Source of the DNA: Modicisalibacter luteus DSM 23508 | GTDB lineage: Bacteria > Pseudomonadota > Gammaproteobacteria > Pseudomonadales > Halomonadaceae | Direction of reading: 5' to 3' | Length of the DNA: 64,000 bases | Assembly (NCBI RefSeq): GCF_000378505.1 | Contig: NZ_KB899992.1 | Span: 62,001 to 126,000 of the forward strand | Part shown: piece after piece, positions 1 through 64,000 of the stretch | How the letters are laid out: the number at the start of each line of letters is the position of its first letter | Numbering within the stretch: the stretch's first letter is position 1 | The notes under the pieces: model-generated | What the model saw: only the letters and a program-made list of their open reading frames with translations | Database searches by the model: none | What the model was told of the DNA's origin: nothing | Translations under genes and position numbers: made by a program

Positions 1-176
1 GTAATTTGCGCAATGCATTTCGAATCGATTCGCCGCTGAGCGGACGGGTAGTCGTTGTAGATGACATCATGACAACCGGAGCCTCGCTGGACGCGCTGGC
101 ACGCGCTTGCCTGGTGGCAGGCGCCGGCGAGGTGCAGGCATGGGCGATAGCTCGAACGCCGTCTTCATCCATCTGA
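1..176 (+). CDS. comF: ComF family phosphoribosyltransferase-like protein (3' end only)
   Basis: The window opens inside a gene. Reading from base 3 gives 57 codons to a TGA at 174-176. The peptide carries the type I PRPP-binding signature VVVVDDIMTTGAS near its residues 16-28, followed by the short C-terminal helix typical of ComF/GntX proteins. These are PRTase-fold proteins linked to DNA uptake or, in other gammaproteobacteria, to biotin and gluconate loci. The N-terminal zinc-finger part lies upstream of the window, so the assignment to ComF rather than another PRTase rests on this short C-terminal piece. Confidence 0.7.
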   Translation, partial: NLRNAFRIDSPLSGRVVVVDDIMTTGASLDALARACLVAGAGEVQAWAIARTPSSSI

Positions 177-236
177 GCTCTGCCGGTAACCGGTGAGTCT
201 GCTAGCATGCAGCCACCGATGAACCAAGGAACCGCC

Positions 237-1229
237 ATGGCTGCCAACCATCACCCCTTCGAGAGCCTGACGCCGCAGCGAATCGTTGAAGCCGTCGAAG
301 CGCTGGGCATGTGGTTGCCCGGTGAACCTTTTGCATTGAATAGCTATGAGAACCGGGTCTTTCTGATCAGCGATGATGAGCGGCGGCGTTGGGTCGTGAA
401 GTTTTACCGTCCAGACCGGTGGAGCGAAGCGCAGATTCGTGAGGAGCATGCCTTCCTGACCGAGTTGACCGCAGCCGGGGTACCTGTGGCGGCCCCTTGG
501 AAGGATGCTCAAGGCGAGACCCTGCATGAGGCGTACGGCTTTCGTTTTGCACTGTTCCCCCATGTACCAGGACAGGCGCCGGAGCTGGAAAACCCCGAGC
601 ACCTCTATGCTCTGGGCGAATTGATCGGGCGCCTTCATGCAGTCTCGGTGTGTCACGATTTCTCGGCGCGTCCGCGCCTGGACCCTGAGGTCCTCGTTAC
701 GCAAAGTCGAGAGCAGGTCATGGCGGGGGCGTGGCTCAACCGTCGGCAACGGCAGAGTTATGCGAAGATCAGCGAGGCCCTGCAGAAACTGCTAACCGAA
801 CATGCCTGGCCAGTGAGTGCCGAGATCCGGGCCCATGGAGACTGCCATTTGGGCAATATTCTCGGTCGCGATCAGGATTTTACCTTGGTCGACTTCGACG
901 ATTGCTGCATGGCGCCTGCCGTGCAGGACTTATGGATGATGTTAACAGCCCAGAACGATCAGGAATTGCAAATGCAGTTGAGCGAACTGATCGAGGGCTA
1001 TGAGCAGTATCGGGATTTCGATCGGCGACAGCTCGAGTGGATCGAACCGTTACGTGCGCTGCGGCTGATGCGTCACAGTGCCTGGCTGGTCGCTCGCTGG
1101 GAGGATCCCGCCTTTCCCCGCGCGTTTCCTTGGGTGGCTAGTGAGGATTACTGGGATCAGCATATTCGCACGCTGGAACAGCAGCGGGGGATTCTCGATG
1201 ACTCCCAGCGATGGCTGGCCAGCGATTGA
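237..1229 (+). CDS. srkA: Stress response kinase A (YihE family)
   Basis: SrkA is a cytoplasmic Ser/Thr protein kinase of the aminoglycoside-phosphotransferase-like fold; in E. coli it counteracts stress-induced programmed death. The 330-residue product matches YihE along its length: NSYENRVF at 35-42, the ATP lysine in VVKFYRP (K55), the catalytic loop HGDCHLGN at 200-207 and the metal-binding VDFDD at 218-222. Length is close to the E. coli protein (328). In-frame ATGs at 207 and 219 are possible, but 237 has an AAGGA seven bases upstream and aligns best with the family start. It follows comF by 60 bp and converges on the next gene. Confidence 0.9.
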   Translation: MAANHHPFESLTPQRIVEAVEALGMWLPGEPFALNSYENRVFLISDDERRRWVVKFYRPDRWSEAQIREEHAFLTELTAAGVPVAAPWKDAQGETLHEAYGFRFALFPHVPGQAPELENPEHLYALGELIGRLHAVSVCHDFSARPRLDPEVLVTQSREQVMAGAWLNRRQRQSYAKISEALQKLLTEHAWPVSAEIRAHGDCHLGNILGRDQDFTLVDFDDCCMAPAVQDLWMMLTAQNDQELQMQLSELIEGYEQYRDFDRRQLEWIEPLRALRLMRHSAWLVARWEDPAFPRAFPWVASEDYWDQHIRTLEQQRGILDDSQRWLASD

Positions 1230-1251
1230 GAGCGGATATCGGTTTTATAAG

Positions 1252-1287
1252 CAACAGGGCAGTCCCACACGCAGGGCGGCCCTGTTG
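1252..1287. terminator. Inverted repeat between convergent genes, possible terminator
   Basis: A 9-bp perfect stem (1252-1260 with 1279-1287, CAACAGGGC/GCCCTGTTG) sits between the ends of srkA and the opposing gene. The 18-nt loop can pair internally (CCC/GGG). No good T-run follows on either strand, so activity as a terminator is inferred from position only. Confidence 0.4.
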
Positions 1288-1313
1288 ACGACTTTCAAAA
1301 TGGCGATGTCGAA

Positions 1314-1886
1314 TTATTCACCGGCAGGTGCGGAACCGTTGGCCGGAAGGTTACTGGCTTCGCCTTGCTCATCGGCATGACGCCGTCGCTTGTTGATCTC
1401 CGCCGACGGGTTGCTCTGTGCATCGAGCTGCAGGGAGCGACCCAGGCTCAACTGGAAGGTATGGTCCGGGGCGATTACGGCCAATGAGCATTGACCGTCC
1501 TGGCTCTCGTGACAGACATCCAAGCCGAAACCGCCGTCGCGTTCATAGGCGGCAGCGGACAGCTCGCCGCTGAAGACGTCGGGCTGGCTATCTTCAGTCT
1601 CGACGCAGGTCACTGACTGCGTGGTCAGGCGAACCCGGTCGTCGGTAAGTTGGGCATTGGCGGTGATCAGGCAATGTTTCGGCAGTTGGTACGACACCGA
1701 AGACTGCACGTGCGACACCGGACGCAGCAAGATGTTGTTCTTCTCGGATGAGGTGCGGTCGAGGGTAACGCTATCAATCAACTGGACCTCGACACGGGCA
1801 TCGGCAGGTAGCCTGAGCGTGTCCTGCGCAGCCAGCACCGGCATGGTCATGACCGCCAACAGCAGATAGACGAAAGGTTTCAACAT
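1314..1886 (-). CDS. Secreted hypothetical protein
   Basis: I do not recognise this family. The start at 1886 gives MLKPFVYLLLAVMTMPVLAAQ, a clean Sec signal peptide with an Ala-X-Ala-like cleavage site near residue 20; a longer reading to 1952 would bury that signal and is unlikely. The mature region of about 170 residues is acidic to neutral, with alternating polar and hydrophobic residues suggesting beta structure (RVEVQLIDSVTLDRT; VQSSVSYQLPKHC) and four to five cysteines that could form disulfides in the periplasm. The C-terminal 25 residues are Arg/Ala/Glu-rich and probably unstructured. It stands alone, convergent with srkA and divergent from folE. Confidence 0.6.
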   Translation of the reverse strand: MLKPFVYLLLAVMTMPVLAAQDTLRLPADARVEVQLIDSVTLDRTSSEKNNILLRPVSHVQSSVSYQLPKHCLITANAQLTDDRVRLTTQSVTCVETEDSQPDVFSGELSAAAYERDGGFGLDVCHESQDGQCSLAVIAPDHTFQLSLGRSLQLDAQSNPSAEINKRRRHADEQGEASNLPANGSAPAGE

Positions 1887-2128
1887 GGCTTGGTCTCGGC
1901 AGGCATTGGCACCCGCCAGTGGCGGGAACATGACGTGTGCAAACTCTAGCACAGTGCAGGGCGTCTAGTAGCCGCGCCAGCGTGACGAGATGTCGCGAGG
2001 CATGACGTCAAGTGCAGAGCCACTGCGCGAAGTGCGGGAGTGCGGTAGAATCCGCTCACCAGGGAAACATACCGTGACAATAACTCGAATGCACTATGCC
2101 TACGGGCAACGAGACATAGGTTGAACCG

Positions 2129-2686
2129 ATGACTGAAGAACTCGCCAACCATTACCGGGAGATCATTGCTGGCTTGGGTGAAGACCCCAGCCGCGAGGGA
2201 CTTCGCGATACGCCCAAACGCGCCGCCAAGGCCATGCAGTTCCTGACCCGGGGCTATAGTCAGTCTCTCGAGGCGCTGGTCAATGGCGCGGTCTTCGCCT
2301 CCGAGACCGACGAGATGGTATTGGTCAAAGACATTGAGCTTTACTCAATGTGCGAACACCATCTGCTGCCTTTCATCGGCAAGTGCCATATTGCCTACAT
2401 GCCACACGGCAAGGTACTGGGACTGTCGAAATTTGCGCGTATCGTCGATATGTATGCCCGGCGCATGCAGATCCAGGAAAACCTGACCCGCGAAATTGCT
2501 GAGGCGATCCAACAGGTGACGGGGGCTCATGGCGTGGCCGTGGTGATCGAAGCCAAGCACATGTGCATGATGATGCGTGGCGTCGAGAAACAGAACTCGA
2601 GCATGACGACCTCGGTCATGCTGGGTGCCTTCCGTGACAATCAGACCACCCGTCAGGAATTTCTGATGCTGGTCAATGGTCGCTGA
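2129..2686 (+). CDS. folE: GTP cyclohydrolase I
   Basis: FolE converts GTP to 7,8-dihydroneopterin triphosphate, the entry step of tetrahydrofolate and pterin synthesis. The 185-residue protein shows the zinc ligands C75, H78 ([10 protein letters not shown]) and C146 ([10 protein letters not shown]), and the family motif [15 protein letters not shown] at 98-112. This is the zinc-dependent type IA enzyme, slightly shorter than E. coli FolE (222) because the N-terminal extension is absent, as in Pseudomonas paralogues. It lies 19 bp upstream of folX, so the two probably form an operon. Confidence 0.95.
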
Positions 2687-2705
2687 TCGACATGGAGGAA
2701 CCGAG

Positions 2706-3116
2706 ATGCCACTGCATGCCCTTAACGAGCAGCACCTAGACCACGATCTTGCCTCGATACGTATCAAGAATCTGCGTCTACGCACATTCATTGGTATAAA
2801 GGAAGAAGAGATCAAGAATCGTCAGGACGTGATCATCAATGTGGTGATCCGTTACCGGGCCGCTGGCGCGGTGCAGTTCAATCACATCGACCAGGCGCTC
2901 AACTATCGTACCATCACCAAGCACATCATTTCGCACGTCGAGGATGGGCGCTTCCAGTTGCTGGAGCGCATGACCCGGGAGGTGCTCGACATCGTCATGT
3001 CGTATCCTCAGGTGCTGACCGCCCAGGTCGAGATCGATAAGCCGCATGCCTTACGCTTTGCCGATTCGGTGTCGATCACGCTGTCCGAGACCCGCGGGGA
3101 TCATGCGGCGGTTTGA
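2706..3116 (+). CDS. folX: Dihydroneopterin triphosphate 2'-epimerase
   Basis: FolX epimerises dihydroneopterin triphosphate to the monapterin form; it is a FolB-fold enzyme. The stretch [18 protein letters not shown] and the later [10 protein letters not shown] and [15 protein letters not shown] are almost colinear with E. coli FolX and differ from the FolB aldolase. The start at 2706 has GGAGGA seven bases upstream; this gives 136 residues, about 16 longer at the N-terminus than the E. coli protein. It follows folE directly. In pseudomonads folE-type genes, folX and folM cluster to make tetrahydromonapterin, the cofactor of phenylalanine hydroxylase; no folM is seen in this window. Confidence 0.9.
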
Positions 3117-3182
3117 CGGGTTGGTTTTGCAAGGATAAACCTCTTAGCATTGGCATGTAGATTCAGCCAGCGGAGTGCGGCC

Positions 3183-3743
3183 TTGGACGGCAAGATCACC
3201 GATTTCGACGATGATGCGCAGCAGGGGACCATCGTGACTCGCGATGGCCAATGCTATACCTTTTCGCTCGCCGAATGGCGGGGCCGTGGGTTGCCCGGGC
3301 CCGATGTTCTGGTTCGTTTCGATGTGCGTGACTCTCACGCCGTTCAGGTCATTAATCTTCCCGAGAAACAGCGCCGTGCCTCAGGGCACGTGCCGGCAAC
3401 CGATCATGCGCATGCCGCCAGCGATGCCGAGCTGGCCGGTGAATACGAGGAAGGCGTCGGTCGGCGATATTCAAGTTGGGCGCTGGCTGCCATTATCGTG
3501 GCTATCCTTGGTCTTTTCTTCGATGTCCTGGCACCTTTACTGGGGCTGGTGGCCGCCATCCTGGCCGTGCTAGGGCTACGCCACATCCGGCGCCAACCGC
3601 AACATTACCGAGGCAGGGGGGTCTGCTGGGCGGCGATTGTCCTGGCATTGATCGTTGCTACGCTATCCTTGCTGCTGGAGCCGCTGCCAGCGACATCCCT
3701 GTCCCACTTGCTAGCCGTGCCCGGCCATGAGCAAACCGGGTGA
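3183..3743 (+). CDS. Membrane protein with N-terminal cold-shock-like domain
   Basis: The product (186 residues) begins with an S1/cold-shock-like segment, MDGKITDFDDDAQQGTIVT and onward to about residue 55, then a polar linker, and finally two to three hydrophobic helices (roughly 100-135 and 148-167) resembling the DUF4190-type small membrane domain. The start is probably the TTG at 3183, which has GGAG about seven bases upstream; a TTG at 3150 would add eleven unlikely residues. Proteins with a nucleic-acid-binding-like N-terminus fused to a membrane anchor recur in gammaproteobacteria, but I know of no assigned function. It sits between folX and gabD and is probably transcribed separately from gabD. 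Confidence 0.65.
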   Translation: MDGKITDFDDDAQQGTIVTRDGQCYTFSLAEWRGRGLPGPDVLVRFDVRDSHAVQVINLPEKQRRASGHVPATDHAHAASDAELAGEYEEGVGRRYSSWALAAIIVAILGLFFDVLAPLLGLVAAILAVLGLRHIRRQPQHYRGRGVCWAAIVLALIVATLSLLLEPLPATSLSHLLAVPGHEQTG

Positions 3744-3841
3744 CATACCGCCAAATGCGGTTGGCGTTCGTCCTGCGTCGATGATCGCCAGCCGGCTCCG
3801 TGCGGCAACCGCCGTTGTCGCCTTCATGGAAGGAGAACATC

Positions 3842-5299
3842 ATGGAATCCTTGCAAGATTGCCCGCTGTTTCGTCCGTTTGCCTACATCGACGGTAGTTG
3901 GGTCGCGGCAGACAGTGGCGAACAGATCGATGTCGTCAATCCGGCGACCGGCGAGGTCATTGGCCAGGTCCCTCGTCTGGGCCGGGCCGAGACCGAGCGC
4001 GCCATCGAAGCCGCAGATGTCGCCCTTCCCGCCTGGCGAGCACTGACAGCCCAGGAGCGCGCCGATGTGCTGATGAAATGGCACGACCTGATGCATGAGC
4101 ATCAAGACGAGCTGGCGCTGATCATGACCTTGGAGCAGGGCAAGCCGCTAAAGGAGGCGGCCGGAGAGATCGCCTACGCAGCCAGCTTTTTGCGCTGGTT
4201 TGCCGAGGAGGCGCGTCGGGTGTACGGCGAGACCATCCCTGCATCGAAAAATAACCAGCGAATCCTGGTGACCAAGCAGCCTGTCGGGGTCGTCGGGGCC
4301 ATTACGCCCTGGAACTTCCCGGCGGCCATGATTACTCGTAAGGTTGGTGCTGCACTCGCTGCAGGCTGCCCGATTGTGGTCAAACCTGCCAGCCAGACAC
4401 CGTTCTCGGCAACTGCCCTGGCTCTGCTGGCCGAGCGCGCCGGCGTGCCGCGCGGTGTATTCAACGTCGTACCTGGGCGGGCAAGTGAAATTGCCTCTGC
4501 GCTGACCGAATCATCAATTGTGCGCAAGATTACCTTTACCGGGTCTACCGAGGTCGGGCGCAAGCTGATGCAGCAGGCGGCCGAGCATATCCAGAAGATC
4601 TCCTTGGAACTGGGCGGCAATGCGCCGTTCATCGTTTTCGAGGACTCCGACCTGGATGCGGCCGTGGAAGGCGCCATGGCGTCGAAGTTCCGCAACGGTG
4701 GGCAGACCTGCGTATGTGTCAACCGCTTCCTGGTCCAGTCCAGCGTGGTCAACGCCTTCTGCGAGAAGCTGGCCGCAGCCATGAACAGCGAGTTGCATGT
4801 CGGTGATGGCACCGAGGAAGGCGTCAACATCGGTCCGCTGATCGACCAGGATGGTGTCGAGAAGGTCAGCCGGCACATTCGCGATGCCGTGGACAAGGGG
4901 GCCGAGCTGCTGCTGGGTGGTCACCCACATCCGCTGGGTGGCAACTTCTTCACGCCGACGCTAATAAACGATGCCAAGCCCAACATGCTTGTCGCCCAGG
5001 AAGAGACGTTCGGTCCGTTGTCGGCGGTGTTCCCCTTCGACGATGAAGAGGATGCCGTGGCGATGGCCAATGACACGCCCTTCGGCTTGGCCGCCTACTT
5101 CTATTCAAGGGACCTGAGCCGCGTGTGGCGCGTCTCGGAAGCGCTCGAGTACGGCATTATCGGTATCAATACCGGACTGATCTCTAACGCTGCCGCACCC
5201 TTCGGTGGTGTCAAGGAATCCGGCCTGGGACGCGAAGGCGGGCATCAAGGGCTTGAGGAGTTTATGGAAACCAAGTATCTCTGCATCGACCTTGGATGA
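3842..5299 (+). CDS. gabD: Succinate-semialdehyde dehydrogenase (NADP+)
   Basis: GabD oxidises succinate semialdehyde to succinate, the last step of GABA degradation. All aldehyde dehydrogenase landmarks are present in the 485-residue protein: N158 in TPWNFP, K181 in VVKPASQTP, the Gly-rich FTGSTEVG near 232-239, the general base E256 (LELGGN) and nucleophile C290 in GGQTCVCVNR. The Cys-Val-Cys arrangement around the nucleophile is typical of GabD. An AAGGAGAA just ahead of 3842 fixes the start. No GABA transaminase (gabT) or permease adjoins it, so here it is an isolated gene; related glutarate-semialdehyde dehydrogenases cannot be excluded. Confidence 0.88.
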   Translation: MESLQDCPLFRPFAYIDGSWVAADSGEQIDVVNPATGEVIGQVPRLGRAETERAIEAADVALPAWRALTAQERADVLMKWHDLMHEHQDELALIMTLEQGKPLKEAAGEIAYAASFLRWFAEEARRVYGETIPASKNNQRILVTKQPVGVVGAITPWNFPAAMITRKVGAALAAGCPIVVKPASQTPFSATALALLAERAGVPRGVFNVVPGRASEIASALTESSIVRKITFTGSTEVGRKLMQQAAEHIQKISLELGGNAPFIVFEDSDLDAAVEGAMASKFRNGGQTCVCVNRFLVQSSVVNAFCEKLAAAMNSELHVGDGTEEGVNIGPLIDQDGVEKVSRHIRDAVDKGAELLLGGHPHPLGGNFFTPTLINDAKPNMLVAQEETFGPLSAVFPFDDEEDAVAMANDTPFGLAAYFYSRDLSRVWRVSEALEYGIIGINTGLISNAAAPFGGVKESGLGREGGHQGLEEFMETKYLCIDLG

Positions 5300-5336
5300 G
5301 GGAAACGAGCTTCGCAGCAATGTTTTGCCAAGCGCT

Positions 5337-5372
5337 AAAACAAGCAGGGCGGCCAATTGGCCGCCCTGCTTG
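5337..5372 (-). terminator. Bidirectional rho-independent terminator (gabD/purH)
   Basis: A perfect 14-bp stem CAAGCAGGGCGGCC / GGCCGCCCTGCTTG (5341-5354, 5359-5372) with an AATT loop separates convergent gabD and purH. The AAAA at 5337-5340 becomes a T-run on the minus strand, making this a good purH terminator; it can also stop gabD transcripts. Confidence 0.85.
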
Positions 5373-5385
5373 TATCTGGTTTCGT

Positions 5386-6975
5386 TCAATGCTTGAAATG
5401 GCGCATCCCCGTGAACACCATGGCGACTCCCGCTTCATTGGCGGCGTCGATCACTTCCTGGTCGCGCATCGAGCCACCCGGTTGGATGACTGCGCTGATC
5501 CCGGCAGCGGCGGCGGCGTCAATACCATCGCGGAACGGGAAGAAAGCATCGGAGGCCATCACTGAACCGGGCACTTCGAGGCCCTCATCGGCAGCCTTGA
5601 TGCCGGCAATCTTTGCTGAGTAGACGCGGCTCATCTGGCCGGCACCGACACCGATGGTCTGGCCGTGTTTGGCATAGACGATGGCATTGGACTTGACGTA
5701 CTTGGCGACTTTCCAGGCGAAGCTCAGATCGTACATTTCCTGTTCGCTCGGCGCGCGTTCGGTGACGACCTGGAGTTCATCGCGACCGACCATGCCCAGG
5801 TCGCGATCCTGCACCAGCAGGCCGCCAGTGACACGCTTGAAGTCATGCGCTTGCTCGCGCTCGCCGGGCCAATGGTTGCCGGCGTCGAGCAGACGAACGT
5901 TCTTTTTCTCGGCCACAATGGCAGCAGCTTCGTCACTGACTCCCGGCGCGATGATCACTTCGACGAACTGGCGGTCGATGATAGCTCGCGCGGTGTCGGC
6001 ATCCAGCGGCCGGTTGAAGGCAATGATGCCGCCAAAGGCACTGGTGGGGTCGGTGGCGAACGCCTTGTCGTAGGCGTCCAAGGGGGTGTCCGCCACAGCC
6101 ACGCCGCAGGGGTTGGCGTGCTTGACGATCACGCAGGCGGTATCGGAGAACGCCTTGACGCATTCGAAGGCAGCATCGGTATCCGCCACGTTGTTGTAGG
6201 AGAGTTCCTTGCCTTGGCGCTGCACGGCTGTAGCGACGCTGGCCTCGCTGGCATTCGCCTCGACATAGAACGCTGCCTGCTGGTGCGGATTCTCGCCGTA
6301 GCGCATTGACTGCTTCTTGTGAAACTGCACATTGTAGGTGCGCGGGAAGCCCGGTTCGCCGTCCTCGACACGTTGGCCCAGGTAGTCGGCGATGGCTGCA
6401 TCGTAGCCGGCAGTATGCTCGAATGCCTTGACTGCCAGGTCGAAGCGCAGGGTGTGATTGACCGTACCATCTGATGAAGCCATGGCGTCGAGTATCCGTT
6501 GATAATCGCCATTATCGACCACGATGGTGGTGTGGGCGTGGTTCTTGGCGCATGCACGTACCATGGTCGGGCCACCGATATCGATGTTCTCGATGGCATC
6601 CTCCAGCGTGCAGTCGGGGCGCGCCACGGTGGCGGCAAACGGATAGAGATTGACTACGACCATGTCGACTGGATCGATGCCATGCTCGGCCATTACCGCA
6701 TCGTCCTGCCCGCGCCGGCCAAGAATGCCGCCGTGAATCTTGGGGTGCAGCGTCTTGACGCGTCCATCCATGATTTCGGGAAAACCGGTATGCTCGGAGA
6801 CTTCGGTGACTGCAATGCCGTTCTCCATGAGCAGGCGGTAGGTCCCGCCGGTGGATAGCAGCGCCACGCCGCGATGCGCAAGCTCGCGTGCGAAGTCGAC
6901 AATGCCGGTCTTGTCGGACACGCTGATCAGCGCACGCCGTACCGGCAGGGAGGACGGTGAGGAATGTTCGGCCAT
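5386..6975 (-). CDS. purH: Bifunctional AICAR formyltransferase / IMP cyclohydrolase
   Basis: PurH performs the last two steps of IMP synthesis. The 529-residue protein has the N-terminal MGS-like cyclohydrolase domain ([12 protein letters not shown] at 13-24; [24 protein letters not shown]) and the C-terminal transformylase domain with [10 protein letters not shown], the catalytic pair in IVKHANPCG, and the late PFRDGID. Length and order match E. coli PurH (529). It lies 96 bp downstream of fis, separated from it by two stable hairpins, so it may be partly co-transcribed with dusB-fis. Confidence 0.96.
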
Positions 6976-6999
6976 GATGCTCCACTCTACTTGCTAAGG

Positions 7000-7060
7000 G
7001 TCGCCCGGTGGCGGGGCGACGGCGTGAAATGCGTCAAGGGGAGCCGTAGGTGGCTCCCCT
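7000..7060 (-). promoter_or_regulatory. Tandem hairpins between fis and purH
   Basis: Two perfect stems occupy the 96-bp gap: 7000-7006 with 7014-7020 (GTCGCCC/GGGCGAC) and 7037-7045 with 7052-7060 (AGGGGAGCC/GGCTCCCCT). On the minus strand neither is followed by a strong T-run. They may be a weak terminator or attenuator that lowers purH read-through from the dusB-fis operon, or mRNA processing sites. The function is inferred. Confidence 0.45.
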
Positions 7061-7071
7061 GGATGGTCGGG

Positions 7072-7365
7072 TCAGATCAGGTCGTACTGCTTGAGTTTCT
7101 TGCGCAACGTGCCGCGATTGAGGCCCAGCATGTCGGCAGCGCGGGTCTGGTTGCCGCCGGCATGTGCCATCACGGCACTGAGTAATGGTGCCTCGACTTC
7201 GGCCATGACCATACCATACAGGTCGGTGACCATTTCGCCGTCGAGATGGGCGAAGTAACGTTGTATGGCGTCATCGACAGCTTCGCGAAGCGTCTGCCCA
7301 CGGGGTAGGCCGGCGGGAGTGTCGAGCGCCTCCTGATCGGTGGTGAAGGATTGCCTGCTGGTCAT
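7072..7365 (-). CDS. fis: DNA-binding protein Fis
   Basis: Fis is the growth-phase-dependent nucleoid protein and transcription factor that bends DNA and activates rRNA promoters. The 97-residue product (E. coli 98) ends with the diagnostic helix-turn-helix, [20 protein letters not shown] at about 70-89 followed by LKQYDLI. The N-terminal beta-hairpin arm and helices A/B align with Fis. Its ATG overlaps the dusB stop codon (ATGA at 7362-7365), preserving the dusB-fis operon known in enterobacteria, where dusB expression is needed for fis translation. Confidence 0.95.
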
Positions 7366-8384
7366 GCTGCGCTGATCCCATCGCTCGCCGGATGCGTGGT
7401 CCGGTCAAAAATTTCGTCGACGAATTGAAGTTGTGCGCCCACTGTCTCCAGGCTGTTGAAGCGTGCCCGCAAGGGCTTGGCATCTTCGCGAGTGCCCAGA
7501 TACCAACCGATATGCTTGCGTGCGATGCGCACACCCATATGTTCCCCATAAAACGCATGTAACGCTTTCAGGTGGTCGCTCATTACCCGCTGTCGCTCGT
7601 CGTGGGAGGGCTCGGGCAGCGTTTCGCCTGTGCTCAGGTAATGATCGATCTCACGGAAGATCCAAGGATTGCCCTGAGCGCCACGTCCTACCATCACGGC
7701 ATCCGCACCAGTATAGTCGAGGACCTCGGCTGCTTTCTTGGCGGATGTGATATCGCCATTGGCGAAAACGGGAATTCTCACCGAGGCCTTGATGCTGGCG
7801 ATGGTGTCGTACTCTGCAGAGCCGGAGTAACGCTGCTCTCGGGTACGTCCATGGACCGCCAAGGCGCGGATACCCGCGTCTTCGGCCAGGCGGGCGACAC
7901 GCGGGCCGTTGATACTACGCTCGCACCAGCCGGTACGAATTTTTAGCGTCACGGGAATGTCGACCGCCGCGACTACGGCATCGAGAATCTCTGCTACCAG
8001 CCGCTCGTCGCGAAGCAGGGCCGAGCCAGCCGCCTTGTTGCAGACCTTCTTGGCTGGGCAACCCATGTTTATATCGATGATCTGAGCGCCCTGTTCGGCA
8101 TTCATGCGGGCCGCTTCGGCCAGCATGTCGGGATCGCCCCCGGCGATCTGCACCGAACGCGGGCCAGGCTCGCCACTATGATCGAGGCGTGAACGCGACT
8201 TCCGGGTGTGCCATAGGCTAGGGTCGGACGTGACCATTTCGGACACCACCAAGCCAGCGCCTAGCTTACGACAAAGCTGGCGAAAAGGGCGATCGGTCAC
8301 GCCGGCCATGGGCGCCAGAATTACCCGATTAGGGAGCTGGTAAGGGCCAATAGCGGGTGGTTCGACGCAGGCGGTAGCTGGCAT
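7362..8384 (-). CDS. dusB: tRNA-dihydrouridine synthase B
   Basis: DusB is an FMN enzyme that reduces specific uridines in the tRNA D-loop. The 340-residue protein shows the TIM-barrel start [17 protein letters not shown], the catalytic cysteine C109 in [20 protein letters not shown], the phosphate-binding FANGDI and [14 protein letters not shown] near the end of the barrel, and the C-terminal helical tRNA-binding domain. The chosen ATG at 8384 matches the family start; the frame remains open far upstream into prmA but that extension is not protein-like. It overlaps fis by four bases. Confidence 0.95.
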
Positions 8385-8469
8385 CGTGATTCGTAGTCTC
8401 GTCTCAAGGGGGGAGTATGATACCGGCCGCAACGAGCTTATTGAAGGGCGGGCGATATCAACGTTGCCG

Positions 8470-9384
8470 TTACTGGGCAGGGCGTAGGCCCGTGAGGCGT
8501 ACCCAGCCGTCACGCTCGACCGGATCATCCATGCGCAACCCCTGAGCAAGGTAAGCATCGAAAACGGTGTCAGCCTGATTGGCGAGGATGCCCGACAGGG
8601 CCAGACGACCGCCTGGGGCGATCTGGCCGGTAATACTCGGCGCGAGCTCGACCAACGGCCCTGCGAGAATGTTGGCGACGACGACGCTGTACTGGCCGGC
8701 GTCAAGCTGCTCGGGGAGGCATAGCGCAAGCGCTTCGTCGGCAATGCCGTTGCGTGCGGCATTGTCACGACTGGCGGTCAGTGCCTGTGGGTCGATGTCG
8801 GTACCCACCGCGTGAGCGGCGCCAAGCTTGAGTGCGGCGATGGCTAAAATCCCTGAACCGCAACCGAAGTCGAGGATCGTTTGTTTATGGAGCAGCCCTT
8901 CGTTGGCCAGCTCGTCGAGCCACTCCAGACAAAGTGCTGTGGTGGGATGCGTGCCGGTACCGAAAGCTAGACCCGGATCGAGCAGCAGGTTGACGGCGTC
9001 GGGGTCCGGTGCGTCATGCCAGCTGGGAACGATCCACAGTCGCTTGCCCATCCGCAGCGGTGTGAAGCCATCCATCCACTCTCGCTCCCAATCTCTGTCG
9101 GCAAGCAGCTCGTACTCGATCTCTGGACACGGTTCATCGGGAATTTCCGCGGCCCAGGCTTGGCGCACCCGATCCAGCATGGGTTCGACATCTTCCAGGT
9201 CATCGTAGAGTCCGGTCAGTACGGTCTCGTTCCAGAGGGGGGTGGTGCCGCGCTCGGGTTCGAAGACCGGCTCGTCGTGAGCGTCCTGCAGGGTAATTGC
9301 CGAGGCGCCCTCTGCCGCAAGCAGCTCCTCGAGCGTGTCGGCCTGCTCAGGCGCAATGTGGGCTTTCAGTTGCAACCAAGGCAT
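8470..9384 (-). CDS. prmA: Ribosomal protein L11 methyltransferase
   Basis: PrmA trimethylates ribosomal protein L11 using S-adenosylmethionine. The 304-residue protein begins [10 protein letters not shown], as in E. coli PrmA, with the substrate-recognition domain up to about residue 60, the linker DREWERE-like motif ([23 protein letters not shown]), then the SAM-binding sequence [20 protein letters not shown] and [11 protein letters not shown]. It lies 85 bp upstream of dusB, consistent with the frequent prmA-dusB-fis order. The terminator between it and accC gives it an independent promoter. Confidence 0.95.
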
Positions 9385-9410
9385 GGGATTCTCCAGCACG
9401 CGTGTAAACG

Positions 9411-9438
9411 AAAGAAAAAGGGGCAATAACGCCCCTTT
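9411..9438 (-). terminator. Rho-independent terminator after accC
   Basis: Read on the minus strand, an 8-bp stem AAAGGGGC/GCCCCTTT (9431-9438 with 9417-9424) with a GTTATT loop is followed by TTTTTCTTTC. It lies 32 bp beyond the accC stop and ends the accBC transcript before prmA. Confidence 0.85.
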
Positions 9439-9469
9439 CGCCAATGGCTCTGTCATCTATCCGGCAGGA

Positions 9470-10813
9470 TCAGCCGCCGAGCTTCTTCTCAAGGTAATGG
9501 ATGTTTACGCCGCCTTCCTGAAAATTGCTGTCGCGGACTAGATCCTTCTGCAAGTCGATATTGGACTTGATCCCTTCCACCAACAATTCATCAAGAGCGT
9601 TGCGCATGCGGTTCAGGGCCACGTCGCGGTTCTCACCCCAAGTGATCAGCTTACCGATCAGCGAGTCGTAGTGAGGAGGGACGGTATAGCCCGTGTACAG
9701 ATGCGAATCCATGCGTACACCCAGTCCGCCTGGGGCATGGAACAGCGTCACCTTGCCGGGGGAGGGCATGAAGGTACGCGAATCCTCGGCATTGATACGG
9801 CATTCAAAGGCATGGCCGTTGAGCTTGACATCCTCTTGCCGGATCGTCAGCGGCATGCCGGACGCGATACGCAACTGTTCCTTGACGATATCCACGCCGG
9901 TCACCATCTCGGTGACGGGGTGCTCGACCTGAACGCGAGTGTTCATCTCGATGAAGAAGAACTGGCCGTCCTCATAAAGGAACTCGAAGGTACCGGCGCC
10001 GCGGTAGTTGATCTCGATACAGGCGTCGGTACAGGCCTTGAGCACGCGGGCGCGGGCTTCCGGGTCGATGTGCGGAGCCGGGGCTTCTTCCAGGACCTTC
10101 TGGTGGCGGCGTTGCAGCGAACAATCACGATCGTAGAGGTGGATGGCGTTTCCTTGGCCATCGGCAAGCACCTGCACCTCGACGTGGCGAGGCTTTTCCA
10201 GGAACTTCTCCATGTACACCGTGCCGTCGCCGAAGGCGGCATTGGCCTCGGAGCGGGTCACGCTGATCGAGGAGAGTAGGTGGGCCTCGCTGTGGACCAC
10301 ACGCATGCCACGTCCACCACCACCGGCTGCCGCCTTGATGATGACCGGGTAACCGATGCGACGGGCCGTGGCCAGCACCGCCTCGTCGTTATCTTCGGGC
10401 AGCGGGCCGTCGGAGCCGGGCACGGTGGGTACCCCTGCCTGCTTCATGGCCTCGATCGCGCTGACCTTGTCGCCCATCAGGCGAATGGTCTCGGCACGTG
10501 GGCCGATGAAGACGAAGCCGGAGCGCTCGACCTGTTCGGCGAAGTTGGCATTCTCGGATAGAAAGCCATAGCCCGGGTGGATGGCGCTGGCATCAGTCAC
10601 CTCGGCGGCACTGATCAGCGCCGGAATATTGAGGTAGGACTGGGCCGAGGAGGCCGGGCCGATGCAGACCGCTTCGTCGGCCAGGCGCACGTGCATCAGC
10701 TCACGGTCGGCCTTGGAGTGTACGGCGACGGTACGAATGCCCAGTTCCTTGCAGGCACGCAGGATGCGCAGTGCGATCTCGCCGCGGTTGGCGATAAGTA
10801 CCTTATCCAACAT
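9470..10813 (-). CDS. accC: Acetyl-CoA carboxylase, biotin carboxylase subunit
   Basis: AccC carboxylates biotin on AccB with ATP and bicarbonate, the first half-reaction of fatty acid synthesis. The protein (447 residues from the ATG at 10813) has the family start [17 protein letters not shown], the ATP-grasp loop [14 protein letters not shown], the catalytic [14 protein letters not shown] and the C-terminal RINAED...PSPGK region. An upstream ATG at 10825 adds four residues; the shorter start matches E. coli. The gap to accB is about 16 bp, giving the usual accBC operon. The second biotin carboxylase in the window (pycA) differs in its HTITEAITG sequence and in having pycB as neighbour. Confidence 0.96.
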
Positions 10814-10829
10814 GGCGTTGTCCATTCGT

Positions 10830-11303
10830 TCAAGAAATGATCAGCATCGGCTGGTCGAATTCGACCGGTTCACCGTCCTCGACAAGGATGGCCTCGATCA
10901 CGCCGTCCTGGTCGGCTTCGATCTGGTTCATCATCTTCATCGCTTCGACGATGCACACCGTCTCACCCTTCTTGACGCTCTGGCCAACTTCGATGAACGG
11001 CTTGGAGCCCGGCGCCGGGGCACGATAGAAGGTGCCCACCATGGGCGAGGTCACGGCATGCCCGGTCGGTTGGGCCGGCGCCGGGGCTTCACTCGGTTCG
11101 GCAGTCGGTGCGCCTGGAGCGTGCTGTGGCATCTGGGGCGCGCTGGGCATGCCCCAGCCTTGATGCATGGGCATCGGTTGGGCCTGGACCCCGTTGGGAT
11201 GGCGGCTGATACGTACCGACTCCTCGCCTTCCTGGATCTCGATTTCGCTGATGTTGGATTCTTCCAGAAGCTCGATCAGTTTCTTGACCTTGCGGATATC
11301 CAT
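10830..11303 (-). CDS. accB: Biotin carboxyl carrier protein of acetyl-CoA carboxylase
   Basis: AccB carries the biotin that shuttles CO2 between AccC and the AccAD carboxyltransferase. The 157-residue protein has the N-terminal helix [16 protein letters not shown], a Pro/Ala/Met-rich flexible linker (about 40-82) and the C-terminal biotinyl domain with target lysine K123 in VEAMKMMN. The preceding thumb segment [18 protein letters not shown], characteristic of acetyl-CoA carboxylase BCCP, is present. It is the first gene of accBC. The aroQ gene that commonly precedes accB is absent; dsbD lies upstream instead, 423 bp away. Confidence 0.96.
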
Positions 11304-11726
11304 GTTGATGTCTCTTGAGTGTGAGTGTGGCGTAATGCGATAGCTATCGAGAGCGGCCGTGGGGGGCGCAGCGCGATTCCCGGAACAAGATTCGTCATTG
11401 TCATGGCTGGAGCCGTCGAGGCCGCTGTCGAGCCCACTGAAACGGATGGCCGCACCGGTCTGCGTACCACGCGATGCGGGATACCGGGCCAGTGCAGGTT
11501 GGGAAGCGTTGACGATGCGTATATGCCAGCCATAGAGGTCTATTAGGGCGCTGTTAACCTGTTCAAACTCTGATTAGATCCCGGCAGAAAGCGGCAAGAT
11601 CCCGCCTGTGGGCGCCTTAAAAGCTAATGGAGGCGAAGTGTGACGAAAAACGGACATGTTGTCTAGTTGCATCACGGAGCCGGTGCCGAGAGTAACCGAA
11701 CGATGTTCGAATTGAGCCTAGACGTT
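11304..11726. other. Intergenic region dsbD-accB (423 bp)
   Basis: No convincing gene is visible. It must carry the accBC promoter on the minus strand; I see no near-consensus -35/-10 pair. A perfect 12-bp palindrome CGATAGCTATCG lies at 11339-11350, 36 bp ahead of the accB start, and could be an operator or chance. The length suggests an untranslated leader, as accB is autoregulated in E. coli. Confidence 0.5.
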
Positions 11727-13583
11727 TCAGCCGGTTCGTGCGAATTGGCTACGAATGCGTTCAAGATGAGTGGCAAAGGTCGGTGCGTCGACTTCGCCCT
11801 GAATGCGTGCCCGGGCAAGCTCTTCGTTATCGGAGAAGAACAGCAGGCTGGGCGGGCCAAACAGGCCGAACCGGTCGAGTAGCGCGCGGCTATCCGCGTT
11901 AGTGTCGGTAATATCGGCCTGAATCAGGTGAAATCCGGCCAATTGACTGGCCACGGCCGGGGCGGGAAACACATCGCGTTCCATGATTTTGCAGGAAACA
12001 CACCATTCGGCCGTGACGTTGACGAACGCAGGTTGGCCCTGTCGGGCAGCGATTTCCAGTTCGCTTTCGAGTTGTGCAAGTGTCGTTACCCGGGTAAATA
12101 CCGGCCCCTGCTCGACGCCGCCGGCACTGCCGAGGCTGGCCAAGGGGCGCAGTGGATTCTCGCCTCCCTGGGCGGCGCCCAGCACCAAGGCAACTCCCCA
12201 GGCGAGCAAGACGATGCTGGCGGCTTGCCGTACGCGTGGCCAACCTTGGCGTTGGTTGAAGGTCAGTGCGCCCAGGGCCAGTGACGTACCGATGACTAGA
12301 GCTCCCCACAGGACGAGGCTGACCGGGCCCGGTAGCAGGCGTTCGATGAGCCACACGGCGATGGCCAACAGCAGCACGCCGAAGGCGGCCTTGACGCCAT
12401 TGAGCCAGGCGCCTGAACGGGGGAGCAGCGAGGGGCCGAACGTGCCCACAAATAGCAGGGGGACCCCCATGCCCAGCGCCAGGGCGAATAGCGCGGCTCC
12501 GCCCATGAGGATATTGCCGGTGGTCGAGATGAAGACCAGTGCGCCTGCCAATGGCGCCGACACGCAGGGAGACACGACGATGACCGACAGTGCCCCGGCC
12601 AGGGCCAGGCCAGGCGCCCCACTGCGTTGCAATCGGGCCTGCCAAGCATCGACGCGATTGGCCAGCGCGGGTGCCACTCGCAGGTCGAAGACGCCAAACA
12701 TGGCCAAGGCGAATAACACGAATAACGCGGCAAATGGAACCAGAACCCAAGGCGACTGCAGGTGTGCTTGCAGGTTGAGGCCGGCCCCGAACAGACCCAT
12801 CAGGACGCCAGCCATGGCATAGGTAACGGTCATGCCCGCCACGTAGCTGGTCGATAATGCCAGGGCTCGGCGGCGTCCTGCCTGCTGACCGACGATGATC
12901 GAGGACAGGATAGGGATCATCGGTAAAACGCAGGGCGTGAAGGTCAGTCCCAAGCCTGCCAGGAAGAACAGGCCGAGAACGGTTAAAGGGGCAAGGTCGG
13001 TAAGCAGGCTGCGGTAATGTGCATCTTCGCTGAGTGGTGCTGCAGCAATGCCAGGGTCAGACGCGGTAGCCGTTGTGTCGCTCTGACGTGCAGGTGTAGT
13101 TCCGATGTTGGCGACGTCTTGAAAGGCGGCCGGCGGCGAGCCGGGAAAGGCGCTAAGCTCGATGCTCTCGGGTGGGTAGCATAAACCGGCATCGGCGCAG
13201 CCCTGAAAGGTCACGGCGATATCGAGGCTATCCTCGGGCTGTCCCGTGTAGGGGACCGTCAGGGCAACCTGATCGTAAAAGACGTAGACGTCGCCCAGAA
13301 ATTCGTCGCTCTTGAATTGGCCCGGCGGCAGTTGGATTTCGCCCAGTTCGACACCGGGCTCCAGGCTCTCGATGCTGAAACGATGCCGGTAAAGATAGTA
13401 ATTCTCGGCGTTGACGAAGCCGACATGCAAACGCCCTTCCTCACGCCAGGCGGTGGCCTGGAACGCCTCGTGAACGGGAAGGAACGCCTGCTCCTTGGAT
13501 TGCTCGTCGAACCAGCCGGCCTGGGTCGTGGTCGTGAACAGCAACAGAAATAGTGAGACGAGCAGGGCGGGCAGACGTGTCAT
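11727..13583 (-). CDS. dsbD: Thiol:disulfide interchange protein DsbD
   Basis: DsbD passes electrons from cytoplasmic thioredoxin across the inner membrane to periplasmic DsbC, DsbG and CcmG. The 618-residue protein has a signal peptide (MTRLPALLVSLFLLLFTTTT), an N-terminal Ig-like domain with redox pair C129/C135, eight membrane helices from about 198 to 470 containing the pair C218 (FTPCVLPM) and C340 (VSPCVSAP), and a C-terminal thioredoxin domain with active site C528-V-S-C531. All six redox cysteines are therefore present. The start at 13583 is the one giving the signal peptide; the frame extends upstream without coding character. It is divergent from the DUF2333 gene. Confidence 0.95.
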   Translation of the reverse strand: MTRLPALLVSLFLLLFTTTTQAGWFDEQSKEQAFLPVHEAFQATAWREEGRLHVGFVNAENYYLYRHRFSIESLEPGVELGEIQLPPGQFKSDEFLGDVYVFYDQVALTVPYTGQPEDSLDIAVTFQGCADAGLCYPPESIELSAFPGSPPAAFQDVANIGTTPARQSDTTATASDPGIAAAPLSEDAHYRSLLTDLAPLTVLGLFFLAGLGLTFTPCVLPMIPILSSIIVGQQAGRRRALALSTSYVAGMTVTYAMAGVLMGLFGAGLNLQAHLQSPWVLVPFAALFVLFALAMFGVFDLRVAPALANRVDAWQARLQRSGAPGLALAGALSVIVVSPCVSAPLAGALVFISTTGNILMGGAALFALALGMGVPLLFVGTFGPSLLPRSGAWLNGVKAAFGVLLLAIAVWLIERLLPGPVSLVLWGALVIGTSLALGALTFNQRQGWPRVRQAASIVLLAWGVALVLGAAQGGENPLRPLASLGSAGGVEQGPVFTRVTTLAQLESELEIAARQGQPAFVNVTAEWCVSCKIMERDVFPAPAVASQLAGFHLIQADITDTNADSRALLDRFGLFGPPSLLFFSDNEELARARIQGEVDAPTFATHLERIRSQFARTG

Positions 13584-13749
13584 CGACTCCGGTTTCCTTG
13601 AGCGGGGCTGTGCGCTGCATGCGACCATCGGCTTGCTGACGAGTTCCTTAGGCAGGCTAACTGCGGTACGGGCGCATCGAAACGTGCATGATAGGATACC
13701 CTTCTCAAGGAACCAATCATCAACTGTCACGCTCAAGGACGTCGCGCAT

Positions 13750-14961
13750 ATGGCAATGTTTCGCAACCGCAAACGTCGGACCGAAGTGCTGGAACGCCCG
13801 GAGTACGGCTGGATATGGAAGCCTTTGCTGGTACTGCTAGTGATCTATCTGGTCGTTTGCATTGGTCTGGGCATCTGGTGGAGCCTGCGGCCGGATAGCT
13901 TCGATATCCAGCAGGCGGTTGTCGAATGGCGAGGCGATGAGACGCAAGCGCCGCTTCCGCGAGGCGTGGCCTTTTCCTCGGCCTTGACCGCCTCGGTCGA
14001 TACCCTGCTCGACAAGCCGGGCGGATTGCTGCGCAATGATGTGGCACCACCGGGAGTGTGGCTCGACAATATGCCCAGTTGGGAACTGGGTGTGCTGAGT
14101 CAGGCACGCCTGACGGTACCGGCGCTGGCAGCCATGAGCAATGGTAATGCCGCGTTGCTGACCGATGCCGAAACAGCGCTGGATACTGACAGTGAGGCCT
14201 GGATTCATCCCTCTGCGGAGAAGCGATATGCATTAGCGGTCGCGCTGTTGCATGACTTCACCAACAACCTGAGTGGCAGTAGCGCCCTGACGAACCGTGG
14301 CGATGCCTTGGCTCAATGGCTACGCAGTGAGGCGGATCGATTCGAAGCCATGACACGTCGCTTGTCGGCGAGCATCGACGACCCAGAGGCGTTGCGTGAA
14401 CTGGGTGTCGACGAGTCTGAATTGCCGGAGGCCACACCCTGGTACCGTATCGATAACATTTTCTTTGAGGCCCGCGGTGAGGCTTGGGCGCTGATGCATT
14501 ACCTGCGAGGCCTGCGCCAGGATTATGCCCCGCTCTTCGAGCAGGCTGGGGCAATGGCCGGGCTGGAGCGCATGATTGCCGAACTGGAAATGGCGCTGCG
14601 TCCGCTATGGAGTCCAATGGTGTTGAACGGCTCGGGCTTTGGGATTTTCGCCAACCACTCACTGATCCTGGCCAACTACACCATGGGCCTTAGTGATCAG
14701 GCCCGGCGTCTCGCTGACAGCGTCGAGGGGGTTGAGATCAGCAGCCCGCGCGCGCAACCCAGCGCTTCTCAGCCGTCCCCCGACACGTCGCAGGAGAACG
14801 CCACGGCGCCGGCGCAAGTTGACGGTGCAGAAGAGACAGGTGATTCGAAGATGACTCAGGGTGGTAGCCTCCAAAGTGGAGCGGGCTCTCAAGCTGACGA
14901 GAGCGTATCTTCGGAAAAGGAACAGGGTGATGCCGGCGCAACACCTCAGTCTGCCGGGTAA
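13750..14961 (+). CDS. DUF2333 family membrane-anchored protein
   Basis: The 403-residue product has a basic N-terminus (RNRKRRTEVLERPEYGWIW), one strong membrane helix at about 28-50 (PLLVLLVIYLVVCIGLGIWW) and a large periplasmic part matching the DUF2333 family of gammaproteobacteria (RGVAFSSALTASVDTLLDKPGGLLRNDV; PWYRIDNIFFEARGEAWAL; PMVLNGSGFGIFANHSLILANY). The last 90 residues are a low-complexity Ser/Gln/Glu/Ala tail. The ATG at 13750 follows AAGGA by eleven bases; the ATG at 13756 is an alternative. Its function is unknown; its conserved anchored-periplasmic form suggests an envelope role. Confidence 0.75.
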   Translation: MAMFRNRKRRTEVLERPEYGWIWKPLLVLLVIYLVVCIGLGIWWSLRPDSFDIQQAVVEWRGDETQAPLPRGVAFSSALTASVDTLLDKPGGLLRNDVAPPGVWLDNMPSWELGVLSQARLTVPALAAMSNGNAALLTDAETALDTDSEAWIHPSAEKRYALAVALLHDFTNNLSGSSALTNRGDALAQWLRSEADRFEAMTRRLSASIDDPEALRELGVDESELPEATPWYRIDNIFFEARGEAWALMHYLRGLRQDYAPLFEQAGAMAGLERMIAELEMALRPLWSPMVLNGSGFGIFANHSLILANYTMGLSDQARRLADSVEGVEISSPRAQPSASQPSPDTSQENATAPAQVDGAEETGDSKMTQGGSLQSGAGSQADESVSSEKEQGDAGATPQSAG

Positions 14962-15034
14962 GCGCTGCAACCGGCCGCTTCGGATTCTCAAGAGTCGCAG
15001 CACTGAAAGAGTCTCAGGATGACTCGGTTGAATA

Positions 15035-15068
15035 AAGAAGGGCCGCCCTTTCAAGGGCGGCCCTTCTT
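15035..15068 (-). terminator. Bidirectional terminator (DUF2333/ppa)
   Basis: A perfect 16-bp stem AAGAAGGGCCGCCCTT / AAGGGCGGCCCTTCTT (15035-15050, 15053-15068) with a two-base gap lies between two convergent genes. It is followed on the minus strand by TATT and preceded by a T-rich edge, so it probably ends ppa as well as the DUF2333 gene. Confidence 0.8.
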
Positions 15069-15126
15069 GTGAAGCGTGTCTTTAGAACTCCCGCACTCTG
15101 GCGCGGCTGCGGAAGGTAAGTCAGGC

Positions 15127-15657
15127 TTACTGGTCCTGATAGGCTGCCGCGGCCTTCTCGATAGCCTTGCGTGCGGCATCGGCGCCATCCCAGGACTCTA
15201 CCTTCACCCATTTGCCTTTTTCGAGATCCTTGTAGTTCTCGAAGAAGTGGGCGATCTGCTGGCGCAGCAGCTCCGGCAGGTCGGTGACTTCGTTGACCTC
15301 GTCGTACAGGGCGGTCAACTTCTGGTGAGGTACGCAAACCAGCTTGGCGTCTTCGCCAGCTTCGTCAGTCATGTTGAGGATACCCACCGGACGTGCACGG
15401 ATGACGCTGCCGGGCTGGACCGGATACGGCGTGACCACCAGAGCGTCGAGGGGGTCGCCATCATCGGCCAGCGTGTTGGGAATGAAACCATAATTGGCCG
15501 GATAAAACATGGGGGTGGCCATGAAGCGATCCACTAGGAGGGCATCCATGTCCTTGTCGATCTCATACTTGATCGGCGCATGATTGGCAGGGATCTCGAT
15601 CGCGACGTACACGTCGTTGGGGAGGTCCTTGCCTGCGGGGATCTGGTTGAAGCTCAT
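15127..15657 (-). CDS. ppa: Inorganic pyrophosphatase
   Basis: Ppa hydrolyses cytoplasmic PPi to phosphate and pulls biosynthetic reactions forward. The 176-residue protein, exactly the E. coli length, has [40 protein letters not shown] with the family signature D-G-D-P-L-D, and [20 protein letters not shown]. The start at 15657 matches the family; an ATG 24 bases upstream adds eight residues. It is interesting beside pfp, an enzyme that uses PPi as phosphoryl donor. Confidence 0.97.
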
Positions 15658-15700
15658 TATCGAGTCCTTGCGGTTGGCCATGAAAGCGAAAATTCGCCGA

Positions 15701-15730
15701 ATTATACGAACTGCCCTTGACGATTACCAA
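15701..15730 (-). promoter_or_regulatory. Sigma-70 promoter of ppa
   Basis: On the minus strand a perfect TATAAT (15701-15706) is preceded, 18 bp upstream, by TTGGTA (15725-15730; four of six matches to TTGACA). Transcription would start near 15694, about 37 bases before the ppa ATG. Confidence 0.6.
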
Positions 15731-15831
15731 TCGTAGGCACGCACTGGCATGTTATCCAATAGGCGATAGGCTGCGACTGGCGTCAAGGGTATCATGGTTG
15801 GCTAATGCGCAATCCGAGGGGGAGAGTCATC

Positions 15832-17550
15832 TTGGTGGAGCAAGCCTTGTCCTTGAGCTACGGTCAGGCCTTCGTGGCCCCGGAGCGCCGCCGACATCGC
15901 AGTTCCATGTCGGTTCAGGTCCCCGAGGGAAATACCCTGCGTAGCAAGGGAGTTTGTGCCCTGATCAGTGATTCGACCTGGCGCAATGCCATTGCCAAGC
16001 AGGCGGGCGATCTCAGTGTCCGCGGTTTCCTCGCCGATTACTATTCGACACCCGAGCATTGGGATACTAAGACGTCTGCGACCCGTGTCCTACGGGCCCT
16101 TAACAGCTGGAGTTATAGTCAGAGCAGCTATATCGAGGGTGGCAGTTACGTCAGTTCGATGTCGGCAATGGTGCTCCGTGACCGGGATGCACACCTCTTC
16201 CACATGGGCGATACGCTGGTGTTTCGCTTGCGTGGCGCCGAGTTCGAGCAGCTGACACGCGATCACGTGACCGACCTGGGTGGCTACCGCTACCCATCCC
16301 GGGCGTTAGGCCTGGACGGGAACCTGGACATCGATTACGCACGTATGTCGCTCAAGCAGGGCGATCTGTTCCTGTTCACCACGCGCGCCGTACGTGGCAC
16401 GCTGATGCCGTCGGATTACGTGCAGTTGATACGCTCCGATGTCAGCGACCTTGATGCCGCCTGCGAGCGCCTCGCGGAAGCGGCCCAGGCGCGTGCCGCC
16501 GAGCGTGGCTACGGTGCCGACCAGTTCTGCTTCCAGCTGGTGCGAATCGACCGCCTGCCCGAGGAGGAGCCCGACCGTCCTCTGCGGCATTATGGCAATT
16601 TGCCGGTTCCCCCCGAACTGAATGTCGGTGACCGCCTCGATGGCCTGGAGGTTCAGGCGGTCCTGTCGAAAACGGCCCAGGCACGTGTCTATCGCATGCG
16701 TGACTTGCGCAGCGAACGGGAGATGGTCCTCAAGGCACCGAGTCCCGAGCTGTCGAGCCGTAATGCCTACCTGGAGCATTTTATGCTGCAGCAATGGGTC
16801 GTCGAACGTGTCAGTTCCACCTTTGTGGCCAAGGTCGTGGAGCTTACACGGCCGCGACAGCACCTGTATTACCTGATGGAGCATGTTGAGGGCACGACAT
16901 TGACGGAGTGGGTGCACAGGCACCCGCAGGCGAGCCTGGCACAGCGCCTGGATATCGCGCGTCAGTTAGCCAAGGCGGTTCAGGCACTACACCGGCGTGA
17001 TGTGCTTCACCAGCAAATCCACCCCGATAACGTGCTCATCGATGCGCATGGCCAAGTGGTGCTCGCCGACTTCAGCGCCTGTCATCTGCGTGAGGTGGAT
17101 GGCCACAAGAAAGCAAGAGAGCTGGCGCGTCAGGTAGGGCTCAGTGAACACAGCGCACCGGAGTATGCTCTGGATACCGAAGTGGGGCGGCGCAGCGACC
17201 AATATGCTTTGGCATCGACGATCTACTGGATGTTGACCGGTAGCCTGCCCTATGAGCAGGCGCCGAATCAGTTGCGCAGCCACACCGATCTAGAGCAGAT
17301 GAACTACCGTAGTGCGCGTACCCGCAACCCCGAGGTGAGCAGTGACCTTGACGATGCCCTGCGACGAGCGCTGGATCCTCAGCGAGCGTTACGTTTCCGT
17401 CGTCTCGCCGAGTTCGCCTATGCTCTGCGTGAACCGCGCAAGTCGGCGCGAGACGGGACGACTCGCTCCCGGCGCGAACCGGCCATCTTCTGGCAGGGAG
17501 TTGCCGGTATCCTGTTGCTGCTGTTGGTAGTGTCCTGGTTGCTGAGATAA
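15832..17550 (+). CDS. PP2C-like / protein-kinase-like fusion protein, both domains degenerate
   Basis: This belongs to the bifunctional phosphatase/kinase family of pseudomonads and relatives: N-terminal PP2C domain (about 5-240), linker, protein-kinase domain (about 265-535) and a C-terminal membrane helix (IFWQGVAGILLLLLVVSW). Key residues are altered. In the PP2C half the first metal Asp survives (ISDSTW, D47) but its following Gly is lost, and the central metal Asp (usually T-D-G) is replaced in TTRAV (R185). In the kinase half the ATP lysine is present (MVLKAP, K301), but H-R-D is HQQ (393-395), the catalytic lysine is His in IHPDN, and D-F-G is DFS (413-415). Fold residues such as APE remain. 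The start is uncertain: TTG 15832 has a strong GAGGGGGAGAG; ATG 15805 has none. It lies between ppa and pfp. Confidence 0.75.
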   Translation: MVEQALSLSYGQAFVAPERRRHRSSMSVQVPEGNTLRSKGVCALISDSTWRNAIAKQAGDLSVRGFLADYYSTPEHWDTKTSATRVLRALNSWSYSQSSYIEGGSYVSSMSAMVLRDRDAHLFHMGDTLVFRLRGAEFEQLTRDHVTDLGGYRYPSRALGLDGNLDIDYARMSLKQGDLFLFTTRAVRGTLMPSDYVQLIRSDVSDLDAACERLAEAAQARAAERGYGADQFCFQLVRIDRLPEEEPDRPLRHYGNLPVPPELNVGDRLDGLEVQAVLSKTAQARVYRMRDLRSEREMVLKAPSPELSSRNAYLEHFMLQQWVVERVSSTFVAKVVELTRPRQHLYYLMEHVEGTTLTEWVHRHPQASLAQRLDIARQLAKAVQALHRRDVLHQQIHPDNVLIDAHGQVVLADFSACHLREVDGHKKARELARQVGLSEHSAPEYALDTEVGRRSDQYALASTIYWMLTGSLPYEQAPNQLRSHTDLEQMNYRSARTRNPEVSSDLDDALRRALDPQRALRFRRLAEFAYALREPRKSARDGTTRSRREPAIFWQGVAGILLLLLVVSWLLR

Positions 17551-17561
17551 CCCCAAACACA

Positions 17562-17594
17562 CTTTCGCCTCGGCGATGGAGGCCGAGGCGAAAG
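17562..17594. terminator. Bidirectional terminator (kinase-like gene / pfp)
   Basis: A perfect 13-bp stem CTTTCGCCTCGGC / GCCGAGGCGAAAG (17562-17574, 17582-17594) with a 7-nt loop separates the ends of the convergent genes. Flanking T-runs are short on both strands. Confidence 0.75.
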
Positions 17595-17614
17595 CAGTAA
17601 AGCGTCTTGGTGCC

Positions 17615-18874
17615 TTACAGCTCGAAAGCCGGCAGCTTGCGTTCTACTCGAGCCAGCTTCAGCTTGGCCACCTTGGGCAGACCGTTCTCGAATGGCGGAA
17701 AGTCCTCGCCCTGAATCAGCGGTGTCAGGTAGCGACGACAGGCCTCGGTGATGCCGAAACCATCCTCACGAATGAAGTCGCGCGGCATGAACTTTTCCTG
17801 GTTGGCGACCTCCGCCAACGGCGCCGCCTCGATGCTCCACTCATAAGGGCTGTCGCTGACCCGCTTGATGGCGGGCATCATGGCGTTTTTACCTTCGAGC
17901 GCCAGCTCCACGGCCTTCTTGCCGACTGCATAGGATTGCTCGACATCGGTCTTCGAAGCCAGGTGGCGCGCGGCGCGCTGCAGGTAGTCGGCCACCGCCC
18001 AGTGGTACTTGTAACCCAGATCCTGCTTGATCATGCCGGCCAGAGTCGGGGCAACGCCGCCCAGCTGACGATGACCAAAGGCATCGGTGTTGCCGGCGTC
18101 GGCCAGGAAGGTGCCGTCCTCATAGCGGGCACCCTCGGACACCACGATCACACAATAACCATACTTCTTGACGGCTTCTTCGACCCGGGCCATGACCGCG
18201 GCGCGGTCGAAGGCGATTTCGGGGAAGATGACCATATGCGGTGGTTCGCCCTCACCGCTTCCGGCCAGGGCGCCGGCGGCAGCGATCCAACCGGCATGGC
18301 GACCCATCACCTCGAGAACGAATACCTTGGTCGAAGTGGCACACATGGAGGCGATGTCGAGCGCGGCCTCGCGGGTTGAGGTGGCGATGTACTTGGCCAC
18401 GCTACCGAAGCCCGGCGAGTTGTCGGTGATAGGCAGGTCGTTATCGACGGTCTTGGGTACGTGGATCGCCGTTAGCGGATACCCGAGCTTCTCGGAAAGC
18501 TGGGAAACCTTGAGGCAGGTATCGGCGCTGTCACCTCCACCATTATAGAAAAAGTAGCGAATATCATGGGCCTTGAACACCTCGATCAGCCGCTCGTACT
18601 GGGCACGGTGAGTCTCGATGTCTTTCAGCTTGTAACGGCACGAGCCAAAGGCGCCTCCTGGGGTGTGGCGCAGCGCGGCAATGGCGTCGTCGGATTCCTG
18701 GGAAACATCGATCAGGTCCTCGGTAAGGGCACCGATGATGCCGCTACGGCCGGCATACACCTTGCCGATGCGATCCGACTCGCGGCGGCATGTTTCGATC
18801 ACGCCGCAAGCGCTGGCATTGATGACCGCTGTGACGCCACCGGACTGGGCATAGAAGGCATTGTACTTTGCCAT
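17615..18874 (-). CDS. pfp: Pyrophosphate-dependent 6-phosphofructokinase
   Basis: Phosphorylates fructose-6-phosphate with PPi, reversibly, serving glycolysis or gluconeogenesis. The 419-residue protein has the PFK fold start AQSGGVTAVINAS, the phosphate loop YNGGGDSADT (110-119) and PKTVDNDLPITD with K141 and catalytic D144/D146. Two positions separate PPi from ATP enzymes: Asp at 115 (Gly in ATP-PFK) and Lys at 141 (Gly in ATP-PFK); both are of the PPi kind here. The usual G-G-D-D-S reads G-G-G-D-S, a small deviation. Later motifs MGRHAGWIAA and VVSEGARYEDG fit the family. It is a single gene, divergent from mpl. Many Halomonas lack ATP-PFK; whether this one does cannot be seen here. Confidence 0.92.
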   Translation of the reverse strand: MAKYNAFYAQSGGVTAVINASACGVIETCRRESDRIGKVYAGRSGIIGALTEDLIDVSQESDDAIAALRHTPGGAFGSCRYKLKDIETHRAQYERLIEVFKAHDIRYFFYNGGGDSADTCLKVSQLSEKLGYPLTAIHVPKTVDNDLPITDNSPGFGSVAKYIATSTREAALDIASMCATSTKVFVLEVMGRHAGWIAAAGALAGSGEGEPPHMVIFPEIAFDRAAVMARVEEAVKKYGYCVIVVSEGARYEDGTFLADAGNTDAFGHRQLGGVAPTLAGMIKQDLGYKYHWAVADYLQRAARHLASKTDVEQSYAVGKKAVELALEGKNAMMPAIKRVSDSPYEWSIEAAPLAEVANQEKFMPRDFIREDGFGITEACRRYLTPLIQGEDFPPFENGLPKVAKLKLARVERKLPAFEL

Positions 18875-19120
18875 GAGGGCTTCCTTTGCTCCTGGATTTT
18901 TTACTTAGAAAAGAAGGGGATTTGGGGCTTATGATAGCCGAAAGCGATACATGCTGCACGGCAGCAGCAAGCGTGATAGGCCTGGTTGCTGGTGGCTGTG
19001 TTGCCGGCCATGCTAGTCTCACGCGTTTGTAACCGTGCCGTTCAGGCCGAGGCATTGTCGTCACCTTCGGCGCCTGGCGCAACGCACGATGACGCTCGGA
19101 TCTATAAGGCGAGAGGCCTC

Positions 19121-20488
19121 ATGCACGTCCATATCCTTGGTATCTGTGGCACCTTCATGGGCAGCTTGGCGCTGTTGGCTCGAGAACTGGGTCACCACGT
19201 CAGCGGCTCCGATGCCAACGTCTACCCGCCGATGAGCACGCAACTCGAAGCGGCGGGCATAACCCTCTGCGACGGTTACCGGGCAGCCAATCTCGAGCCA
19301 CGACCCGACCTTGTGGTCATCGGCAACGCCCTGTCGCGTGGCAACGCCGAAGTCGAGGCCGTGCTCGATACCAAACTGCCGTATATCTCGGGCCCCCAGT
19401 GGCTGGCCGAGCACGTCCTGCCGGGGCGGCAGGTGCTGGCGGTGGCCGGAACCCACGGCAAGACCACTACGGCCAGCCTGCTGGCCTGGTTGCTGGAGTC
19501 GGCGGGGCTGGCGCCGGGGTTTCTGATCGGGGGCGTACCGCGCAATTTTGGTATCTCGGCTCGCCTGGGAAGTGAGCAGGCGCCCTTCGTGGTCGAGGCC
19601 GATGAATATGACACCGCGTTCTTCGACAAGCGCTCCAAGTTCGTTCACTACCGTCCCGACGTGGCTGTGCTCAACAATCTCGAATTCGATCACGCCGATA
19701 TCTTCCCTGACCTGACGGCGATAGAGCGCCAGTTCCACCACTTGGTGCGTACGATACCTGGCCAGGGGCAGTTGCTGGTAGCCGATGAAGAACCGGCGCT
19801 TGATCGTGTGCTGGACATGGGGTGTTGGTCGCAGGTAGGGCGCTTTGGTGGCAGCGAGGACAGCGACTGGCGTTTCATCCTGGAGCGTGACGACGCCAGT
19901 CGTTTCCGGGTGATTCATGGGAGCGAGGACGCTGTAGTCGACTGGGCTCTGACCGGTGAGCATAACGCGCGTAACGCACTGGCGGCGCTGGCAGCCGCGG
20001 CAGCCTGTGGCGTAGACCTGGCGCGGGGCTGTGCGGCACTGGCACGCTTCGAGACACCGCGTCGGCGCCAGGAGATCCGTGGCGAGGTGGCTGGCATCCA
20101 GATAATCGACGATTTCGCCCATCATCCCACGGCCATTGCAACTACTTTGAAAGGGCTGCGTGCCGCTACGCCGCTGGGCAGGCTCCTGACCGTCATCGAA
20201 CCGCGCTCCAATACCATGCGTCTTGGCACGTTGAAGGATCGCCTGGCTGCCTGCGTGTCGGATGCCGATATCGTGTGGTGGTATCAGCCCCCTGGGCTCG
20301 ATTGGTCGCTGGATGGCATCCTGGCGGCGAGCCCGGTCCCGGCCAGTCGTATCGAGGATATCGATGCGTTGGTCGATGCCGTGGTGAGTCAGGCGCGTCG
20401 CAACGATCGCATCGTTGTCATGTCCAATGGCGGCTTCGGTGGCATTCACGACAAGCTGCTGGCTGCGCTGGAGCGTCGGTATGGCTGA
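19121..20488 (+). CDS. mpl: UDP-N-acetylmuramate:L-alanyl-gamma-D-glutamyl-meso-diaminopimelate ligase
   Basis: Mpl joins the recycled murein tripeptide to UDP-MurNAc in peptidoglycan recycling. The 455-residue protein (E. coli 457) starts MHVHILGICGTFMGSLALLA, the Mpl-specific Rossmann segment, and has the Mur ligase P-loop AGTHGKTTTASL at 109-120, VEADEYDTAFFDKRSKFVHY, and the C-terminal domain with DDFAHHPTAI. The ATG at 19121 is the family start; the frame is open 135 bases further up without support. Its 3' end overlaps ubiX by eight bases. Confidence 0.95.
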   Translation: MHVHILGICGTFMGSLALLARELGHHVSGSDANVYPPMSTQLEAAGITLCDGYRAANLEPRPDLVVIGNALSRGNAEVEAVLDTKLPYISGPQWLAEHVLPGRQVLAVAGTHGKTTTASLLAWLLESAGLAPGFLIGGVPRNFGISARLGSEQAPFVVEADEYDTAFFDKRSKFVHYRPDVAVLNNLEFDHADIFPDLTAIERQFHHLVRTIPGQGQLLVADEEPALDRVLDMGCWSQVGRFGGSEDSDWRFILERDDASRFRVIHGSEDAVVDWALTGEHNARNALAALAAAAACGVDLARGCAALARFETPRRRQEIRGEVAGIQIIDDFAHHPTAIATTLKGLRAATPLGRLLTVIEPRSNTMRLGTLKDRLAACVSDADIVWWYQPPGLDWSLDGILAASPVPASRIEDIDALVDAVVSQARRNDRIVVMSNGGFGGIHDKLLAALERRYG

Positions 20489-21110
20489 TACACCTGCAGG
20501 CTTTGCTGCGCCGGTGACCGTTGCCATGACCGGGGCGTCGGGGGCCCAGTACGGGTTGCGTCTGATCGAGTGTCTGGTGGCCGCCAATCATGAGGTATGG
20601 GTAATGATATCCAAGGCGGCGCACATGGTCATCGCCACCGAGACCGACGAGCAGTTGCCCGCGCAACCGGCCCGGCTGGTCGAGGCATTGAGTGGTCGCT
20701 GTGCGGCTGCGCCTGGCCAGATCCGCTGCTTCGGTCGCGAGGATTGGATGGCTCCTGTTGCGTCGGGCTCTGGCGCGCCGGCCTCGATGGTCATTTGCCC
20801 ATGTTCCACCGGCACACTGTCGGCCGTGGCGACGGGCGCCAGCAACAACCTCATTGAGCGGGCCGCAGATGTCGCGCTCAAGGAGCGTCGCCAACTGATC
20901 CTGGTGCCACGCGAGACGCCATTTTCGGCCATACACCTGGAGCATATGCTCAAGTTGAGTCAGTTGGGTGCAGTCATCCTGCCGGCAGCGCCAGGGTTCT
21001 ATCACCGCCCCGACAGCGTCGCGGCGATGATTGATTTCATCGTGGCGCGGATCCTTAACCAGTTGGGAATCGATCATCAACTCATGCCACGATGGGGAGA
21101 ACCGGTGTGA
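20481..21110 (+). CDS. ubiX: Flavin prenyltransferase UbiX
   Basis: UbiX attaches a dimethylallyl group to FMN, making prenyl-FMN, the cofactor of UbiD decarboxylase in ubiquinone synthesis. The 209-residue product contains the FMN-binding TGASGAQYGLRLIE, CPCSTGTLSAVATGASNNLIERAADVALKE and LVPRETPFSAIHLEHMLKLS, all UbiX signatures. The start ATG at 20481 lies inside the mpl 3' end with GGAGCG upstream, and the gene ends in a GTGA overlap with the next gene. The mpl-ubiX pair is common in pseudomonads. ubiD is not in the window. Confidence 0.95.
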   Translation: MADTPAGFAAPVTVAMTGASGAQYGLRLIECLVAANHEVWVMISKAAHMVIATETDEQLPAQPARLVEALSGRCAAAPGQIRCFGREDWMAPVASGSGAPASMVICPCSTGTLSAVATGASNNLIERAADVALKERRQLILVPRETPFSAIHLEHMLKLSQLGAVILPAAPGFYHRPDSVAAMIDFIVARILNQLGIDHQLMPRWGEPV

Positions 21111-21730
21111 TCAATCTGTCGCTGCTGTCTGTATTCATTCCCACGTTCTTCCTGGTCTCGCTGACTCCAGGCATGTGCATGACGTTGTCGATGGTGCTGG
21201 GCATGACCGTCGGAGTGCGTCGGGCACTTTGGATGATGGCTGGCGAGCTCGTCGGTGTGGGGTTGGTGGCAGTGGCCGCCGGTGCCGGCGTGGCGACACT
21301 AATGCTGCGCCAGCCCGAGCTCTTTATGGCTTTCAAATGGTTGGGCGGCGCCTATCTGGCTTATCTAGGCATCATGATGTGGCGCTCACGTGGACGTATG
21401 GCGATCCCTACCGAGCCGCGTGAAAGTACCTCAGTGTCACGTACCCAACTGCTGACCCAGGGCTTTGTCACGGCGGTAGCCAATCCCAAGGGCTGGGCCT
21501 TTTTCATTGCGCTGTTGCCGCCGTTCCTCGATGCCTCGCTGCCGCTGGCCTCGCAGCTGGCGATCCTCGTCGCCATGATCCTGACCCTGGAATTCTTCTG
21601 TCTGCTGCTATATGCCGGTGGCGGGCGCACCGCGAGTCATCTGCTGGCCAGGGGCGGCAGTGTGCGTCTGCTCAACCGCATCGCGGGGACATTGATGATC
21701 GGCGTCGGTGTGTGGCTCGCATTGGGATGA
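21107..21730 (+). CDS. LysE/RhtB family amino-acid exporter
   Basis: A 207-residue inner-membrane protein of the LysE/RhtB superfamily, which export amino acids or homoserine-like compounds. It has the typical six-helix pattern and the N-terminal signature SLTPGMCMTLSMVLGMTVGVRRAL, followed by KWLGGAYLAYLGIMMWRS and the mid-protein FVTAVANPKGWAFFIALLPPFLD. I choose the GTG at 21107, which overlaps the ubiX stop (GTGA) and has GGGGAGA seven bases upstream; ATG 21092 would add five residues. The substrate cannot be predicted. Translation is probably coupled to ubiX. Confidence 0.85.
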   Translation: MINLSLLSVFIPTFFLVSLTPGMCMTLSMVLGMTVGVRRALWMMAGELVGVGLVAVAAGAGVATLMLRQPELFMAFKWLGGAYLAYLGIMMWRSRGRMAIPTEPRESTSVSRTQLLTQGFVTAVANPKGWAFFIALLPPFLDASLPLASQLAILVAMILTLEFFCLLLYAGGGRTASHLLARGGSVRLLNRIAGTLMIGVGVWLALG

Positions 21731-21747
21731 TGGGGGCTGATGGCCAG

Positions 21748-23139
21748 CTAGGCTGGTGGAAGCCAGACGATACGCGCCATACCCAGCATCAACGAGGCAA
21801 GGCCCAGGGGAATCCAGGGCGGCCGTGCCGGAGGCTGTACCGCAAAGAAGTGGTAGCTGACGCGAATGAAGGCGCAGAGCGTCAGGCCTAGCAGGGCACC
21901 TCCCACCAAACCGCTGAACCAAGCAATGTCGAGCAACAGGCAAGCCAGACCCATGGCTAGGCTGACAAGAATGGCGATCCAATAGGCAATAGCTCGAAAA
22001 CGTGACGCCAATGTTTCCGAGACATAGGCCGCCATTAGCCCGCTCAGCACAACCGAAGCTGAGATCAGTTCGCTGGGATAGTCTATCGTCGAGGTGTCGA
22101 GGGTTGTGCCTAAAGACAACTGTCTGAACAGGGCATTGGCCAGCGTGATGGCGCCGAGGCCTCCCAGTAAATGCAGCAGAGCGGCAATCTGCCCACGCAG
22201 CAGTAGCCAGAGTATCCATGGCAAAGCCAGTACCGTTCTACCCAGCACATCGCCGGCCTCGGCCAGCCACGCTGCCAACTGAAGCAGCAGGGGGCCGGAG
22301 AAGGCATCAATGAATCCCTGCAGTTGATGGTCGATGGTCAGAGGGGGGCCTTGATCCAGCGCCCATAAGGTCCAACCGCTCAGTGCTGTCAGGCTGATCA
22401 GCAACAGGACCAGTGAAGCCAGGGGAAACTCGCCGCCCGGATAGGAGAGGCGCAGAGTGTGCCAGAGCCGCCGCCGCCAGCCGCTCTGACTGGCGAAGTA
22501 GGCGAGGCGACGATAGATTCTACCTTCACGTGCCAACTGGTGGCGCAGCAGGGAAAAGGCTAGTGCGAGTACGATAACAATGGCGGCCAGCAGGATAAGC
22601 CAACGATCGCTGCCCGGAGGCAGGGTCAAAAACTGTTGCCAGGTGCGCCCCAGCAGGTAGCCGGGAAGCACATAGGCCGGTGCCCATATTAGAGCAGAGC
22701 CTACATTGGACCAGGCGAAGGTGATCGGCGACATGCGCATCATTCCCGCGATCATCGGCACAATGGGGCGCACCGGACCGACGAAACGCCCGATGAGTAC
22801 CGACAATATGCCATAGCGCTGAAAGAAGCGTGCACCTCGGGACAACCACTCGGGATGCTGCTTGAACGGCCAGAGAGCCGGAATACGCTCACGCTGGGTG
22901 TAGCCGAGCAGGAAGCTGGCGCCATCGCCGATTACAGCGCCGACAAAGGCAAAGAGCAGGACCAGGGGTATCGACAGGTCGTAATGACCGGCCAGCGAGG
23001 CAGCAGCAGTCATCAGGACGACACCGGGAATTACCAGGCCGACCACCGCCAAGGACTCGGTCAGTGCTATCACGAGAATGACGACAAGCAGCCAGCCTGG
23101 CGAGGGAGCCAGGCCATAAAGCCAGCTCCCGAGATTCAA
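21748..23139 (-). CDS. DedA family protein fused to a degenerate PAP2-like domain
   Basis: An integral membrane protein of about 463 residues. Residues 1-200 form a DedA/VTT domain with the characteristic IGRFVGPVRPIVPMIAGMMRM at 117-136 and FAWSNVGSALIWAPAYVLPGY; DedA proteins act in lipid scrambling and envelope homeostasis. Residues 235-440 resemble a PAP2 (lipid phosphate phosphatase) domain in length and helix pattern, but the catalytic motifs are gone: the usual P-S-G-H region is DYPSELIS (353-360), and the S-R-x5-H-x3-D region is LLLDIAWFSGLVGG (401-414), lacking Arg, His and Asp. The start is probably TTG 23139, overlapping the upstream stop (TTGA) with GGAG eight bases ahead. It is last in a three-gene operon. 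Confidence 0.75.
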   Translation of the reverse strand: MNLGSWLYGLAPSPGWLLVVILVIALTESLAVVGLVIPGVVLMTAAASLAGHYDLSIPLVLLFAFVGAVIGDGASFLLGYTQRERIPALWPFKQHPEWLSRGARFFQRYGILSVLIGRFVGPVRPIVPMIAGMMRMSPITFAWSNVGSALIWAPAYVLPGYLLGRTWQQFLTLPPGSDRWLILLAAIVIVLALAFSLLRHQLAREGRIYRRLAYFASQSGWRRRLWHTLRLSYPGGEFPLASLVLLLISLTALSGWTLWALDQGPPLTIDHQLQGFIDAFSGPLLLQLAAWLAEAGDVLGRTVLALPWILWLLLRGQIAALLHLLGGLGAITLANALFRQLSLGTTLDTSTIDYPSELISASVVLSGLMAAYVSETLASRFRAIAYWIAILVSLAMGLACLLLDIAWFSGLVGGALLGLTLCAFIRVSYHFFAVQPPARPPWIPLGLASLMLGMARIVWLPPA

Positions 23140-24083
23140 GGCGAGGGCTCCATCAGTTTGAGGCCGGCCGTGAGCAGCCGCTGTTCGAAATGAGTTGTGG
23201 TTTCTCCCGGATGAAGATAGCAAGCATGGATCCGGGCCTGTATCGCGCCAGTCTCGGCAAATACCTCACGGTTCAGGGCGCGCATCACACGGTCGCGGAC
23301 AATAAGGGCGCCAGCCTCACCGGTATCCGGCAGCAGCAGCCAGAACAGGGTGGGCTGGTGCCGGCCGAGCAGGTCGTGGTGACGACAGCTCTCACGGATG
23401 GTCTGGCATACCCGAGCCAATAGCGTATGCAGCAGGACAGGACCGAACTGTTCATCTGCCATTTCCAGTTGTGGCAGGTGAATTACCAGCGCCGCCATGG
23501 GACGACGCATGGCGCGGGCGCGATCGACTTCCGCGGTGAGTCGTTCGGTAATGACTTTACGGGAAAGCGCATCACATTGAGCGTCGCTGGGCTCTGTGGC
23601 GCGCAGCATCGCTGCACGACGGTGTCGCATCCAACCGGGCAGCGTGCCAAAGCCGACCAGGGCGAGGTAATACAGACCTGTCTCGAATAGCGGTAGGTCG
23701 GTGCCTAGCAGGGCTAGCCAGACGGGCATCAGCGTCAGATTCAGGAGCAGCGCCGAGCCCAGAGGCAGCAGTAGAAGCGTGAGCACCGGCGGCAGGCCCA
23801 TCCACAGTAGGGCGAGCTCCTGACGGGGGAGTTCCATGGCAATCAGCAGATAACAGCTGATCAGGGCCAGATAGGCTGAAAGGTGGCGGTAGTCGTGGTT
23901 GGCGAAGCGCAGGAAGATGGCACCTGACAGCAGCACGGACATCGAGGCGGGCACCAGGATGTCATTGTAGGCACCCATTAGGTAATGCCAGATCGCATAA
24001 GCGGCCAGCAAGACGGCGCCAATGGCATAAACCAGTACGAACAGAAACGATGGCCAGCGTTGGCCTTTCGTACGCGGCTTCAC
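23136..24083 (-). CDS. Membrane protein with degenerate GGDEF-like domain
   Basis: The 315-residue product has five or six membrane helices in the first 150 residues and a cytoplasmic domain from about 170 with GGDEF spacing: LSRKVITERLTAEVDRARAM, a central ALVIHLPQLEMADEQFG, and HHDLLGRHQPTLFWLLLPDTG. The last aligns with the diguanylate cyclase signature region, but the R-Y-G-G-D-E-F core reads RHQPTLF (241-247), so metal and GTP binding are not expected. It overlaps the upstream gene by ATGA (24080-24083) and the downstream one by TTGA. I infer a membrane sensor or scaffold rather than a cyclase. Confidence 0.65.
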   Translation of the reverse strand: MKPRTKGQRWPSFLFVLVYAIGAVLLAAYAIWHYLMGAYNDILVPASMSVLLSGAIFLRFANHDYRHLSAYLALISCYLLIAMELPRQELALLWMGLPPVLTLLLLPLGSALLLNLTLMPVWLALLGTDLPLFETGLYYLALVGFGTLPGWMRHRRAAMLRATEPSDAQCDALSRKVITERLTAEVDRARAMRRPMAALVIHLPQLEMADEQFGPVLLHTLLARVCQTIRESCRHHDLLGRHQPTLFWLLLPDTGEAGALIVRDRVMRALNREVFAETGAIQARIHACYLHPGETTTHFEQRLLTAGLKLMEPSP

Positions 24084-24943
24084 TTGTTTTCCTCAAGAAC
24101 GATGACCGGCTTTTCCTGACGTTCCAGGGCGGCCAGTTGGGTTTCCAGCGACAATGCAGGGGCGAGCGTAATGAATCGCGCCTGAAAGGGAGATGGCAGG
24201 CTGGCGAGCAGCGTATTCCGGCGCAGGGTCGCTTCCTTGGCATTACGATTGATAAGCAGCGCGGCCAGAGTTTGTCCGTCGGCCTGATAACAGGACTCGT
24301 AACTGCGGGTACTGGCGATCAATGCCTCGGCCAGTGCCGGTTGGCAATTGCTTGGGGAGCGTAGCAGTAATAGTTCCCCGTGACTGCCCTCACGCTCACA
24401 GCGCATCGTTTCCAGGTTCAGGTCGGATTTTAGCTGGGCGCCCGACCAAAGCAGTAGGTGTTCCAGCAATCGGGTACGGCTCGATACGCCGCGCCAGAGC
24501 GTCAGTAGGCCCAGATGGCGTGCCAAGCCCAGCAGCATCAGGGCGACCAGCAGGAGACCGGTGAGGATGCTCTCTGCCGTCATGCCGGTAAGATGCGACA
24601 CCTGCCACAGGCATGAGGCAGCCAGAGCGCTGTGCAACAGCATCAGTAACACCGGTTGCGGCATGGCGATGACTGCGGCCCATCCCCATAGCCACATGGC
24701 ATGCCGTTCAGGGGAGAGCCATAGCAGCGACGTCAGCAGTAGCGCGAGGAAGGTGGGGGCGGCGGTATCGGGCAGGGCGGGTAGCCGACGATAGCCCACG
24801 CCGACACTGCCTATGCCTAGGCCGCACAAGATCAGGACCACCCGGGACAGGGTATCCTGGGGTGTCAGGGCCAGAAGCAGTATGGCCGTGGCCGTAAGCA
24901 GCAATGTGAGCCGATAGAGCCCTTCTTTGAACTTGCTCTCCAT
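24080..24943 (-). CDS. Membrane protein, possible distant GGDEF-like C-terminus
   Basis: The 287-residue product has a short basic start ([12 protein letters not shown]), six hydrophobic helices between about 12 and 150 and a soluble C-terminal region of about 130 residues. That region ([28 protein letters not shown], then [26 protein letters not shown]) follows the strand-helix order of a shortened nucleotidyl-cyclase-like fold, but no GGDEF motif exists; the relation is weak and partly argued from the neighbour. First gene of a tightly overlapping three-gene operon, divergent from proA. No function can be assigned. Confidence 0.55.
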
Positions 24944-25085
24944 AGTAACTTACTATTGTTCCCCCTTTCGAATAGCGCACACTTTACGATACCTATCCTG
25001 TCTCCGACGATACGTATCTTCGGGTTTCACTGAAATAACGCTCCCTGACCACGCAACTGGTGGGGATGGCATGGAGTTTTCCCGG

Positions 25086-26372
25086 ATGTCACGACACGCA
25101 TTGGCTACCCCCGGCGACGATATCGGCGCCTACATGGAACAGCTCGGTGATGCGGCACGCCAGGCAAGTGCGGCCATGCGCCGCATCGATACCGGACGCA
25201 AGAATGCTGCTCTGCTAGCCATGGCTCGTCAGATCGAAGCGGAGCGACCGGCACTGATCGATGCCAATGCCCGTGACCTCGAACGCGGCCGGGCATCGGG
25301 CCTGGATGACGCACTGCTGGATCGGTTGGCACTGACCCAAGGCCGCATCGACGCCATGGTCGAAGGGCTTAAGCAGGTTGCTGCTCTCCCGGATCCGGTC
25401 GGCGAAATCGATGGGCTGCACTCGCGGCCGAGCGGCATACAGGTTGGCCAGATGCGTGTCCCGTTGGGCGTCATCGGCATCATCTACGAGTCGCGGCCCA
25501 ACGTCACGGTCGAGGCGGCCAGCCTATGTCTCAAGTCTGGTAATGCCTGTATTCTACGGGGAGGCTCGGAAGCGCGCGAAAGCAACGCGGCAATTGCTGC
25601 CTGCATAGCCCGTGGCCTGGCCGAGGCCGGCTTACCGGAAGCGGCAGTTCAGGTCGTGGCGACAACCGATAGGGAAGCAGTGGGCTACCTGATAAGCATG
25701 CCAGAATACGTGGATGTAATCATTCCGCGTGGTGGCAAATCCCTGATCGAACGAATTTCCCGCGAGGCCAAGGTGCCGGTCATCAAGCATCTCGATGGCG
25801 TCTGTCATGTCTATGTGGATGCCAGTGCGGATCTCGGTAAGGCGCTGGCAATTGCAGTCAATGCCAAGACCCACCGCTACGGCACCTGCAATACGATGGA
25901 AACCCTGCTTATCGATGCCCCCGTTGCTGCCGGATTGCTGCCCAAGCTGGCGGCGGCCTATGCCGAGCATGACGTCGAACTGCGTGGCTGCGAGCGTACC
26001 CGTGAGGTGTTGCCGGGCGTGACGGCAGCCAGTGAGGATGACTGGTATGCAGAATATCTGGCCCCGGTATTGGCGGTGCGCATCGTCAATGGAGTCGATG
26101 AGGCAATCGCTCATATCGAGCGCTACGGCTCTCATCACACTGATGCCATTGTCACCGAATCCTATACATTGTCGCGCCGCTTCCTGGCGGAAGTCGATTC
26201 CAGTTCGGTGATGGTCAATGCATCGACGCGCTTTGCGGATGGGTTTGAGTACGGTCTGGGTGCGGAAATCGGTATTTCAACCAATAAGCTGCACGCTCGT
26301 GGGCCTGTGGGGCTGGAAGGGCTAACGACGCGTAAATATGTCGTGCTGGGTGATGGGCATGTCCGCGACTGA
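25086..26372 (+). CDS. proA: Gamma-glutamyl phosphate reductase
   Basis: ProA reduces gamma-glutamyl phosphate to glutamate semialdehyde in proline synthesis, relevant to osmoprotection. The 428-residue protein has the aldehyde-dehydrogenase-like fold with [64 protein letters not shown] and the catalytic cysteine C268 in [13 protein letters not shown]. The start could be ATG 25071 or ATG 25086; the latter has GGAG nine bases upstream and fits the family. It overlaps nadD by 14 bases; the glutamate kinase gene (proB) is elsewhere. Confidence 0.95.
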
Positions 26373-27018
26373 GTTTCGGCACGCCAGGGTTGCCATGCTG
26401 GGAGGAACTTTTGATCCTGTGCACCTCGGGCATCTACGTAGCGCTGTGGAACTTTACGAGGCTTTGAAACTCGATAAAGTGCTCATGGTGCCAGCCCGTG
26501 TGCCGCCGCACCGCGAGGCGCCGGGGGTAAGTGCCGCCGATCGGCTGGCGATGCTTGAGGCGGGCATCGGCGACACGTCCGGCCTGGTGGCCGATGGCCG
26601 TGAGTTGCTACGTGAAGGGCCATCTTACAGCGTCGACACGCTGGCCCAGTTGCGGGTGGAGCTCGGCGAGTCGGCACGTCTGGTCATGGTGGTCGGGCAC
26701 GACGCTTTTCTCAAGCTGGCCGAATGGCATGCGCCCGAGCGATTATTTGATTTCGCCCACGTGGTGGTGATCGAGCGACCGGGACATGCTGCCGAGTTAC
26801 CCGTGGCGCTGCGGGAGCTGTTGGCTGGGAGAGAGGTGGAGGATGCCGAGGCCTTGTTCGCCCAACCCGCGGGCGGTGTCCTGCGTCTGGCGCTGCCCAG
26901 TCGCATGGCCATTTCTGCTACCGAGGTGCGCCAGCGCCTGAGTGACGGCCAAAGCATCCGCTATCTAGTGCCCGAAAGGGTGGAAAGCTTCATTCAAACA
27001 CGCAATCTTTACCGTTAA
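26359..27018 (+). CDS. nadD: Nicotinate-nucleotide adenylyltransferase
   Basis: NadD adenylates nicotinate mononucleotide in NAD synthesis. The 219-residue protein has the nucleotidyltransferase signature [17 protein letters not shown] near the start, [31 protein letters not shown] and the terminal [11 protein letters not shown] (the I-S-x-T-x-x-R motif). In-frame starts at 26338 and 26353 are also possible; 26359 gives a family-length protein. It overlaps proA and is followed by rsfS, an order conserved widely in gammaproteobacteria. Confidence 0.95.
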
Positions 27019-27113
27019 CGGTGGCTATCGAGGTAAAATGCCAGGACGTAGTTGTACCTGGCTATTGGCTCCGGTAATCGCTACGTGTAGCCGTAAGTCA
27101 ATCATGAGGAGCT

Positions 27114-27476
27114 ATGCACATCGAATCGCTCAAGACCTTGGCGGTAGATGCCCTTGAGGAGCTCAAGGGACAGGATATCGCCGAACTCGACGTCTCGGCG
27201 TTGACCAGTGTCACCGACACCATGCTGGTGGCCAGTGGGACGTCGACACGCCATGTGGCCGCCTTGGCCGATAATGTGATGGATAGGGCCAAGGAGGCCG
27301 GTGTCCGTCCGCTGGGTGTCGAGGGGCATGCCGGCGCGGACTGGGTGCTCATCGATCTGGGGGATGTCGTGGTTCACGTCATGATGCCCGATGCCCGCCG
27401 TCTCTATGATCTCGAACGCCTGTGGGCCGATCTGCCCAGCGATGTCGAGCAGGAGGCGCGCGGGGGCCAGGCATGA
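27114..27476 (+). CDS. rsfS: Ribosomal silencing factor RsfS
   Basis: RsfS binds L14 on the 50S subunit and blocks subunit joining in starvation. The 120-residue protein has the family order: [44 protein letters not shown] and [28 protein letters not shown]. It has an AUGA overlap with rlmH and a short Glu/Gly-rich tail. A palindrome ACCGTTAACGGT (27011-27022) overlaps the nadD stop upstream. Confidence 0.95.
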
Positions 27477-27940
27477 AAATTCGCCTGCTCGCCGTAGGCA
27501 ACCGTATGCCCGCCTGGGTTGAGCAAGGGGTCGAGGAGTACCGCAAGCGCTTGCCGCGCGACTTTGCGCTGGAGATTATCGAGATCGCACCCGGTAACCG
27601 CGGCAAGAACACCGACGTGGCTCGCGCTGTGGCCCAGGAAGGCCAACGCATGCGCGAGCGTCTGCGTGGTAATGAACGCCTCGTTGCCTTGGAAGTCCAA
27701 GGGCAGTCCTGGAGTACCGAGCGTCTGGCGAGCGAGGCAGATCGTTGGCGGCATGCCGGTACTGACGTTGCCCTGCTAGTGGGCGGCCCGGATGGCCTCG
27801 AGCCTGGGTTGTCCGCCAGTGCGGACCAGCGCTGGTCGCTGTCTCCCCTGACACTGCCTCATCCGTTGGTGCGGTTGGTGCTGGCCGAGCAGGTCTATCG
27901 TGCCTGGACGCTTTTGGTTGGACATCCCTATCACCGTTGA
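27473..27940 (+). CDS. rlmH: 23S rRNA (pseudouridine1915-N3) methyltransferase
   Basis: RlmH is a SPOUT-class methyltransferase acting on pseudouridine 1915 of 23S rRNA in the 70S ribosome. At 155 residues it equals E. coli RlmH, with [23 protein letters not shown], the cofactor knot [12 protein letters not shown] and the C-terminal [18 protein letters not shown]...HPYHR. The ATGA start overlaps the rsfS stop, so the two are probably coupled in translation. Confidence 0.96.
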
Positions 27941-27998
27941 ATTCTGATGTATACGTCTGTCCTTTTTCCCAAGCACGAGTCTGAGATGTTCTTCCTGC

Positions 27999-29894
27999 AT
28001 GCGTAAACGCCGTGAGACCCTAAAGGACACTGAGCAGGAAGTTCGCGTCTTTCGTAACCGTTCACTGCTGGCTGCCTTGGTGGTGGTGCTGATGACAGGC
28101 GGGCTAGTGACCCGCCTTGTCTATCTGCAAGTGGTTCAGCATGACATCTATATCACTCGATCGGACAAGAACCGCGTACGCGTCGAGCCGTTACCGCCGA
28201 CTCGTGGCCTGCTGCTGGATCGCAACGGTATGCTGCTGGCCGAAAACCGGCCGACTTACAACCTGACCATTGTGCCCGAGCGGGTCGGTGATCTGGAGGA
28301 GACGCTGCAGTTACTGGTAGATATCCTTGAGTTGCCCGAGGATCAGGTCGCGGTATTCAAGGAGCGTTCGCGTCAGCGTCAGCGCCCATTCCAGCCTGCC
28401 TTGCTGATGAGCGAGCTCAACGAAAAGCAGATTGCCCAGTTGGCCATCAACCGTTTTCGTTTGCCCGGCATCGAGGTCGAGGCGCAACTGCTGCGTTACT
28501 ACCCGGATACCGACATCATGTCGCATGTGGTCGGCTATGTGGGGCGCATCAATGCCGAAGAGCTGGCGAATCTCGACAAGGGCGACTATGCGGGGACTCA
28601 CTTCATCGGCAAGACCGGCGTGGAAAAAGAATATGAGGCAGTCCTGCATGGCGAGGCCGGTCTGCGCAAGGTCGAAACCAACGCCCGCGGTCGTGTCCTG
28701 AGGGAGCTGGGGCGCACCGATCCCTCACCCGGCAAGGACATTGTGCTGTCTATTGACAAGCGCCTGCAGAAGCTCGCCTATCAGTTGCTGGACGGGCGGC
28801 GTGGCTCGATCGTGGCCATCCAGCCGAAGACCGGTGAAATTCTTGCCATGGTGTCGTCGCCGGGATTCAATTCCAACCTGTTCGTGACCGGAATCAGTTA
28901 CCAGGATTACCGGGGGCTGCAGAACGATCCCGACCTGCCGCTGTATAATCGGTCGATTCGTGGACAGTACCCGCCGGCATCCACAGTCAAGCCTTATGTG
29001 GCGTTGGCGGGGCTCGAGAATGGCGTCACTACACCCACTAAGACCGTCTACGACCCGGGCTTTTACAAACTGCCGGGATTTGACCGGCGTTACCATAACT
29101 GGTTGCGCTGGGGGCATGGGCGAGTCGACATGCGCCGTGCCATTGTGGTTTCCAACGACACGTATTTCTATAACCTGGCCCATGACCTGGGGATCGATCG
29201 TCTGGCGTCTTTCATGAATCGGTTTGGTTTCGGCGAGGAGACCAGCTACGACGTTTATGGCGCAGCCAGTGGCCTGATGCCTTCCAGTGAGTGGAAGCGT
29301 GAGCGTCACGGGCAGGTCTGGTTCCCTGGTGAAACCCTGTCGGTGGGTATCGGTCAGGGTTACTGGCTGGCCACGCCGTTGCAAATGGCAACGGCCATGT
29401 CAGTACTGGCGAACCGCGGTGAGTGGGTTACGCCGCACTTGGCCAAGCAAATCGACGGCGAAGCGGTCAAACCACCCAAGCTGAAGGAGGATATTGAGCT
29501 ATCCAACGAGCAGTGGTGGAATCTTGTCAACGGCGCCTTGGAAGACGTCATGACCGGAAGCGAAGGAACAGCACGCCGCTCCGGTCAAAACCTGGCCTAT
29601 CGCATGGCCGGCAAATCGGGGACTGCACAGGTTTTCACGCTTTCGAACGATGAGCGTTATAACGCGGCGGAGCTCGAGGAGCGCCTGCACGATCATGCGC
29701 TGTTCACCGCGTTCGCACCCATCGAGGATCCTAAGATCGCCTTGGCCGTGATTATCGAGAATGCCGGGGGTGGTAGTAGCCACGCAGCACCTCTGGCGCG
29801 TCAACTGCTGGACGCCTGGCTGTTACCGCACGATGAAAGCCTGGAAGCGGCAGCCGAAGCCACCGAGGAGCACGAGATTCATGAAACCGAATGA
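27999..29894 (+). CDS. mrdA: Penicillin-binding protein 2 (rod-shape transpeptidase)
   Basis: MrdA is the elongasome transpeptidase that crosslinks lateral-wall peptidoglycan with RodA. The 631-residue protein has a short cytoplasmic tail, one membrane anchor (about 20-45), the PBP dimer domain (VEPLPPTRGLLLDRNG) and the transpeptidase domain with S328-T-V-K331 in YPPASTVKPY, a S-x-N motif in VVSNDTYFYN and K-S-G-T in AGKSGTAQVF. A Glu-rich tail ends the protein. Its stop overlaps the start of mrdB. Confidence 0.96.
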   Translation: MRKRRETLKDTEQEVRVFRNRSLLAALVVVLMTGGLVTRLVYLQVVQHDIYITRSDKNRVRVEPLPPTRGLLLDRNGMLLAENRPTYNLTIVPERVGDLEETLQLLVDILELPEDQVAVFKERSRQRQRPFQPALLMSELNEKQIAQLAINRFRLPGIEVEAQLLRYYPDTDIMSHVVGYVGRINAEELANLDKGDYAGTHFIGKTGVEKEYEAVLHGEAGLRKVETNARGRVLRELGRTDPSPGKDIVLSIDKRLQKLAYQLLDGRRGSIVAIQPKTGEILAMVSSPGFNSNLFVTGISYQDYRGLQNDPDLPLYNRSIRGQYPPASTVKPYVALAGLENGVTTPTKTVYDPGFYKLPGFDRRYHNWLRWGHGRVDMRRAIVVSNDTYFYNLAHDLGIDRLASFMNRFGFGEETSYDVYGAASGLMPSSEWKRERHGQVWFPGETLSVGIGQGYWLATPLQMATAMSVLANRGEWVTPHLAKQIDGEAVKPPKLKEDIELSNEQWWNLVNGALEDVMTGSEGTARRSGQNLAYRMAGKSGTAQVFTLSNDERYNAAELEERLHDHALFTAFAPIEDPKIALAVIIENAGGGSSHAAPLARQLLDAWLLPHDESLEAAAEATEEHEIHETE

Positions 29895-31026
29895 GTCGGC
29901 CCTGCTCCAGGCCAGCCGTGGACGCGCGATGAAGCGACGCCGTAGCGTGTGGGAGCGGATCCACATTGACCCCTGGTTGCTGGGCCTGCTGCTGGTGCTG
30001 TTGGTAAGCGGCCTGGTCGTGCTGTATAGCGCCAGCGGACAGAACCTGGCCGTGGTTGAGGGCCAAATGATGCGCTTCGGGGTAGCGCTGTCAGCGATGG
30101 TGATACTGGCGCAACTGTCTCCGACTACCCTATATCGCTGGTCGCTGCCGTTATACCTTGCTGGGCTGGCCATGTTGATCGCCGTGGAGATTATGGGGGA
30201 CATAGGCATGGGGGCACAGCGTTGGCTGGTGATTCCCGGCGTGGTGCGTTTCCAGCCGTCGGAGCTGATGAAGCTGGCGATGCCGATGATGATTGCCGCT
30301 TACCTTCATCGCCGGCCACTGCCGCCGGGACTCAAGGACATTTTGGTATGTGGGATAATCTTGGCTGTGCCGGTCGTGCTGATCGCCAAGCAGCCGGACC
30401 TTGGAACGTCATTGCTGGTTGCCAGCGCCGCTATCTTCGTGTTGTTGATGGCCGGGCTCTCCTGGCGTTTGATTGGGTTTCTCGCCCTGTTGGCTGCAGC
30501 CGCACTGCCATTGTTGTGGCTCAACATGCACACTTACCAGCGTCAGCGGGTACTCACTTTTCTGAATCCAGAAAGCGATCCGCTGGGGGCAGGTTGGAAC
30601 ATCATTCAGTCGACCACGGCGATTGGCAGCGGCGGTATCAGCGGCAAGGGGTGGACGCAGGGCACACAGTCACAACTGGAGTTCCTGCCTGAGCGGCATA
30701 CCGATTTCATTGTTGCCGTGCTGGGCGAAGAGTTCGGCCTGATTGGTATGCTGCTGATCCTGATTCTTTACTTGATGATTGTGATGCGAGGACTGATCAT
30801 CGCCAATCGCGCTCAGGACACTTATGGGCGCCTTGTGGCTGGCAGTATCACGCTGACATTCTTCATCTATCTGTTCGTGAATGTCGGAATGGTCAGTGGC
30901 ATCCTGCCTGTGGTGGGCGTGCCGTTGCCGCTGGTCAGCTTCGGGGGTACCTCCAGCGTGACCTTGCTGGCCGGTTTCGGTATTCTCATGTCGATTCACA
31001 GCCATCGTCGCCTGCTGCCACGTTAG
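29881..31026 (+). CDS. mrdB: Peptidoglycan glycosyltransferase RodA
   Basis: RodA is the SEDS-family glycosyltransferase of the elongasome. The 381-residue protein has a basic N-terminus, WERIHIDPWLLGLLLVLLVSG, about ten membrane helices, the conserved LVIPGVVRFQPSELMKLAMP segment, and the extracellular ERHTDFIVAVLGEEFGLIG and PLVSFGGTSSVTLLAGFG of SEDS proteins. The ATG at 29881 overlaps mrdA by 14 bases and has GAGGAG upstream; a second ATG at 29929 is possible. Confidence 0.96.
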   Translation: MKPNESALLQASRGRAMKRRRSVWERIHIDPWLLGLLLVLLVSGLVVLYSASGQNLAVVEGQMMRFGVALSAMVILAQLSPTTLYRWSLPLYLAGLAMLIAVEIMGDIGMGAQRWLVIPGVVRFQPSELMKLAMPMMIAAYLHRRPLPPGLKDILVCGIILAVPVVLIAKQPDLGTSLLVASAAIFVLLMAGLSWRLIGFLALLAAAALPLLWLNMHTYQRQRVLTFLNPESDPLGAGWNIIQSTTAIGSGGISGKGWTQGTQSQLEFLPERHTDFIVAVLGEEFGLIGMLLILILYLMIVMRGLIIANRAQDTYGRLVAGSITLTFFIYLFVNVGMVSGILPVVGVPLPLVSFGGTSSVTLLAGFGILMSIHSHRRLLPR

Positions 31027-31099
31027 CCGGCTTCCGGCGGCACTCGCGACCACGGTGTCAGAGATAGCGAATGCGCATTTTCAGGGGAGTCGCAAGACG

Positions 31100-32131
31100 A
31101 TGAGGGGAGCCTTTGGTCAGGCAAAGCGGGCCCTTGCCACGCTCGTGTCGGGTAGCATGTTGCTGGCGGTGCCGGCATTCGGTGCCGAAAGTTTCGACCC
31201 GGGCAGCCATGAGGGCGCACGCGCCCTAGTCGACGAGCTAGCTTCCCAAGGGGTGGATCGCGACTGGTTGGAACTGGCGCTGAGTCGTGCCGAGTATCGC
31301 CCGGCGGTACTTGAGGCCATGTCGGGTGCTGCAGAACGTCGCCTGCGCTGGGATGAGTACCGCAATATCTTTATCAAGCCCGAGCGTATCGAGGCCGGTG
31401 TAAGTTTCATTGAGGCTCACCGTGAGGCTTTTGAGCGGGCCGAAGCCCAATACGGCGTGCCTCCGGAAATAATTGCCGCGATAATTGGCGTGGAAACCTT
31501 CTATGGGAGACATACCGGCAGCCATCGCGTCATCGACTCGCTGGCCACGCTGGCCTTCCACCACCCGCGCCGCGGAACGTTCTTCCGTGGCGAGCTGGCT
31601 GCGTTTCTGGAAATTACCAGCGAGCAGCAGGTCGATCCGTTGACCCTCGATGGTTCCTACGCGGGTGCCATGGGCTATCCGCAGTTCATCCCGACCAGCT
31701 ACCAGGCGTATGCTGTCGACTTCGACGATGATGGCATGCGTGACTTGTGGCACAACCCGGTCGATGCGATCGGTAGTGTCGGCAATTATTTTGCTCGTCA
31801 TGGCTGGACAGCTGGTCAACCGGTGGTTTCCGAGGCTACGGGGCCTGCCACCCAGCCCGAAGGTATCGCCTTTAATCGCACCGAAAAGCCCTATGTCTCG
31901 CTCGCCTCTCTGGCCGGGCAGGGTATTGAGCCTGTCGGCAGCGCGCAGGGGATGAGTGAGACCACCCAGGTCATTCCCGTGGCATTGGACTTTGCCGATG
32001 GCAAGCTGGAGTATCGCCTCGGTCACCATAATTTCTACGTCATCACCCGTTACAACCATAGTCATCTTTATGCCATGGCCGTCACCACGCTGGCCGAGCG
32101 TATCCGTGCAGCCATGGAGGGAGAGTCATGA
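31100..32131 (+). CDS. mltB: Lytic murein transglycosylase B
   Basis: MltB cleaves the glycan backbone to 1,6-anhydroMurNAc. The 343-residue protein has a signal peptide (RALATLVSGSMLLAVPAFGAE) and the SLT-like fold with catalytic E132 in IIGVETFYGRHTG, RVIDSLATLAFHHPRR, and the calcium-loop-like sequence DFDDDGMRDLW. E. coli MltB is a lipoprotein; here no lipobox cysteine is present, so the mature enzyme is predicted soluble in the periplasm. The gene overlaps rlpA by ATGA. Confidence 0.93.
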   Translation: MRGAFGQAKRALATLVSGSMLLAVPAFGAESFDPGSHEGARALVDELASQGVDRDWLELALSRAEYRPAVLEAMSGAAERRLRWDEYRNIFIKPERIEAGVSFIEAHREAFERAEAQYGVPPEIIAAIIGVETFYGRHTGSHRVIDSLATLAFHHPRRGTFFRGELAAFLEITSEQQVDPLTLDGSYAGAMGYPQFIPTSYQAYAVDFDDDGMRDLWHNPVDAIGSVGNYFARHGWTAGQPVVSEATGPATQPEGIAFNRTEKPYVSLASLAGQGIEPVGSAQGMSETTQVIPVALDFADGKLEYRLGHHNFYVITRYNHSHLYAMAVTTLAERIRAAMEGES

Positions 32132-33177
32132 ACTCTCGTTTGCTGGGAGTGGGAATAGTCGTCTCGCTGTTGGCTGGTTGTGCTGGTGGAGGTGGCGGTT
32201 ACCAAGGCGGACAGGAAGGTGGGGCCAAGAGTAGCGGTGGCGGCCGTTACGCCATGGATAGCGATGCCTATCCGGATCTGCCGCCTGATGTGTCCAACGT
32301 GCCGGATGCCGTGCCTCGTGTCGAGCCGTTGTCACGCAGCGGCAACCGTTCGACTTACGAAGTCTGGGGCAAGACGTATCATGTGTTGCCCAGCGCCGAG
32401 GGTTACGAGCAGGGAGGGAAGGCCTCCTGGTATGGTGAAAAGTTCCACGGCTATGCCACAGCCAGTGGTGAGATCTATGACATGTACAAGATGTCGGCCG
32501 CGCATCGCTCGTTGCCTCTGCCGACCTATGCGCGTGTCACCAATGTCGATAACAATCGCTCGGTGATCGTCAAGGTCAACGATCGAGGCCCCTTTCATGA
32601 TGACCGTCTCATCGACTTATCCTATGCCGCTGCCGCTCGTCTGGGCATCCTGCGCAACGGCACCGGTCATGTGCGTGTCGAGGCCATCGACCCCGTGGTT
32701 TGGCAGGCCAACCAGAAACGTCAGCAGAAGCAGACATCGCCATCGAACTCGTCGGCCTCAAGGCTTGCCCAGGCTACACCGCCGGCCAATCATTCTCCGT
32801 CGGGCATGTCACAGGCTAGTTCCGCCAGTGCTAGCGCTGCCAGCGTGGCGCCGGCAGGCACAGCCGCTGCGTCCGGCAGCGCCCAGCCGGCGAGTACTGC
32901 CGCCCAGCCGGCAGCCCGCCAGACCGATACCGCCGGCGCGTCGCCAAGTCAGCAAGTCTATCTGCAAGTCGCGGCCCTCGGCTCGGCATCCGGCGCTCAG
33001 GCTCTGCGCGACCGTTTGCAGAACGAACTGGACAGCCCGGTGCGCATCGATAGCGACGAGCGATTACATCGTGTCCAGGTTGGCCCGGTTCGAGACTCCC
33101 TCGAACTCGAGGCATTACGCAGTGAACTGCGTCGCGTGGGATACGCGCAATCCTTTACCATTACAACCAGCGACTGA
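32128..33177 (+). CDS. rlpA: Septal ring lytic transglycosylase RlpA (lipoprotein)
   Basis: RlpA is an outer-membrane lipoprotein that cleaves denuded septal glycans in pseudomonads. The 349-residue protein has a lipobox LAGC (C18), a Gly-rich segment, the double-psi beta-barrel domain (about 88-185) with GKASWYGEKFHGYATASGE, RSVIVKVNDRGPFHDDRLIDLS, a long Ser/Ala/Pro linker and a C-terminal SPOR domain (about 270-349; QVYLQVAALGSASGAQALRDRL). It is co-transcribed with mltB and followed by dacA, the conserved elongasome cluster. Confidence 0.95.
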   Translation: MNSRLLGVGIVVSLLAGCAGGGGGYQGGQEGGAKSSGGGRYAMDSDAYPDLPPDVSNVPDAVPRVEPLSRSGNRSTYEVWGKTYHVLPSAEGYEQGGKASWYGEKFHGYATASGEIYDMYKMSAAHRSLPLPTYARVTNVDNNRSVIVKVNDRGPFHDDRLIDLSYAAAARLGILRNGTGHVRVEAIDPVVWQANQKRQQKQTSPSNSSASRLAQATPPANHSPSGMSQASSASASAASVAPAGTAAASGSAQPASTAAQPAARQTDTAGASPSQQVYLQVAALGSASGAQALRDRLQNELDSPVRIDSDERLHRVQVGPVRDSLELEALRSELRRVGYAQSFTITTSD

Positions 33178-33216
33178 GCTGATCATCGTTCATCGACCCG
33201 AACCACGAGAAACCCC

Positions 33217-34410
33217 ATGAGATTGCCTGCTTTACCGTTCCTGTCCTGGCGTCTACTTCCTGCCGTGGTCACGGCTTGTGCATTGTTCATCCAGCCTGTC
33301 CAGGCCCAGGAGACGACGCTTCCGGATACCATGATTCCTTCGCCGCCGGCGTTGAATGCTACATCATGGATATTGATGGATGCCAACAGCGGCGAAGTGC
33401 TTGTCGAGCACGATGCCGATCAGCCATTGCCGCCAGCCAGCCTGACAAAAATGATGACGGCCTACCTGGTCGAGCATGAGATCGATGCTGGCAATATTTC
33501 CCCCGACGACATGGTGAACATCAGCGAGAATGCCTGGCGTACCGGCGGGTCCCGCATGTTTATCCGTGAAGGAACACAGGTCAGTGTCTCCGACCTGCTC
33601 AAAGGCGTGGTTATCCAGTCGGGCAACGATGCGAGTGTGGCGCTGGCTGAGCATATCGCCGGGGGCGAATCGTCCTTCGCCGATCTGATGAATCAGCAGG
33701 CCAAGCGAATGGGCATGCATAACAGCCACTTCGTCAACGCTACCGGGTTACCTCACGAGAACCATTATGCGTCGGCACAAGATCTGGCAATCCTGGCCAA
33801 GCACATCATTCAGGATTTTCCCGGCCACTATCAGATCTATTCCGAAAAGTATTTTACCTACAACGATATTCGCCAGCCCAACCGCAATCGCCTGCTGTGG
33901 CGCGACCCCACAGTCGATGGCTTGAAGACGGGGCATACCGATGAAGCCGGTTATTGTTTGGTAGCCTCGGCCAAGAAGGGCGACATGCGCCTGATTGCCG
34001 TAGTGATGGGAACCAATTCCGACGAAGCCCGGGCTCAGGAAACCCAGAAGTTGCTGAGCTATGGCTTCCGCTTCTTCGAAACCTTCAAGCTCTACGAGCA
34101 GGGGGCCGTGCTCAACGAGCCTCGCGTATGGGGGGGGAGCAAGGACAACGTTCGGGTCGGGGTTGGCGAAGCTCTCTATCTTACCGTGCCCCAGGGCAAG
34201 CGTGACCAGATGACGGCGCAGCTCAACATTCAGGAGTCTATCAAGGCTCCGATTCAAGCCGGCGAGCAGCTCGGTACCCTGCAGATCAGCCTGGGCGAGG
34301 AGCGCGTCAAGGAGCAGCCACTCATTGCGTTGGAAGCGGTGGAAGACGGAGGCTTCTTCAAGCGTATCTGGGACATGGTGCTGCAATTCTTCACTGGCCT
34401 GTTCGACTGA
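33217..34410 (+). CDS. dacA: D-alanyl-D-alanine carboxypeptidase (PBP5/6 type)
   Basis: Removes the terminal D-Ala from pentapeptides. The 397-residue protein has a signal peptide ending near ALFIQPVQA (30), the catalytic S75-L-T-K78, S135-G-N137 in QSGNDASVAL and K-T-G in GLKTGHTDEAG, followed by the C-terminal all-beta domain and an amphipathic anchoring helix (GFFKRIWDMVLQFFTGLF). Start at 33217 is the only ATG giving the signal. dacC is the name used for close paralogues; this neighbourhood favours dacA. Confidence 0.93.
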   Translation: MRLPALPFLSWRLLPAVVTACALFIQPVQAQETTLPDTMIPSPPALNATSWILMDANSGEVLVEHDADQPLPPASLTKMMTAYLVEHEIDAGNISPDDMVNISENAWRTGGSRMFIREGTQVSVSDLLKGVVIQSGNDASVALAEHIAGGESSFADLMNQQAKRMGMHNSHFVNATGLPHENHYASAQDLAILAKHIIQDFPGHYQIYSEKYFTYNDIRQPNRNRLLWRDPTVDGLKTGHTDEAGYCLVASAKKGDMRLIAVVMGTNSDEARAQETQKLLSYGFRFFETFKLYEQGAVLNEPRVWGGSKDNVRVGVGEALYLTVPQGKRDQMTAQLNIQESIKAPIQAGEQLGTLQISLGEERVKEQPLIALEAVEDGGFFKRIWDMVLQFFTGLFD

Positions 34411-34449
34411 ATGAAGGCGGCCAGTGGCCTAGACCGCTGGCCGTTGAGT

Positions 34450-34498
34450 CTTACCAAGACGGGCGTCGTTTCCCACCGATGAAGCCGGTCTTGGTAAG
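34450..34498. promoter_or_regulatory. Long-loop inverted repeat upstream of ybeD
   Basis: An 11-bp perfect stem CTTACCAAGAC / GTCTTGGTAAG (34450-34460 and 34488-34498) with a 27-nt loop follows dacA; a second imperfect stem formed by GGCCAG and CTGGCC lies just upstream. No T-run follows. It may be a processing or attenuation element, or a dyad operator for ybeD-lipB. Confidence 0.4.
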
Positions 34499-34550
34499 AG
34501 GCGCATAGGTTGAGTAGAATACTCGGAAATGCCATTTGCCGAGTGATCCT

Positions 34551-34862
34551 ATGACCGACAAGTCGCTGCGGGACCTCCGCATGTCGGGCTCGCCGTCGGC
34601 GCCACAGGCGCCCAAGGTTGAGTTTCCCTGTGATTATCCCATCAAGATCGTGGGCGACGCCGCTCACGATTTCCAGACCGTCGTGATCGACGTGGTCGAA
34701 GCGCATTCTCCGGGCTTCGACCGGGAAAGTGTGCGCGTCGTCGATAGCCGTAATGGCAAGTTTCAGTCGGTGCGTGTCACCATTACCGCCACCGGTAACG
34801 ATCAGTTGCGTGCTCTGTTCGCCTCGCTCAAGGCCACCGGGCGCGTCCATATGGTGCTGTGA
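34551..34862 (+). CDS. ybeD: DUF493 (YbeD) family protein
   Basis: A 103-residue ACT-like-fold protein linked genetically to lipoate synthesis: [25 protein letters not shown] and [23 protein letters not shown] match YbeD. The N-terminal 20 residues ([15 protein letters not shown]) are a longer tail than in E. coli. The start at 34551 is preferred over a TTG 15 bases upstream. It overlaps lipB, mirroring the ybeD-lipB order of E. coli. Confidence 0.92.
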
Positions 34863-35524
34863 TGGAGCGTGAGGGCGGGATGCCGCCAGTCTATTTACAT
34901 CGATTGGGGCGCCGTCCCTATACCCCTGTCTGGCATGCCATGCGCGAACTCACCGATACCCGCAATGCCCAGACGCCTGACCAGTTCTGGCTGGTGGAGC
35001 ACGAGCCGGTATTCACCCAGGGACAGGCTGGTAAGCCGGAGCATTTGCTCATGCCTGGTGATATCCCGGTAGTGGCTACCGACCGGGGTGGACAAGTGAC
35101 TTACCATGGGCCGGGGCAGGTGGTGCTGTATCCGCTTCTCGATGTGCGGCGGGCAGGGCTAGGTGTCCGTGACCTGGTTAGCGCCTTGGAGCAGTCTGTG
35201 ATCACTTTGCTTGCCGAGCATGGAGTGACGGCACATGCCCGTCCCGATGCGCCGGGAGTCTATGTGGCGGATGCCAAGATCGCATCTCTCGGGTTGCGGA
35301 TTCGGCGCGGCGCCAGCTTTCATGGCGTGGCGCTCAATGTCGATGTCGACCTGTCGCCATTCTCGCGGATCAACCCCTGTGGCTATGCCGGCATGGCCAT
35401 GACACGGCTCGTCGATCTTGTCGATGACTGCCCCGACACCGATAAGGTGTCCCTGCAGTTGGCCGAGTGTTTGGTTCGGGAACTGGGGCGGGAACTTGTA
35501 CTGGACGGCTCCGTCTGCGTATAA
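34862..35524 (+). CDS. lipB: Octanoyl-[acyl-carrier-protein]:protein N-octanoyltransferase
   Basis: LipB transfers octanoate from ACP to lipoyl domains, the first step of lipoate formation. The 220-residue protein has [38 protein letters not shown], the catalytic lysine K139 in [16 protein letters not shown] and the nucleophilic C173 in INPCGYAG. The ATG at 34862 overlaps the ybeD stop; ATG 34880 with an upstream GAGG is an alternative start. LipA would act next on the same domain, e.g. on BkdB or PDH E2. Confidence 0.96.
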
Positions 35525-35570
35525 GCGGTATCACTGCCTTCGTTTTTTCATCGCCTCGATGGAAGCTATA

Positions 35571-35605
35571 CGGCCTCCACCGGCTCAGTGAGCCGGTGGA
35601 GGCCG
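35571..35605. terminator. Bidirectional terminator between lipB and lipA
   Basis: A perfect 15-bp stem CGGCCTCCACCGGCT / AGCCGGTGGAGGCCG (35571-35585, 35591-35605) with a CAGTG loop lies between the convergent genes. T-runs are poor on both sides, so strength is inferred from the stem. Confidence 0.7.
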
Positions 35606-35656
35606 TTGTGATGCGTTATCGAGTGTGGCTTGAAGGTGGTCTGTGGTGTTGTGCAA

Positions 35657-36712
35657 TTAGCCGACGTTGATGGCTGCGATGCGGTTCGGATCAGTCTCTT
35701 GGCCGGGTACCTTGGCGGGGGCGGCCAGGCCGAGGTTGTTTTTCTCGAATACTCGGTCGGCCCGGTAGCTGGAGCGAACCAGAGGGCCGGACGGCACTTC
35801 CATGAAGCCCTTTTCCAGGCCCAGCACGCGATAGCGCTCGAACTCCTCCGGGGTGACCCAGCGCTCCACCGGCAGGTGATTACGAGTGGGCTGTAGATAC
35901 TGACCCAGCGTGACGATGTCTACGCCGATGGCGCGCAAGTCATCGAAGGTTGTCAGGATTTCTTCTTCCGTCTCGCCGAGCCCCAGCATCAAACTGGTTT
36001 TAGTGATTACCTCGGGGCGATGCCGCTTGGCATGGGCCAGGACGTCGAGCGTCTTGCGATAGCCGGCGCGAGGGTCGCGCACGCGCTGGGTCAGGCGCTC
36101 CACGGTCTCAACGTTCTGGGCGAACACCTCGAGACCGGAGTCGACGACCCGTTCGATGGCGCTGGGGACGCCGTCGAAATCGGGTGTCAGGGCCTCTACC
36201 GCCACTTCAGGCGTGCGCGCCTTGATGGCGCGGATGCAATCGGCGTAGTGACCGGCGCCGCCGTCCGGGAGATCATCGCGGTCTACGGAAGTGAGTACCA
36301 CATAGCGCAGCCCCATGAGTTCCACTGACTTGGCGGTGTTTGCCGGCTCCTCGACATCGAGCCAGCCCCGAGGATTGCCGGTATCGACGGCGCAGAAACG
36401 GCAGGCCCGGGTGCATACCGAACCCATCAGCATGATGGTGGCGGTACCATTGCTCCAGCATTCGCCCATGTTCGGACAGTGGGACTCGGCGCAAACAGTG
36501 CTGAGCCGATGCTCGGCCACGTTCCTCTTCACGGCGTCGAAGCGCTCGCCTCCGGGAATCCGAGCGCGTAGCCACTGAGGCTTGCGCCCGGTGACGCCGC
36601 CGTCGTCCTCGACTCGACTGCGCACTTTCATGCCGTCCTTGATGGCGGCTATGCCATGGTCATTGCGGTATTTTTCGCCGCTGGAGACGCGTTTGGAAGG
36701 GGTGTCGCTCAT
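35657..36712 (-). CDS. lipA: Lipoyl synthase
   Basis: LipA is a radical-SAM enzyme inserting two sulfurs into octanoyl-lipoyl domains. The 351-residue protein has the auxiliary cluster cysteines in [12 protein letters not shown], the radical-SAM [37 protein letters not shown] and the C-terminal V-R-S-S-Y-R-A motif that supplies a serine ligand. The start at 36712 fits the family. Unlike most gammaproteobacteria, where lipB and lipA run the same way, this gene points toward lipB. Confidence 0.97.
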
Positions 36713-36899
36713 AGCTGTGAGCCTCTCTGCTCGCCGGCCGATGACGCCGAGACTGCGCTGCCACGGAGCCGCCGGGAGCGCGTCGGTCGGCGTTTCCAGG
36801 CAGCCTGGCACGTCGAATAATGCGTGTATCTCAGCGCATAAAATACCACAGGACACGCTATTCTGGACAGGCCGCCCAAGGGGGCAGAAACGGCGCCGG

Positions 36900-37886
36900 T
36901 CAGTGATCGGCCATGGGCAGGCAGACGAAACTAGGTCCCGGTGCGGGCTCCAGTGGCGCCTTGAAATGCGCGTTGAGTTCGGGCAGCAGTTCGCGCACGA
37001 AGCGCAGGAACAACTCGGTAACCGGGGTCGGGTAACGATCCTTGGGGTAGACGGTGCACCATGAACGCCTGAGCGGAAAGCCGGGCAGGTGCGGCGAGGC
37101 CAGCAGACCGGCTGCCAGCTCCAGCTGTACGGCCAGGCGGGGAAGAACCGCTACGCCGAGATGCGCCATGACACCTTGTTTGATAGCTTCGTTGGTACCC
37201 AATTCAATGGTATGTGCCAGTGACACACGCTCGCGAGCCACAAATTCCTCGAAGGCGGTTCGTGTTCCTGAGCCTGGCTCGCGCATCAGTACATAATGAC
37301 GGGCGAAGTCTTCCAGTGATGCGGATTCGGCGGTGAGCAGGGGGTGCCCGGGCCATACGACGGGAATCATTTCGTTATCGAGGATAGGCATGAAGGCCAG
37401 GTTGGCGTCGTCGGGCACCATTCCCATGATGACCAGATCGTCACGGCGCTCGGCGAGCCGCTCCAAAGCCTGCCCACGGTTGCATACGCGCAGGCGAATC
37501 TGGACTTCCGGATAGCGGGCCCGAAAGCGCGCCAGAATGTGGGGTACCACGTACTGTGCAGTGGACACGGCCGCAAGGTTGAGCTCACCGCGAATGGTCC
37601 CGGCCAGTTCGGACAGTTCCATCTGCAGGCTGGAAACCTGGCCAAAGATGGACTGCACCGAGGCAGCCAGAGCATCAGCCGCCGGCAGGACATGAAGGGT
37701 TTTACCGGCGTACTTGAATAGTGGTTGTTCCAGCGCCTGTTCCAACTGGCGTATCTGTGCACTGACGGCCGGCTGTGTCAGGCCGAGCTGCTCGGCCGCC
37801 CGGGAATACGACTGCTGGCGATACACGGCCTGAAAGACCTGCAGTTGTCGAAAGGTCAGACGGTTGAGCAGATGGGGTCGAGACAT
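36900..37886 (-). CDS. pycR: LysR-type regulator, divergent from pycA (PycR-like)
   Basis: A 328-residue LysR-family transcription factor: N-terminal winged helix-turn-helix ([39 protein letters not shown]), then a periplasmic-binding-like effector domain ([19 protein letters not shown]...). It is divergent from pycA-pycB, the arrangement known for PycR in Pseudomonas aeruginosa, which controls pyruvate carboxylase. The ATG at 37886 is the family start. It resembles CbbR-type members in the effector domain, so another inducer is possible. Confidence 0.85.
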
Positions 37887-37901
37887 AGTTACCCGCCTAG
37901 G

Positions 37902-37919
37902 TATAAGCCACACCTTATA
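37902..37919. promoter_or_regulatory. LysR-type operator candidate
   Basis: TATAAG-N6-CTTATA (37902-37919) is a perfect dyad with the T-N11-A spacing expected for LysR-family proteins. It lies 15 bp from the pycR start and 137 bp upstream of pycA, next to an A/T-rich stretch. Autoregulation plus pycAB control is the natural reading. Confidence 0.55.
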
Positions 37920-38055
37920 GGTTGGCAAAAAAATATCAATTTTTCTATTGGTGTGTCCCCGGGTAGCGTAAAAGTTACACCTAGCGCGGTCATGGAGGCG
38001 GGCTATCCGGCCAGTTTTTCCCATGCCCGTTATCGACGCAACCCTGGGGGCAGCC

Positions 38056-39471
38056 GTGTTCCAGAAACTGCTGATTGCCAACCGCGGCGAAATCGCGGTG
38101 CGTATCGTGCGTGCGTGCGCCGAGATGGGCATACGCTCCGTAGCCATCTACACCGAGCCGGACCGTTTCGCCTTGCACGTCAAGCGTGCCGATGAGGCGC
38201 ACTTCGTGGGAGACGACCCGCTGGCAGGTTACCTGGATCCGAGGCGTATCGTCGATCTGGCGCGTGAGACCGGATGTGACGCCATCCATCCTGGTTACGG
38301 TTTCCTGTCGGAAAATGCCGACTTCGCCCGTATCTGCAGTGAAGCAGGTATCGCCTTCATCGGTCCGGATGCTTCAGTTATTGCCAGGATGGGCGACAAG
38401 ACGGCCGCGCGTGGTGCCATGCAGGCGGCCGGCGTACCGGTCACTCCCGGCTCGAAGGGCAACCTGAAAGATGCCGATGTGGCGCTGGCGCTGGCCGAGC
38501 GCATCGGTTATCCCGTCATGCTCAAGGCCACTTCCGGCGGCGGCGGTCGCGGCATCCGGCGTTGCGATACGCCCGACCAGTTGCGCCAGGCCTGGGATCG
38601 GGTGGTATCCGAGGCAACCAAGGCCTTCGGCAATGCCGATGTGTTCATGGAGAAATGTATCGTCGACCCTCACCATATCGAGGTGCAGGTGCTGGCGGAT
38701 CGCCATGGCAACGTCATTCATCTCTTCGAGCGTGACTGCTCGATCCAGCGTCGCAACCAGAAGCTGATCGAGATTGCTCCTAGCCCCCAGCTCACCCCGG
38801 AGCAACGGGCCTATGTCGGCGAACTGGCGGTACGCGCCGCCGAGGCAGTCGGCTACGAGAACGCGGGCACCGTAGAGTTCCTCGTCAAGGGCAACGAAAT
38901 CTATTTTATGGAGATGAACACCCGGGTCCAGGTGGAGCATACCATCACCGAGGCCATTACAGGGGTGGATATCGTCCGCGAGCAGATTCGTATCGCTGCT
39001 GGCAAGAAACTGGCTTTCCGGCAGGAAGACATTCGTCATCATGGCTTCTCGATTCAATTCCGTATCAACGCCGAAGATCCCAAGAACGACTTTCTGCCCT
39101 CATTCGGGCGCATCACGCGCTATTACGCTCCCGGTGGCCCCGGCGTGCGCACCGACACGGCCATTTATACCGGCTACACGATCCCGCCCTACTTCGATTC
39201 GATGTGTCTCAAGCTGATCGTCTGGGGGCTGACCTGGGAGGAGACGCTGGACCGAGGTATCCGGGCGCTCAACGACATGCGCCTCCAAGGGGTCAAGACC
39301 ACGGCGCCTTACTACCAGGAGATCCTGCGCCATCCCGAGTTTCGTAGCGGGTCCTTCAATACCGGGTTCGTGCTGGCCCACCCCGAACTGCTCAATTACT
39401 CGGTGAAACGCAATCCCGAAGAGTTGGCCCTGGCCATTGCCGCCGCCATCGCCGCCCACGCCGGACTATAA
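38056..39471 (+). CDS. pycA: Pyruvate carboxylase, biotin carboxylase subunit
   Basis: This subunit carboxylates biotin on PycB with ATP and bicarbonate. The 471-residue protein (from the GTG at 38056, with a GGGGG just upstream) begins [19 protein letters not shown] and has KATSGGGGRGIRR, RDCSIQRRNQKLIEIAPSP and [19 protein letters not shown]. These and the ending EELALAIAAAIAAHAGL match Pseudomonas PycA rather than AccC. A more upstream ATG at 38023 gives a longer N-terminus. It lies 9 bp ahead of pycB, and is divergent from pycR. Confidence 0.93.
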   Translation: MFQKLLIANRGEIAVRIVRACAEMGIRSVAIYTEPDRFALHVKRADEAHFVGDDPLAGYLDPRRIVDLARETGCDAIHPGYGFLSENADFARICSEAGIAFIGPDASVIARMGDKTAARGAMQAAGVPVTPGSKGNLKDADVALALAERIGYPVMLKATSGGGGRGIRRCDTPDQLRQAWDRVVSEATKAFGNADVFMEKCIVDPHHIEVQVLADRHGNVIHLFERDCSIQRRNQKLIEIAPSPQLTPEQRAYVGELAVRAAEAVGYENAGTVEFLVKGNEIYFMEMNTRVQVEHTITEAITGVDIVREQIRIAAGKKLAFRQEDIRHHGFSIQFRINAEDPKNDFLPSFGRITRYYAPGGPGVRTDTAIYTGYTIPPYFDSMCLKLIVWGLTWEETLDRGIRALNDMRLQGVKTTAPYYQEILRHPEFRSGSFNTGFVLAHPELLNYSVKRNPEELALAIAAAIAAHAGL

Positions 39472-39480
39472 GGAGCTTCC

Positions 39481-41298
39481 ATGCAACAGACTCAACCTTC
39501 ACGGGTTCATGTAACCGATGTGGTTCTGCGCGACGGTCACCAGTCGCTGATCGCGACTCGTCTGCGCACCGAGGACATGTTACCGATCTGCGCGAAGCTT
39601 GATGCCATTGGCTATCACTCTCTAGAGGTCTGGGGTGGGGCGACCTTCGATGCCTGCGTGCGCTTTCTCAAGGAGGATCCGTGGGCTCGCCTGCGCGAGC
39701 TTAGGGAGGCGCTGCCCAGCACGCCGCTGCAGATGCTGTTGCGCGGCCAGAACCTGCTCGGCTATCGCCACTATGCCGATGATGTCGTGGAGCGATTCAT
39801 TGCCAAGTCAGCCGATAACGGCATCGATATCTTCCGCGTCTTCGATGCGTTGAACGATCTTCGCAACATGGAAACAGCAATGCGGGCGATCAAGGCCAGT
39901 GGCAAGCATGCCCAGGGTACCCTGTGCTATACGGTAAGCCCGGTGCATACGCTGGATATGTTCGTCGACCAGGCCAGGCAAATGGTCGATATGGGTGCCG
40001 ACTCGATCGCCATCAAGGATATGGCTGGCCTGCTGACTCCTTATGCCACCGGTGAGCTGGTCTCGGCCTTGTCGGAAGCGGTCGATGTGCCGATTCACCT
40101 ACATGCGCATGCGACCTCGGGGCTTTCATCGCTATGCCATCTCAAGGCCGTCGAGGCGGGATGTCGGCATATCGATACCTGTATCTCGGCCTTTGCTGGC
40201 GGTACCAGTCATCCTTCCACTGAGTCGATGGCGGCGGCGTTTGTAGGCACTGATTACGATACCGGCCTGAATCTCGAGGCGCTCAAGGAGGTCGGGGATT
40301 ATTTTCGAGAGGTACGCAAGAAGTACGCTGCCTTCGAGAGCGAGTTCACTCGCGAAGATGTCTCGGTTCAGATCAATCAGGTGCCGGGCGGCATGATGTC
40401 CAATCTGGCCAATCAGCTCAAGGAGCAGAATGCACTATCGCAGATCCGTGAGGTTTTCGACGAGATCCCGCGGGTGCGTGCCGATCTGGGCTACCCACCG
40501 CTGGTCACGCCGACCTCGCAGATCGTCGGCACTCAGGCAGTCATGAACGTGCTCACCGGTGAGCGCTACAAGGCCATCACAAACGAGGTCAAGCGCTACC
40601 TGCAAGGAGGGTATGGTAAGCCGCCGGCCGAAGTGGACGAGGGTGTGCGGCGTCGCGCCATCGGTAACGCGCCGGTCGAGGAAGGGCGGCCGGCCGATCG
40701 GCTTTCGCCGGAAATGCAGCGTTTGTATTCAGATATTGGCGAACTGGCTAAAAGTGAAGAAGACGTGCTCACGTTTGCCATGTTCCCTGAGCTGGGGCGT
40801 GAATTCCTGCAGCAGCGGCGCGACGGAACGTTGTCCCCAGAGCCGCTGCCGAGCGTGACTGAAGCCAGCGGGCGTCCGGTGTCCGAGGGCACGCCGACCG
40901 AATTCATCATTGATGTCCACGGCGAATCTTACGAGGTTCAGATTACCGGTGTCGGAAGCAATAAGGGCGGCAAGCGTCAGGTCTACCTGACGCTTGATGG
41001 CATGCCCGAGGAGGTCGTCTTCGAGGCCAGGGATGCTTACGTCGGTGGTGCAGCCTCGGGGCGTGCCCAGGCTACGTCGGCGGGCCATGTCACCACGTCC
41101 ATGCCCGGTAATATCGTCGATGTGCTGGTGGCGGTAGGGGACAGCGTCAAGGCCGGCCAGGCCGTGCTGATTACCGAGGCCATGAAGATGGAAACCGAAG
41201 TTCAGGCGCGAGTGAACGGGACTGTCCAGGCCATCTACGTGGCCAAGGGGGATCGGGTTACGCCCGGCGAGGTACTGGTTGAGATAGAAGAGTTGTAG
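39481..41298 (+). CDS. pycB: Pyruvate carboxylase subunit B / oxaloacetate decarboxylase alpha type
   Basis: Transfers CO2 from biotin to pyruvate, making oxaloacetate. The 605-residue protein has the HMGL-like TIM-barrel (VVLRDGHQSLIATRLRTEDM, metal site in IHLHAHATSGLS), the PYC_OADA region (VNGR-like QVPGGMMSNLANQL) and a C-terminal biotinyl domain with K569 in TEAMKMETEV. The same fold serves Na+-pumping decarboxylases, but no beta or gamma subunits are adjacent and pycA is next door, so a two-subunit pyruvate carboxylase is favoured. AGGAG lies just ahead of the ATG. Confidence 0.92.
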   Translation: MQQTQPSRVHVTDVVLRDGHQSLIATRLRTEDMLPICAKLDAIGYHSLEVWGGATFDACVRFLKEDPWARLRELREALPSTPLQMLLRGQNLLGYRHYADDVVERFIAKSADNGIDIFRVFDALNDLRNMETAMRAIKASGKHAQGTLCYTVSPVHTLDMFVDQARQMVDMGADSIAIKDMAGLLTPYATGELVSALSEAVDVPIHLHAHATSGLSSLCHLKAVEAGCRHIDTCISAFAGGTSHPSTESMAAAFVGTDYDTGLNLEALKEVGDYFREVRKKYAAFESEFTREDVSVQINQVPGGMMSNLANQLKEQNALSQIREVFDEIPRVRADLGYPPLVTPTSQIVGTQAVMNVLTGERYKAITNEVKRYLQGGYGKPPAEVDEGVRRRAIGNAPVEEGRPADRLSPEMQRLYSDIGELAKSEEDVLTFAMFPELGREFLQQRRDGTLSPEPLPSVTEASGRPVSEGTPTEFIIDVHGESYEVQITGVGSNKGGKRQVYLTLDGMPEEVVFEARDAYVGGAASGRAQATSAGHVTTSMPGNIVDVLVAVGDSVKAGQAVLITEAMKMETEVQARVNGTVQAIYVAKGDRVTPGEVLVEIEEL

Positions 41299-41326
41299 GA
41301 CGCGACACGTTTCTTCTACGTTAGCT

Positions 41327-41355
41327 AGCCCGGCCTCGTGCCGGGCTTTTGTTTT
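41327..41355 (+). terminator. Rho-independent terminator of pycAB
   Basis: Stem AGCCCGG / CCGGGCT (41327-41333, 41341-41347), loop CCTCGTG, followed by TTTTGTTTT. It lies 28 bp after the pycB stop. Confidence 0.85.
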
Positions 41356-41406
41356 CGTCTGCATTGCCTATGCTGACTGCATGTATTTCTTGAGGGAGAG
41401 CGAGCG

Positions 41407-42063
41407 ATGAACGCCAAAGGCATGCTTGAGGAGCTGATGAAACAGGCAAGTCATGGCACTAGTCAGGCCAAGCGAGGCGGTGTCGACATCGGCAAGCTTT
41501 TCAGCAGCAATGCGCTGGGCCTGCTGGTGGGAACCAAGCGCGGGCGCAAGATGGGTGGAAAGGCGCTCAAATACGGTGTCATCGCCGGCGTGGGCATGCT
41601 GGCCTGGAAGGCTTGGCAGCGGAGGCAGGCAACACAGACTGAAGCGGCTGCATATGAGGCGGCGGTCGAGGATGAGCCGCCCTTTGAACGCCTGCAGGAT
41701 GATGTCGCCAAGGAGCGTCGTAGCCAATTGATCCTCAGGGCCATGATCGCCGCGGCCTGCTCGGACGGGCATCTCGACGAGGTCGAGCGAACCCAGTTGG
41801 GCGAGCAGATCGAAGCCATGGGAGCTGATGCCGAATTGCGGGCCTGGGCCGCACAGCAGATGCTATCGCCGCCGAGTGTGACGGAACTGGCCTTGGAGGC
41901 CGATTCCGGCCAAGCTGCCCGAGAAATGTATCTGGCGAGTGCCGCCATCGTTGATGACCAGAATCCCGCCGAACGAGCCTGGCTCGATGAGCTGGCCGCC
42001 GCGTTGAAGCTGGACGAGAGCGTCGTCAGGGAGCTGGAGCTGCAGGCGGCGGCCGTTAACTGA
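41407..42063 (+). CDS. DUF533 / TerB-like inner-membrane-associated protein
   Basis: A 218-residue protein of the YebE-type DUF533 family: MNAKGMLEELMKQASHG start, a Gly-rich segment SSNALGLLVGTKRGRKMGGKALKYGVIAGVGMLAWKAW (membrane-like, about 32-67), and a C-terminal TerB-like helical domain from about 105 (LILRAMIAAACSDGHLDEVERTQLGEQ) that has acidic residues like those binding metal in TerB. In E. coli yebE is a stress-envelope gene. Function is not established. The start is backed by AGGGAGAGCG. Confidence 0.8.
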   Translation: MNAKGMLEELMKQASHGTSQAKRGGVDIGKLFSSNALGLLVGTKRGRKMGGKALKYGVIAGVGMLAWKAWQRRQATQTEAAAYEAAVEDEPPFERLQDDVAKERRSQLILRAMIAAACSDGHLDEVERTQLGEQIEAMGADAELRAWAAQQMLSPPSVTELALEADSGQAAREMYLASAAIVDDQNPAERAWLDELAAALKLDESVVRELELQAAAVN

Positions 42064-42418
42064 GCGGATCAGGATTCGCTACGCAGTGTGGCGCTGATCT
42101 TGTGTAGCGCCAAAACCGCGCTCGAATCCTTGTTCCTCATCCAGGCATATGCCGACCGTGGCCTTGAGTTCTCTATCAAACAGATGTCGGCATCATGGCT
42201 AGATGGTCCCGCCCGGTGTGCCGAGCAGCCGGGTGGGTAAATTGACGCCGCCCAAACCGCCCAGAGGGGCGCCTGGCCGAAATCCTTTCAGCAACTTGTA
42301 TCCAAGCACTCCAGATACCGTGCCAGCAAGTGACTCTTTATGAATTGAACGCTGCAAACTTCGTTTGATGGCGTTACTCTATCTTGCAGTGCAGCATTCA
42401 TCCTTATGGAGTCGTGCC
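42064..42418. other. Intergenic region before the DUF3141 gene (355 bp)
   Basis: It should hold the promoter of the DUF3141 gene. On the minus strand a short open stretch (42199-42357, TTG start) reads a Gly/Leu-rich peptide; there is no ribosome site, so I treat it as non-coding or a remnant. No clear promoter hexamers or strong hairpin were seen. Confidence 0.5.
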
Positions 42419-44845
42419 ATGTTTCCCGTTTTTGCCTCGTTCGCCGAAGCCACCGGCGCATTCTGGGATCCGATGGGTGTGGGGCGAGCCGCGATCGATT
42501 ATTGGCGGGACAGCTGCGAGCGCAGTGTGCTCTACCTCGATGTCATGCGTCAGCGTGGTAACCAGTATCTGGAGCATATGGAGCAGACCAAGCCCAATGT
42601 GCTGGGCTTCGATGCGGAAGTGCTGATGGATGGGCGCACGCTACCGAATCCGGTCAATTACGAGCTGATGCGCATCGTTCCGCCCCAAGGGATCGAGATT
42701 AACGAGGGTATGCGTCCCTTCGTCGTTGTCGATCCCAGGGCAGGCCATGGGCCGGGGATCGGCGGGTTCAAGCCCGACAGCGAGATCGGTGTGGCGCTGC
42801 GGGCGGGCCATCCCTGCTATTTCATCGGTTTCCTGCCTTTTCCCGTACCGGGGCAGACCGTAGAAGACGTCGTCGAAGCCGAGGTGGCATTTCTCAAGCA
42901 TGTCATCGATCGCCATCCCGAAACGGTCGAAAAGCCCATGGTGGTAGGTAACTGCCAGGCCGGCTGGCAGCTCATGATGGCGGCGGCTCTGGAGCCCGAG
43001 TGCTTTGGCCCCATCCTTGTTGCCGGTGCGCCGCTCTCCTACTGGGCAGGGGAGCGAGGCAAGGCGCCGATGCGCTATTCGGGCGGACTGCTGGGGGGAA
43101 GTTGGGTAACGGCGCTGGCCGGCGACCTTGGGCACGGCCATTTCGATGGCGCCCTGTTGGTTCAGAACTTCGAAAAGCTCAATCCCGCGAACACCTTATG
43201 GACCAAGCAATACCGTCTTTATGCCAACGTGGATACCGAAGCCCGTCGCTACCTGGAATTCGAGCGCTGGTGGGGTGGACATGTAGTACTCAACGCCGAA
43301 GAAATCCAGTACATCGTCGACAACCTGTTCATCGGTAACCGTCTGAGTACGGCGCAGATGATGACCCGGGACGGACGGCGCATCGATCTGCGCAATGTAC
43401 GTTCGCCGATCGTTGTGTTCTGTTCCAAGGGGGATGACATTACGCCACCGCCCCAAGCATTGGGCTGGATTGGTGATCTATACGATAGCGTCGACGATAT
43501 CATCGCCAACGAGCAGACCATTGTCTATTGTGTCCACGATACTACCGGCCATCTCGGCATCTTCGTATCGGGCAGTGTGTCCCGGAAGGAGCACACCGAA
43601 TTCACGGCCAATATGGACTATATCGATATCCTGCCGCCTGGCCTCTATGAGACCAAGGTAACCGAGAAACCGGCCTCAGCAGCCAATCCCGACCTCATCG
43701 ATGGGGATTATTTACTCGAGTTCAGCCCGCGTAATCTCGATGATATCAACGATATCGTACAGAACATGCCGGAGGATGAGCGGCGCTTTGCCACTGTGGC
43801 GCGCATCTCCGATATCAATCTAGGTCTATATCGTCGTTATTGGCGGCCCTGGCTGCAGGCGGTAATGACACCTGAAGCGGCACGCTGGATCCGCCGCATG
43901 CATCCGATCCGCCTGGGTTACAAATTGCTGTCGGATCGCAATCCACTGACGGTACCTCTGCCCGTCATGGCCGAGGCCGTCAAGGCCAATCGCCATCCGG
44001 TCGGGGCGAACAATCCGTTCCGGGTCGCCGAAGGCATGGTCTCGGATCAGATAGAGCACGCTCTGGAAGGGTATCGGGAAGTCCGCGATTCGTTCTCCGA
44101 GAAACTGTTCATGCAGTTATACGGTCAGCCCTGGCTGCAAATCATGGCGGGGCTTGGCGCGGCGGAGGGGCGTATACTGCCCAACCCGGGAGCGCAGCCC
44201 GAACATCGTCGTTTCATCGCTCAGCGGCAACAGGAAGTGCAGGCGTCGGTCGAGCTTGGTAATAGTCATCATGCAGTCATGCGCACGCTGATCTTTGTTC
44301 TGGGAGGCGCTCCGACAACTGATGAGCGCAACTTCCAGCGCCTGAAGGCCACACGTGCCGAGATCGAGCCGAACCTCGATTTAACTAGCTTCAAGGCATT
44401 GGTCCGCGATCAGTTCTTCATCCTCAAGCATGACAGTTATGCTGCGCTCGAGGCGCTTCCTAAGTTATTGACTGGGGAGAGTGCCAAGGCCATCGATGCA
44501 CACTTTGCGCATATAGAGCAGGTGGTCTCGGCCAGCGGGCCGCTGGACGAAAAGAGTCAGTCTCGCCTGGCACTGGTCAGGAGTCTGTTCGACAAGGCCA
44601 AGCCCGAAGAGAAGGACGGTGGTGGGGAGCGTGGCCGTAATGACGCAACGCTTGAACCTAAGGCGTTACAGGCGACGGCGCCAGATACAAAAGTGACGCA
44701 AGCAGAGGCGTCAGCCGTCACGGAACGTACGAAGGCTGAGCCAGCTCCCTTGTCAGATGCTGCGCCTGGAACGGAAAAAAACAGACGTCAGACATCGCAG
44801 CGCCGTGAGAACAAAACGCCTCCTTCCGGTTCCTCTACGACCTGA
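42419..44845 (+). CDS. DUF3141 protein, alpha/beta-hydrolase with PHA-synthase-like triad
   Basis: The 808-residue protein matches the DUF3141 family. Around residues 70-400 it resembles class I PHA synthases: ISxNxPxx-like opening, GFLPFPVPGQTVEDV, a nucleophile-elbow VVGNCQAGWQL with Cys (C179) in place of Ser, an acid at SKGDDITPPPQAL (D339 or D340) and H378 in VHDTTGHLG. These would form a Cys-Asp-His triad. The rest (400-730) is family-specific with no recognised domain; the last 80 residues are Lys/Glu/Thr-rich. Start ATG 42419 has GGAG seven bases upstream; ATG 42368 is less likely. No phaA/B/Z genes adjoin. I cannot say whether it polymerises or hydrolyses. Confidence 0.85.
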   Translation: MFPVFASFAEATGAFWDPMGVGRAAIDYWRDSCERSVLYLDVMRQRGNQYLEHMEQTKPNVLGFDAEVLMDGRTLPNPVNYELMRIVPPQGIEINEGMRPFVVVDPRAGHGPGIGGFKPDSEIGVALRAGHPCYFIGFLPFPVPGQTVEDVVEAEVAFLKHVIDRHPETVEKPMVVGNCQAGWQLMMAAALEPECFGPILVAGAPLSYWAGERGKAPMRYSGGLLGGSWVTALAGDLGHGHFDGALLVQNFEKLNPANTLWTKQYRLYANVDTEARRYLEFERWWGGHVVLNAEEIQYIVDNLFIGNRLSTAQMMTRDGRRIDLRNVRSPIVVFCSKGDDITPPPQALGWIGDLYDSVDDIIANEQTIVYCVHDTTGHLGIFVSGSVSRKEHTEFTANMDYIDILPPGLYETKVTEKPASAANPDLIDGDYLLEFSPRNLDDINDIVQNMPEDERRFATVARISDINLGLYRRYWRPWLQAVMTPEAARWIRRMHPIRLGYKLLSDRNPLTVPLPVMAEAVKANRHPVGANNPFRVAEGMVSDQIEHALEGYREVRDSFSEKLFMQLYGQPWLQIMAGLGAAEGRILPNPGAQPEHRRFIAQRQQEVQASVELGNSHHAVMRTLIFVLGGAPTTDERNFQRLKATRAEIEPNLDLTSFKALVRDQFFILKHDSYAALEALPKLLTGESAKAIDAHFAHIEQVVSASGPLDEKSQSRLALVRSLFDKAKPEEKDGGGERGRNDATLEPKALQATAPDTKVTQAEASAVTERTKAEPAPLSDAAPGTEKNRRQTSQRRENKTPPSGSSTT

Positions 44846-44861
44846 TGGCGGTCACGCTACT

Positions 44862-44890
44862 ATAAAAACGCCGCCATCAAGGGCGGCGTT
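44862..44890 (-). terminator. Rho-independent terminator of mgsA
   Basis: On the minus strand the 9-bp stem AACGCCGCC / GGCGGCGTT (44882-44890 with 44867-44875) with a 6-nt loop is followed by TTTTTATA. It lies 20 bp past the mgsA stop and also faces the DUF3141 gene end. Confidence 0.85.
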
Positions 44891-44910
44891 CTCATGCAAA
44901 TAACCAAGGC

Positions 44911-45390
44911 TTATGGCTGGGTGCGTGCAGCCACCCAGTCGCCCGCGTCGGGAATCGCCATGGTGTATTCTTCGGCGAGGTAGGGCGAGCTGATTAGAAA
45001 ATCTGCACTGGCCGCATTGCAAGCGACCGGAATGTTCCATAGCGCTGCCAGGCGCAGTAGAGCCTTGACGTCCGGGTCGTGTGGCATGGGAGCAAACGGG
45101 TCCCAAAAGAACACCAGCAGATCCAGGCGCTGCTCCGTGATACGTGCGCCGATCTGTTGATCGCCACCCAGTGGGCCGCTCATCATCCCTTCTACACTCA
45201 GGCCAAGCGTGGCCGCGACACGCTTGGCCGTCGTGCCGGTGCCGACCAGATCATGTTGGCCCAGCGTTTCCTGCCAGCGACCGGCCCACTCCAGAAGTTC
45301 GTCTTTCTTGCCATCGTGGGCGATCAGGGCAATACGCTTGCGCTGGGGCAGTGTTCGCTGGGACTTTCGCGTTGGCCTCTGTTCGCTCAT
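44911..45390 (-). CDS. mgsA: Methylglyoxal synthase
   Basis: MgsA converts dihydroxyacetone phosphate to methylglyoxal, relieving phosphate starvation of glycolysis. The 159-residue protein (E. coli 152) has ALIAHDGKKDELLEW, GTGTTAKR, MSGPLGGDQQIGARI, FFWDPFAPMPHDPDVKALLRLA and NAASADFLISSP, nearly every catalytic-site segment. An N-terminal basic extension (MSEQRPTRKSQR) is longer than in E. coli. Its start overlaps the pyk stop by one base (TAATG), so glycolysis and its bypass are co-transcribed. Confidence 0.95.
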   Translation of the reverse strand: MSEQRPTRKSQRTLPQRKRIALIAHDGKKDELLEWAGRWQETLGQHDLVGTGTTAKRVAATLGLSVEGMMSGPLGGDQQIGARITEQRLDLLVFFWDPFAPMPHDPDVKALLRLAALWNIPVACNAASADFLISSPYLAEEYTMAIPDAGDWVAARTQP

Positions 45391-46853
45391 TACACGTTTT
45401 CCACCTTGATGATTTTCATCGTGTTGGTGCCGCCATGTGCATTCATGTGGTCGCCGCGGGTCAGGATGATATGGTCGCCTATCTCGGCCAGACCCCGCTT
45501 GACCATCACTTCGATAGCGTGTTGGTTGAGTTCGAGGGGGTTCATGCCGCTAGTATCGAAGGGCAGCGAGACCACGCCACGGTAGAGCGCCATGCGACGC
45601 TGGGCGGCGGGGCTGTGGGCGAGGCCGACAATGGGAAGGCCCGAGCGGATGCGCGAGGCAATCAGCGGTGTGTAACCGGTAGAGGTCATGCAGGCGATGG
45701 CCGCTACGCCGTCGAGGTGATTGGCGGCGTACATCGCCGACAGCGCCACGGTCTCGTCGATTCGAGAGAAGTCCTCGTGGATGCGGTGCTTCGATTCCTG
45801 AATGCTGCGCTCGCGCTCGGCGCCCAAGCACAAACGAACCATGGCTTCGACAGTCTCCACCGGGTAATCGCCTGCGGCGGTCTCTGCGGACAGCATGACG
45901 GCATCGGTGCCATCGAGCACGGCATTGGCCACATCGAATACCTCGGCGCGGGTCGGCAGCGGCGCCTGGATCATCGATTCCATCATTTGTGTGGCGGTGA
46001 TTACCGCACGGTTGAGACTGCGCGCGCGCTGGATGATGCGCTTTTGCACGCCGATCAGCTGGGCATCGCCGATTTCCACACCAAGGTCGCCGCGGGCTAC
46101 CATCACCGCTTCGGACGCGCGGATGATGTCATCCAGCGTTTGCTCGTCGGCCACCGCCTCGGCGCGTTCGATCTTGGCCACCAAGCCGATGTGCTTGCCG
46201 GCTTCGCCAAGCAGGTCCCGGGCCAGCTGCATATCGGCAGCACTACGCGGAAACGATACCGCAAGGTAGTCGACCCCGATATCGACGGCAGTCTTCAGGT
46301 CTTCGCGATCCTTGTCGGTGAGGGCTGCGGCAGAAAGTCCGCCCCCTTGCTTGTTGATGCCCTTGTTGTTGGATAGCTTGCCGCCGACGCGAACGGTAGT
46401 GTGCACTCGTGGCGGTTCGACGCGATCGACCACCAGCTCGAGTCGGCCGTCGTCGAGCAGCAGGACGTCGCCAGCCTTGACGTCTTCTGCCAGTGACTTG
46501 TAATCGCAGCCGACCTGGGTGGCATCGCCGGCGTCACGGTCGAGCGAAACGTCGAGAATGAATTTCTGTTCTTCGGCGAGTGTGACCGAGCCCTCGGCGA
46601 AGCGAGCGATACGAATCTTGGGCCCCTGCAGATCGCCCAGGGCAGCGACGGTGCGTCCGTGACGCTCGGCGGCCTCGCGTACAGCCTGCAGACGACGACG
46701 ATGGTCATCGGCACTGCCGTGCGAGAAGTTCAGGCGCACCACGTCGACCCCGGCCTGTATCAGCTCGTCGAGGACCCCGTCGCGATCACTGGCGGGGCCA
46801 AGGGTGGCGACAATCTTGGTGCGACGGATGGGGGCATGTACAGGGCCGTGCAT
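45390..46853 (-). CDS. pyk: Pyruvate kinase
   Basis: Pyruvate kinase makes pyruvate and ATP from PEP. The 487-residue protein has RRTKIVATLGPASDRDG, VRLNFSHG, LGDLQGPKIRI, the catalytic AKIERAEAV and MVARGDLGVE, and ITATQMMESM. It carries the C-terminal allosteric domain without the long extensions of type I enzymes, closer to PykA (type II). The gene is co-transcribed with mgsA and preceded by a 9-bp-armed palindrome. Confidence 0.96.
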   Translation of the reverse strand: MHGPVHAPIRRTKIVATLGPASDRDGVLDELIQAGVDVVRLNFSHGSADDHRRRLQAVREAAERHGRTVAALGDLQGPKIRIARFAEGSVTLAEEQKFILDVSLDRDAGDATQVGCDYKSLAEDVKAGDVLLLDDGRLELVVDRVEPPRVHTTVRVGGKLSNNKGINKQGGGLSAAALTDKDREDLKTAVDIGVDYLAVSFPRSAADMQLARDLLGEAGKHIGLVAKIERAEAVADEQTLDDIIRASEAVMVARGDLGVEIGDAQLIGVQKRIIQRARSLNRAVITATQMMESMIQAPLPTRAEVFDVANAVLDGTDAVMLSAETAAGDYPVETVEAMVRLCLGAERERSIQESKHRIHEDFSRIDETVALSAMYAANHLDGVAAIACMTSTGYTPLIASRIRSGLPIVGLAHSPAAQRRMALYRGVVSLPFDTSGMNPLELNQHAIEVMVKRGLAEIGDHIILTRGDHMNAHGGTNTMKIIKVENV

Positions 46854-47292
46854 GAGGGACTCCTTCTTGCCTATATAAAAGTGGGCAGCGTTTGGCTCAT
46901 GGGCGCTCGGCTACCCGTCATTGTCGTACAAAAGTCATGTAGTCATTTTACTACATGATACAGCATGCAGATGGCTATCGAAAAACGTCACCCTGATTCA
47001 AGTCACAGAGTCAGCGGACGATGTAACAACACGATGAAACGACAAGGCAATTCTGGCATTTGGACAAGTCCTGTCTTGCATGGTCATATCGGGCGCGTCT
47101 AGTGTCACTGAGAGCCCGCACTCGCCAGGCGATTACGATTACCCTGGAGTTACCTCCGATGTCTTGCGCAGCCCATAGGCGTTAACTGGCGCAAACCGGA
47201 TGGCTGGGGTAGGGTAGGCGCATTTTTCCGTCTCACCGATGGACAGGCCGCCGATGGCTGACATCGGCCTCGAAGAAAGATTTTGGAGCACT
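46854..47292. other. Intergenic region pyk-topA (439 bp)
   Basis: Divergent promoters of pyk and topA must lie here. The most prominent element is the 24-bp dyad at 46935-46958. The topA side shows GGAG seven bases before its ATG but no near-consensus promoter. I saw no open frame of coding quality. Confidence 0.5.
46935..46958. promoter_or_regulatory. Palindromic operator candidate upstream of pyk
   Basis: TCATGTAGT-CATTTT-ACTACATGA is a perfect 9-bp-armed dyad, 82 bp upstream of the pyk start. The T-G-T-A...T-A-C-A ends resemble sites of HexR, the RpiR-family regulator of central carbon genes including pyk in other gammaproteobacteria, but the spacing is not one I can confirm. Confidence 0.5.
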
Positions 47293-49923
47293 ATGGGCAA
47301 GTCACTGGTGATCGTCGAGTCGCCGGCCAAGGCCAAGACGATCAATAAATACCTCGGCAATGACTTCGTCGTGAAGTCGAGCGTAGGTCATATCCGCGAC
47401 CTGCCGACCAGCGGCTCGGGCAAGAATGCCAGCGATCCCAAGGAGCGCGCTCGCCAGGCGGCCGCCACACGCAAGATGTCGCCCGAGGAGAAGGCGGCTT
47501 ACAAGAAACGCAAGTCATGGGATCAACTGGTCCGGCGCATGGGTATCGACCCCGAGCACGGCTGGAAAGCCAACTACGAGATCCTGCCGGGCAAGGAAAA
47601 GGTTGTGGCTGAGTTGGCCAAGTTGGCTGAGAAGGCCGACGCCATATACCTTGCCACCGACTTGGACCGCGAGGGAGAAGCCATTGCCTGGCACCTCAAG
47701 GAGACCATTGGCGGCGATGATCAACGCTACAAGCGTGTGGTCTTCAACGAGATCACCAAGAACGCCATCAAGGAGGCGTTCAAGTCGCCCGGCAACCTCA
47801 ACGTTCCTCGCGTCGAGGCGCAGCAATCTCGGCGTTTCCTGGATAGGGTCGTGGGCTTCATGCTCTCGCCATTACTATGGAACAAGGTCGCGCGCGGCCT
47901 GTCCGCCGGTCGCGTACAGTCGGTGGCGGTGCGATTGATCGTCGAGCGCGAACGCGAGATTCGTGCCTTCGTTCCCGAGGAGTTCTGGGACGTCCATGCC
48001 GACCTGGTCAGCCCTGAAGGTGAGCCGGTACGTTTCGAACTGGTGCGTCAGGACGGCAAGCCGTTCCGACCGACCTCTGAGACCGAGACCATGGATCGCA
48101 TTGCCGGTCTGAAACAGGCGGCATTGGCTATCACCGCGCGCGAGGAAAAGCCCACGCGTTCCAAGCCGAATGCGCCGTTCATCACTTCGACTTTGCAACA
48201 GGCTGCCAGTGGCCGGTTGGGGTTCTCGGTCAAGAAGACCATGACCTTGGCCCAGCGGCTCTACGAGGCGGGCTACATTACCTACATGCGTACCGATTCC
48301 ACCAACCTGTCGCAGGATGCGGTGAACGGTGCGCGCGATTACATCGAGAGTGAGTTCGGCAAGCGTTACCTGCCGGAAACGCCCAATCGCTATAGCAGCA
48401 AGGAGGGGGCGCAGGAAGCTCACGAGGCGATCCGGCCCTCCGAAGTGACCCGTACCGCCAGCGACCTGGCGGGAATGGAGCGTGATGCGGAACGCCTCTA
48501 TGACCTGATCTGGCGTCAATTCGTGGCGTGCCAGATGCCGCCGGCGGAATATCTGTCGACCACGTTGACCGTGCAAGCCGATGGCTATGAACTGCGTGCC
48601 AAGGGCCGCGTCCTCAAGTTCGACGGCTATACCCGCGTACTCAAGGTCACCGGCAAGAAGGACGAGGACCAGACCTTGCCGGATCTGGCCGAGGGCACGA
48701 AAATGGCGCTGGATCGGCTCGATCCACAGCAGCACTTCACCAAGCCGCCGGCCCGCTTCACCGAGGCGAGTCTGGTCAAGGAGTTGGAAAAGCGTGGTAT
48801 TGGCCGGCCATCGACCTATGCTTCGATCATTTCCACGATCCAGGACCGGGGTTACGTCAAGCTCGAGAACCGGCGTTTCTATGCCGAGAAGCTCGGCGAC
48901 ATCGTCACCGATCGACTTTCCGAGTCGTTCAGTGATCTGATGGATTACGGTTTCACGGCACGCATGGAAGATAGCCTTGATGAGGTGGCCGAAGGCGAGC
49001 GCGACTGGCGCGGCCTGCTCGACGAGTTCTATGCCGAGTTTCGCGCCAAGTTGGAGCGCGCCGAAGGTGAGGAGGGCATGCGCCCCAACCAGCCGGTGCC
49101 CACCGACATTGACTGCCCGAGTTGCGGGCGCGAAATGCAGATCCGCACCGCCTCGACAGGTGTATTCCTGGGTTGCTCTGGCTACAACCTGCCGCCCAAG
49201 GAGCGTTGCAAGACTACCATCGACCTGATTCCGGGCGACGAAGCAGTGGCCGCCGATGCCGGTGAGGATGCCGAAACCGATGCACTGCGTGCCAAGCGCC
49301 GCTGCCCTCAGTGCGGCACGGCGATGGATAGCTACCTGATCGACGAGACCCGCAAACTGCATATCTGCGGCAACAGTCCCGATTGTGACGGGTATGAGGT
49401 CGAGCATGGGCGCTTCAAACTCAAGGGCTACGAAGGCCCGACCATCGAGTGTGACAAGTGCGGTAGCGACATGCAGCTGAAGACTGGTCGTTTCGGCAAG
49501 TATTTCGGATGTACCAACGAGAGTTGCAAGAATACCCGCAAGTTGCTCAGGAATGGCGAAGTTGCGCCGCCCAAGATGGATCCGATCCCCATGCCGGAGC
49601 TGGCTTGTCAGAAAGTCGATGATCATTACGTTCTACGTGACGGGGCCAGCGGGTTGTTCCTGGCTGCCAGCCAGTTCCCCAAGAATCGAGAGACGCGTGC
49701 TCCCTTGGTCGAGGAACTCAAGGCACATGCCAAGGAGCTACCCGAGAAATATCATTTCCTGCTCGACGCCCCGAGCAAGGATCCCGATGGTCGTCCTGCC
49801 CAGATCCGCTTCGCGCGTAAGACCAAGAGTCAGTACGTCATGACCGAAGAGGACGGCAAGGCCACCGGCTGGAAGGCCACCTACGATGATGGCCGTTGGC
49901 ATATCGAGGACAAGCGAAAATGA
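47293..49923 (+). CDS. topA: DNA topoisomerase I
   Basis: TopA relaxes negative supercoils. The 876-residue protein (E. coli 865) has the Toprim domain ([27 protein letters not shown]), catalytic tyrosine Y331 in [31 protein letters not shown], and three C-terminal four-cysteine zinc ribbons ([27 protein letters not shown]) followed by a C-terminal tail with no cysteines. The ATG at 47293 follows GGAG. It overlaps the next gene by ATGA. Confidence 0.97.
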
Positions 49924-50381
49924 CGCCGAGAAGCCGAACCAATCAGCTGTTGTATCAGGCGGAACTGCTGCTCAGCCAGCCCTCCGGAAATGACGAGCAT
50001 GCCGCCTCTCGCCGCATGGCTAGTGAAGAAGGGGCGCTGGCGCTGCTGGAGTTGGCCCTGAACGCAGCACTGCGCGAGTTGACGGAGCATGCTCGGTTGG
50101 CGCGACATGACTGGCGTGAATTGCTGAGTAATGGCAGCGAAGCCATTGCCGAAGTCCGGCGGTTGCACGAGCTGAAGGAAGCATCCGATAGCTGGCTGTC
50201 GATTCTGACGGCGCGCATCGAGGCGTTACACAGCGTCGACGGAGCGGCACGTCGGGAGAGCGGGGGGGACACATTGATTGTTGCCGCCGATCGCCAGGCG
50301 TTGGTCGATGAGTTGCGCTGGTGCCTACGTGAGTTCAAGTCAGCGCTGAGTGAACTGCGCGAAACAAGTGTCGAATGGTGA
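49920..50381 (+). CDS. DUF6586-like small protein downstream of topA
   Basis: A 153-residue, helix-rich, cytoplasmic protein with no membrane segment. It opens [20 protein letters not shown], then long amphipathic helices ([43 protein letters not shown]). Its place after topA (ATGA overlap) and its sequence resemble the PA3010-type protein that follows topA in Pseudomonas. Function is unknown; coupling to topA suggests a link to nucleoid or replication, but that is inference. Confidence 0.7.
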
Positions 50382-50415
50382 CGCCTTTCCGATCGGGGTG
50401 GTAACCTAAGAGAAA

Positions 50416-50449
50416 ATAACGACCATGGCGAACCGCTATGGTCGTTTTT
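50416..50449 (+). terminator. Rho-independent terminator after the topA operon
   Basis: AACGACCAT / ATGGTCGTT (50418-50426, 50438-50446) continues inward through a G-T wobble to GCG/CGC, leaving an AAC loop, and is followed by TTTTT. It separates the topA operon from the next small gene and covers a false ATG at 50425. Confidence 0.85.
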
Positions 50450-50481
50450 CATTACACGGTTCTCGACTAGCCGAGGTATTT

Positions 50482-50718
50482 GTGTCCGAGACAGCTATAT
50501 TGGAAATCGTTGAGCTCGCCGATGGCGAGATCGTGTTACGTCCTGCCGAAGGCGAGGGCCAGCCATTGCTGAGTATCCGTATCTCGGATGAGGCGGCCGA
50601 TCTGCTGCGTCATAGCCGTTTCGAGGTGGCCCGTGAAATGATCGATCATGCCATTACACGAACCACACTGTGGGAAGGGGACGAGGAGGAGACCGAGATC
50701 CCCGACACGGTGCACTGA
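50482..50718 (+). CDS. Small conserved hypothetical protein (PA3009-like)
   Basis: A 78-residue acidic protein: SETAILEIVELADGEIVLRP, then LLSIRISDEAADLLRHSRFEVAREMIDHAI. The frame stays open back to an ATG at 50425, but that lies inside the terminator hairpin, so GTG 50482 (GAGG about nine bases upstream) is more credible. Similar small genes follow the topA pair in Pseudomonas. It has no recognisable domain or membrane segment. Confidence 0.6.
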   Translation: MSETAILEIVELADGEIVLRPAEGEGQPLLSIRISDEAADLLRHSRFEVAREMIDHAITRTTLWEGDEEETEIPDTVH

Positions 50719-50779
50719 CTACTGGCACTTTGCCACTTGCCTTGCTATACCGGCGTCATAATCGTATCAGGACGCCCCC

Positions 50780-51808
50780 ATGGATGACTTCGCCGGTACT
50801 CCCGAACCGCCTTACTACGCGGTGATCTTTACCAGCTCGCTGTCCAGCAATACTGATGGCTATGCCGAGACGGCTCGGCGCATGGTTGAGTTGGCCGCCC
50901 GTCAGCCGGGCTATCTGGGCCTGGAATCGGCCCGGGAGGGCGGCTTGGGAATTACCGTTTCCTATTGGCGTGACGAAGGCTCGATACGTGCCTGGAAAGC
51001 TGACCTCGAACACCAGAAAGCCCAGCGTCAGGGGCGTGATGTTTGGTATCGAGGCTACGCCACACGCGTCGCCCGGGTCGAACGCAGTTATGGCGTTTTG
51101 CCCACTCAGCAGAACGAGTCATGTTTGGCGCCTTCAGGCCCGATCGAGCGGCAACGTGACAGCTGGGAGCGCAATGCGCCAGCATGGATACGCAGCGTGC
51201 GCGACGGATGCATTGCCAGTCGGCAAGTGACTGACAGGGCCATGATCGATGCCGTCCTATCCCGCCAGCCCCGCCGTGTTCTCGATCTGGGGTGCGGCGA
51301 AGGTTGGTTGTGCCGCTCCCTGGCCGATCAAGGCATTGAATGTATCGGGATCGATGCCAGTCGGGAACTGGTCGAGGCAGCACGCGAACAGGGAGGCGGC
51401 CGATTCGTCGAACTGGACTATGCCTCATTGTCCAGGCTGATGGAGGAGACCGGAGAGACGAGGTTCGATATCGTCGTGGCCAACTTCTCGTTGCTTGATG
51501 ACGCGCTCGAAGCCACGCTGGATCGAATCATTCCGGCACTGGCGTCGCACGGTCAATTGCTTATCCAGACGCTGCATCCGTGGGCGTTGCAGGAAGGCCA
51601 AGCTTACCGCAGTGGTTGGCGCGACGAGGATTTTCGTAGCCATTCGGTCGACTTTTCAACTTCCATGCCGTGGTTCTACCGTACCATGAGTGACTGGGTG
51701 AGTTGCCTGGCACGTGCCGGCTTCAGCCTAACGGAAGTCATCGAACCTGCCTGTCCCGAGTCAGGCAGACCACTGTCATTGCTGATGGCATGTCGAGTCG
51801 CACAATGA
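50780..51808 (+). CDS. Antibiotic-biosynthesis-monooxygenase-like domain fused to a SAM methyltransferase
   Basis: A 342-residue protein in two parts. Residues 10-105 form an ABM-superfamily ferredoxin-like domain (YYAVIFTSSLSSNTDGYAE, PGYLGLESAREGGLGITVSYW, VARVERSYG). After a short linker (106-120) comes a class I SAM methyltransferase (121-342) with motif I RVLDLGCGEGW (166-176), IDASRELVEAA and FDIVVANFSLLDDAL. Both halves are usually separate proteins. The ORF is continuous through the linker. The substrate is unknown; AGGACG precedes the ATG. Confidence 0.75.
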   Translation: MDDFAGTPEPPYYAVIFTSSLSSNTDGYAETARRMVELAARQPGYLGLESAREGGLGITVSYWRDEGSIRAWKADLEHQKAQRQGRDVWYRGYATRVARVERSYGVLPTQQNESCLAPSGPIERQRDSWERNAPAWIRSVRDGCIASRQVTDRAMIDAVLSRQPRRVLDLGCGEGWLCRSLADQGIECIGIDASRELVEAAREQGGGRFVELDYASLSRLMEETGETRFDIVVANFSLLDDALEATLDRIIPALASHGQLLIQTLHPWALQEGQAYRSGWRDEDFRSHSVDFSTSMPWFYRTMSDWVSCLARAGFSLTEVIEPACPESGRPLSLLMACRVAQ

Positions 51809-51901
51809 GTAACGTTCATGCCAGCGTGAAGCATACTCGTTGGTCTTATCATGAGTGGCTAGGCATAGTGTCGAGACTTTACTTGCCAAGCGAGACCAGC
51901 C

Positions 51902-53014
51902 ATGACCCGACCCCATGCCCCCTTTCGTGCTGATACGGTAGGCAGTCTGCTGCGCAGTGACGAGCTCAAGCTGGCTCGCCGGCGCAGACAGGCCGGCGAT
52001 ATCGATGCGCAAGCGCTGCGTGACGTCGAGGATCGAGAAATCCGGCGCATCGTGAAGCAACAGGAAGATATTGGTCTCGAGGCAGTAACCGACGGCGAAT
52101 TCCGCCGAGCCTGGTGGCATTTCGATTTCCTGGAAAATCTAAGCGGCGTCGAGGGTTACCAGGCCGAGCAGGGCATCCAGTTCCAGGGCCGTGCGACCCC
52201 GGCACGTGGCGTGCGCGTGATTGATAGGCTCGGCTTCGACCCGAAGCATCCCATGCTTGATGACTTTCGGTTTCTGCATGACTCGGTGTCTTCGGCTATT
52301 CCCAAGATGACCATTCCCAGCCCGAGTGTGCTGCATTTCCGGGGGGGACGCAGAAACATCGATTCGAGTATTTATCCTACCCTGGACGCCTTCTTCGCCG
52401 ACCTGGCGGATACCTACCGCGATGCCGTTAAAGCCTTCTACGATGCCGGCTGCCGCTATCTTCAGCTCGACGATACTGTCTGGGCCTATCTCTGCTCGCA
52501 GAAGGAGTTGGACGCAGCACGCTCGCGGGGCGATGATCCCGACCATCTACAGCGCATCTATGCTGAAGTGCTCAATCATGCTTTGGCTGATCGGCCCAAG
52601 GATCTTTACGTCAGCCTGCATGTCTGTCGGGGGAACTTTCGTTCTACCTGGATCAGCGAGGGAGGTTATGAGCCGGTGGCCGAGACCCTGCTCGGTCAGG
52701 TCGATGTCGATGCCTACTTCCTCGAGTACGATACCGAGCGTGCCGGTGGTTTCGAACCGCTGCGTTTCCTGCCGGAAGGACACAAGCAAGCCGTGCTTGG
52801 CCTGGTGACGACCAAGACCGGTGCTCTGGAGCCCGCCGAGGAAATCAAAAAACGCATCGAGGAAGCTCAGCGCTTCGTTGCCCTCGACCAGCTTTGCCTG
52901 AGCCCTCAGTGCGGTTTCGCTTCCACCGAAGAAGGCAATCTGCTCAGCGAAGAAGAGCAGTGGGACAAATTGCGTCTGGTGGTCGCTACTTCCCAATCCA
53001 TATGGAGTCGTTAA
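51902..53014 (+). CDS. Methionine synthase-like (cobalamin-independent, MetE C-terminal type) protein
   Basis: The 370-residue protein corresponds to the C-terminal catalytic barrel of MetE, as in the YxjG/YxjH subgroup. Zinc ligands are visible: H240 and C242 in SLHVCRGN, E275 in YFLEYD, and C337 in SPQCGFAS. The start AFRADTVGSLLRSDELKLARR and TDGEFRRAWWHFDF are family hallmarks. It lacks the N-terminal folate domain of full MetE, so its methyl donor is unclear (possibly S-methylmethionine or a methyl-corrinoid-independent donor). Stands alone. Confidence 0.85.
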   Translation: MTRPHAPFRADTVGSLLRSDELKLARRRRQAGDIDAQALRDVEDREIRRIVKQQEDIGLEAVTDGEFRRAWWHFDFLENLSGVEGYQAEQGIQFQGRATPARGVRVIDRLGFDPKHPMLDDFRFLHDSVSSAIPKMTIPSPSVLHFRGGRRNIDSSIYPTLDAFFADLADTYRDAVKAFYDAGCRYLQLDDTVWAYLCSQKELDAARSRGDDPDHLQRIYAEVLNHALADRPKDLYVSLHVCRGNFRSTWISEGGYEPVAETLLGQVDVDAYFLEYDTERAGGFEPLRFLPEGHKQAVLGLVTTKTGALEPAEEIKKRIEEAQRFVALDQLCLSPQCGFASTEEGNLLSEEEQWDKLRLVVATSQSIWSR

Positions 53015-53223
53015 CAGCGCCGACCAACCTCAAAAGAGCGATCATATTTTACCGATGACGCGTATGCTCAAGGTTCAGTCTTACGGACCTTGTCCCAATG
53101 GAGTTTGGCATCGGTTACGAAATTGATTACGGGTATCCCCAGCCGGCGCCAACGATCCCATGGCCCACATCGACTATACGTGGACGAGAATACCGTCATG
53201 CTTTCTGGTAAGAGGTCGCTTCA

Positions 53224-53757
53224 ATGAGCCAAGACGGCACGAACTACCGATCCAGGGTTGCTTCCGATGTGGAGCGAGTGGTCATTCTTGTCGATGTACA
53301 GAACGTCTATTACACGACGAAACAGATATTTGGCCGACACTTCGATTACAACGCCTTCTGGAAACAAGTCACTGATGAGAGGGAGGTCGTCGCTGCCGTG
53401 GCTTATGCCATCGCGCGTGACGACGTCAAGCAGCGTCAGTTTCAAAACATACTTCGTGGTATCGGCTTCGAGGTAAAGCTCAAGCCCTACCTGCAACGCA
53501 GCGATGGCTCGACCAAGGGAGACTGGGATGTGGGCATCACGCTGGATGCCATCCGTTTTGCCGAACAGGTGGACCGAATCATCTTGGTCTCGGGCGATGG
53601 TGACTTCGATCTACTCGCCCAGCGAGCACGTCACCGTTATGGCGTAGCCTTCGATGTCTACGGCGTCGCCGAGCTGACTGCCCGTTCTCTGAGGCTTGCA
53701 GCCAGCAAGTTCTTTGCAATTGACGAGGCATTATTGCTCGCAGGGAGCCGAGACTAA
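53224..53757 (+). CDS. NYN/LabA-like domain protein
   Basis: A 177-residue protein of the NYN (PIN-like nuclease) superfamily, LabA/DUF88 group. The acidic metal-site residues are present: D24 in VILVDVQNVYY, the central WDVGITLDAI, and SGDGDFDLLAQRA. NYN proteins are predicted RNases; a target is not known. It is monocistronic, after a 209-bp gap. Confidence 0.8.
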   Translation: MSQDGTNYRSRVASDVERVVILVDVQNVYYTTKQIFGRHFDYNAFWKQVTDEREVVAAVAYAIARDDVKQRQFQNILRGIGFEVKLKPYLQRSDGSTKGDWDVGITLDAIRFAEQVDRIILVSGDGDFDLLAQRARHRYGVAFDVYGVAELTARSLRLAASKFFAIDEALLLAGSRD

Positions 53758-54168
53758 CGATTCGCCCAGCTATCGAGCCCTCTGGGAGTGCTGCAAGGCT
53801 TGAATCTTGACCATGACGTAGCCAGGCCAGCAGGATCCGTTGGCCCCAAGATGTTTCAGCCTGCTGTATATCTTGCAGCCCGGCCACGCACTCTGAATCT
53901 CATTTCTTCCCATGAAGGGTGGCCAAGGCCTCCCTTCGCCGTTTATAGACTAACGTTGCAGGCCGCAATGGCTGACGTGACGGCGCAGGTTCTCTATCTT
54001 ACGTTAACGTAAACCTGCGATTTTCCGCATACGGCTGCCGAAGACCTCGGCGTGCTCGTAAGGCGGAAGATGCGGCGGCGACACCGCCGGCGGGTGACTG
54101 AAATCAGGCACCCACAAGGTGTCACAGCGTCTCTCCCTACCCGGGACACGAGAACGAGGAAGAACATC
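53758..54168. other. Intergenic region upstream of bkdA1 (411 bp)
   Basis: No gene is evident. It contains the bkd promoter and the perfect palindrome described separately, and a G/C-rich leader (54060-54100) with GGCGGCGACACCGCCGG that can fold. No regulator gene lies within it. Confidence 0.55.
53972..54012 (+). promoter_or_regulatory. bkd promoter with overlapping palindromic operator
   Basis: CTGACG (53972-53977) and TATCTT (53995-54000) with 17 bp between form a plausible sigma-70 promoter. A 14-bp perfect palindrome TTACGTTAACGTAA (53999-54012) overlaps the -10 end. It resembles, from memory, the box of LiuR, a MerR-family regulator of branched-chain amino-acid use. Confidence 0.55.
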
Positions 54169-55383
54169 ATGACCACAACAACAACGGCGCCTGTCGTTCA
54201 TGCCCTGGCGTTCATGAACGGTGACGAATTCCGTATCCCCGTCTTCACGTTGCTCAAGCGCGACGGTACACCCTACAAGCACGCCAAGTTGCCTGACCTC
54301 GACGAGGCCAAGGCACTGCGTATCTATCGTGCAATGCTGTTCACCCGCGTGCTCGACGAGCGCATGCTGGCCGCCCAACGCCAGGGGCGATTGAGCTTCT
54401 ATATGCAGTGTACCGGCGAGGAGGCCACCATCATCGGCAGCGCCGCAGCGCTCGATGATGAAGACATGATCATGGCCCAGTATCGTGAGCAGGGGGCGCT
54501 GGCCTACCGTGGCTTCGGCGTCGACGAATTCATGAACCAACTGTTCGGCAACGAGCTCGATCTTGGCAAGGGACGCCAGATGCCGGTGCACTATGGTTCG
54601 AAAGACCTGCATTACATGACCATATCCTCGCCGTTGGCGACCCAGATCCCGCAGGCCACGGGCTATGCCTATGGCCAGAAAATGTCGGGACTCGGCCACT
54701 GTACGCTGACCGTGTTCGGCGAAGGTGCTGCCTCGGAGGGTGACTTTCACGCCGCATTGAACATGGCCTCGGTACATCAGGTGCCGGTGATCTTCCTGTG
54801 CCGTAATAACGGGTATGCCATCTCCACGCCGGCCCATGAACAGTTCTCTGCCGACGGTATCGCGCCGCGAGCCTTTGGCTACCGCATGAAGGTCGTACGC
54901 GTCGACGGCAACGACATCCTTGCCGTTTACCAGGCGACCCGAGAGGCGCGTAGCTGGGCGGTGGAAAATAACCGGCCGGTGTTGATCGAGGCCATGACCT
55001 ACCGCCTGGCGGCGCATTCGTCGTCGGATGACCCTTCCGGCTACCGCAGCCGCAAGGAGGAAGAGGCCTGGCGTGACAAGGACCCGGTGCTGCGCATGCG
55101 TCTGTGGCTTGAGAAACAAGGCTGGTGGTCTGAGGAGGACGAGAAGCGCGAGCAGGAGACACGGCGACGCGAGGTGCTGGAAGCCATGAAGCGTGCCGAG
55201 AAGCGACCGCCACCGCCGTTGGAAAGCCTGGTTGCGGATGTCTATGACCAGGTGCCGCCGCTGCTGGCCGAGCAGTTCGACAAGCTCAAGGCACATGTCC
55301 GCAAGTACCCCGAATCTTATCCGAAAGGGGCCAGAAGCCTGAATGCAGATAGCCAGGGTAGCGGAGGTGGCGAGCATGCCTAA
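54169..55383 (+). CDS. bkdA1: Branched-chain 2-oxoacid dehydrogenase E1 alpha subunit
   Basis: The thiamine-pyrophosphate E1 component decarboxylates the 2-oxoacids from Val, Leu and Ile. The 404-residue protein has [24 protein letters not shown], the TPP motif start [19 protein letters not shown] through NNGYAIST, and [16 protein letters not shown], the phosphorylation-loop region of this family. The BCKDH-specific long N-terminus ([19 protein letters not shown]) argues against pyruvate dehydrogenase. It overlaps bkdA2; GAGG lies ahead of the ATG. Confidence 0.92.
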
Positions 55384-56353
55384 CATGAACATGTTGCAGG
55401 CCATCAATAATGCGCTCGACATTGCCATGGCTGCCGACGAAAAGGTGATCTGCTTCGGCGAGGATGTAGGTATCTTCGGCGGCGTGTTCCGGGCGACCAG
55501 CCATTTACAGGAAAAATACGGCAGGGCGCGCTGTTTCAATACGCCGCTGGTCGAGCAGGGCATCATCGGGTTCGCCAACGGTCTGGCGGCCCAGGGGTCG
55601 ACGCCGGTCGCCGAAATCCAGTTTGCCGACTACATCTTCCCGGCCTTCGATCAGATCGTCAACGAGGCGGCCAAATTCCGCTATCGCTCGGGTGACCTGT
55701 TCAATGTCGGCGGACTCACTATTCGCACCCCTTATGGCGGGGGTATCTCCGGCGGGCTCTACCATTCACAGTCTCCGGAAGCCTATTTCGCCCACACGCC
55801 AGGCCTCAAGGTCGTGGTGCCACGCAACCCCCACCAGGCCAAGGGCCTGCTGCTAGGGGCGATTCGTGACCCCAACCCGGTGCTGTTCTTCGAGCCAAAG
55901 CGCCTTTACCGGGCCTCTACCGGCGAAGTGCCGGAGGGAGACTATCAGCTGCCGCTAGGCCAGGCCGAGATCGTCAAGGAAGGCAACGACCTTACCCTGC
56001 TGGCTTGGGGGGCGCAGATGGAAATAGCCGAGAAGGCCGCCGACCTTGCCGGAAAGGAAGGAATCTCCTGCGAGATCATCGACCTACGTACCATCGTGCC
56101 TTGGGACATCGACACCGTGGTCGAGTCGGTCCTCAAGACCGGAAGGCTCATTGTCACACATGAAGCGCCGCTGACCGGTGGGTTCGCCGGTGAAATCGCC
56201 GCCACCATCCAGGAGCGCTGCTTTCTTTATCTGGAATCGCCCATCGCCCGGGTAACCGGGCTGGACACGCCTTTTCCTCTGACGCTGGAAAAGGAGTACA
56301 TGCCGGATCACCTCAAGATATTCGAGGCGATCAAGCAGAGCATGACCTTTTAG
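55376..56353 (+). CDS. bkdA2: Branched-chain 2-oxoacid dehydrogenase E1 beta subunit
   Basis: Pairs with BkdA1 to form the E1 heterotetramer. The 325-residue protein has the transketolase-like central domain ([64 protein letters not shown]) and the C-terminal domain ([23 protein letters not shown]). The start at 55376 overlaps bkdA1 by eight bases and has GGAGGTGG upstream. A longer upstream start at 55343 is unlikely. Confidence 0.93.
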
Positions 56354-56379
56354 GCACGGGACGATTTCAGGAGTGGACC

Positions 56380-58014
56380 ATGAGCGATTTCATACTGCCG
56401 GACATCGGCGAAGGCATCGTCGAATGCGAGTTGGTCAAATGGCTGATCAGCGAAGGCGACATCATCGAAGAGGACCAGCCGGTGGCCGAGGTAATGACCG
56501 ACAAGGCGCTGGTCGAGATCCCCGCACCGCATCGGGGGCGCGTGACGCGGCTCTATTACAAGGAGGGCGAGACTGCCAAGGTGCATGCCCCTCTGTTCGC
56601 TGTCGAGGAAGATAATGGCGAAGCTCAGGCAGGCCCGAATGCCGCGGCCCGAAACATGGACACCCCTCGGTCGGAAACCGATGCCGAGACTGCCGCTCCA
56701 GTAGCCGAGATGAACGAGGGCCAAGGCGAGGCCAGTGAAGACTTCATATTGCCGGATATCGGCGAAGGCATCGTCGAGTGCGAGGTGGTGACCTGGCGCG
56801 TACGTGAAGGCGAAGAGATCGCGGAAGACCAGCCAGTGGTTGATGTGATGACCGACAAGGCGCTGGTCGAGATCACTGCTCCCGAGGCGGGGCGTATCGT
56901 CCGGCTCTACTACCGCGAGCAGGAAAGCGCGCGCGTGCATGCGCCGTTGTTCGCCTTCGTGCCGCGCGACCGGGCAGTACAGGCGCAGGAGGTCAGCGCT
57001 TCCCAGTCCTCCCCTTCTGCGGAGAGCCGGCCCGAGGCAGCCGAGCCTCAGCCGGCCACGAGGCCCACCGATAGCGCTGGCGGCAAAGGCGCTTACGGAC
57101 GCACGCCTGCCAGCCCGGCCGTGCGCCGGCTAGTGCGTGAGCTCGGCGTGCGACTCGATGATATTCCTGGTTCCGGCAAGGACGGGCGCGTTCTCAAGGC
57201 TGATATCCTGGCCTGGCAGAAGCGTGGCGGTAACGCATCATCAAATGAGCCTGCCAGTAGGCAGAGCGATGTGGCAAAAACGCCGTCAGAAAGGGCGTTC
57301 GCATCGAACGAGGTGCGCGTCGAGCCGCTACGCGGCATGCAGGCTGTCATGGCCCGGCGTATGGTCGAGTCGGCCACCTCCATTCCGCATTTTCACTATG
57401 GTGACGAAATCGATGTCACCGAGCTGCTGGCGCTGCGCGAGCGGCTCAAGGTGCATGCCGAGCAGGAGGGCGCTCGCCTGACGCTGATGCCGCTGATCAT
57501 GAAGGCGATGGCCTTGGCCATCAGGGCGTATCCGGTGCTTAACAGCCGTCTCGGCGGGAATGACGATGAGATTCACTACCTGCCTCATTGCAACATCGGT
57601 ATGGCGGTGGACGGCAAGTCCGGCCTGGTCGTGCCCAACGTCAAACGGGTCGAGCAACGGAGCCTGCTGGAGATCGCCCGTGAGGTCGAGCGCCTGACCC
57701 TGGCGGCACGCGAGGGCCGGGTTGCCCAGGAGGATCTGCGCGATGGCACCATCAGCGTCTCTAATATTGGCGCGCTGGGCGGCACCTATGCCGCACCGAT
57801 CATCAACGCGCCGGAAGTGGCCATCGTCGCCCTGGGTCGGGTCCAACACTTGCCACGCTTCGATGCGGCGGGCAACGTGGTGTCGCGGGCAATCATGACC
57901 ATTACGTGGGCGGGTGACCATCGCCTTATCGATGGCGGGACCATTGCGCGCTTCTGCAACCTTTGGAAGCGCTACCTGCAAGCGCCGCAGGAGATGCTTT
58001 TACACCTTGCCTGA
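56380..58014 (+). CDS. bkdB: Dihydrolipoyl acyltransferase (E2) of the branched-chain complex
   Basis: Carries acyl groups on lipoyl domains and transfers them to CoA. The 544-residue protein has two lipoyl domains (target lysines K42 and K160, each in MTDKALVEI), an Ala/Ser/Pro linker, a peripheral-subunit-binding domain (PAVRRLVRELGVRLDDIPG), and the catalytic domain ending in TWAGDHRLIDGGTIARF. Two lipoyl domains are unusual; Pseudomonas BkdB has one. The E3 gene (lpdV) is absent here, so E3 must be supplied from elsewhere. Confidence 0.93.
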   Translation: MSDFILPDIGEGIVECELVKWLISEGDIIEEDQPVAEVMTDKALVEIPAPHRGRVTRLYYKEGETAKVHAPLFAVEEDNGEAQAGPNAAARNMDTPRSETDAETAAPVAEMNEGQGEASEDFILPDIGEGIVECEVVTWRVREGEEIAEDQPVVDVMTDKALVEITAPEAGRIVRLYYREQESARVHAPLFAFVPRDRAVQAQEVSASQSSPSAESRPEAAEPQPATRPTDSAGGKGAYGRTPASPAVRRLVRELGVRLDDIPGSGKDGRVLKADILAWQKRGGNASSNEPASRQSDVAKTPSERAFASNEVRVEPLRGMQAVMARRMVESATSIPHFHYGDEIDVTELLALRERLKVHAEQEGARLTLMPLIMKAMALAIRAYPVLNSRLGGNDDEIHYLPHCNIGMAVDGKSGLVVPNVKRVEQRSLLEIAREVERLTLAAREGRVAQEDLRDGTISVSNIGALGGTYAAPIINAPEVAIVALGRVQHLPRFDAAGNVVSRAIMTITWAGDHRLIDGGTIARFCNLWKRYLQAPQEMLLHLA

Positions 58015-58042
58015 CACAGGTTGGGCCTGACGGGGCGATGTC

Positions 58043-59884
58043 GTGAGCCAGGAGCGTCTTGAGCAGTTCTACATCCCGGAAGAGCAGTCGGTCTATTTGC
58101 TCAGTCATGACGATGCGCGCAAGCTCAAGGACTGGGTGGCATTGTGTAAATCGCAGCTTGAGCAGCTCGGCTATCGTGACATCGAGCTGATCGGCAAGGG
58201 CGCCTACGGATTCGTCTTTGCAGGAACCACGGCGCTTGGCGACGAGTATGTGTTCAAGTTCACACGCATTACCTTGCCGCAGCAGGTTCAGGATCGCCTC
58301 GAGGAAGAGGCGTTCATGCTCGAGCAGGTTGATCATCCCCGGGTACCGCGCCTGATCGCCTTTCAGCGCGTACGTCGCCAGGCGATCCTGGTCATGGAGC
58401 GGGCACCCGGGGCCAACCTCGAAGTATTCTCGTTGCGTCATGGGCGGCTGTCGCCTCGGTTGGTCGTGCATATTGCCGCCCAACTCGCCGATATCCTGCG
58501 CAGCCTGCGCCGCGAGGCCGGCCCGGCCGGAAAACCAGTCGTTCATGGCGATATCAAGCCCTCCAACCTTGTCTTCGACCCACATACCGAGCGTGTGGCA
58601 TTGATCGACTGGGGCTCGTCGGTGTTCGCCCAGCTCGACGCCAACCAGCAGTTCGTCTCGACCAACGTCATGGAACTGACGTCAGACGACCTGCAGCAGA
58701 CCAATGCACGGCTCGGTGATGTCTATTTTATCGGTGAGGAGCAGCTCAACGGCCATTTGTCATCACCGCGTTTCGATGAGCAGGGCGTGGCCGGCACGCT
58801 TTACGCGCTAGCCTCGGCGCAGTCGTGCCGCTTCGGCCATCGGACGATTCCCGCCACGGCGCTGGGGCTCCCCGTGGAGTTTGCTCGAGTACTGGATGCC
58901 ATGCTCGATCCCGACCCGCAGGTACGGGCCCGAGCCGGGGACTATTTTGTGAACCATATGCCCCGCATGGCACGCACGGTGATGATCGAACTCGGCGACA
59001 AGCCCGAGACGCCTATGGTCCCCGTCTGGGTCAAGCCCAGCCAGCGAGAGATCGATACCGTGGTCTACAGCTCGCGCAAATCTTTCCTGCGCGAGGAAGG
59101 GGGGCAGGACACCCTTCGGGCCGTCAACGACGTGCAGCTCGACCGATACTACAAAAATTTCATGCAGGGGATGGGCGAGACCGAAAAGGCCTTTCTGGTT
59201 GCTGTCAGTCGCTTGGGCAAATATCCGGTGGTAGGTGGGTTAGCAGTACGCTGGGAGACCGACGGAGTGTATATCGATACGGTATTCAACCTGCACGACA
59301 GGACACTCAAAACGGCCTTTGTTGCGGCGGTCAACAACATGGTCCATCTGGCACGGGGAATCTACCGGCGTGGCGTCTTCAAGAGCTGCCTGTTCAACGC
59401 CCGCGATACCCTGCATATCGATCGCGAGGAGCCTGAAGCGCCATTCATGCCTGATCGGGGTACGGCGATTCCCTACGAAGTAAGCGCTGCGCCGGATCTG
59501 GAGGATCGTACCCGCGTGCATTCCTACTTCGAGGATGGGCCCGACCCCGAGGAGTTTCTACAGTTGCCCGACGAGATCATGCGCTGCCTGGAAACGCTCA
59601 ACGGCATCCACCATACCGGGCTGATCATCTTCGAGGCATTGCCCACTCACCTCAAGATACACAGCTACTACCGCCTGCTGGATCCAGCTCGGGAAGCCGA
59701 ATTTCGGGATAGCTTGAGTGCCATGCTGGCTGCCGTGCCGCTCATCCGGGGGCTTGGTGTCTCTGGGTACATGAAGATGCCTTACAAGGATACGCGCACC
59801 TTCTCACATATCGAGCGCTTGCCCGACCGCTTCTATCCACGCGATCCCCGCACTGAGGCGGCTAACAGGCCGATAGTATCCTGA
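58043..59884 (+). CDS. Protein kinase-like protein with unassigned C-terminal domain
   Basis: A 613-residue protein. Residues 45-310 form a protein-kinase fold that looks intact: Gly-rich GKGAYGFVF (51-59), K72 in YVFKFT, catalytic loop HGDIKPSN (168-175; Gly instead of Arg), and metal-binding DWG (189-191) for D-F-G. The remaining 300 residues (KPSQREIDTVVYSSRKSF, FNLHDRTLKTAFVAAVNNMVHLARGI, ...) are not recognised. The GTG start at 58043 follows bkdB by 28 bp, so co-transcription is likely. Its substrate is unknown. Confidence 0.7.
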   Translation: MSQERLEQFYIPEEQSVYLLSHDDARKLKDWVALCKSQLEQLGYRDIELIGKGAYGFVFAGTTALGDEYVFKFTRITLPQQVQDRLEEEAFMLEQVDHPRVPRLIAFQRVRRQAILVMERAPGANLEVFSLRHGRLSPRLVVHIAAQLADILRSLRREAGPAGKPVVHGDIKPSNLVFDPHTERVALIDWGSSVFAQLDANQQFVSTNVMELTSDDLQQTNARLGDVYFIGEEQLNGHLSSPRFDEQGVAGTLYALASAQSCRFGHRTIPATALGLPVEFARVLDAMLDPDPQVRARAGDYFVNHMPRMARTVMIELGDKPETPMVPVWVKPSQREIDTVVYSSRKSFLREEGGQDTLRAVNDVQLDRYYKNFMQGMGETEKAFLVAVSRLGKYPVVGGLAVRWETDGVYIDTVFNLHDRTLKTAFVAAVNNMVHLARGIYRRGVFKSCLFNARDTLHIDREEPEAPFMPDRGTAIPYEVSAAPDLEDRTRVHSYFEDGPDPEEFLQLPDEIMRCLETLNGIHHTGLIIFEALPTHLKIHSYYRLLDPAREAEFRDSLSAMLAAVPLIRGLGVSGYMKMPYKDTRTFSHIERLPDRFYPRDPRTEAANRPIVS

Positions 59885-59985
59885 AGATATATACATACCG
59901 TAACGAAGCGGCATTGCTACTGGAGGCCATGGTCGCTACCTTGGAGTAGTTTGGAGACGCGCCGCAGACTAATGGAGGAGTTTGC

Positions 59986-60897
59986 ATGAAAGAAACACAG
60001 GATCTATTCCCCACGCGCCTAGAGCGAAAGCTAGGCATGTTCGAACGTATCGATCCAGTGGTTCACAGCGAGGGAGCGCAGCGTACGAACGGTCCCTTGA
60101 GCGAGGACGAGGTCAACGAATTCGAGCGCAAGGGCTTTCTGTCTTTCGAGGGATTTTTCGACAAGACGGAAATGGAAGCCTTCATCCAGGAGCTTCGCGA
60201 TTACGAGGATGATGAGGATCTAAAGCTATCCGAAGGCACCATTCTTGAACCCGGCCGCCAGGAAATCCGTTCGATCTTCGGTATCCACGAAATCTCCGAA
60301 CGCTTCAGCCGTCTGACCCGCGATCCGCGCCTGCTGGCCATGGTTCAGCAACTGCTGGGTGGCGATGTGTACATTCACCAGTCGCGCATCAATTATAAGC
60401 CTGGCTTCAAGGGCAAGGGCTTCGACTGGCATTCGGATTTTGAGACTTGGCACAGCGAGGATGGCATGCCGCGCATGCGCTCGCTGAGTTGTTCGATCAT
60501 CCTGACGGAGAATGGCGAATTCAATGGGCCGTTGATGCTGATTCCCGGTTCGCACAATTATTTCGTTCCCTGTGTGGGCCGTACGCCGGAGAACAACTAC
60601 AAGGAGTCGCTGAAGAGTCAGGATGTCGGGGTCCCTGATAACAGCAGCCTGCGTCAGTTGATGCTCGAAGGCGATATCGAGGCACCCAAGGGGCCGGCCG
60701 GCTCGCTGGTGATGTTCGAGTGCAACACCATGCATGGCTCGAATATCAACATGTCCTGCTGGCCGCGCAGCAATCTGTTTTTTGTCTACAACAGTGTCGA
60801 AAACACGTTGCACGATCCCTACTGCGGCAACAGGCCTCGCCCGGAATTCCTGGCCAATCGCTCGGACTGGGGTCCGCTCAAGCCGGAAGACTCCTGA
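59986..60897 (+). CDS. ectD: Ectoine hydroxylase
   Basis: EctD is a 2-oxoglutarate/Fe(II) dioxygenase turning ectoine into 5-hydroxyectoine, a compatible solute. The 303-residue protein has the entire family signature FDWHSDFETWHSEDGMPRMR (146-165) with iron ligands H149 and D151, and H250 in NTMHGSN. VYIHQSRINYKPGFKGKGF and GPLMLIPGSHNYFVPCVG are also typical. The ectABC genes are not in the window, so ectD is unlinked, as in several Halomonas. A GGAGGAG precedes the ATG. Paralogous hydroxylases exist in this genus. Confidence 0.93.
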   Translation: MKETQDLFPTRLERKLGMFERIDPVVHSEGAQRTNGPLSEDEVNEFERKGFLSFEGFFDKTEMEAFIQELRDYEDDEDLKLSEGTILEPGRQEIRSIFGIHEISERFSRLTRDPRLLAMVQQLLGGDVYIHQSRINYKPGFKGKGFDWHSDFETWHSEDGMPRMRSLSCSIILTENGEFNGPLMLIPGSHNYFVPCVGRTPENNYKESLKSQDVGVPDNSSLRQLMLEGDIEAPKGPAGSLVMFECNTMHGSNINMSCWPRSNLFFVYNSVENTLHDPYCGNRPRPEFLANRSDWGPLKPEDS

Positions 60898-60920
60898 GCA
60901 AAGATTGAAATCATGATTGA

Positions 60921-60950
60921 AAGGCACCCTGAAGGGTGCCTTTTTTCTTG
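60921..60950 (+). terminator. Rho-independent terminator of ectD
   Basis: A 10-bp stem AAAGGCACCC / GGGTGCCTTT (60921-60930, 60935-60944) with a TGAA loop, followed by T6CTT. Located 23 bp beyond ectD. Confidence 0.9.
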
Positions 60951-60964
60951 ACTGGCCAGAAATG

Positions 60965-61984
60965 CTAGGTCTTCTTGGGAGGATGCCAGACGTCACGCCA
61001 TTCCCAGCCATCCTTCTGGATATAGGCGAGCAACAGCTTCTGCTGATCGAGCGACTCAAGATAGGCCTGGAGTTCACTGGGTGACTTGTCGAATCCCGGC
61101 AATTTGGCAAACTCGGTCAGATCGGGAATGTCAGGCATGTCTTTTTTCGGTGTAATGAAGGCACTACCCAGTGTGATCATAAATTGCTCCAAGGTGTGCT
61201 GAGCGGAGACCAGCTGTGAGCGTGTTGAAGGTGATAGCGTCGAGCAGCCATAGCAAGCCAGCGTCAAGGCGTGATAAAGACGTGTCAGGGCCAGGGGAAG
61301 CGCAGTGTCGCTATGGACGCTGTGAAAATAATGGAGAATGGGAAATGCTAGGTGCTGTTGTCCTACGGTATTGATCGCCTGCTGTAAGTGCAGGACCTGC
61401 AGGCTCAGGCTCTGGTATTCGCCTTCATCAGTGCTGGACTCGAGGATCTGGTAGGGAGTCTGTCCCATGGCGCTGATGTTGAGCGCCAGCTGGCGTTTTT
61501 GTGTCACTGAAGAGATCACGTTGAGCATGTAGGTGACCGTCAGCGTGAACAGGAAGAAACCGTTGGCGGCGGCAATCGTTGCTGGCATCCTCCAGTCGGC
61601 GTCGCCGGGCACGAAATCACCGTAACCGAGTGTGGTGACCGTGTATCCCGTAAAGTAAGCGCGTTCGATCAGGGTCGCCGGCGCCGAGGTCGAGGCATTC
61701 ACCACCGCCTCAAAGGTGCTGCAGAACAGCAGGAACCAGCCGGCCCAAGTCAGCACTAGCCAGGTGATTACTAGCATCAAGGAGAACCACATCCCGGCGG
61801 AGGCCAGTATGTGGTGCTTATGCCGACTCTGCGGCAGACGAATCAGAAGCGACCATAGCAGGCTCAATATCCGGTTGGTCAGTGGTCCTGCCTGGGTCGC
61901 GGAGAGTGTGGTGCGTATGGCATCGTAGCTGGTGATCAGCACGAGCAAAGCACCTAAGATGCCAATGAAATTGTTGCCTATCAT
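60965..61984 (-). CDS. Two-helix potassium channel family protein
   Basis: A 339-residue membrane protein with N-terminal helix (IGILGALLVLITSY), two further helices (about 62-90 and 138-160) and a K+-channel-type pore GYTVTTLGYGDFVPGD, whose filter T-L-G-Y-G-D lies at 118-123. After residue 165 a large cytoplasmic helical region follows; no RCK/TrkA-N motif is visible. Ion selectivity for K+ follows from the filter; gating is unknown. Convergent with ectD, it may serve osmoregulation. Strong AGGAG before the ATG. Confidence 0.8.
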   Translation of the reverse strand: MIGNNFIGILGALLVLITSYDAIRTTLSATQAGPLTNRILSLLWSLLIRLPQSRHKHHILASAGMWFSLMLVITWLVLTWAGWFLLFCSTFEAVVNASTSAPATLIERAYFTGYTVTTLGYGDFVPGDADWRMPATIAAANGFFLFTLTVTYMLNVISSVTQKRQLALNISAMGQTPYQILESSTDEGEYQSLSLQVLHLQQAINTVGQQHLAFPILHYFHSVHSDTALPLALTRLYHALTLACYGCSTLSPSTRSQLVSAQHTLEQFMITLGSAFITPKKDMPDIPDLTEFAKLPGFDKSPSELQAYLESLDQQKLLLAYIQKDGWEWRDVWHPPKKT

Positions 61985-62114
61985 TCAAGTCTCCTTTCTT
62001 GGACGCCATGTGCTGTGGCATGGCTGCGCCGAAATCCGTGGCGCTAAGGATTATTGCCGTACGGTATTGTCTATCTACGCAGAAACTTAGAACCCAGCGG
62101 AGGAAAGTCCAATC

Positions 62115-62711
62115 GTGACTGGTCAGAGCGAGCGCTTCAACGAGGCCATCGAACGGCTTGATACCCTGCATGGCGATGATCCGAGGATCGAGCGGGTCGA
62201 TGGCACAGACATCCCTCACGAGCTGCTGTATGCCCAACGCATGAGTGCCTGGCTGGAGCGTGTGGCACCGGCGGCGCCTGAGACGTTGCGTTTGGCGGTG
62301 AGGGCCCAACACCTACAGCGCTGGCGGATTCCGCGTGACGATTATCCGCGTGATCGGCCTGGATACCTCACTTGGCGGCGCGACTTGGGGCGGCGCCAGG
62401 CTGAACAGGCTGCTGAAGTACTGCGAAACGTCGGCTATGACGAAGATGAATGCGCCCAGGTGGCGCGTTGGATTCGCAAGGAAGGCCTGCGGCGCGATCC
62501 CAACACCCAGGCGCTGGAGGATACGGCTTGTCTAGTATTTTTGGAATACTACCTGGCCGATTTCGCCAAGGAACATGACGAGGACAAGCTGATTCGTATC
62601 GTGCAGAAGACGTGGAAAAAGATGTCGCCGCGAGGCCATGAACTGGCATTGTCGATTTCGCTGTCCGAGCCCGAGAAGCGGCTGGTGGAGAAGGCGCTGG
62701 CCTCGGCCTGA
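62115..62711 (+). CDS. DUF4202 family protein
   Basis: A 198-residue helical soluble protein of the DUF4202 family: SERFNEAIERLDTLHGDDP, YAQRMSAWLERVAPAAPETLRLAVRAQHLQRW, and RKEGLRRDPNTQALEDTACLVFLEYYL. The HD-like histidine in RAQHLQRW and the ALEDTACLVFLE segment are conserved in the family, which resembles an HD-domain fold. The GTG start has GGAGGAAA upstream. Function is unknown. Confidence 0.75.
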   Translation: MTGQSERFNEAIERLDTLHGDDPRIERVDGTDIPHELLYAQRMSAWLERVAPAAPETLRLAVRAQHLQRWRIPRDDYPRDRPGYLTWRRDLGRRQAEQAAEVLRNVGYDEDECAQVARWIRKEGLRRDPNTQALEDTACLVFLEYYLADFAKEHDEDKLIRIVQKTWKKMSPRGHELALSISLSEPEKRLVEKALASA

Positions 62712-62773
62712 AAAAACCAGGGGAACCAGTACCTGCAGGTAGATTGGCAATGGCTAATCCAGTCATCACCGGT

Positions 62774-62801
62774 TTGACAGCGTTGCGCGTGAGGCTACGT
62801 T
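62774..62801 (+). promoter_or_regulatory. Possible promoter of the hemerythrin gene
   Basis: A perfect TTGACA (62774-62779) is followed at 16 bp by TACGTT, a poor -10. The -35 is convincing; the -10 is weak, so this is tentative. Confidence 0.3.
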
Positions 62802-62914
62802 GAAATGGCAAGCCAAGCGATGCCATGGATGGCACCACGGTGCATCAAACACTCCGCAGCCTCCATGCGTAACGATGACCCGACCGATAATGACTGTTAG
62901 GAGGTAACCTTTCG

Positions 62915-63367
62915 ATGAACGCCCTCGAACTGCTCAAGGAAGACCATGACAAGGTGCGTGACCTGCTCAGCCAACTGACCAATACCACCGAACGCGCAGA
63001 GAAGAAACGTCCCGAACTGTTGGCCAAAATCGAGAAGGAGGTGATGGTACACAGCAAGATCGAGGAAGAGATCTTCTACCCCGCCTTCAAGAAGGCCAGC
63101 GGCAAACAGAATGACCGGATGTATTACGAGGCTCAGGAGGAGCACCACGCTGTCAACGACTTGGTACTACCGGACCTCAAGGCAGCTGACCCGACTGGCA
63201 CTGAATTTTCTGGCCGGGCCAAGGTAGTCAAGGAGCTTCTCGAACATCATATCGATGAGGAAGAGGAGGAGATGTTCGAACAGGCGCGCAAGACCATGTC
63301 GGAGCGCGAGCTGGAAGCCCTGGGTGAGCAGATGTTGGCACGCAAGAAGGAGTTGATGGCTGCCTGA
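62915..63367 (+). CDS. Hemerythrin-like (HHE) domain protein
   Basis: A 150-residue, highly charged four-helix protein. Candidate di-iron ligands lie in KEDHDKV (H11), VMVHSKIEEEIFYP (H46, E50), EEHHAVNDLV (H77/H78) and LEHHIDEEEEEMF (H111/H112, E115), the DcrH/HHE pattern. Such proteins bind O2 or respond to NO and peroxide. Preceded by a very strong AGGAGGTAA. Monocistronic, ended by a terminator. Confidence 0.88.
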   Translation: MNALELLKEDHDKVRDLLSQLTNTTERAEKKRPELLAKIEKEVMVHSKIEEEIFYPAFKKASGKQNDRMYYEAQEEHHAVNDLVLPDLKAADPTGTEFSGRAKVVKELLEHHIDEEEEEMFEQARKTMSERELEALGEQMLARKKELMAA

Positions 63368-63389
63368 CGCTCGGTACATGAGCACGCAG

Positions 63390-63422
63390 GCCCTGGCAAC
63401 GTTGGGTTGCCAGGGCTTTTTT
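63390..63422 (+). terminator. Rho-independent terminator
   Basis: An 11-bp perfect stem GCCCTGGCAAC / GTTGCCAGGGC (63390-63400, 63406-63416) with a GTTGG loop and T6. It lies between the hemerythrin gene and the convergent glutamate-synthase-like gene. Confidence 0.92.
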
Positions 63423-63442
63423 ATGGTTTTTCTAGGGATCGG

Positions 63443-64000
63443 TCAGCGTAGCTTGGTAGCGCGGAGTTCCTGAATCGAGACCGGAGGATGGAAGGTGTCC
63501 GGTTGGGCCGCCTGCCAGTATTCACGGAACACGGCGTGTTCGGGAACGCTATGCAGCAGCTCGTCGGGCTCGAGGAATGGGAACAGTGACGCGAAAGAGC
63601 GTATCTCGGTCTTGGAAACGCGCCGCAGGATGTGTTCGGGGCCCAGTTCGCTGGTGTCCTTCAGCCCGGCGGCAGCCAGCATTTCAGCCAACGCTTTCAA
63701 CGTGTTGTCGTGAAAATGGAACACACGCTGAGTCTTGTCGGGCACATCTAGCTTCTTGCCCCGCCGCTTGTCCTGTGTCGCGACTCCGCTAGGGCAGCGG
63801 TCGGTATGGCAGGTCATGGCTTGTATGCAACCTAGCGCGAACATATAGCCGCGCGCGGCATTGCACCAGTCCGCTCCCAAAGCAATGGTGCGAGCAATGT
63901 CGAAGGCGGAAACGATCTTGCCGGCGGCGCCGATATGGATCTTGTCGCGCAGGCCGGCACCGACCAGTGTGTTGTGTACCAGCAGCAATGCCTCGGTCAG
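63443..64000 (-). CDS. FMN-binding glutamate synthase family protein (3' part)
   Basis: The gene runs off the right edge: reading from base 64000 on the minus strand, the frame stays open (LTEALLLVHNTLVG) to the TAG/TGA-type end at 63443. The peptide shows the FMN/3Fe-4S domain of GltB-like proteins: KIHIGAAGKIVSAFDIARTI, GADWCNAARGYMFALGC, CIQAMTCHTDRCPSGVATQ with the cluster cysteines. It belongs to the standalone glutamate-synthase-domain proteins rather than full GltB, since the C-terminal tail after the cluster is short and there is no GXGXG domain. Confidence 0.85.
   Translation of the reverse strand: MTEALLLVHNTLVGAGLRDKIHIGAAGKIVSAFDIARTIALGADWCNAARGYMFALGCIQAMTCHTDRCPSGVATQDKRRGKKLDVPDKTQRVFHFHDNTLKALAEMLAAAGLKDTSELGPEHILRRVSKTEIRSFASLFPFLEPDELLHSVPEHAVFREYWQAAQPDTFHPPVSIQELRATKLR

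Follow-up and report, generated by a model that had tools for sequence, protein, structure and literature searches.

The operon codes for two paralogous membrane proteins, g1 and g2, which are relatives of diguanylate cyclases that have both lost the catalytic site, and g2 has retained a complete set of inhibitory-site (I-site) residues. Judging by the conservation of these residues, we consider it probable that g1 and g2 constitute a membrane-bound c-di-GMP receptor pair of the PelD kind. The third gene, g3, encodes a DedA-PAP2 fusion protein, which is often, but not always, inherited with the pair.

Operon layout and paralogy of g1 and g2

Three open frames on the minus strand, g1, g2 and g3, fill positions 21748-24943 of the window (the whole stretch of 64,000 nucleotides that was analysed) exactly; all features described below lie on this strand. 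g1 (24080..24943; 287 aa, ATG start) is a membrane protein with a pseudo-GGDEF domain, g2 (23136..24083; 315 aa, GTG start) a membrane protein whose GGDEF domain retains only the I-site, and g3 (21748..23139; 463 aa, TTG start) the fusion protein. A previous sequence-only reading had correctly recognized three overlapping genes. The TTGA it gave for the overlap of the g2 stop and the g3 start (23136..23139) was right, whereas the overlap of the g1 stop and the g2 start (24080..24083) is GTGA rather than ATGA. Overlaps were found in 50 of 59 g1/g2 junctions, and at the g2/g3 junctions an overlap of exactly 4 bases was seen in 34 of 47, both exceeding chance; in this survey start codons were chosen by a script, two genomes were counted twice, and loci L037 and L068 were left out. 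The neighbors of the locus are presumably mpl, ubiX, lysE, proA, nadD, rsfS, rlmH, mrdA and rodA, judging by their protein sequences.

Profile searches (A4 for g1, A3 for g2) found g1 and g2 in the identical 130 of 151 Halomonadaceae genomes, one of the 21 genomes without the pair being assigned by elimination, and a single-sequence search with g1 reached 99. The class-wide search at E<=1e-35 gave one match in 293 genomes, the window's own, and the search of the order at a threshold of 1e-30 gave matches in 35 of 293; at most 7 candidates per genome were scored in both, so that weak relatives can be missed. Beyond Halomonadaceae, three further families also have the pair next to proA. Residue conservation was counted in 61 aligned g1/g2 rows and 59 g3 rows, each set holding G049 and G013 twice, after loci L001-L004 had been dropped as duplicates. 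L037 and L068, in which the g2 frame is broken in two, contributed one piece each. Outside the family, 11 of 15 loci were used, the remaining four (L081, L084, L085 and L088) being set aside as having an intact GGEEF and no proA in reach.

The paralogy of g1 and g2 rests on a profile comparison and a tree. The g1 and g2 profiles match each other over 261 columns (98.1%, E 8.6e-14), and an unrooted tree of 64 rows places g1 and g2 on opposite sides of a branch (support 99/92 and 99/94), each with four families. The two are paralogues, each with a membrane part and a GGDEF fold, and are related to membrane-bound diguanylate cyclases. An earlier g1 profile had absorbed g2-like rows (at least L039) in later rounds, and its cross-matches were not used as evidence. 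As the unrooted tree suggests, the duplication most likely predates the divergence of at least four families. When the tree is drawn with a midpoint root, two g1 rows of family f20 fall on the other side (support 82/46); rooted on another branch, it would not make g1 and g2 each other's closest kin.

Lost catalytic residues and a conserved I-site

The GGDEF-homologous domain of g2 (residues 174-291; 23211..23564) matches PF00990 with 37.5 bits, over the cut-off of 23.8. A match to PF20966 (MASE6) at the locus stayed below its cut-off (15.1 bits versus 27.4). No Pfam or NCBIfam match to g1 was found up to E 1. An AlphaFold model of g1, calculated from an alignment of the window and L001-L003, has a pLDDT of 59.9 over the whole model and of 67-78 per block of ten across residues 171-280; it is poor in the membrane part, so that the helix count (about six) is unsure. 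Its C-terminal domain (residues 153-283; 24095..24487) superimposes on a solved GGDEF domain with a VIA-align Z of 13.5 (rmsd 2.5, 127 residues), and the C-terminal part of g1 is, as modeled, a GGDEF fold. Among the structural neighbors of the model are PleD structures solved in complex with (p)ppGpp and with c-di-GMP, which shows a shared fold only. A model of g2 from the same four sequences had a mean pLDDT of 46.4 and was not used. The earlier description of two membrane proteins with GGDEF-like cytoplasmic regions is thus confirmed, through PF00990 for g2 and through fold and profile match for g1.

Neither protein carries the GG(D/E)EF signature and the metal- and GTP-binding residues of an active diguanylate cyclase. 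The signature is absent from all 60 g1 rows with letters at that place, out of 61 (L037 being a fragment), and in g2 the place is taken by a degenerate QPTLF (residues 243-247; 23343..23357). The g2 equivalents of PleD D327, F331, K332, N335, D344, G368, G369, E370 and E371 are retained in 0-8 of 61 rows, K442 and R446 being left out of these counts. Exceptions to a simple loss are the hydrophobic positions L347 (51/61) and F372 (53/61), with L294 at 2/61. Among the 11 other-family g2 rows, D or E occupies the E370 position in 4 and the E371 position in 3.

The I-site of cyclases comprises an RxxD motif and two further arginines, and binds a c-di-GMP dimer that clamps two GGDEF domains together. 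Its four residues in PleD, R313, R359, D362 and R390, are given in two papers (PMC7288161, PMC12943098) and correspond, as mapped from aligned stretches of equal length, to g2 R188 (secondary I-site; 23520..23522), R234 and D237 of the motif R234-H-H-D237 (23373..23384), and R265 (23289..23291). Each is retained in 61 of 61 family rows; outside the family, the equivalents of R313, R359 and D362 are present in 11 of 11 rows each and that of R390 in 9, with K in 2. g2 thus combines a dead active site with an intact RxxD and supporting arginines, as degenerate-GGDEF receptors do. This pattern is reversed in the 30 further GGDEF domains found in the window's genome, where the nine catalytic positions are retained in 25-29 domains, RxxD in 14 and all four I-site residues in 3. 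Seven g2 columns are invariant among rows with a letter there (L106, E185, R188, R234, D237, R265 and R302); four of them are the c-di-GMP contact residues, and neighboring columns vary by up to 3.4 bits. E185 and R302, as invariant as the I-site residues, have no known role.

g1 differs in this respect. Its R181, equivalent to PleD R313, is present in all 61 family rows, yet the RxxD arginine occurs in only 16 of 61 and E replaces D in 57; in three other families all 11 rows retain the arginine, and only 4 of them have R at the position equivalent to R390. On its residues, g1 of Halomonadaceae is not itself a full I-site. According to PMC8041772, the secondary arginine of an I-site may sit elsewhere than at the R313 position.

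The DedA-PAP2 protein and its linkage to the pair

At E<=1e-3, 132 of 151 family genomes gave a match to g3, and even the weakest of their best matches reached 6.9e-48. The DedA/VTT domain (residues 37-161, including R118 and R124; 22657..23031) matches PF09335 with 66.1 bits against a cut-off of 33.9, and the PAP2 domain (residues 266-440; 21820..22344) gave a Pfam match below the cut-off (11.8 versus 27.2), in agreement with the DedA/PAP2-like protein proposed previously. The motifs of PAP2 phosphatases, KX6RP, PSGH and SRX5HX3D, are missing from the window's g3, which retains none of the five core residues. All five are intact in 56 of 59 family rows, the loss of the active site being confined to the window's species and two sister species (3 of 14 examined genomes of the genus); the loss recurs elsewhere, in 14 of 114 long g3 homologues. 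In the DedA half, E28 (just before the Pfam match), R118 and R124 align with E39, R130 and R136 of E. coli YqjA, while the fourth residue, D51, is V40 in g3 and T in E. coli YabI. E39, R130 and R136 are named essential for YghB in PMC10127716. The DedA half, which retains three of four key residues, seems not to have been inactivated. g3 is probably a carrier-lipid or phospholipid transporter whose phosphatase half was originally active.

We compared dN/dS in 12 pairs (Nei-Gojobori), in which synonymous divergence reaches 1.5, so that single ratios are rough. Within the window's clade every part of the operon lies at 0.01-0.21, and the g2 domain has the lowest values of the operon in all three pairs (0.010-0.021); outside the clade other parts can be more constrained than g2 (e.g. 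g2 at 0.163 in L032/L033), and in the control pair L013/L014 the ratios of all parts fall within 0.13-0.28. The inactivated PAP2 domain, at 0.10-0.15 compared with 0.07-0.25 for intact PAP2 in eight control pairs, is still under purifying selection. The picture of three dead enzymes, all lacking catalytic residues, has therefore to be corrected: it is accurate for g1 and g2 and, in one small clade, for a PAP2 domain that is still selected, but not for the DedA half of g3.

All three genes are present in 112 of the 151 family genomes; 18 carry the pair but lack g3, and 20 carry g3 but lack the pair. Pair and full-length g3 are also found together in proA loci of families f20 and f7, whereas in 12 other-family g3 loci the pair never adjoins g3; in the same 12 loci g3 adjoins proA in 4 and lies within 4 kb of it in 2 more. 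Since g3 of other families lies near proA without the pair, g3 may be the older gene, occupying a fixed site, to which the pair was added later. Conservation of the neighborhood thus holds for the pair, and for the trio mostly, its parts being separable; the joint function of all three that had been deduced from their coupling finds weak support.

A putative receptor pair, its alternatives and its relatives

Such a receptor could operate as follows. g1 and g2 would most likely form a heterodimer, because g1 overlaps g2 and is found wherever g2 is found. c-di-GMP, presumably bound at the I-site of g2, would either lock the two cytoplasmic domains or set them free, a change that the membrane helices would pass on to a partner. 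The nearest candidate is the co-encoded g3, which can be put forward only tentatively, since g3 and the pair are each also found without the other. The earlier proposal that the proteins sense rather than catalyze has good support in the case of g1 and g2, given the catalytic site lost in both and the I-site kept in g2. The likely ligand, c-di-GMP, is named by the residue evidence and did not figure in the earlier proposal. We also asked whether genomes without the pair lack c-di-GMP signaling. With at most 22 matches scored per genome, some pair-bearing genomes had very few strong GGDEF domains (2 in G145, 3 in G074 and in G084) and some pair-less genomes had many; G017, the only genome with none, and G018, the only one with a single such domain, lack the pair and keep g3.

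The pair might also regulate g3 within one complex of all three proteins and place lipid-carrier recycling under c-di-GMP control, an extension compatible with the receptor reading that we regard as possible but doubtful. The four-base g2/g3 overlap, the prevalence of the trio and the f20 and f7 loci speak for it; the genomes with g3 or the pair alone and the 12 loci in which the two are not adjacent speak against it. A bolder version, which we judge unlikely, would make g1 and g2 an asymmetric heterodimeric receptor with a split I-site (RxxD and R265 from g2, R181 from g1) that gates g3, and would be the first link between c-di-GMP and carrier-lipid recycling; no earlier one appeared among the literature matches listed. 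Concerning the split site, g1 has lost its own RxxD in most Halomonadaceae and retained it in the three other families (11/11).

The conserved arginines and aspartate could instead be structural, g1 and g2 being a membrane scaffold without a ligand, in which the GGDEF fold serves solely as a dimerization module, for example to organize g3 or cell-wall proteins. PMC7288161 describes RxxD and the R390 position as generally conserved in GGDEF members, so a structural role is possible; the residues E185-R188 of g2 and E178-R181 of g1, which might form a salt bridge, do not vary in either paralogue, and most family g1 rows lack a complete I-site. We nevertheless think a scaffold rather improbable, as all four contact residues fall among the seven invariant columns amid variable neighbors and occur together in only 3 of the 30 other GGDEF domains. 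Binding of another nucleotide, such as (p)ppGpp or GTP, in what is left of the active site would fit the PleD complexes with (p)ppGpp among the structural neighbors of g1, though these reflect the fold only, and is made very unlikely by the loss of the L294, D327, F331, K332, N335 and D344 equivalents in g2 (0-6/61). Decay of the operon into pseudogenes on their way out was rejected on dN/dS (12 pairs) and has hardly any probability left: the active sites lost in g1, g2 and, in this species, PAP2, the repeated PAP2 losses and the g2 frame broken in two in G008 and G136 are outweighed by the low ratios, including those of the dead PAP2 domain, and no internal stop was found among the g2 profile matches listed from 151 family genomes.

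If the receptor reading holds, a membrane pair at a fixed position in most of one bacterial family would join the c-di-GMP receptors recognizable from sequence, and point changes in the g2 and g1 residues would allow it to be tested directly. The pair would further illustrate a route from paralogous enzymes to a two-part receptor and indicate where c-di-GMP and the traffic of envelope lipids may meet.

Among known systems, the COG0586 DedA undecaprenyl-phosphate flippases (PMC10127716) resemble g3 in the E39, R130 and R136 equivalents and differ at D51 (V40 in g3, T in YabI). The DedA-PAP2 fusion PA4011 of P. aeruginosa, whose function is called elusive in PMC12893004, shares its domain order with g3 and is of similar length (437 aa, g3 having 463); the PAP2 active site is lost in the window's g3. 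DgcY of Halomonas hydrothermalis, as described in PMC12421958, has a membrane part followed by one GGDEF domain, but is active and without an I-site, whereas g2 has only the I-site. The same architecture is seen in L084-type proteins; L084 aligns with positions 11-303 of the 313 in the g2 profile and differs in having a GGEEF signature. A precedent is PelD of Pseudomonas aeruginosa and Bacillus cereus, a membrane protein which, according to PMC7112168, binds c-di-GMP via RxxD in a degenerate GGDEF domain. g2 shares with it the dead active site, the GGDEF fold and the RxxD with a further arginine, needed for binding in PelD. PelD has a GAF domain and belongs to the pel operon, whereas the locus proteins gave no GAF match up to E 1 (Pfam) and the pel context is absent; in g2 the GGDEF domain is joined directly to the membrane part, g1 is present as a paralogous partner, and proA lies next to the locus.

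Three overlapping genes and their domains

Three minus-strand genes fill the interval 21748-24943: g1 (287 aa), g2 (315 aa, GTG start) and g3 (463 aa, TTG start), which overlap by GTGA (g1/g2) and TTGA (g2/g3). A GGDEF domain was found in g2 (37.5 bits against a cut-off of 23.8) and a DedA/VTT domain in g3 (66.1 bits), together with a PAP2 match under its cut-off. Domain-family profile searches gave no match for g1; modelled, its C-terminal domain has a GGDEF fold (structure comparison: Z 13.5, 127 residues, rmsd 2.5), and the profiles of g1 and g2 align over 261 columns with a probability of 98.1%. The two proteins, referred to here as the pair, are paralogues. In an unrooted tree with rows (aligned homologues) from four families, each of them occupies one side of a branch, pointing to a duplication that is probably older than those families.

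A cyclase-related domain with a preserved inhibitory site

In the cyclase PleD, the c-di-GMP inhibitory site (I-site) comprises R359, D362 and R390 from one subunit and R313 from the other, according to two papers (PMC7288161, PMC12943098). Using equal-length aligned stretches of the g2 profile, we mapped these residues to R234, D237, R265 and R188 of g2, each of which is kept in 61/61 Halomonadaceae rows (two genomes being represented twice). These four residues are among the seven invariant columns of g2. Nine catalytic residues, on the other hand, are kept in 0-8 of the 61 rows; the other mapped catalytic positions, with K442 and R446 excluded from the mapping, showed L294 in 2/61, L347 in 51/61 and F372 in 53/61. 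As a control, the other 30 GGDEF domains detected in this genome display the reverse: the nine catalytic residues are present in 25-29 of them, RxxD in 14 and all four I-site residues in 3. Loss of catalytic residues with retention of the I-site is the pattern expected of a receptor evolved from a cyclase. In the three pairs from the window's clade, no part of the operon has a lower dN/dS than the g2 domain (0.010-0.021); outside this clade it is not always the lowest.

Two other GGDEF domains of this genome (G000:C5:276577-277026 and G000:C20:47930-48379, loci L188 and L189), with SVDEW and STDEW in the signature position, look degenerate and closely alike.

The equivalent site in g1 is less complete. 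Within the family, R181 (equivalent to R313) is kept in 61/61 rows and R241 (equivalent to R390) in 57/61, with one row being a gap, while the RxxD arginine occurs in only 16/61 and the aspartate is replaced by E in 57. In other families, g1 displays RxxD in 11/11 rows and R181 in 10/11, and the R390 equivalent in only 4/11. It thus seems that, of two similar I-sites, one stayed complete and the other became partial. This suggests a g1-g2 heterodimer, itself likely, that would share a single split c-di-GMP pocket. As the ligand, c-di-GMP is strongly suggested. Most likely, g1-g2 would bind c-di-GMP via the g2 I-site, the bound ligand would clamp both cytoplasmic domains, and the membrane helices would then relay the change to a partner. 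The first candidate for this partner, though separable from the pair, is g3, since in most family junctions g2 runs into the start of g3 (an overlap of exactly 4 bases in 34/47).

Distribution and genomic context

Among 151 Halomonadaceae genomes, the g1 (E<=1e-15) and g2 (E<=1e-40) profiles identified the identical 130; of the 21 genomes without the pair, 20 were listed for each profile and the last, G138, was obtained by elimination. g3 is present in 132 genomes: with the pair in 112 and without it in 20. The pair occurs without g3 in 18, and neither is found in a single genome (G089, 88% complete). Examples of the pair without g3 are loci L039-L045 (genera numbered g3 and g5) and L054-L057 (genus g11). 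The two family genomes that have at most one strong GGDEF domain, G017 (L052, none) and G018 (L053, one), are without the pair and keep g3.

In 44 loci, including the window, whichever of the three genes occurs adjoins proA. The flanks are mostly mpl-ubiX(-lysE) on one side and proA-nadD-rsfS-rlmH-mrdA-rodA on the other; some of these markers are absent in a few loci. With synteny extending over the entire region, adjacency by itself is weak evidence; the pattern of loss carries more weight and points to the pair as the unit.

Outside the family, the pair lies beside proA in 11 of the 15 loci fetched with the g2 profile (six, three and two from families f38, f20 and f7), and in the remaining four a GGEEF signature is present and proA is not within reach. 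L084 and L085, with an intact GGEEF signature and a match spanning nearly the whole g2 profile, are possible relatives of the pair's ancestor. In all five f20 and f7 loci a full-length g3 comes after the pair, and in 3/6 f38 loci a DedA-only protein lies within reach. In 12 other-family loci fetched for g3, it adjoins proA in 4 and lies within 4 kb in 2 more; none of these six has the pair between g3 and proA.

The DedA-PAP2 protein and known systems

The DedA half of g3 keeps E28, R118 and R124, corresponding to E39, R130 and R136 of the E. coli proteins; at the D51 position g3 has V40 and E. coli YabI has T. The five core active-site residues of PAP2 are intact in 56/59 family rows, the three exceptions (0/5 residues) being the window's species and two sisters. 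Of the 130 g3 rows from the order, 100 have an intact core and 14 do not; two of the 14 keep 4/5, and distant alignments are less sure. The other 16 are DedA only or short. The PAP2 active site seems to have been lost several times in the order while the DedA part was kept. The losses (14/114 long homologues) include the window's domain (21820-22344), L099, L101 and L118, and some genomes encode DedA alone (the 16 short rows). In the window's species and its two sisters the PAP2 domain with a lost site is still under purifying selection, with dN/dS of 0.10-0.15 (0.07-0.25 for intact domains in eight control pairs). The window's genome holds four other VTT and two PAP2 domains over their cut-offs; their presence may have allowed the loss to be tolerated.

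We found no literature joining GGDEF, DedA and Halomonas, and, among the literature matches listed, no pair of paralogous membrane proteins built like this one at the proA locus. Degenerate GGDEF receptors as such are already described, as in accounts of PelD. For g3, a counterpart by domain make-up is the P. aeruginosa DedA-PAP2 protein PA4011, whose deletion is reported to have reduced the emergence of colistin resistance and which, in the same paper, is not the main flippase and has a function termed elusive (PMC12893004).
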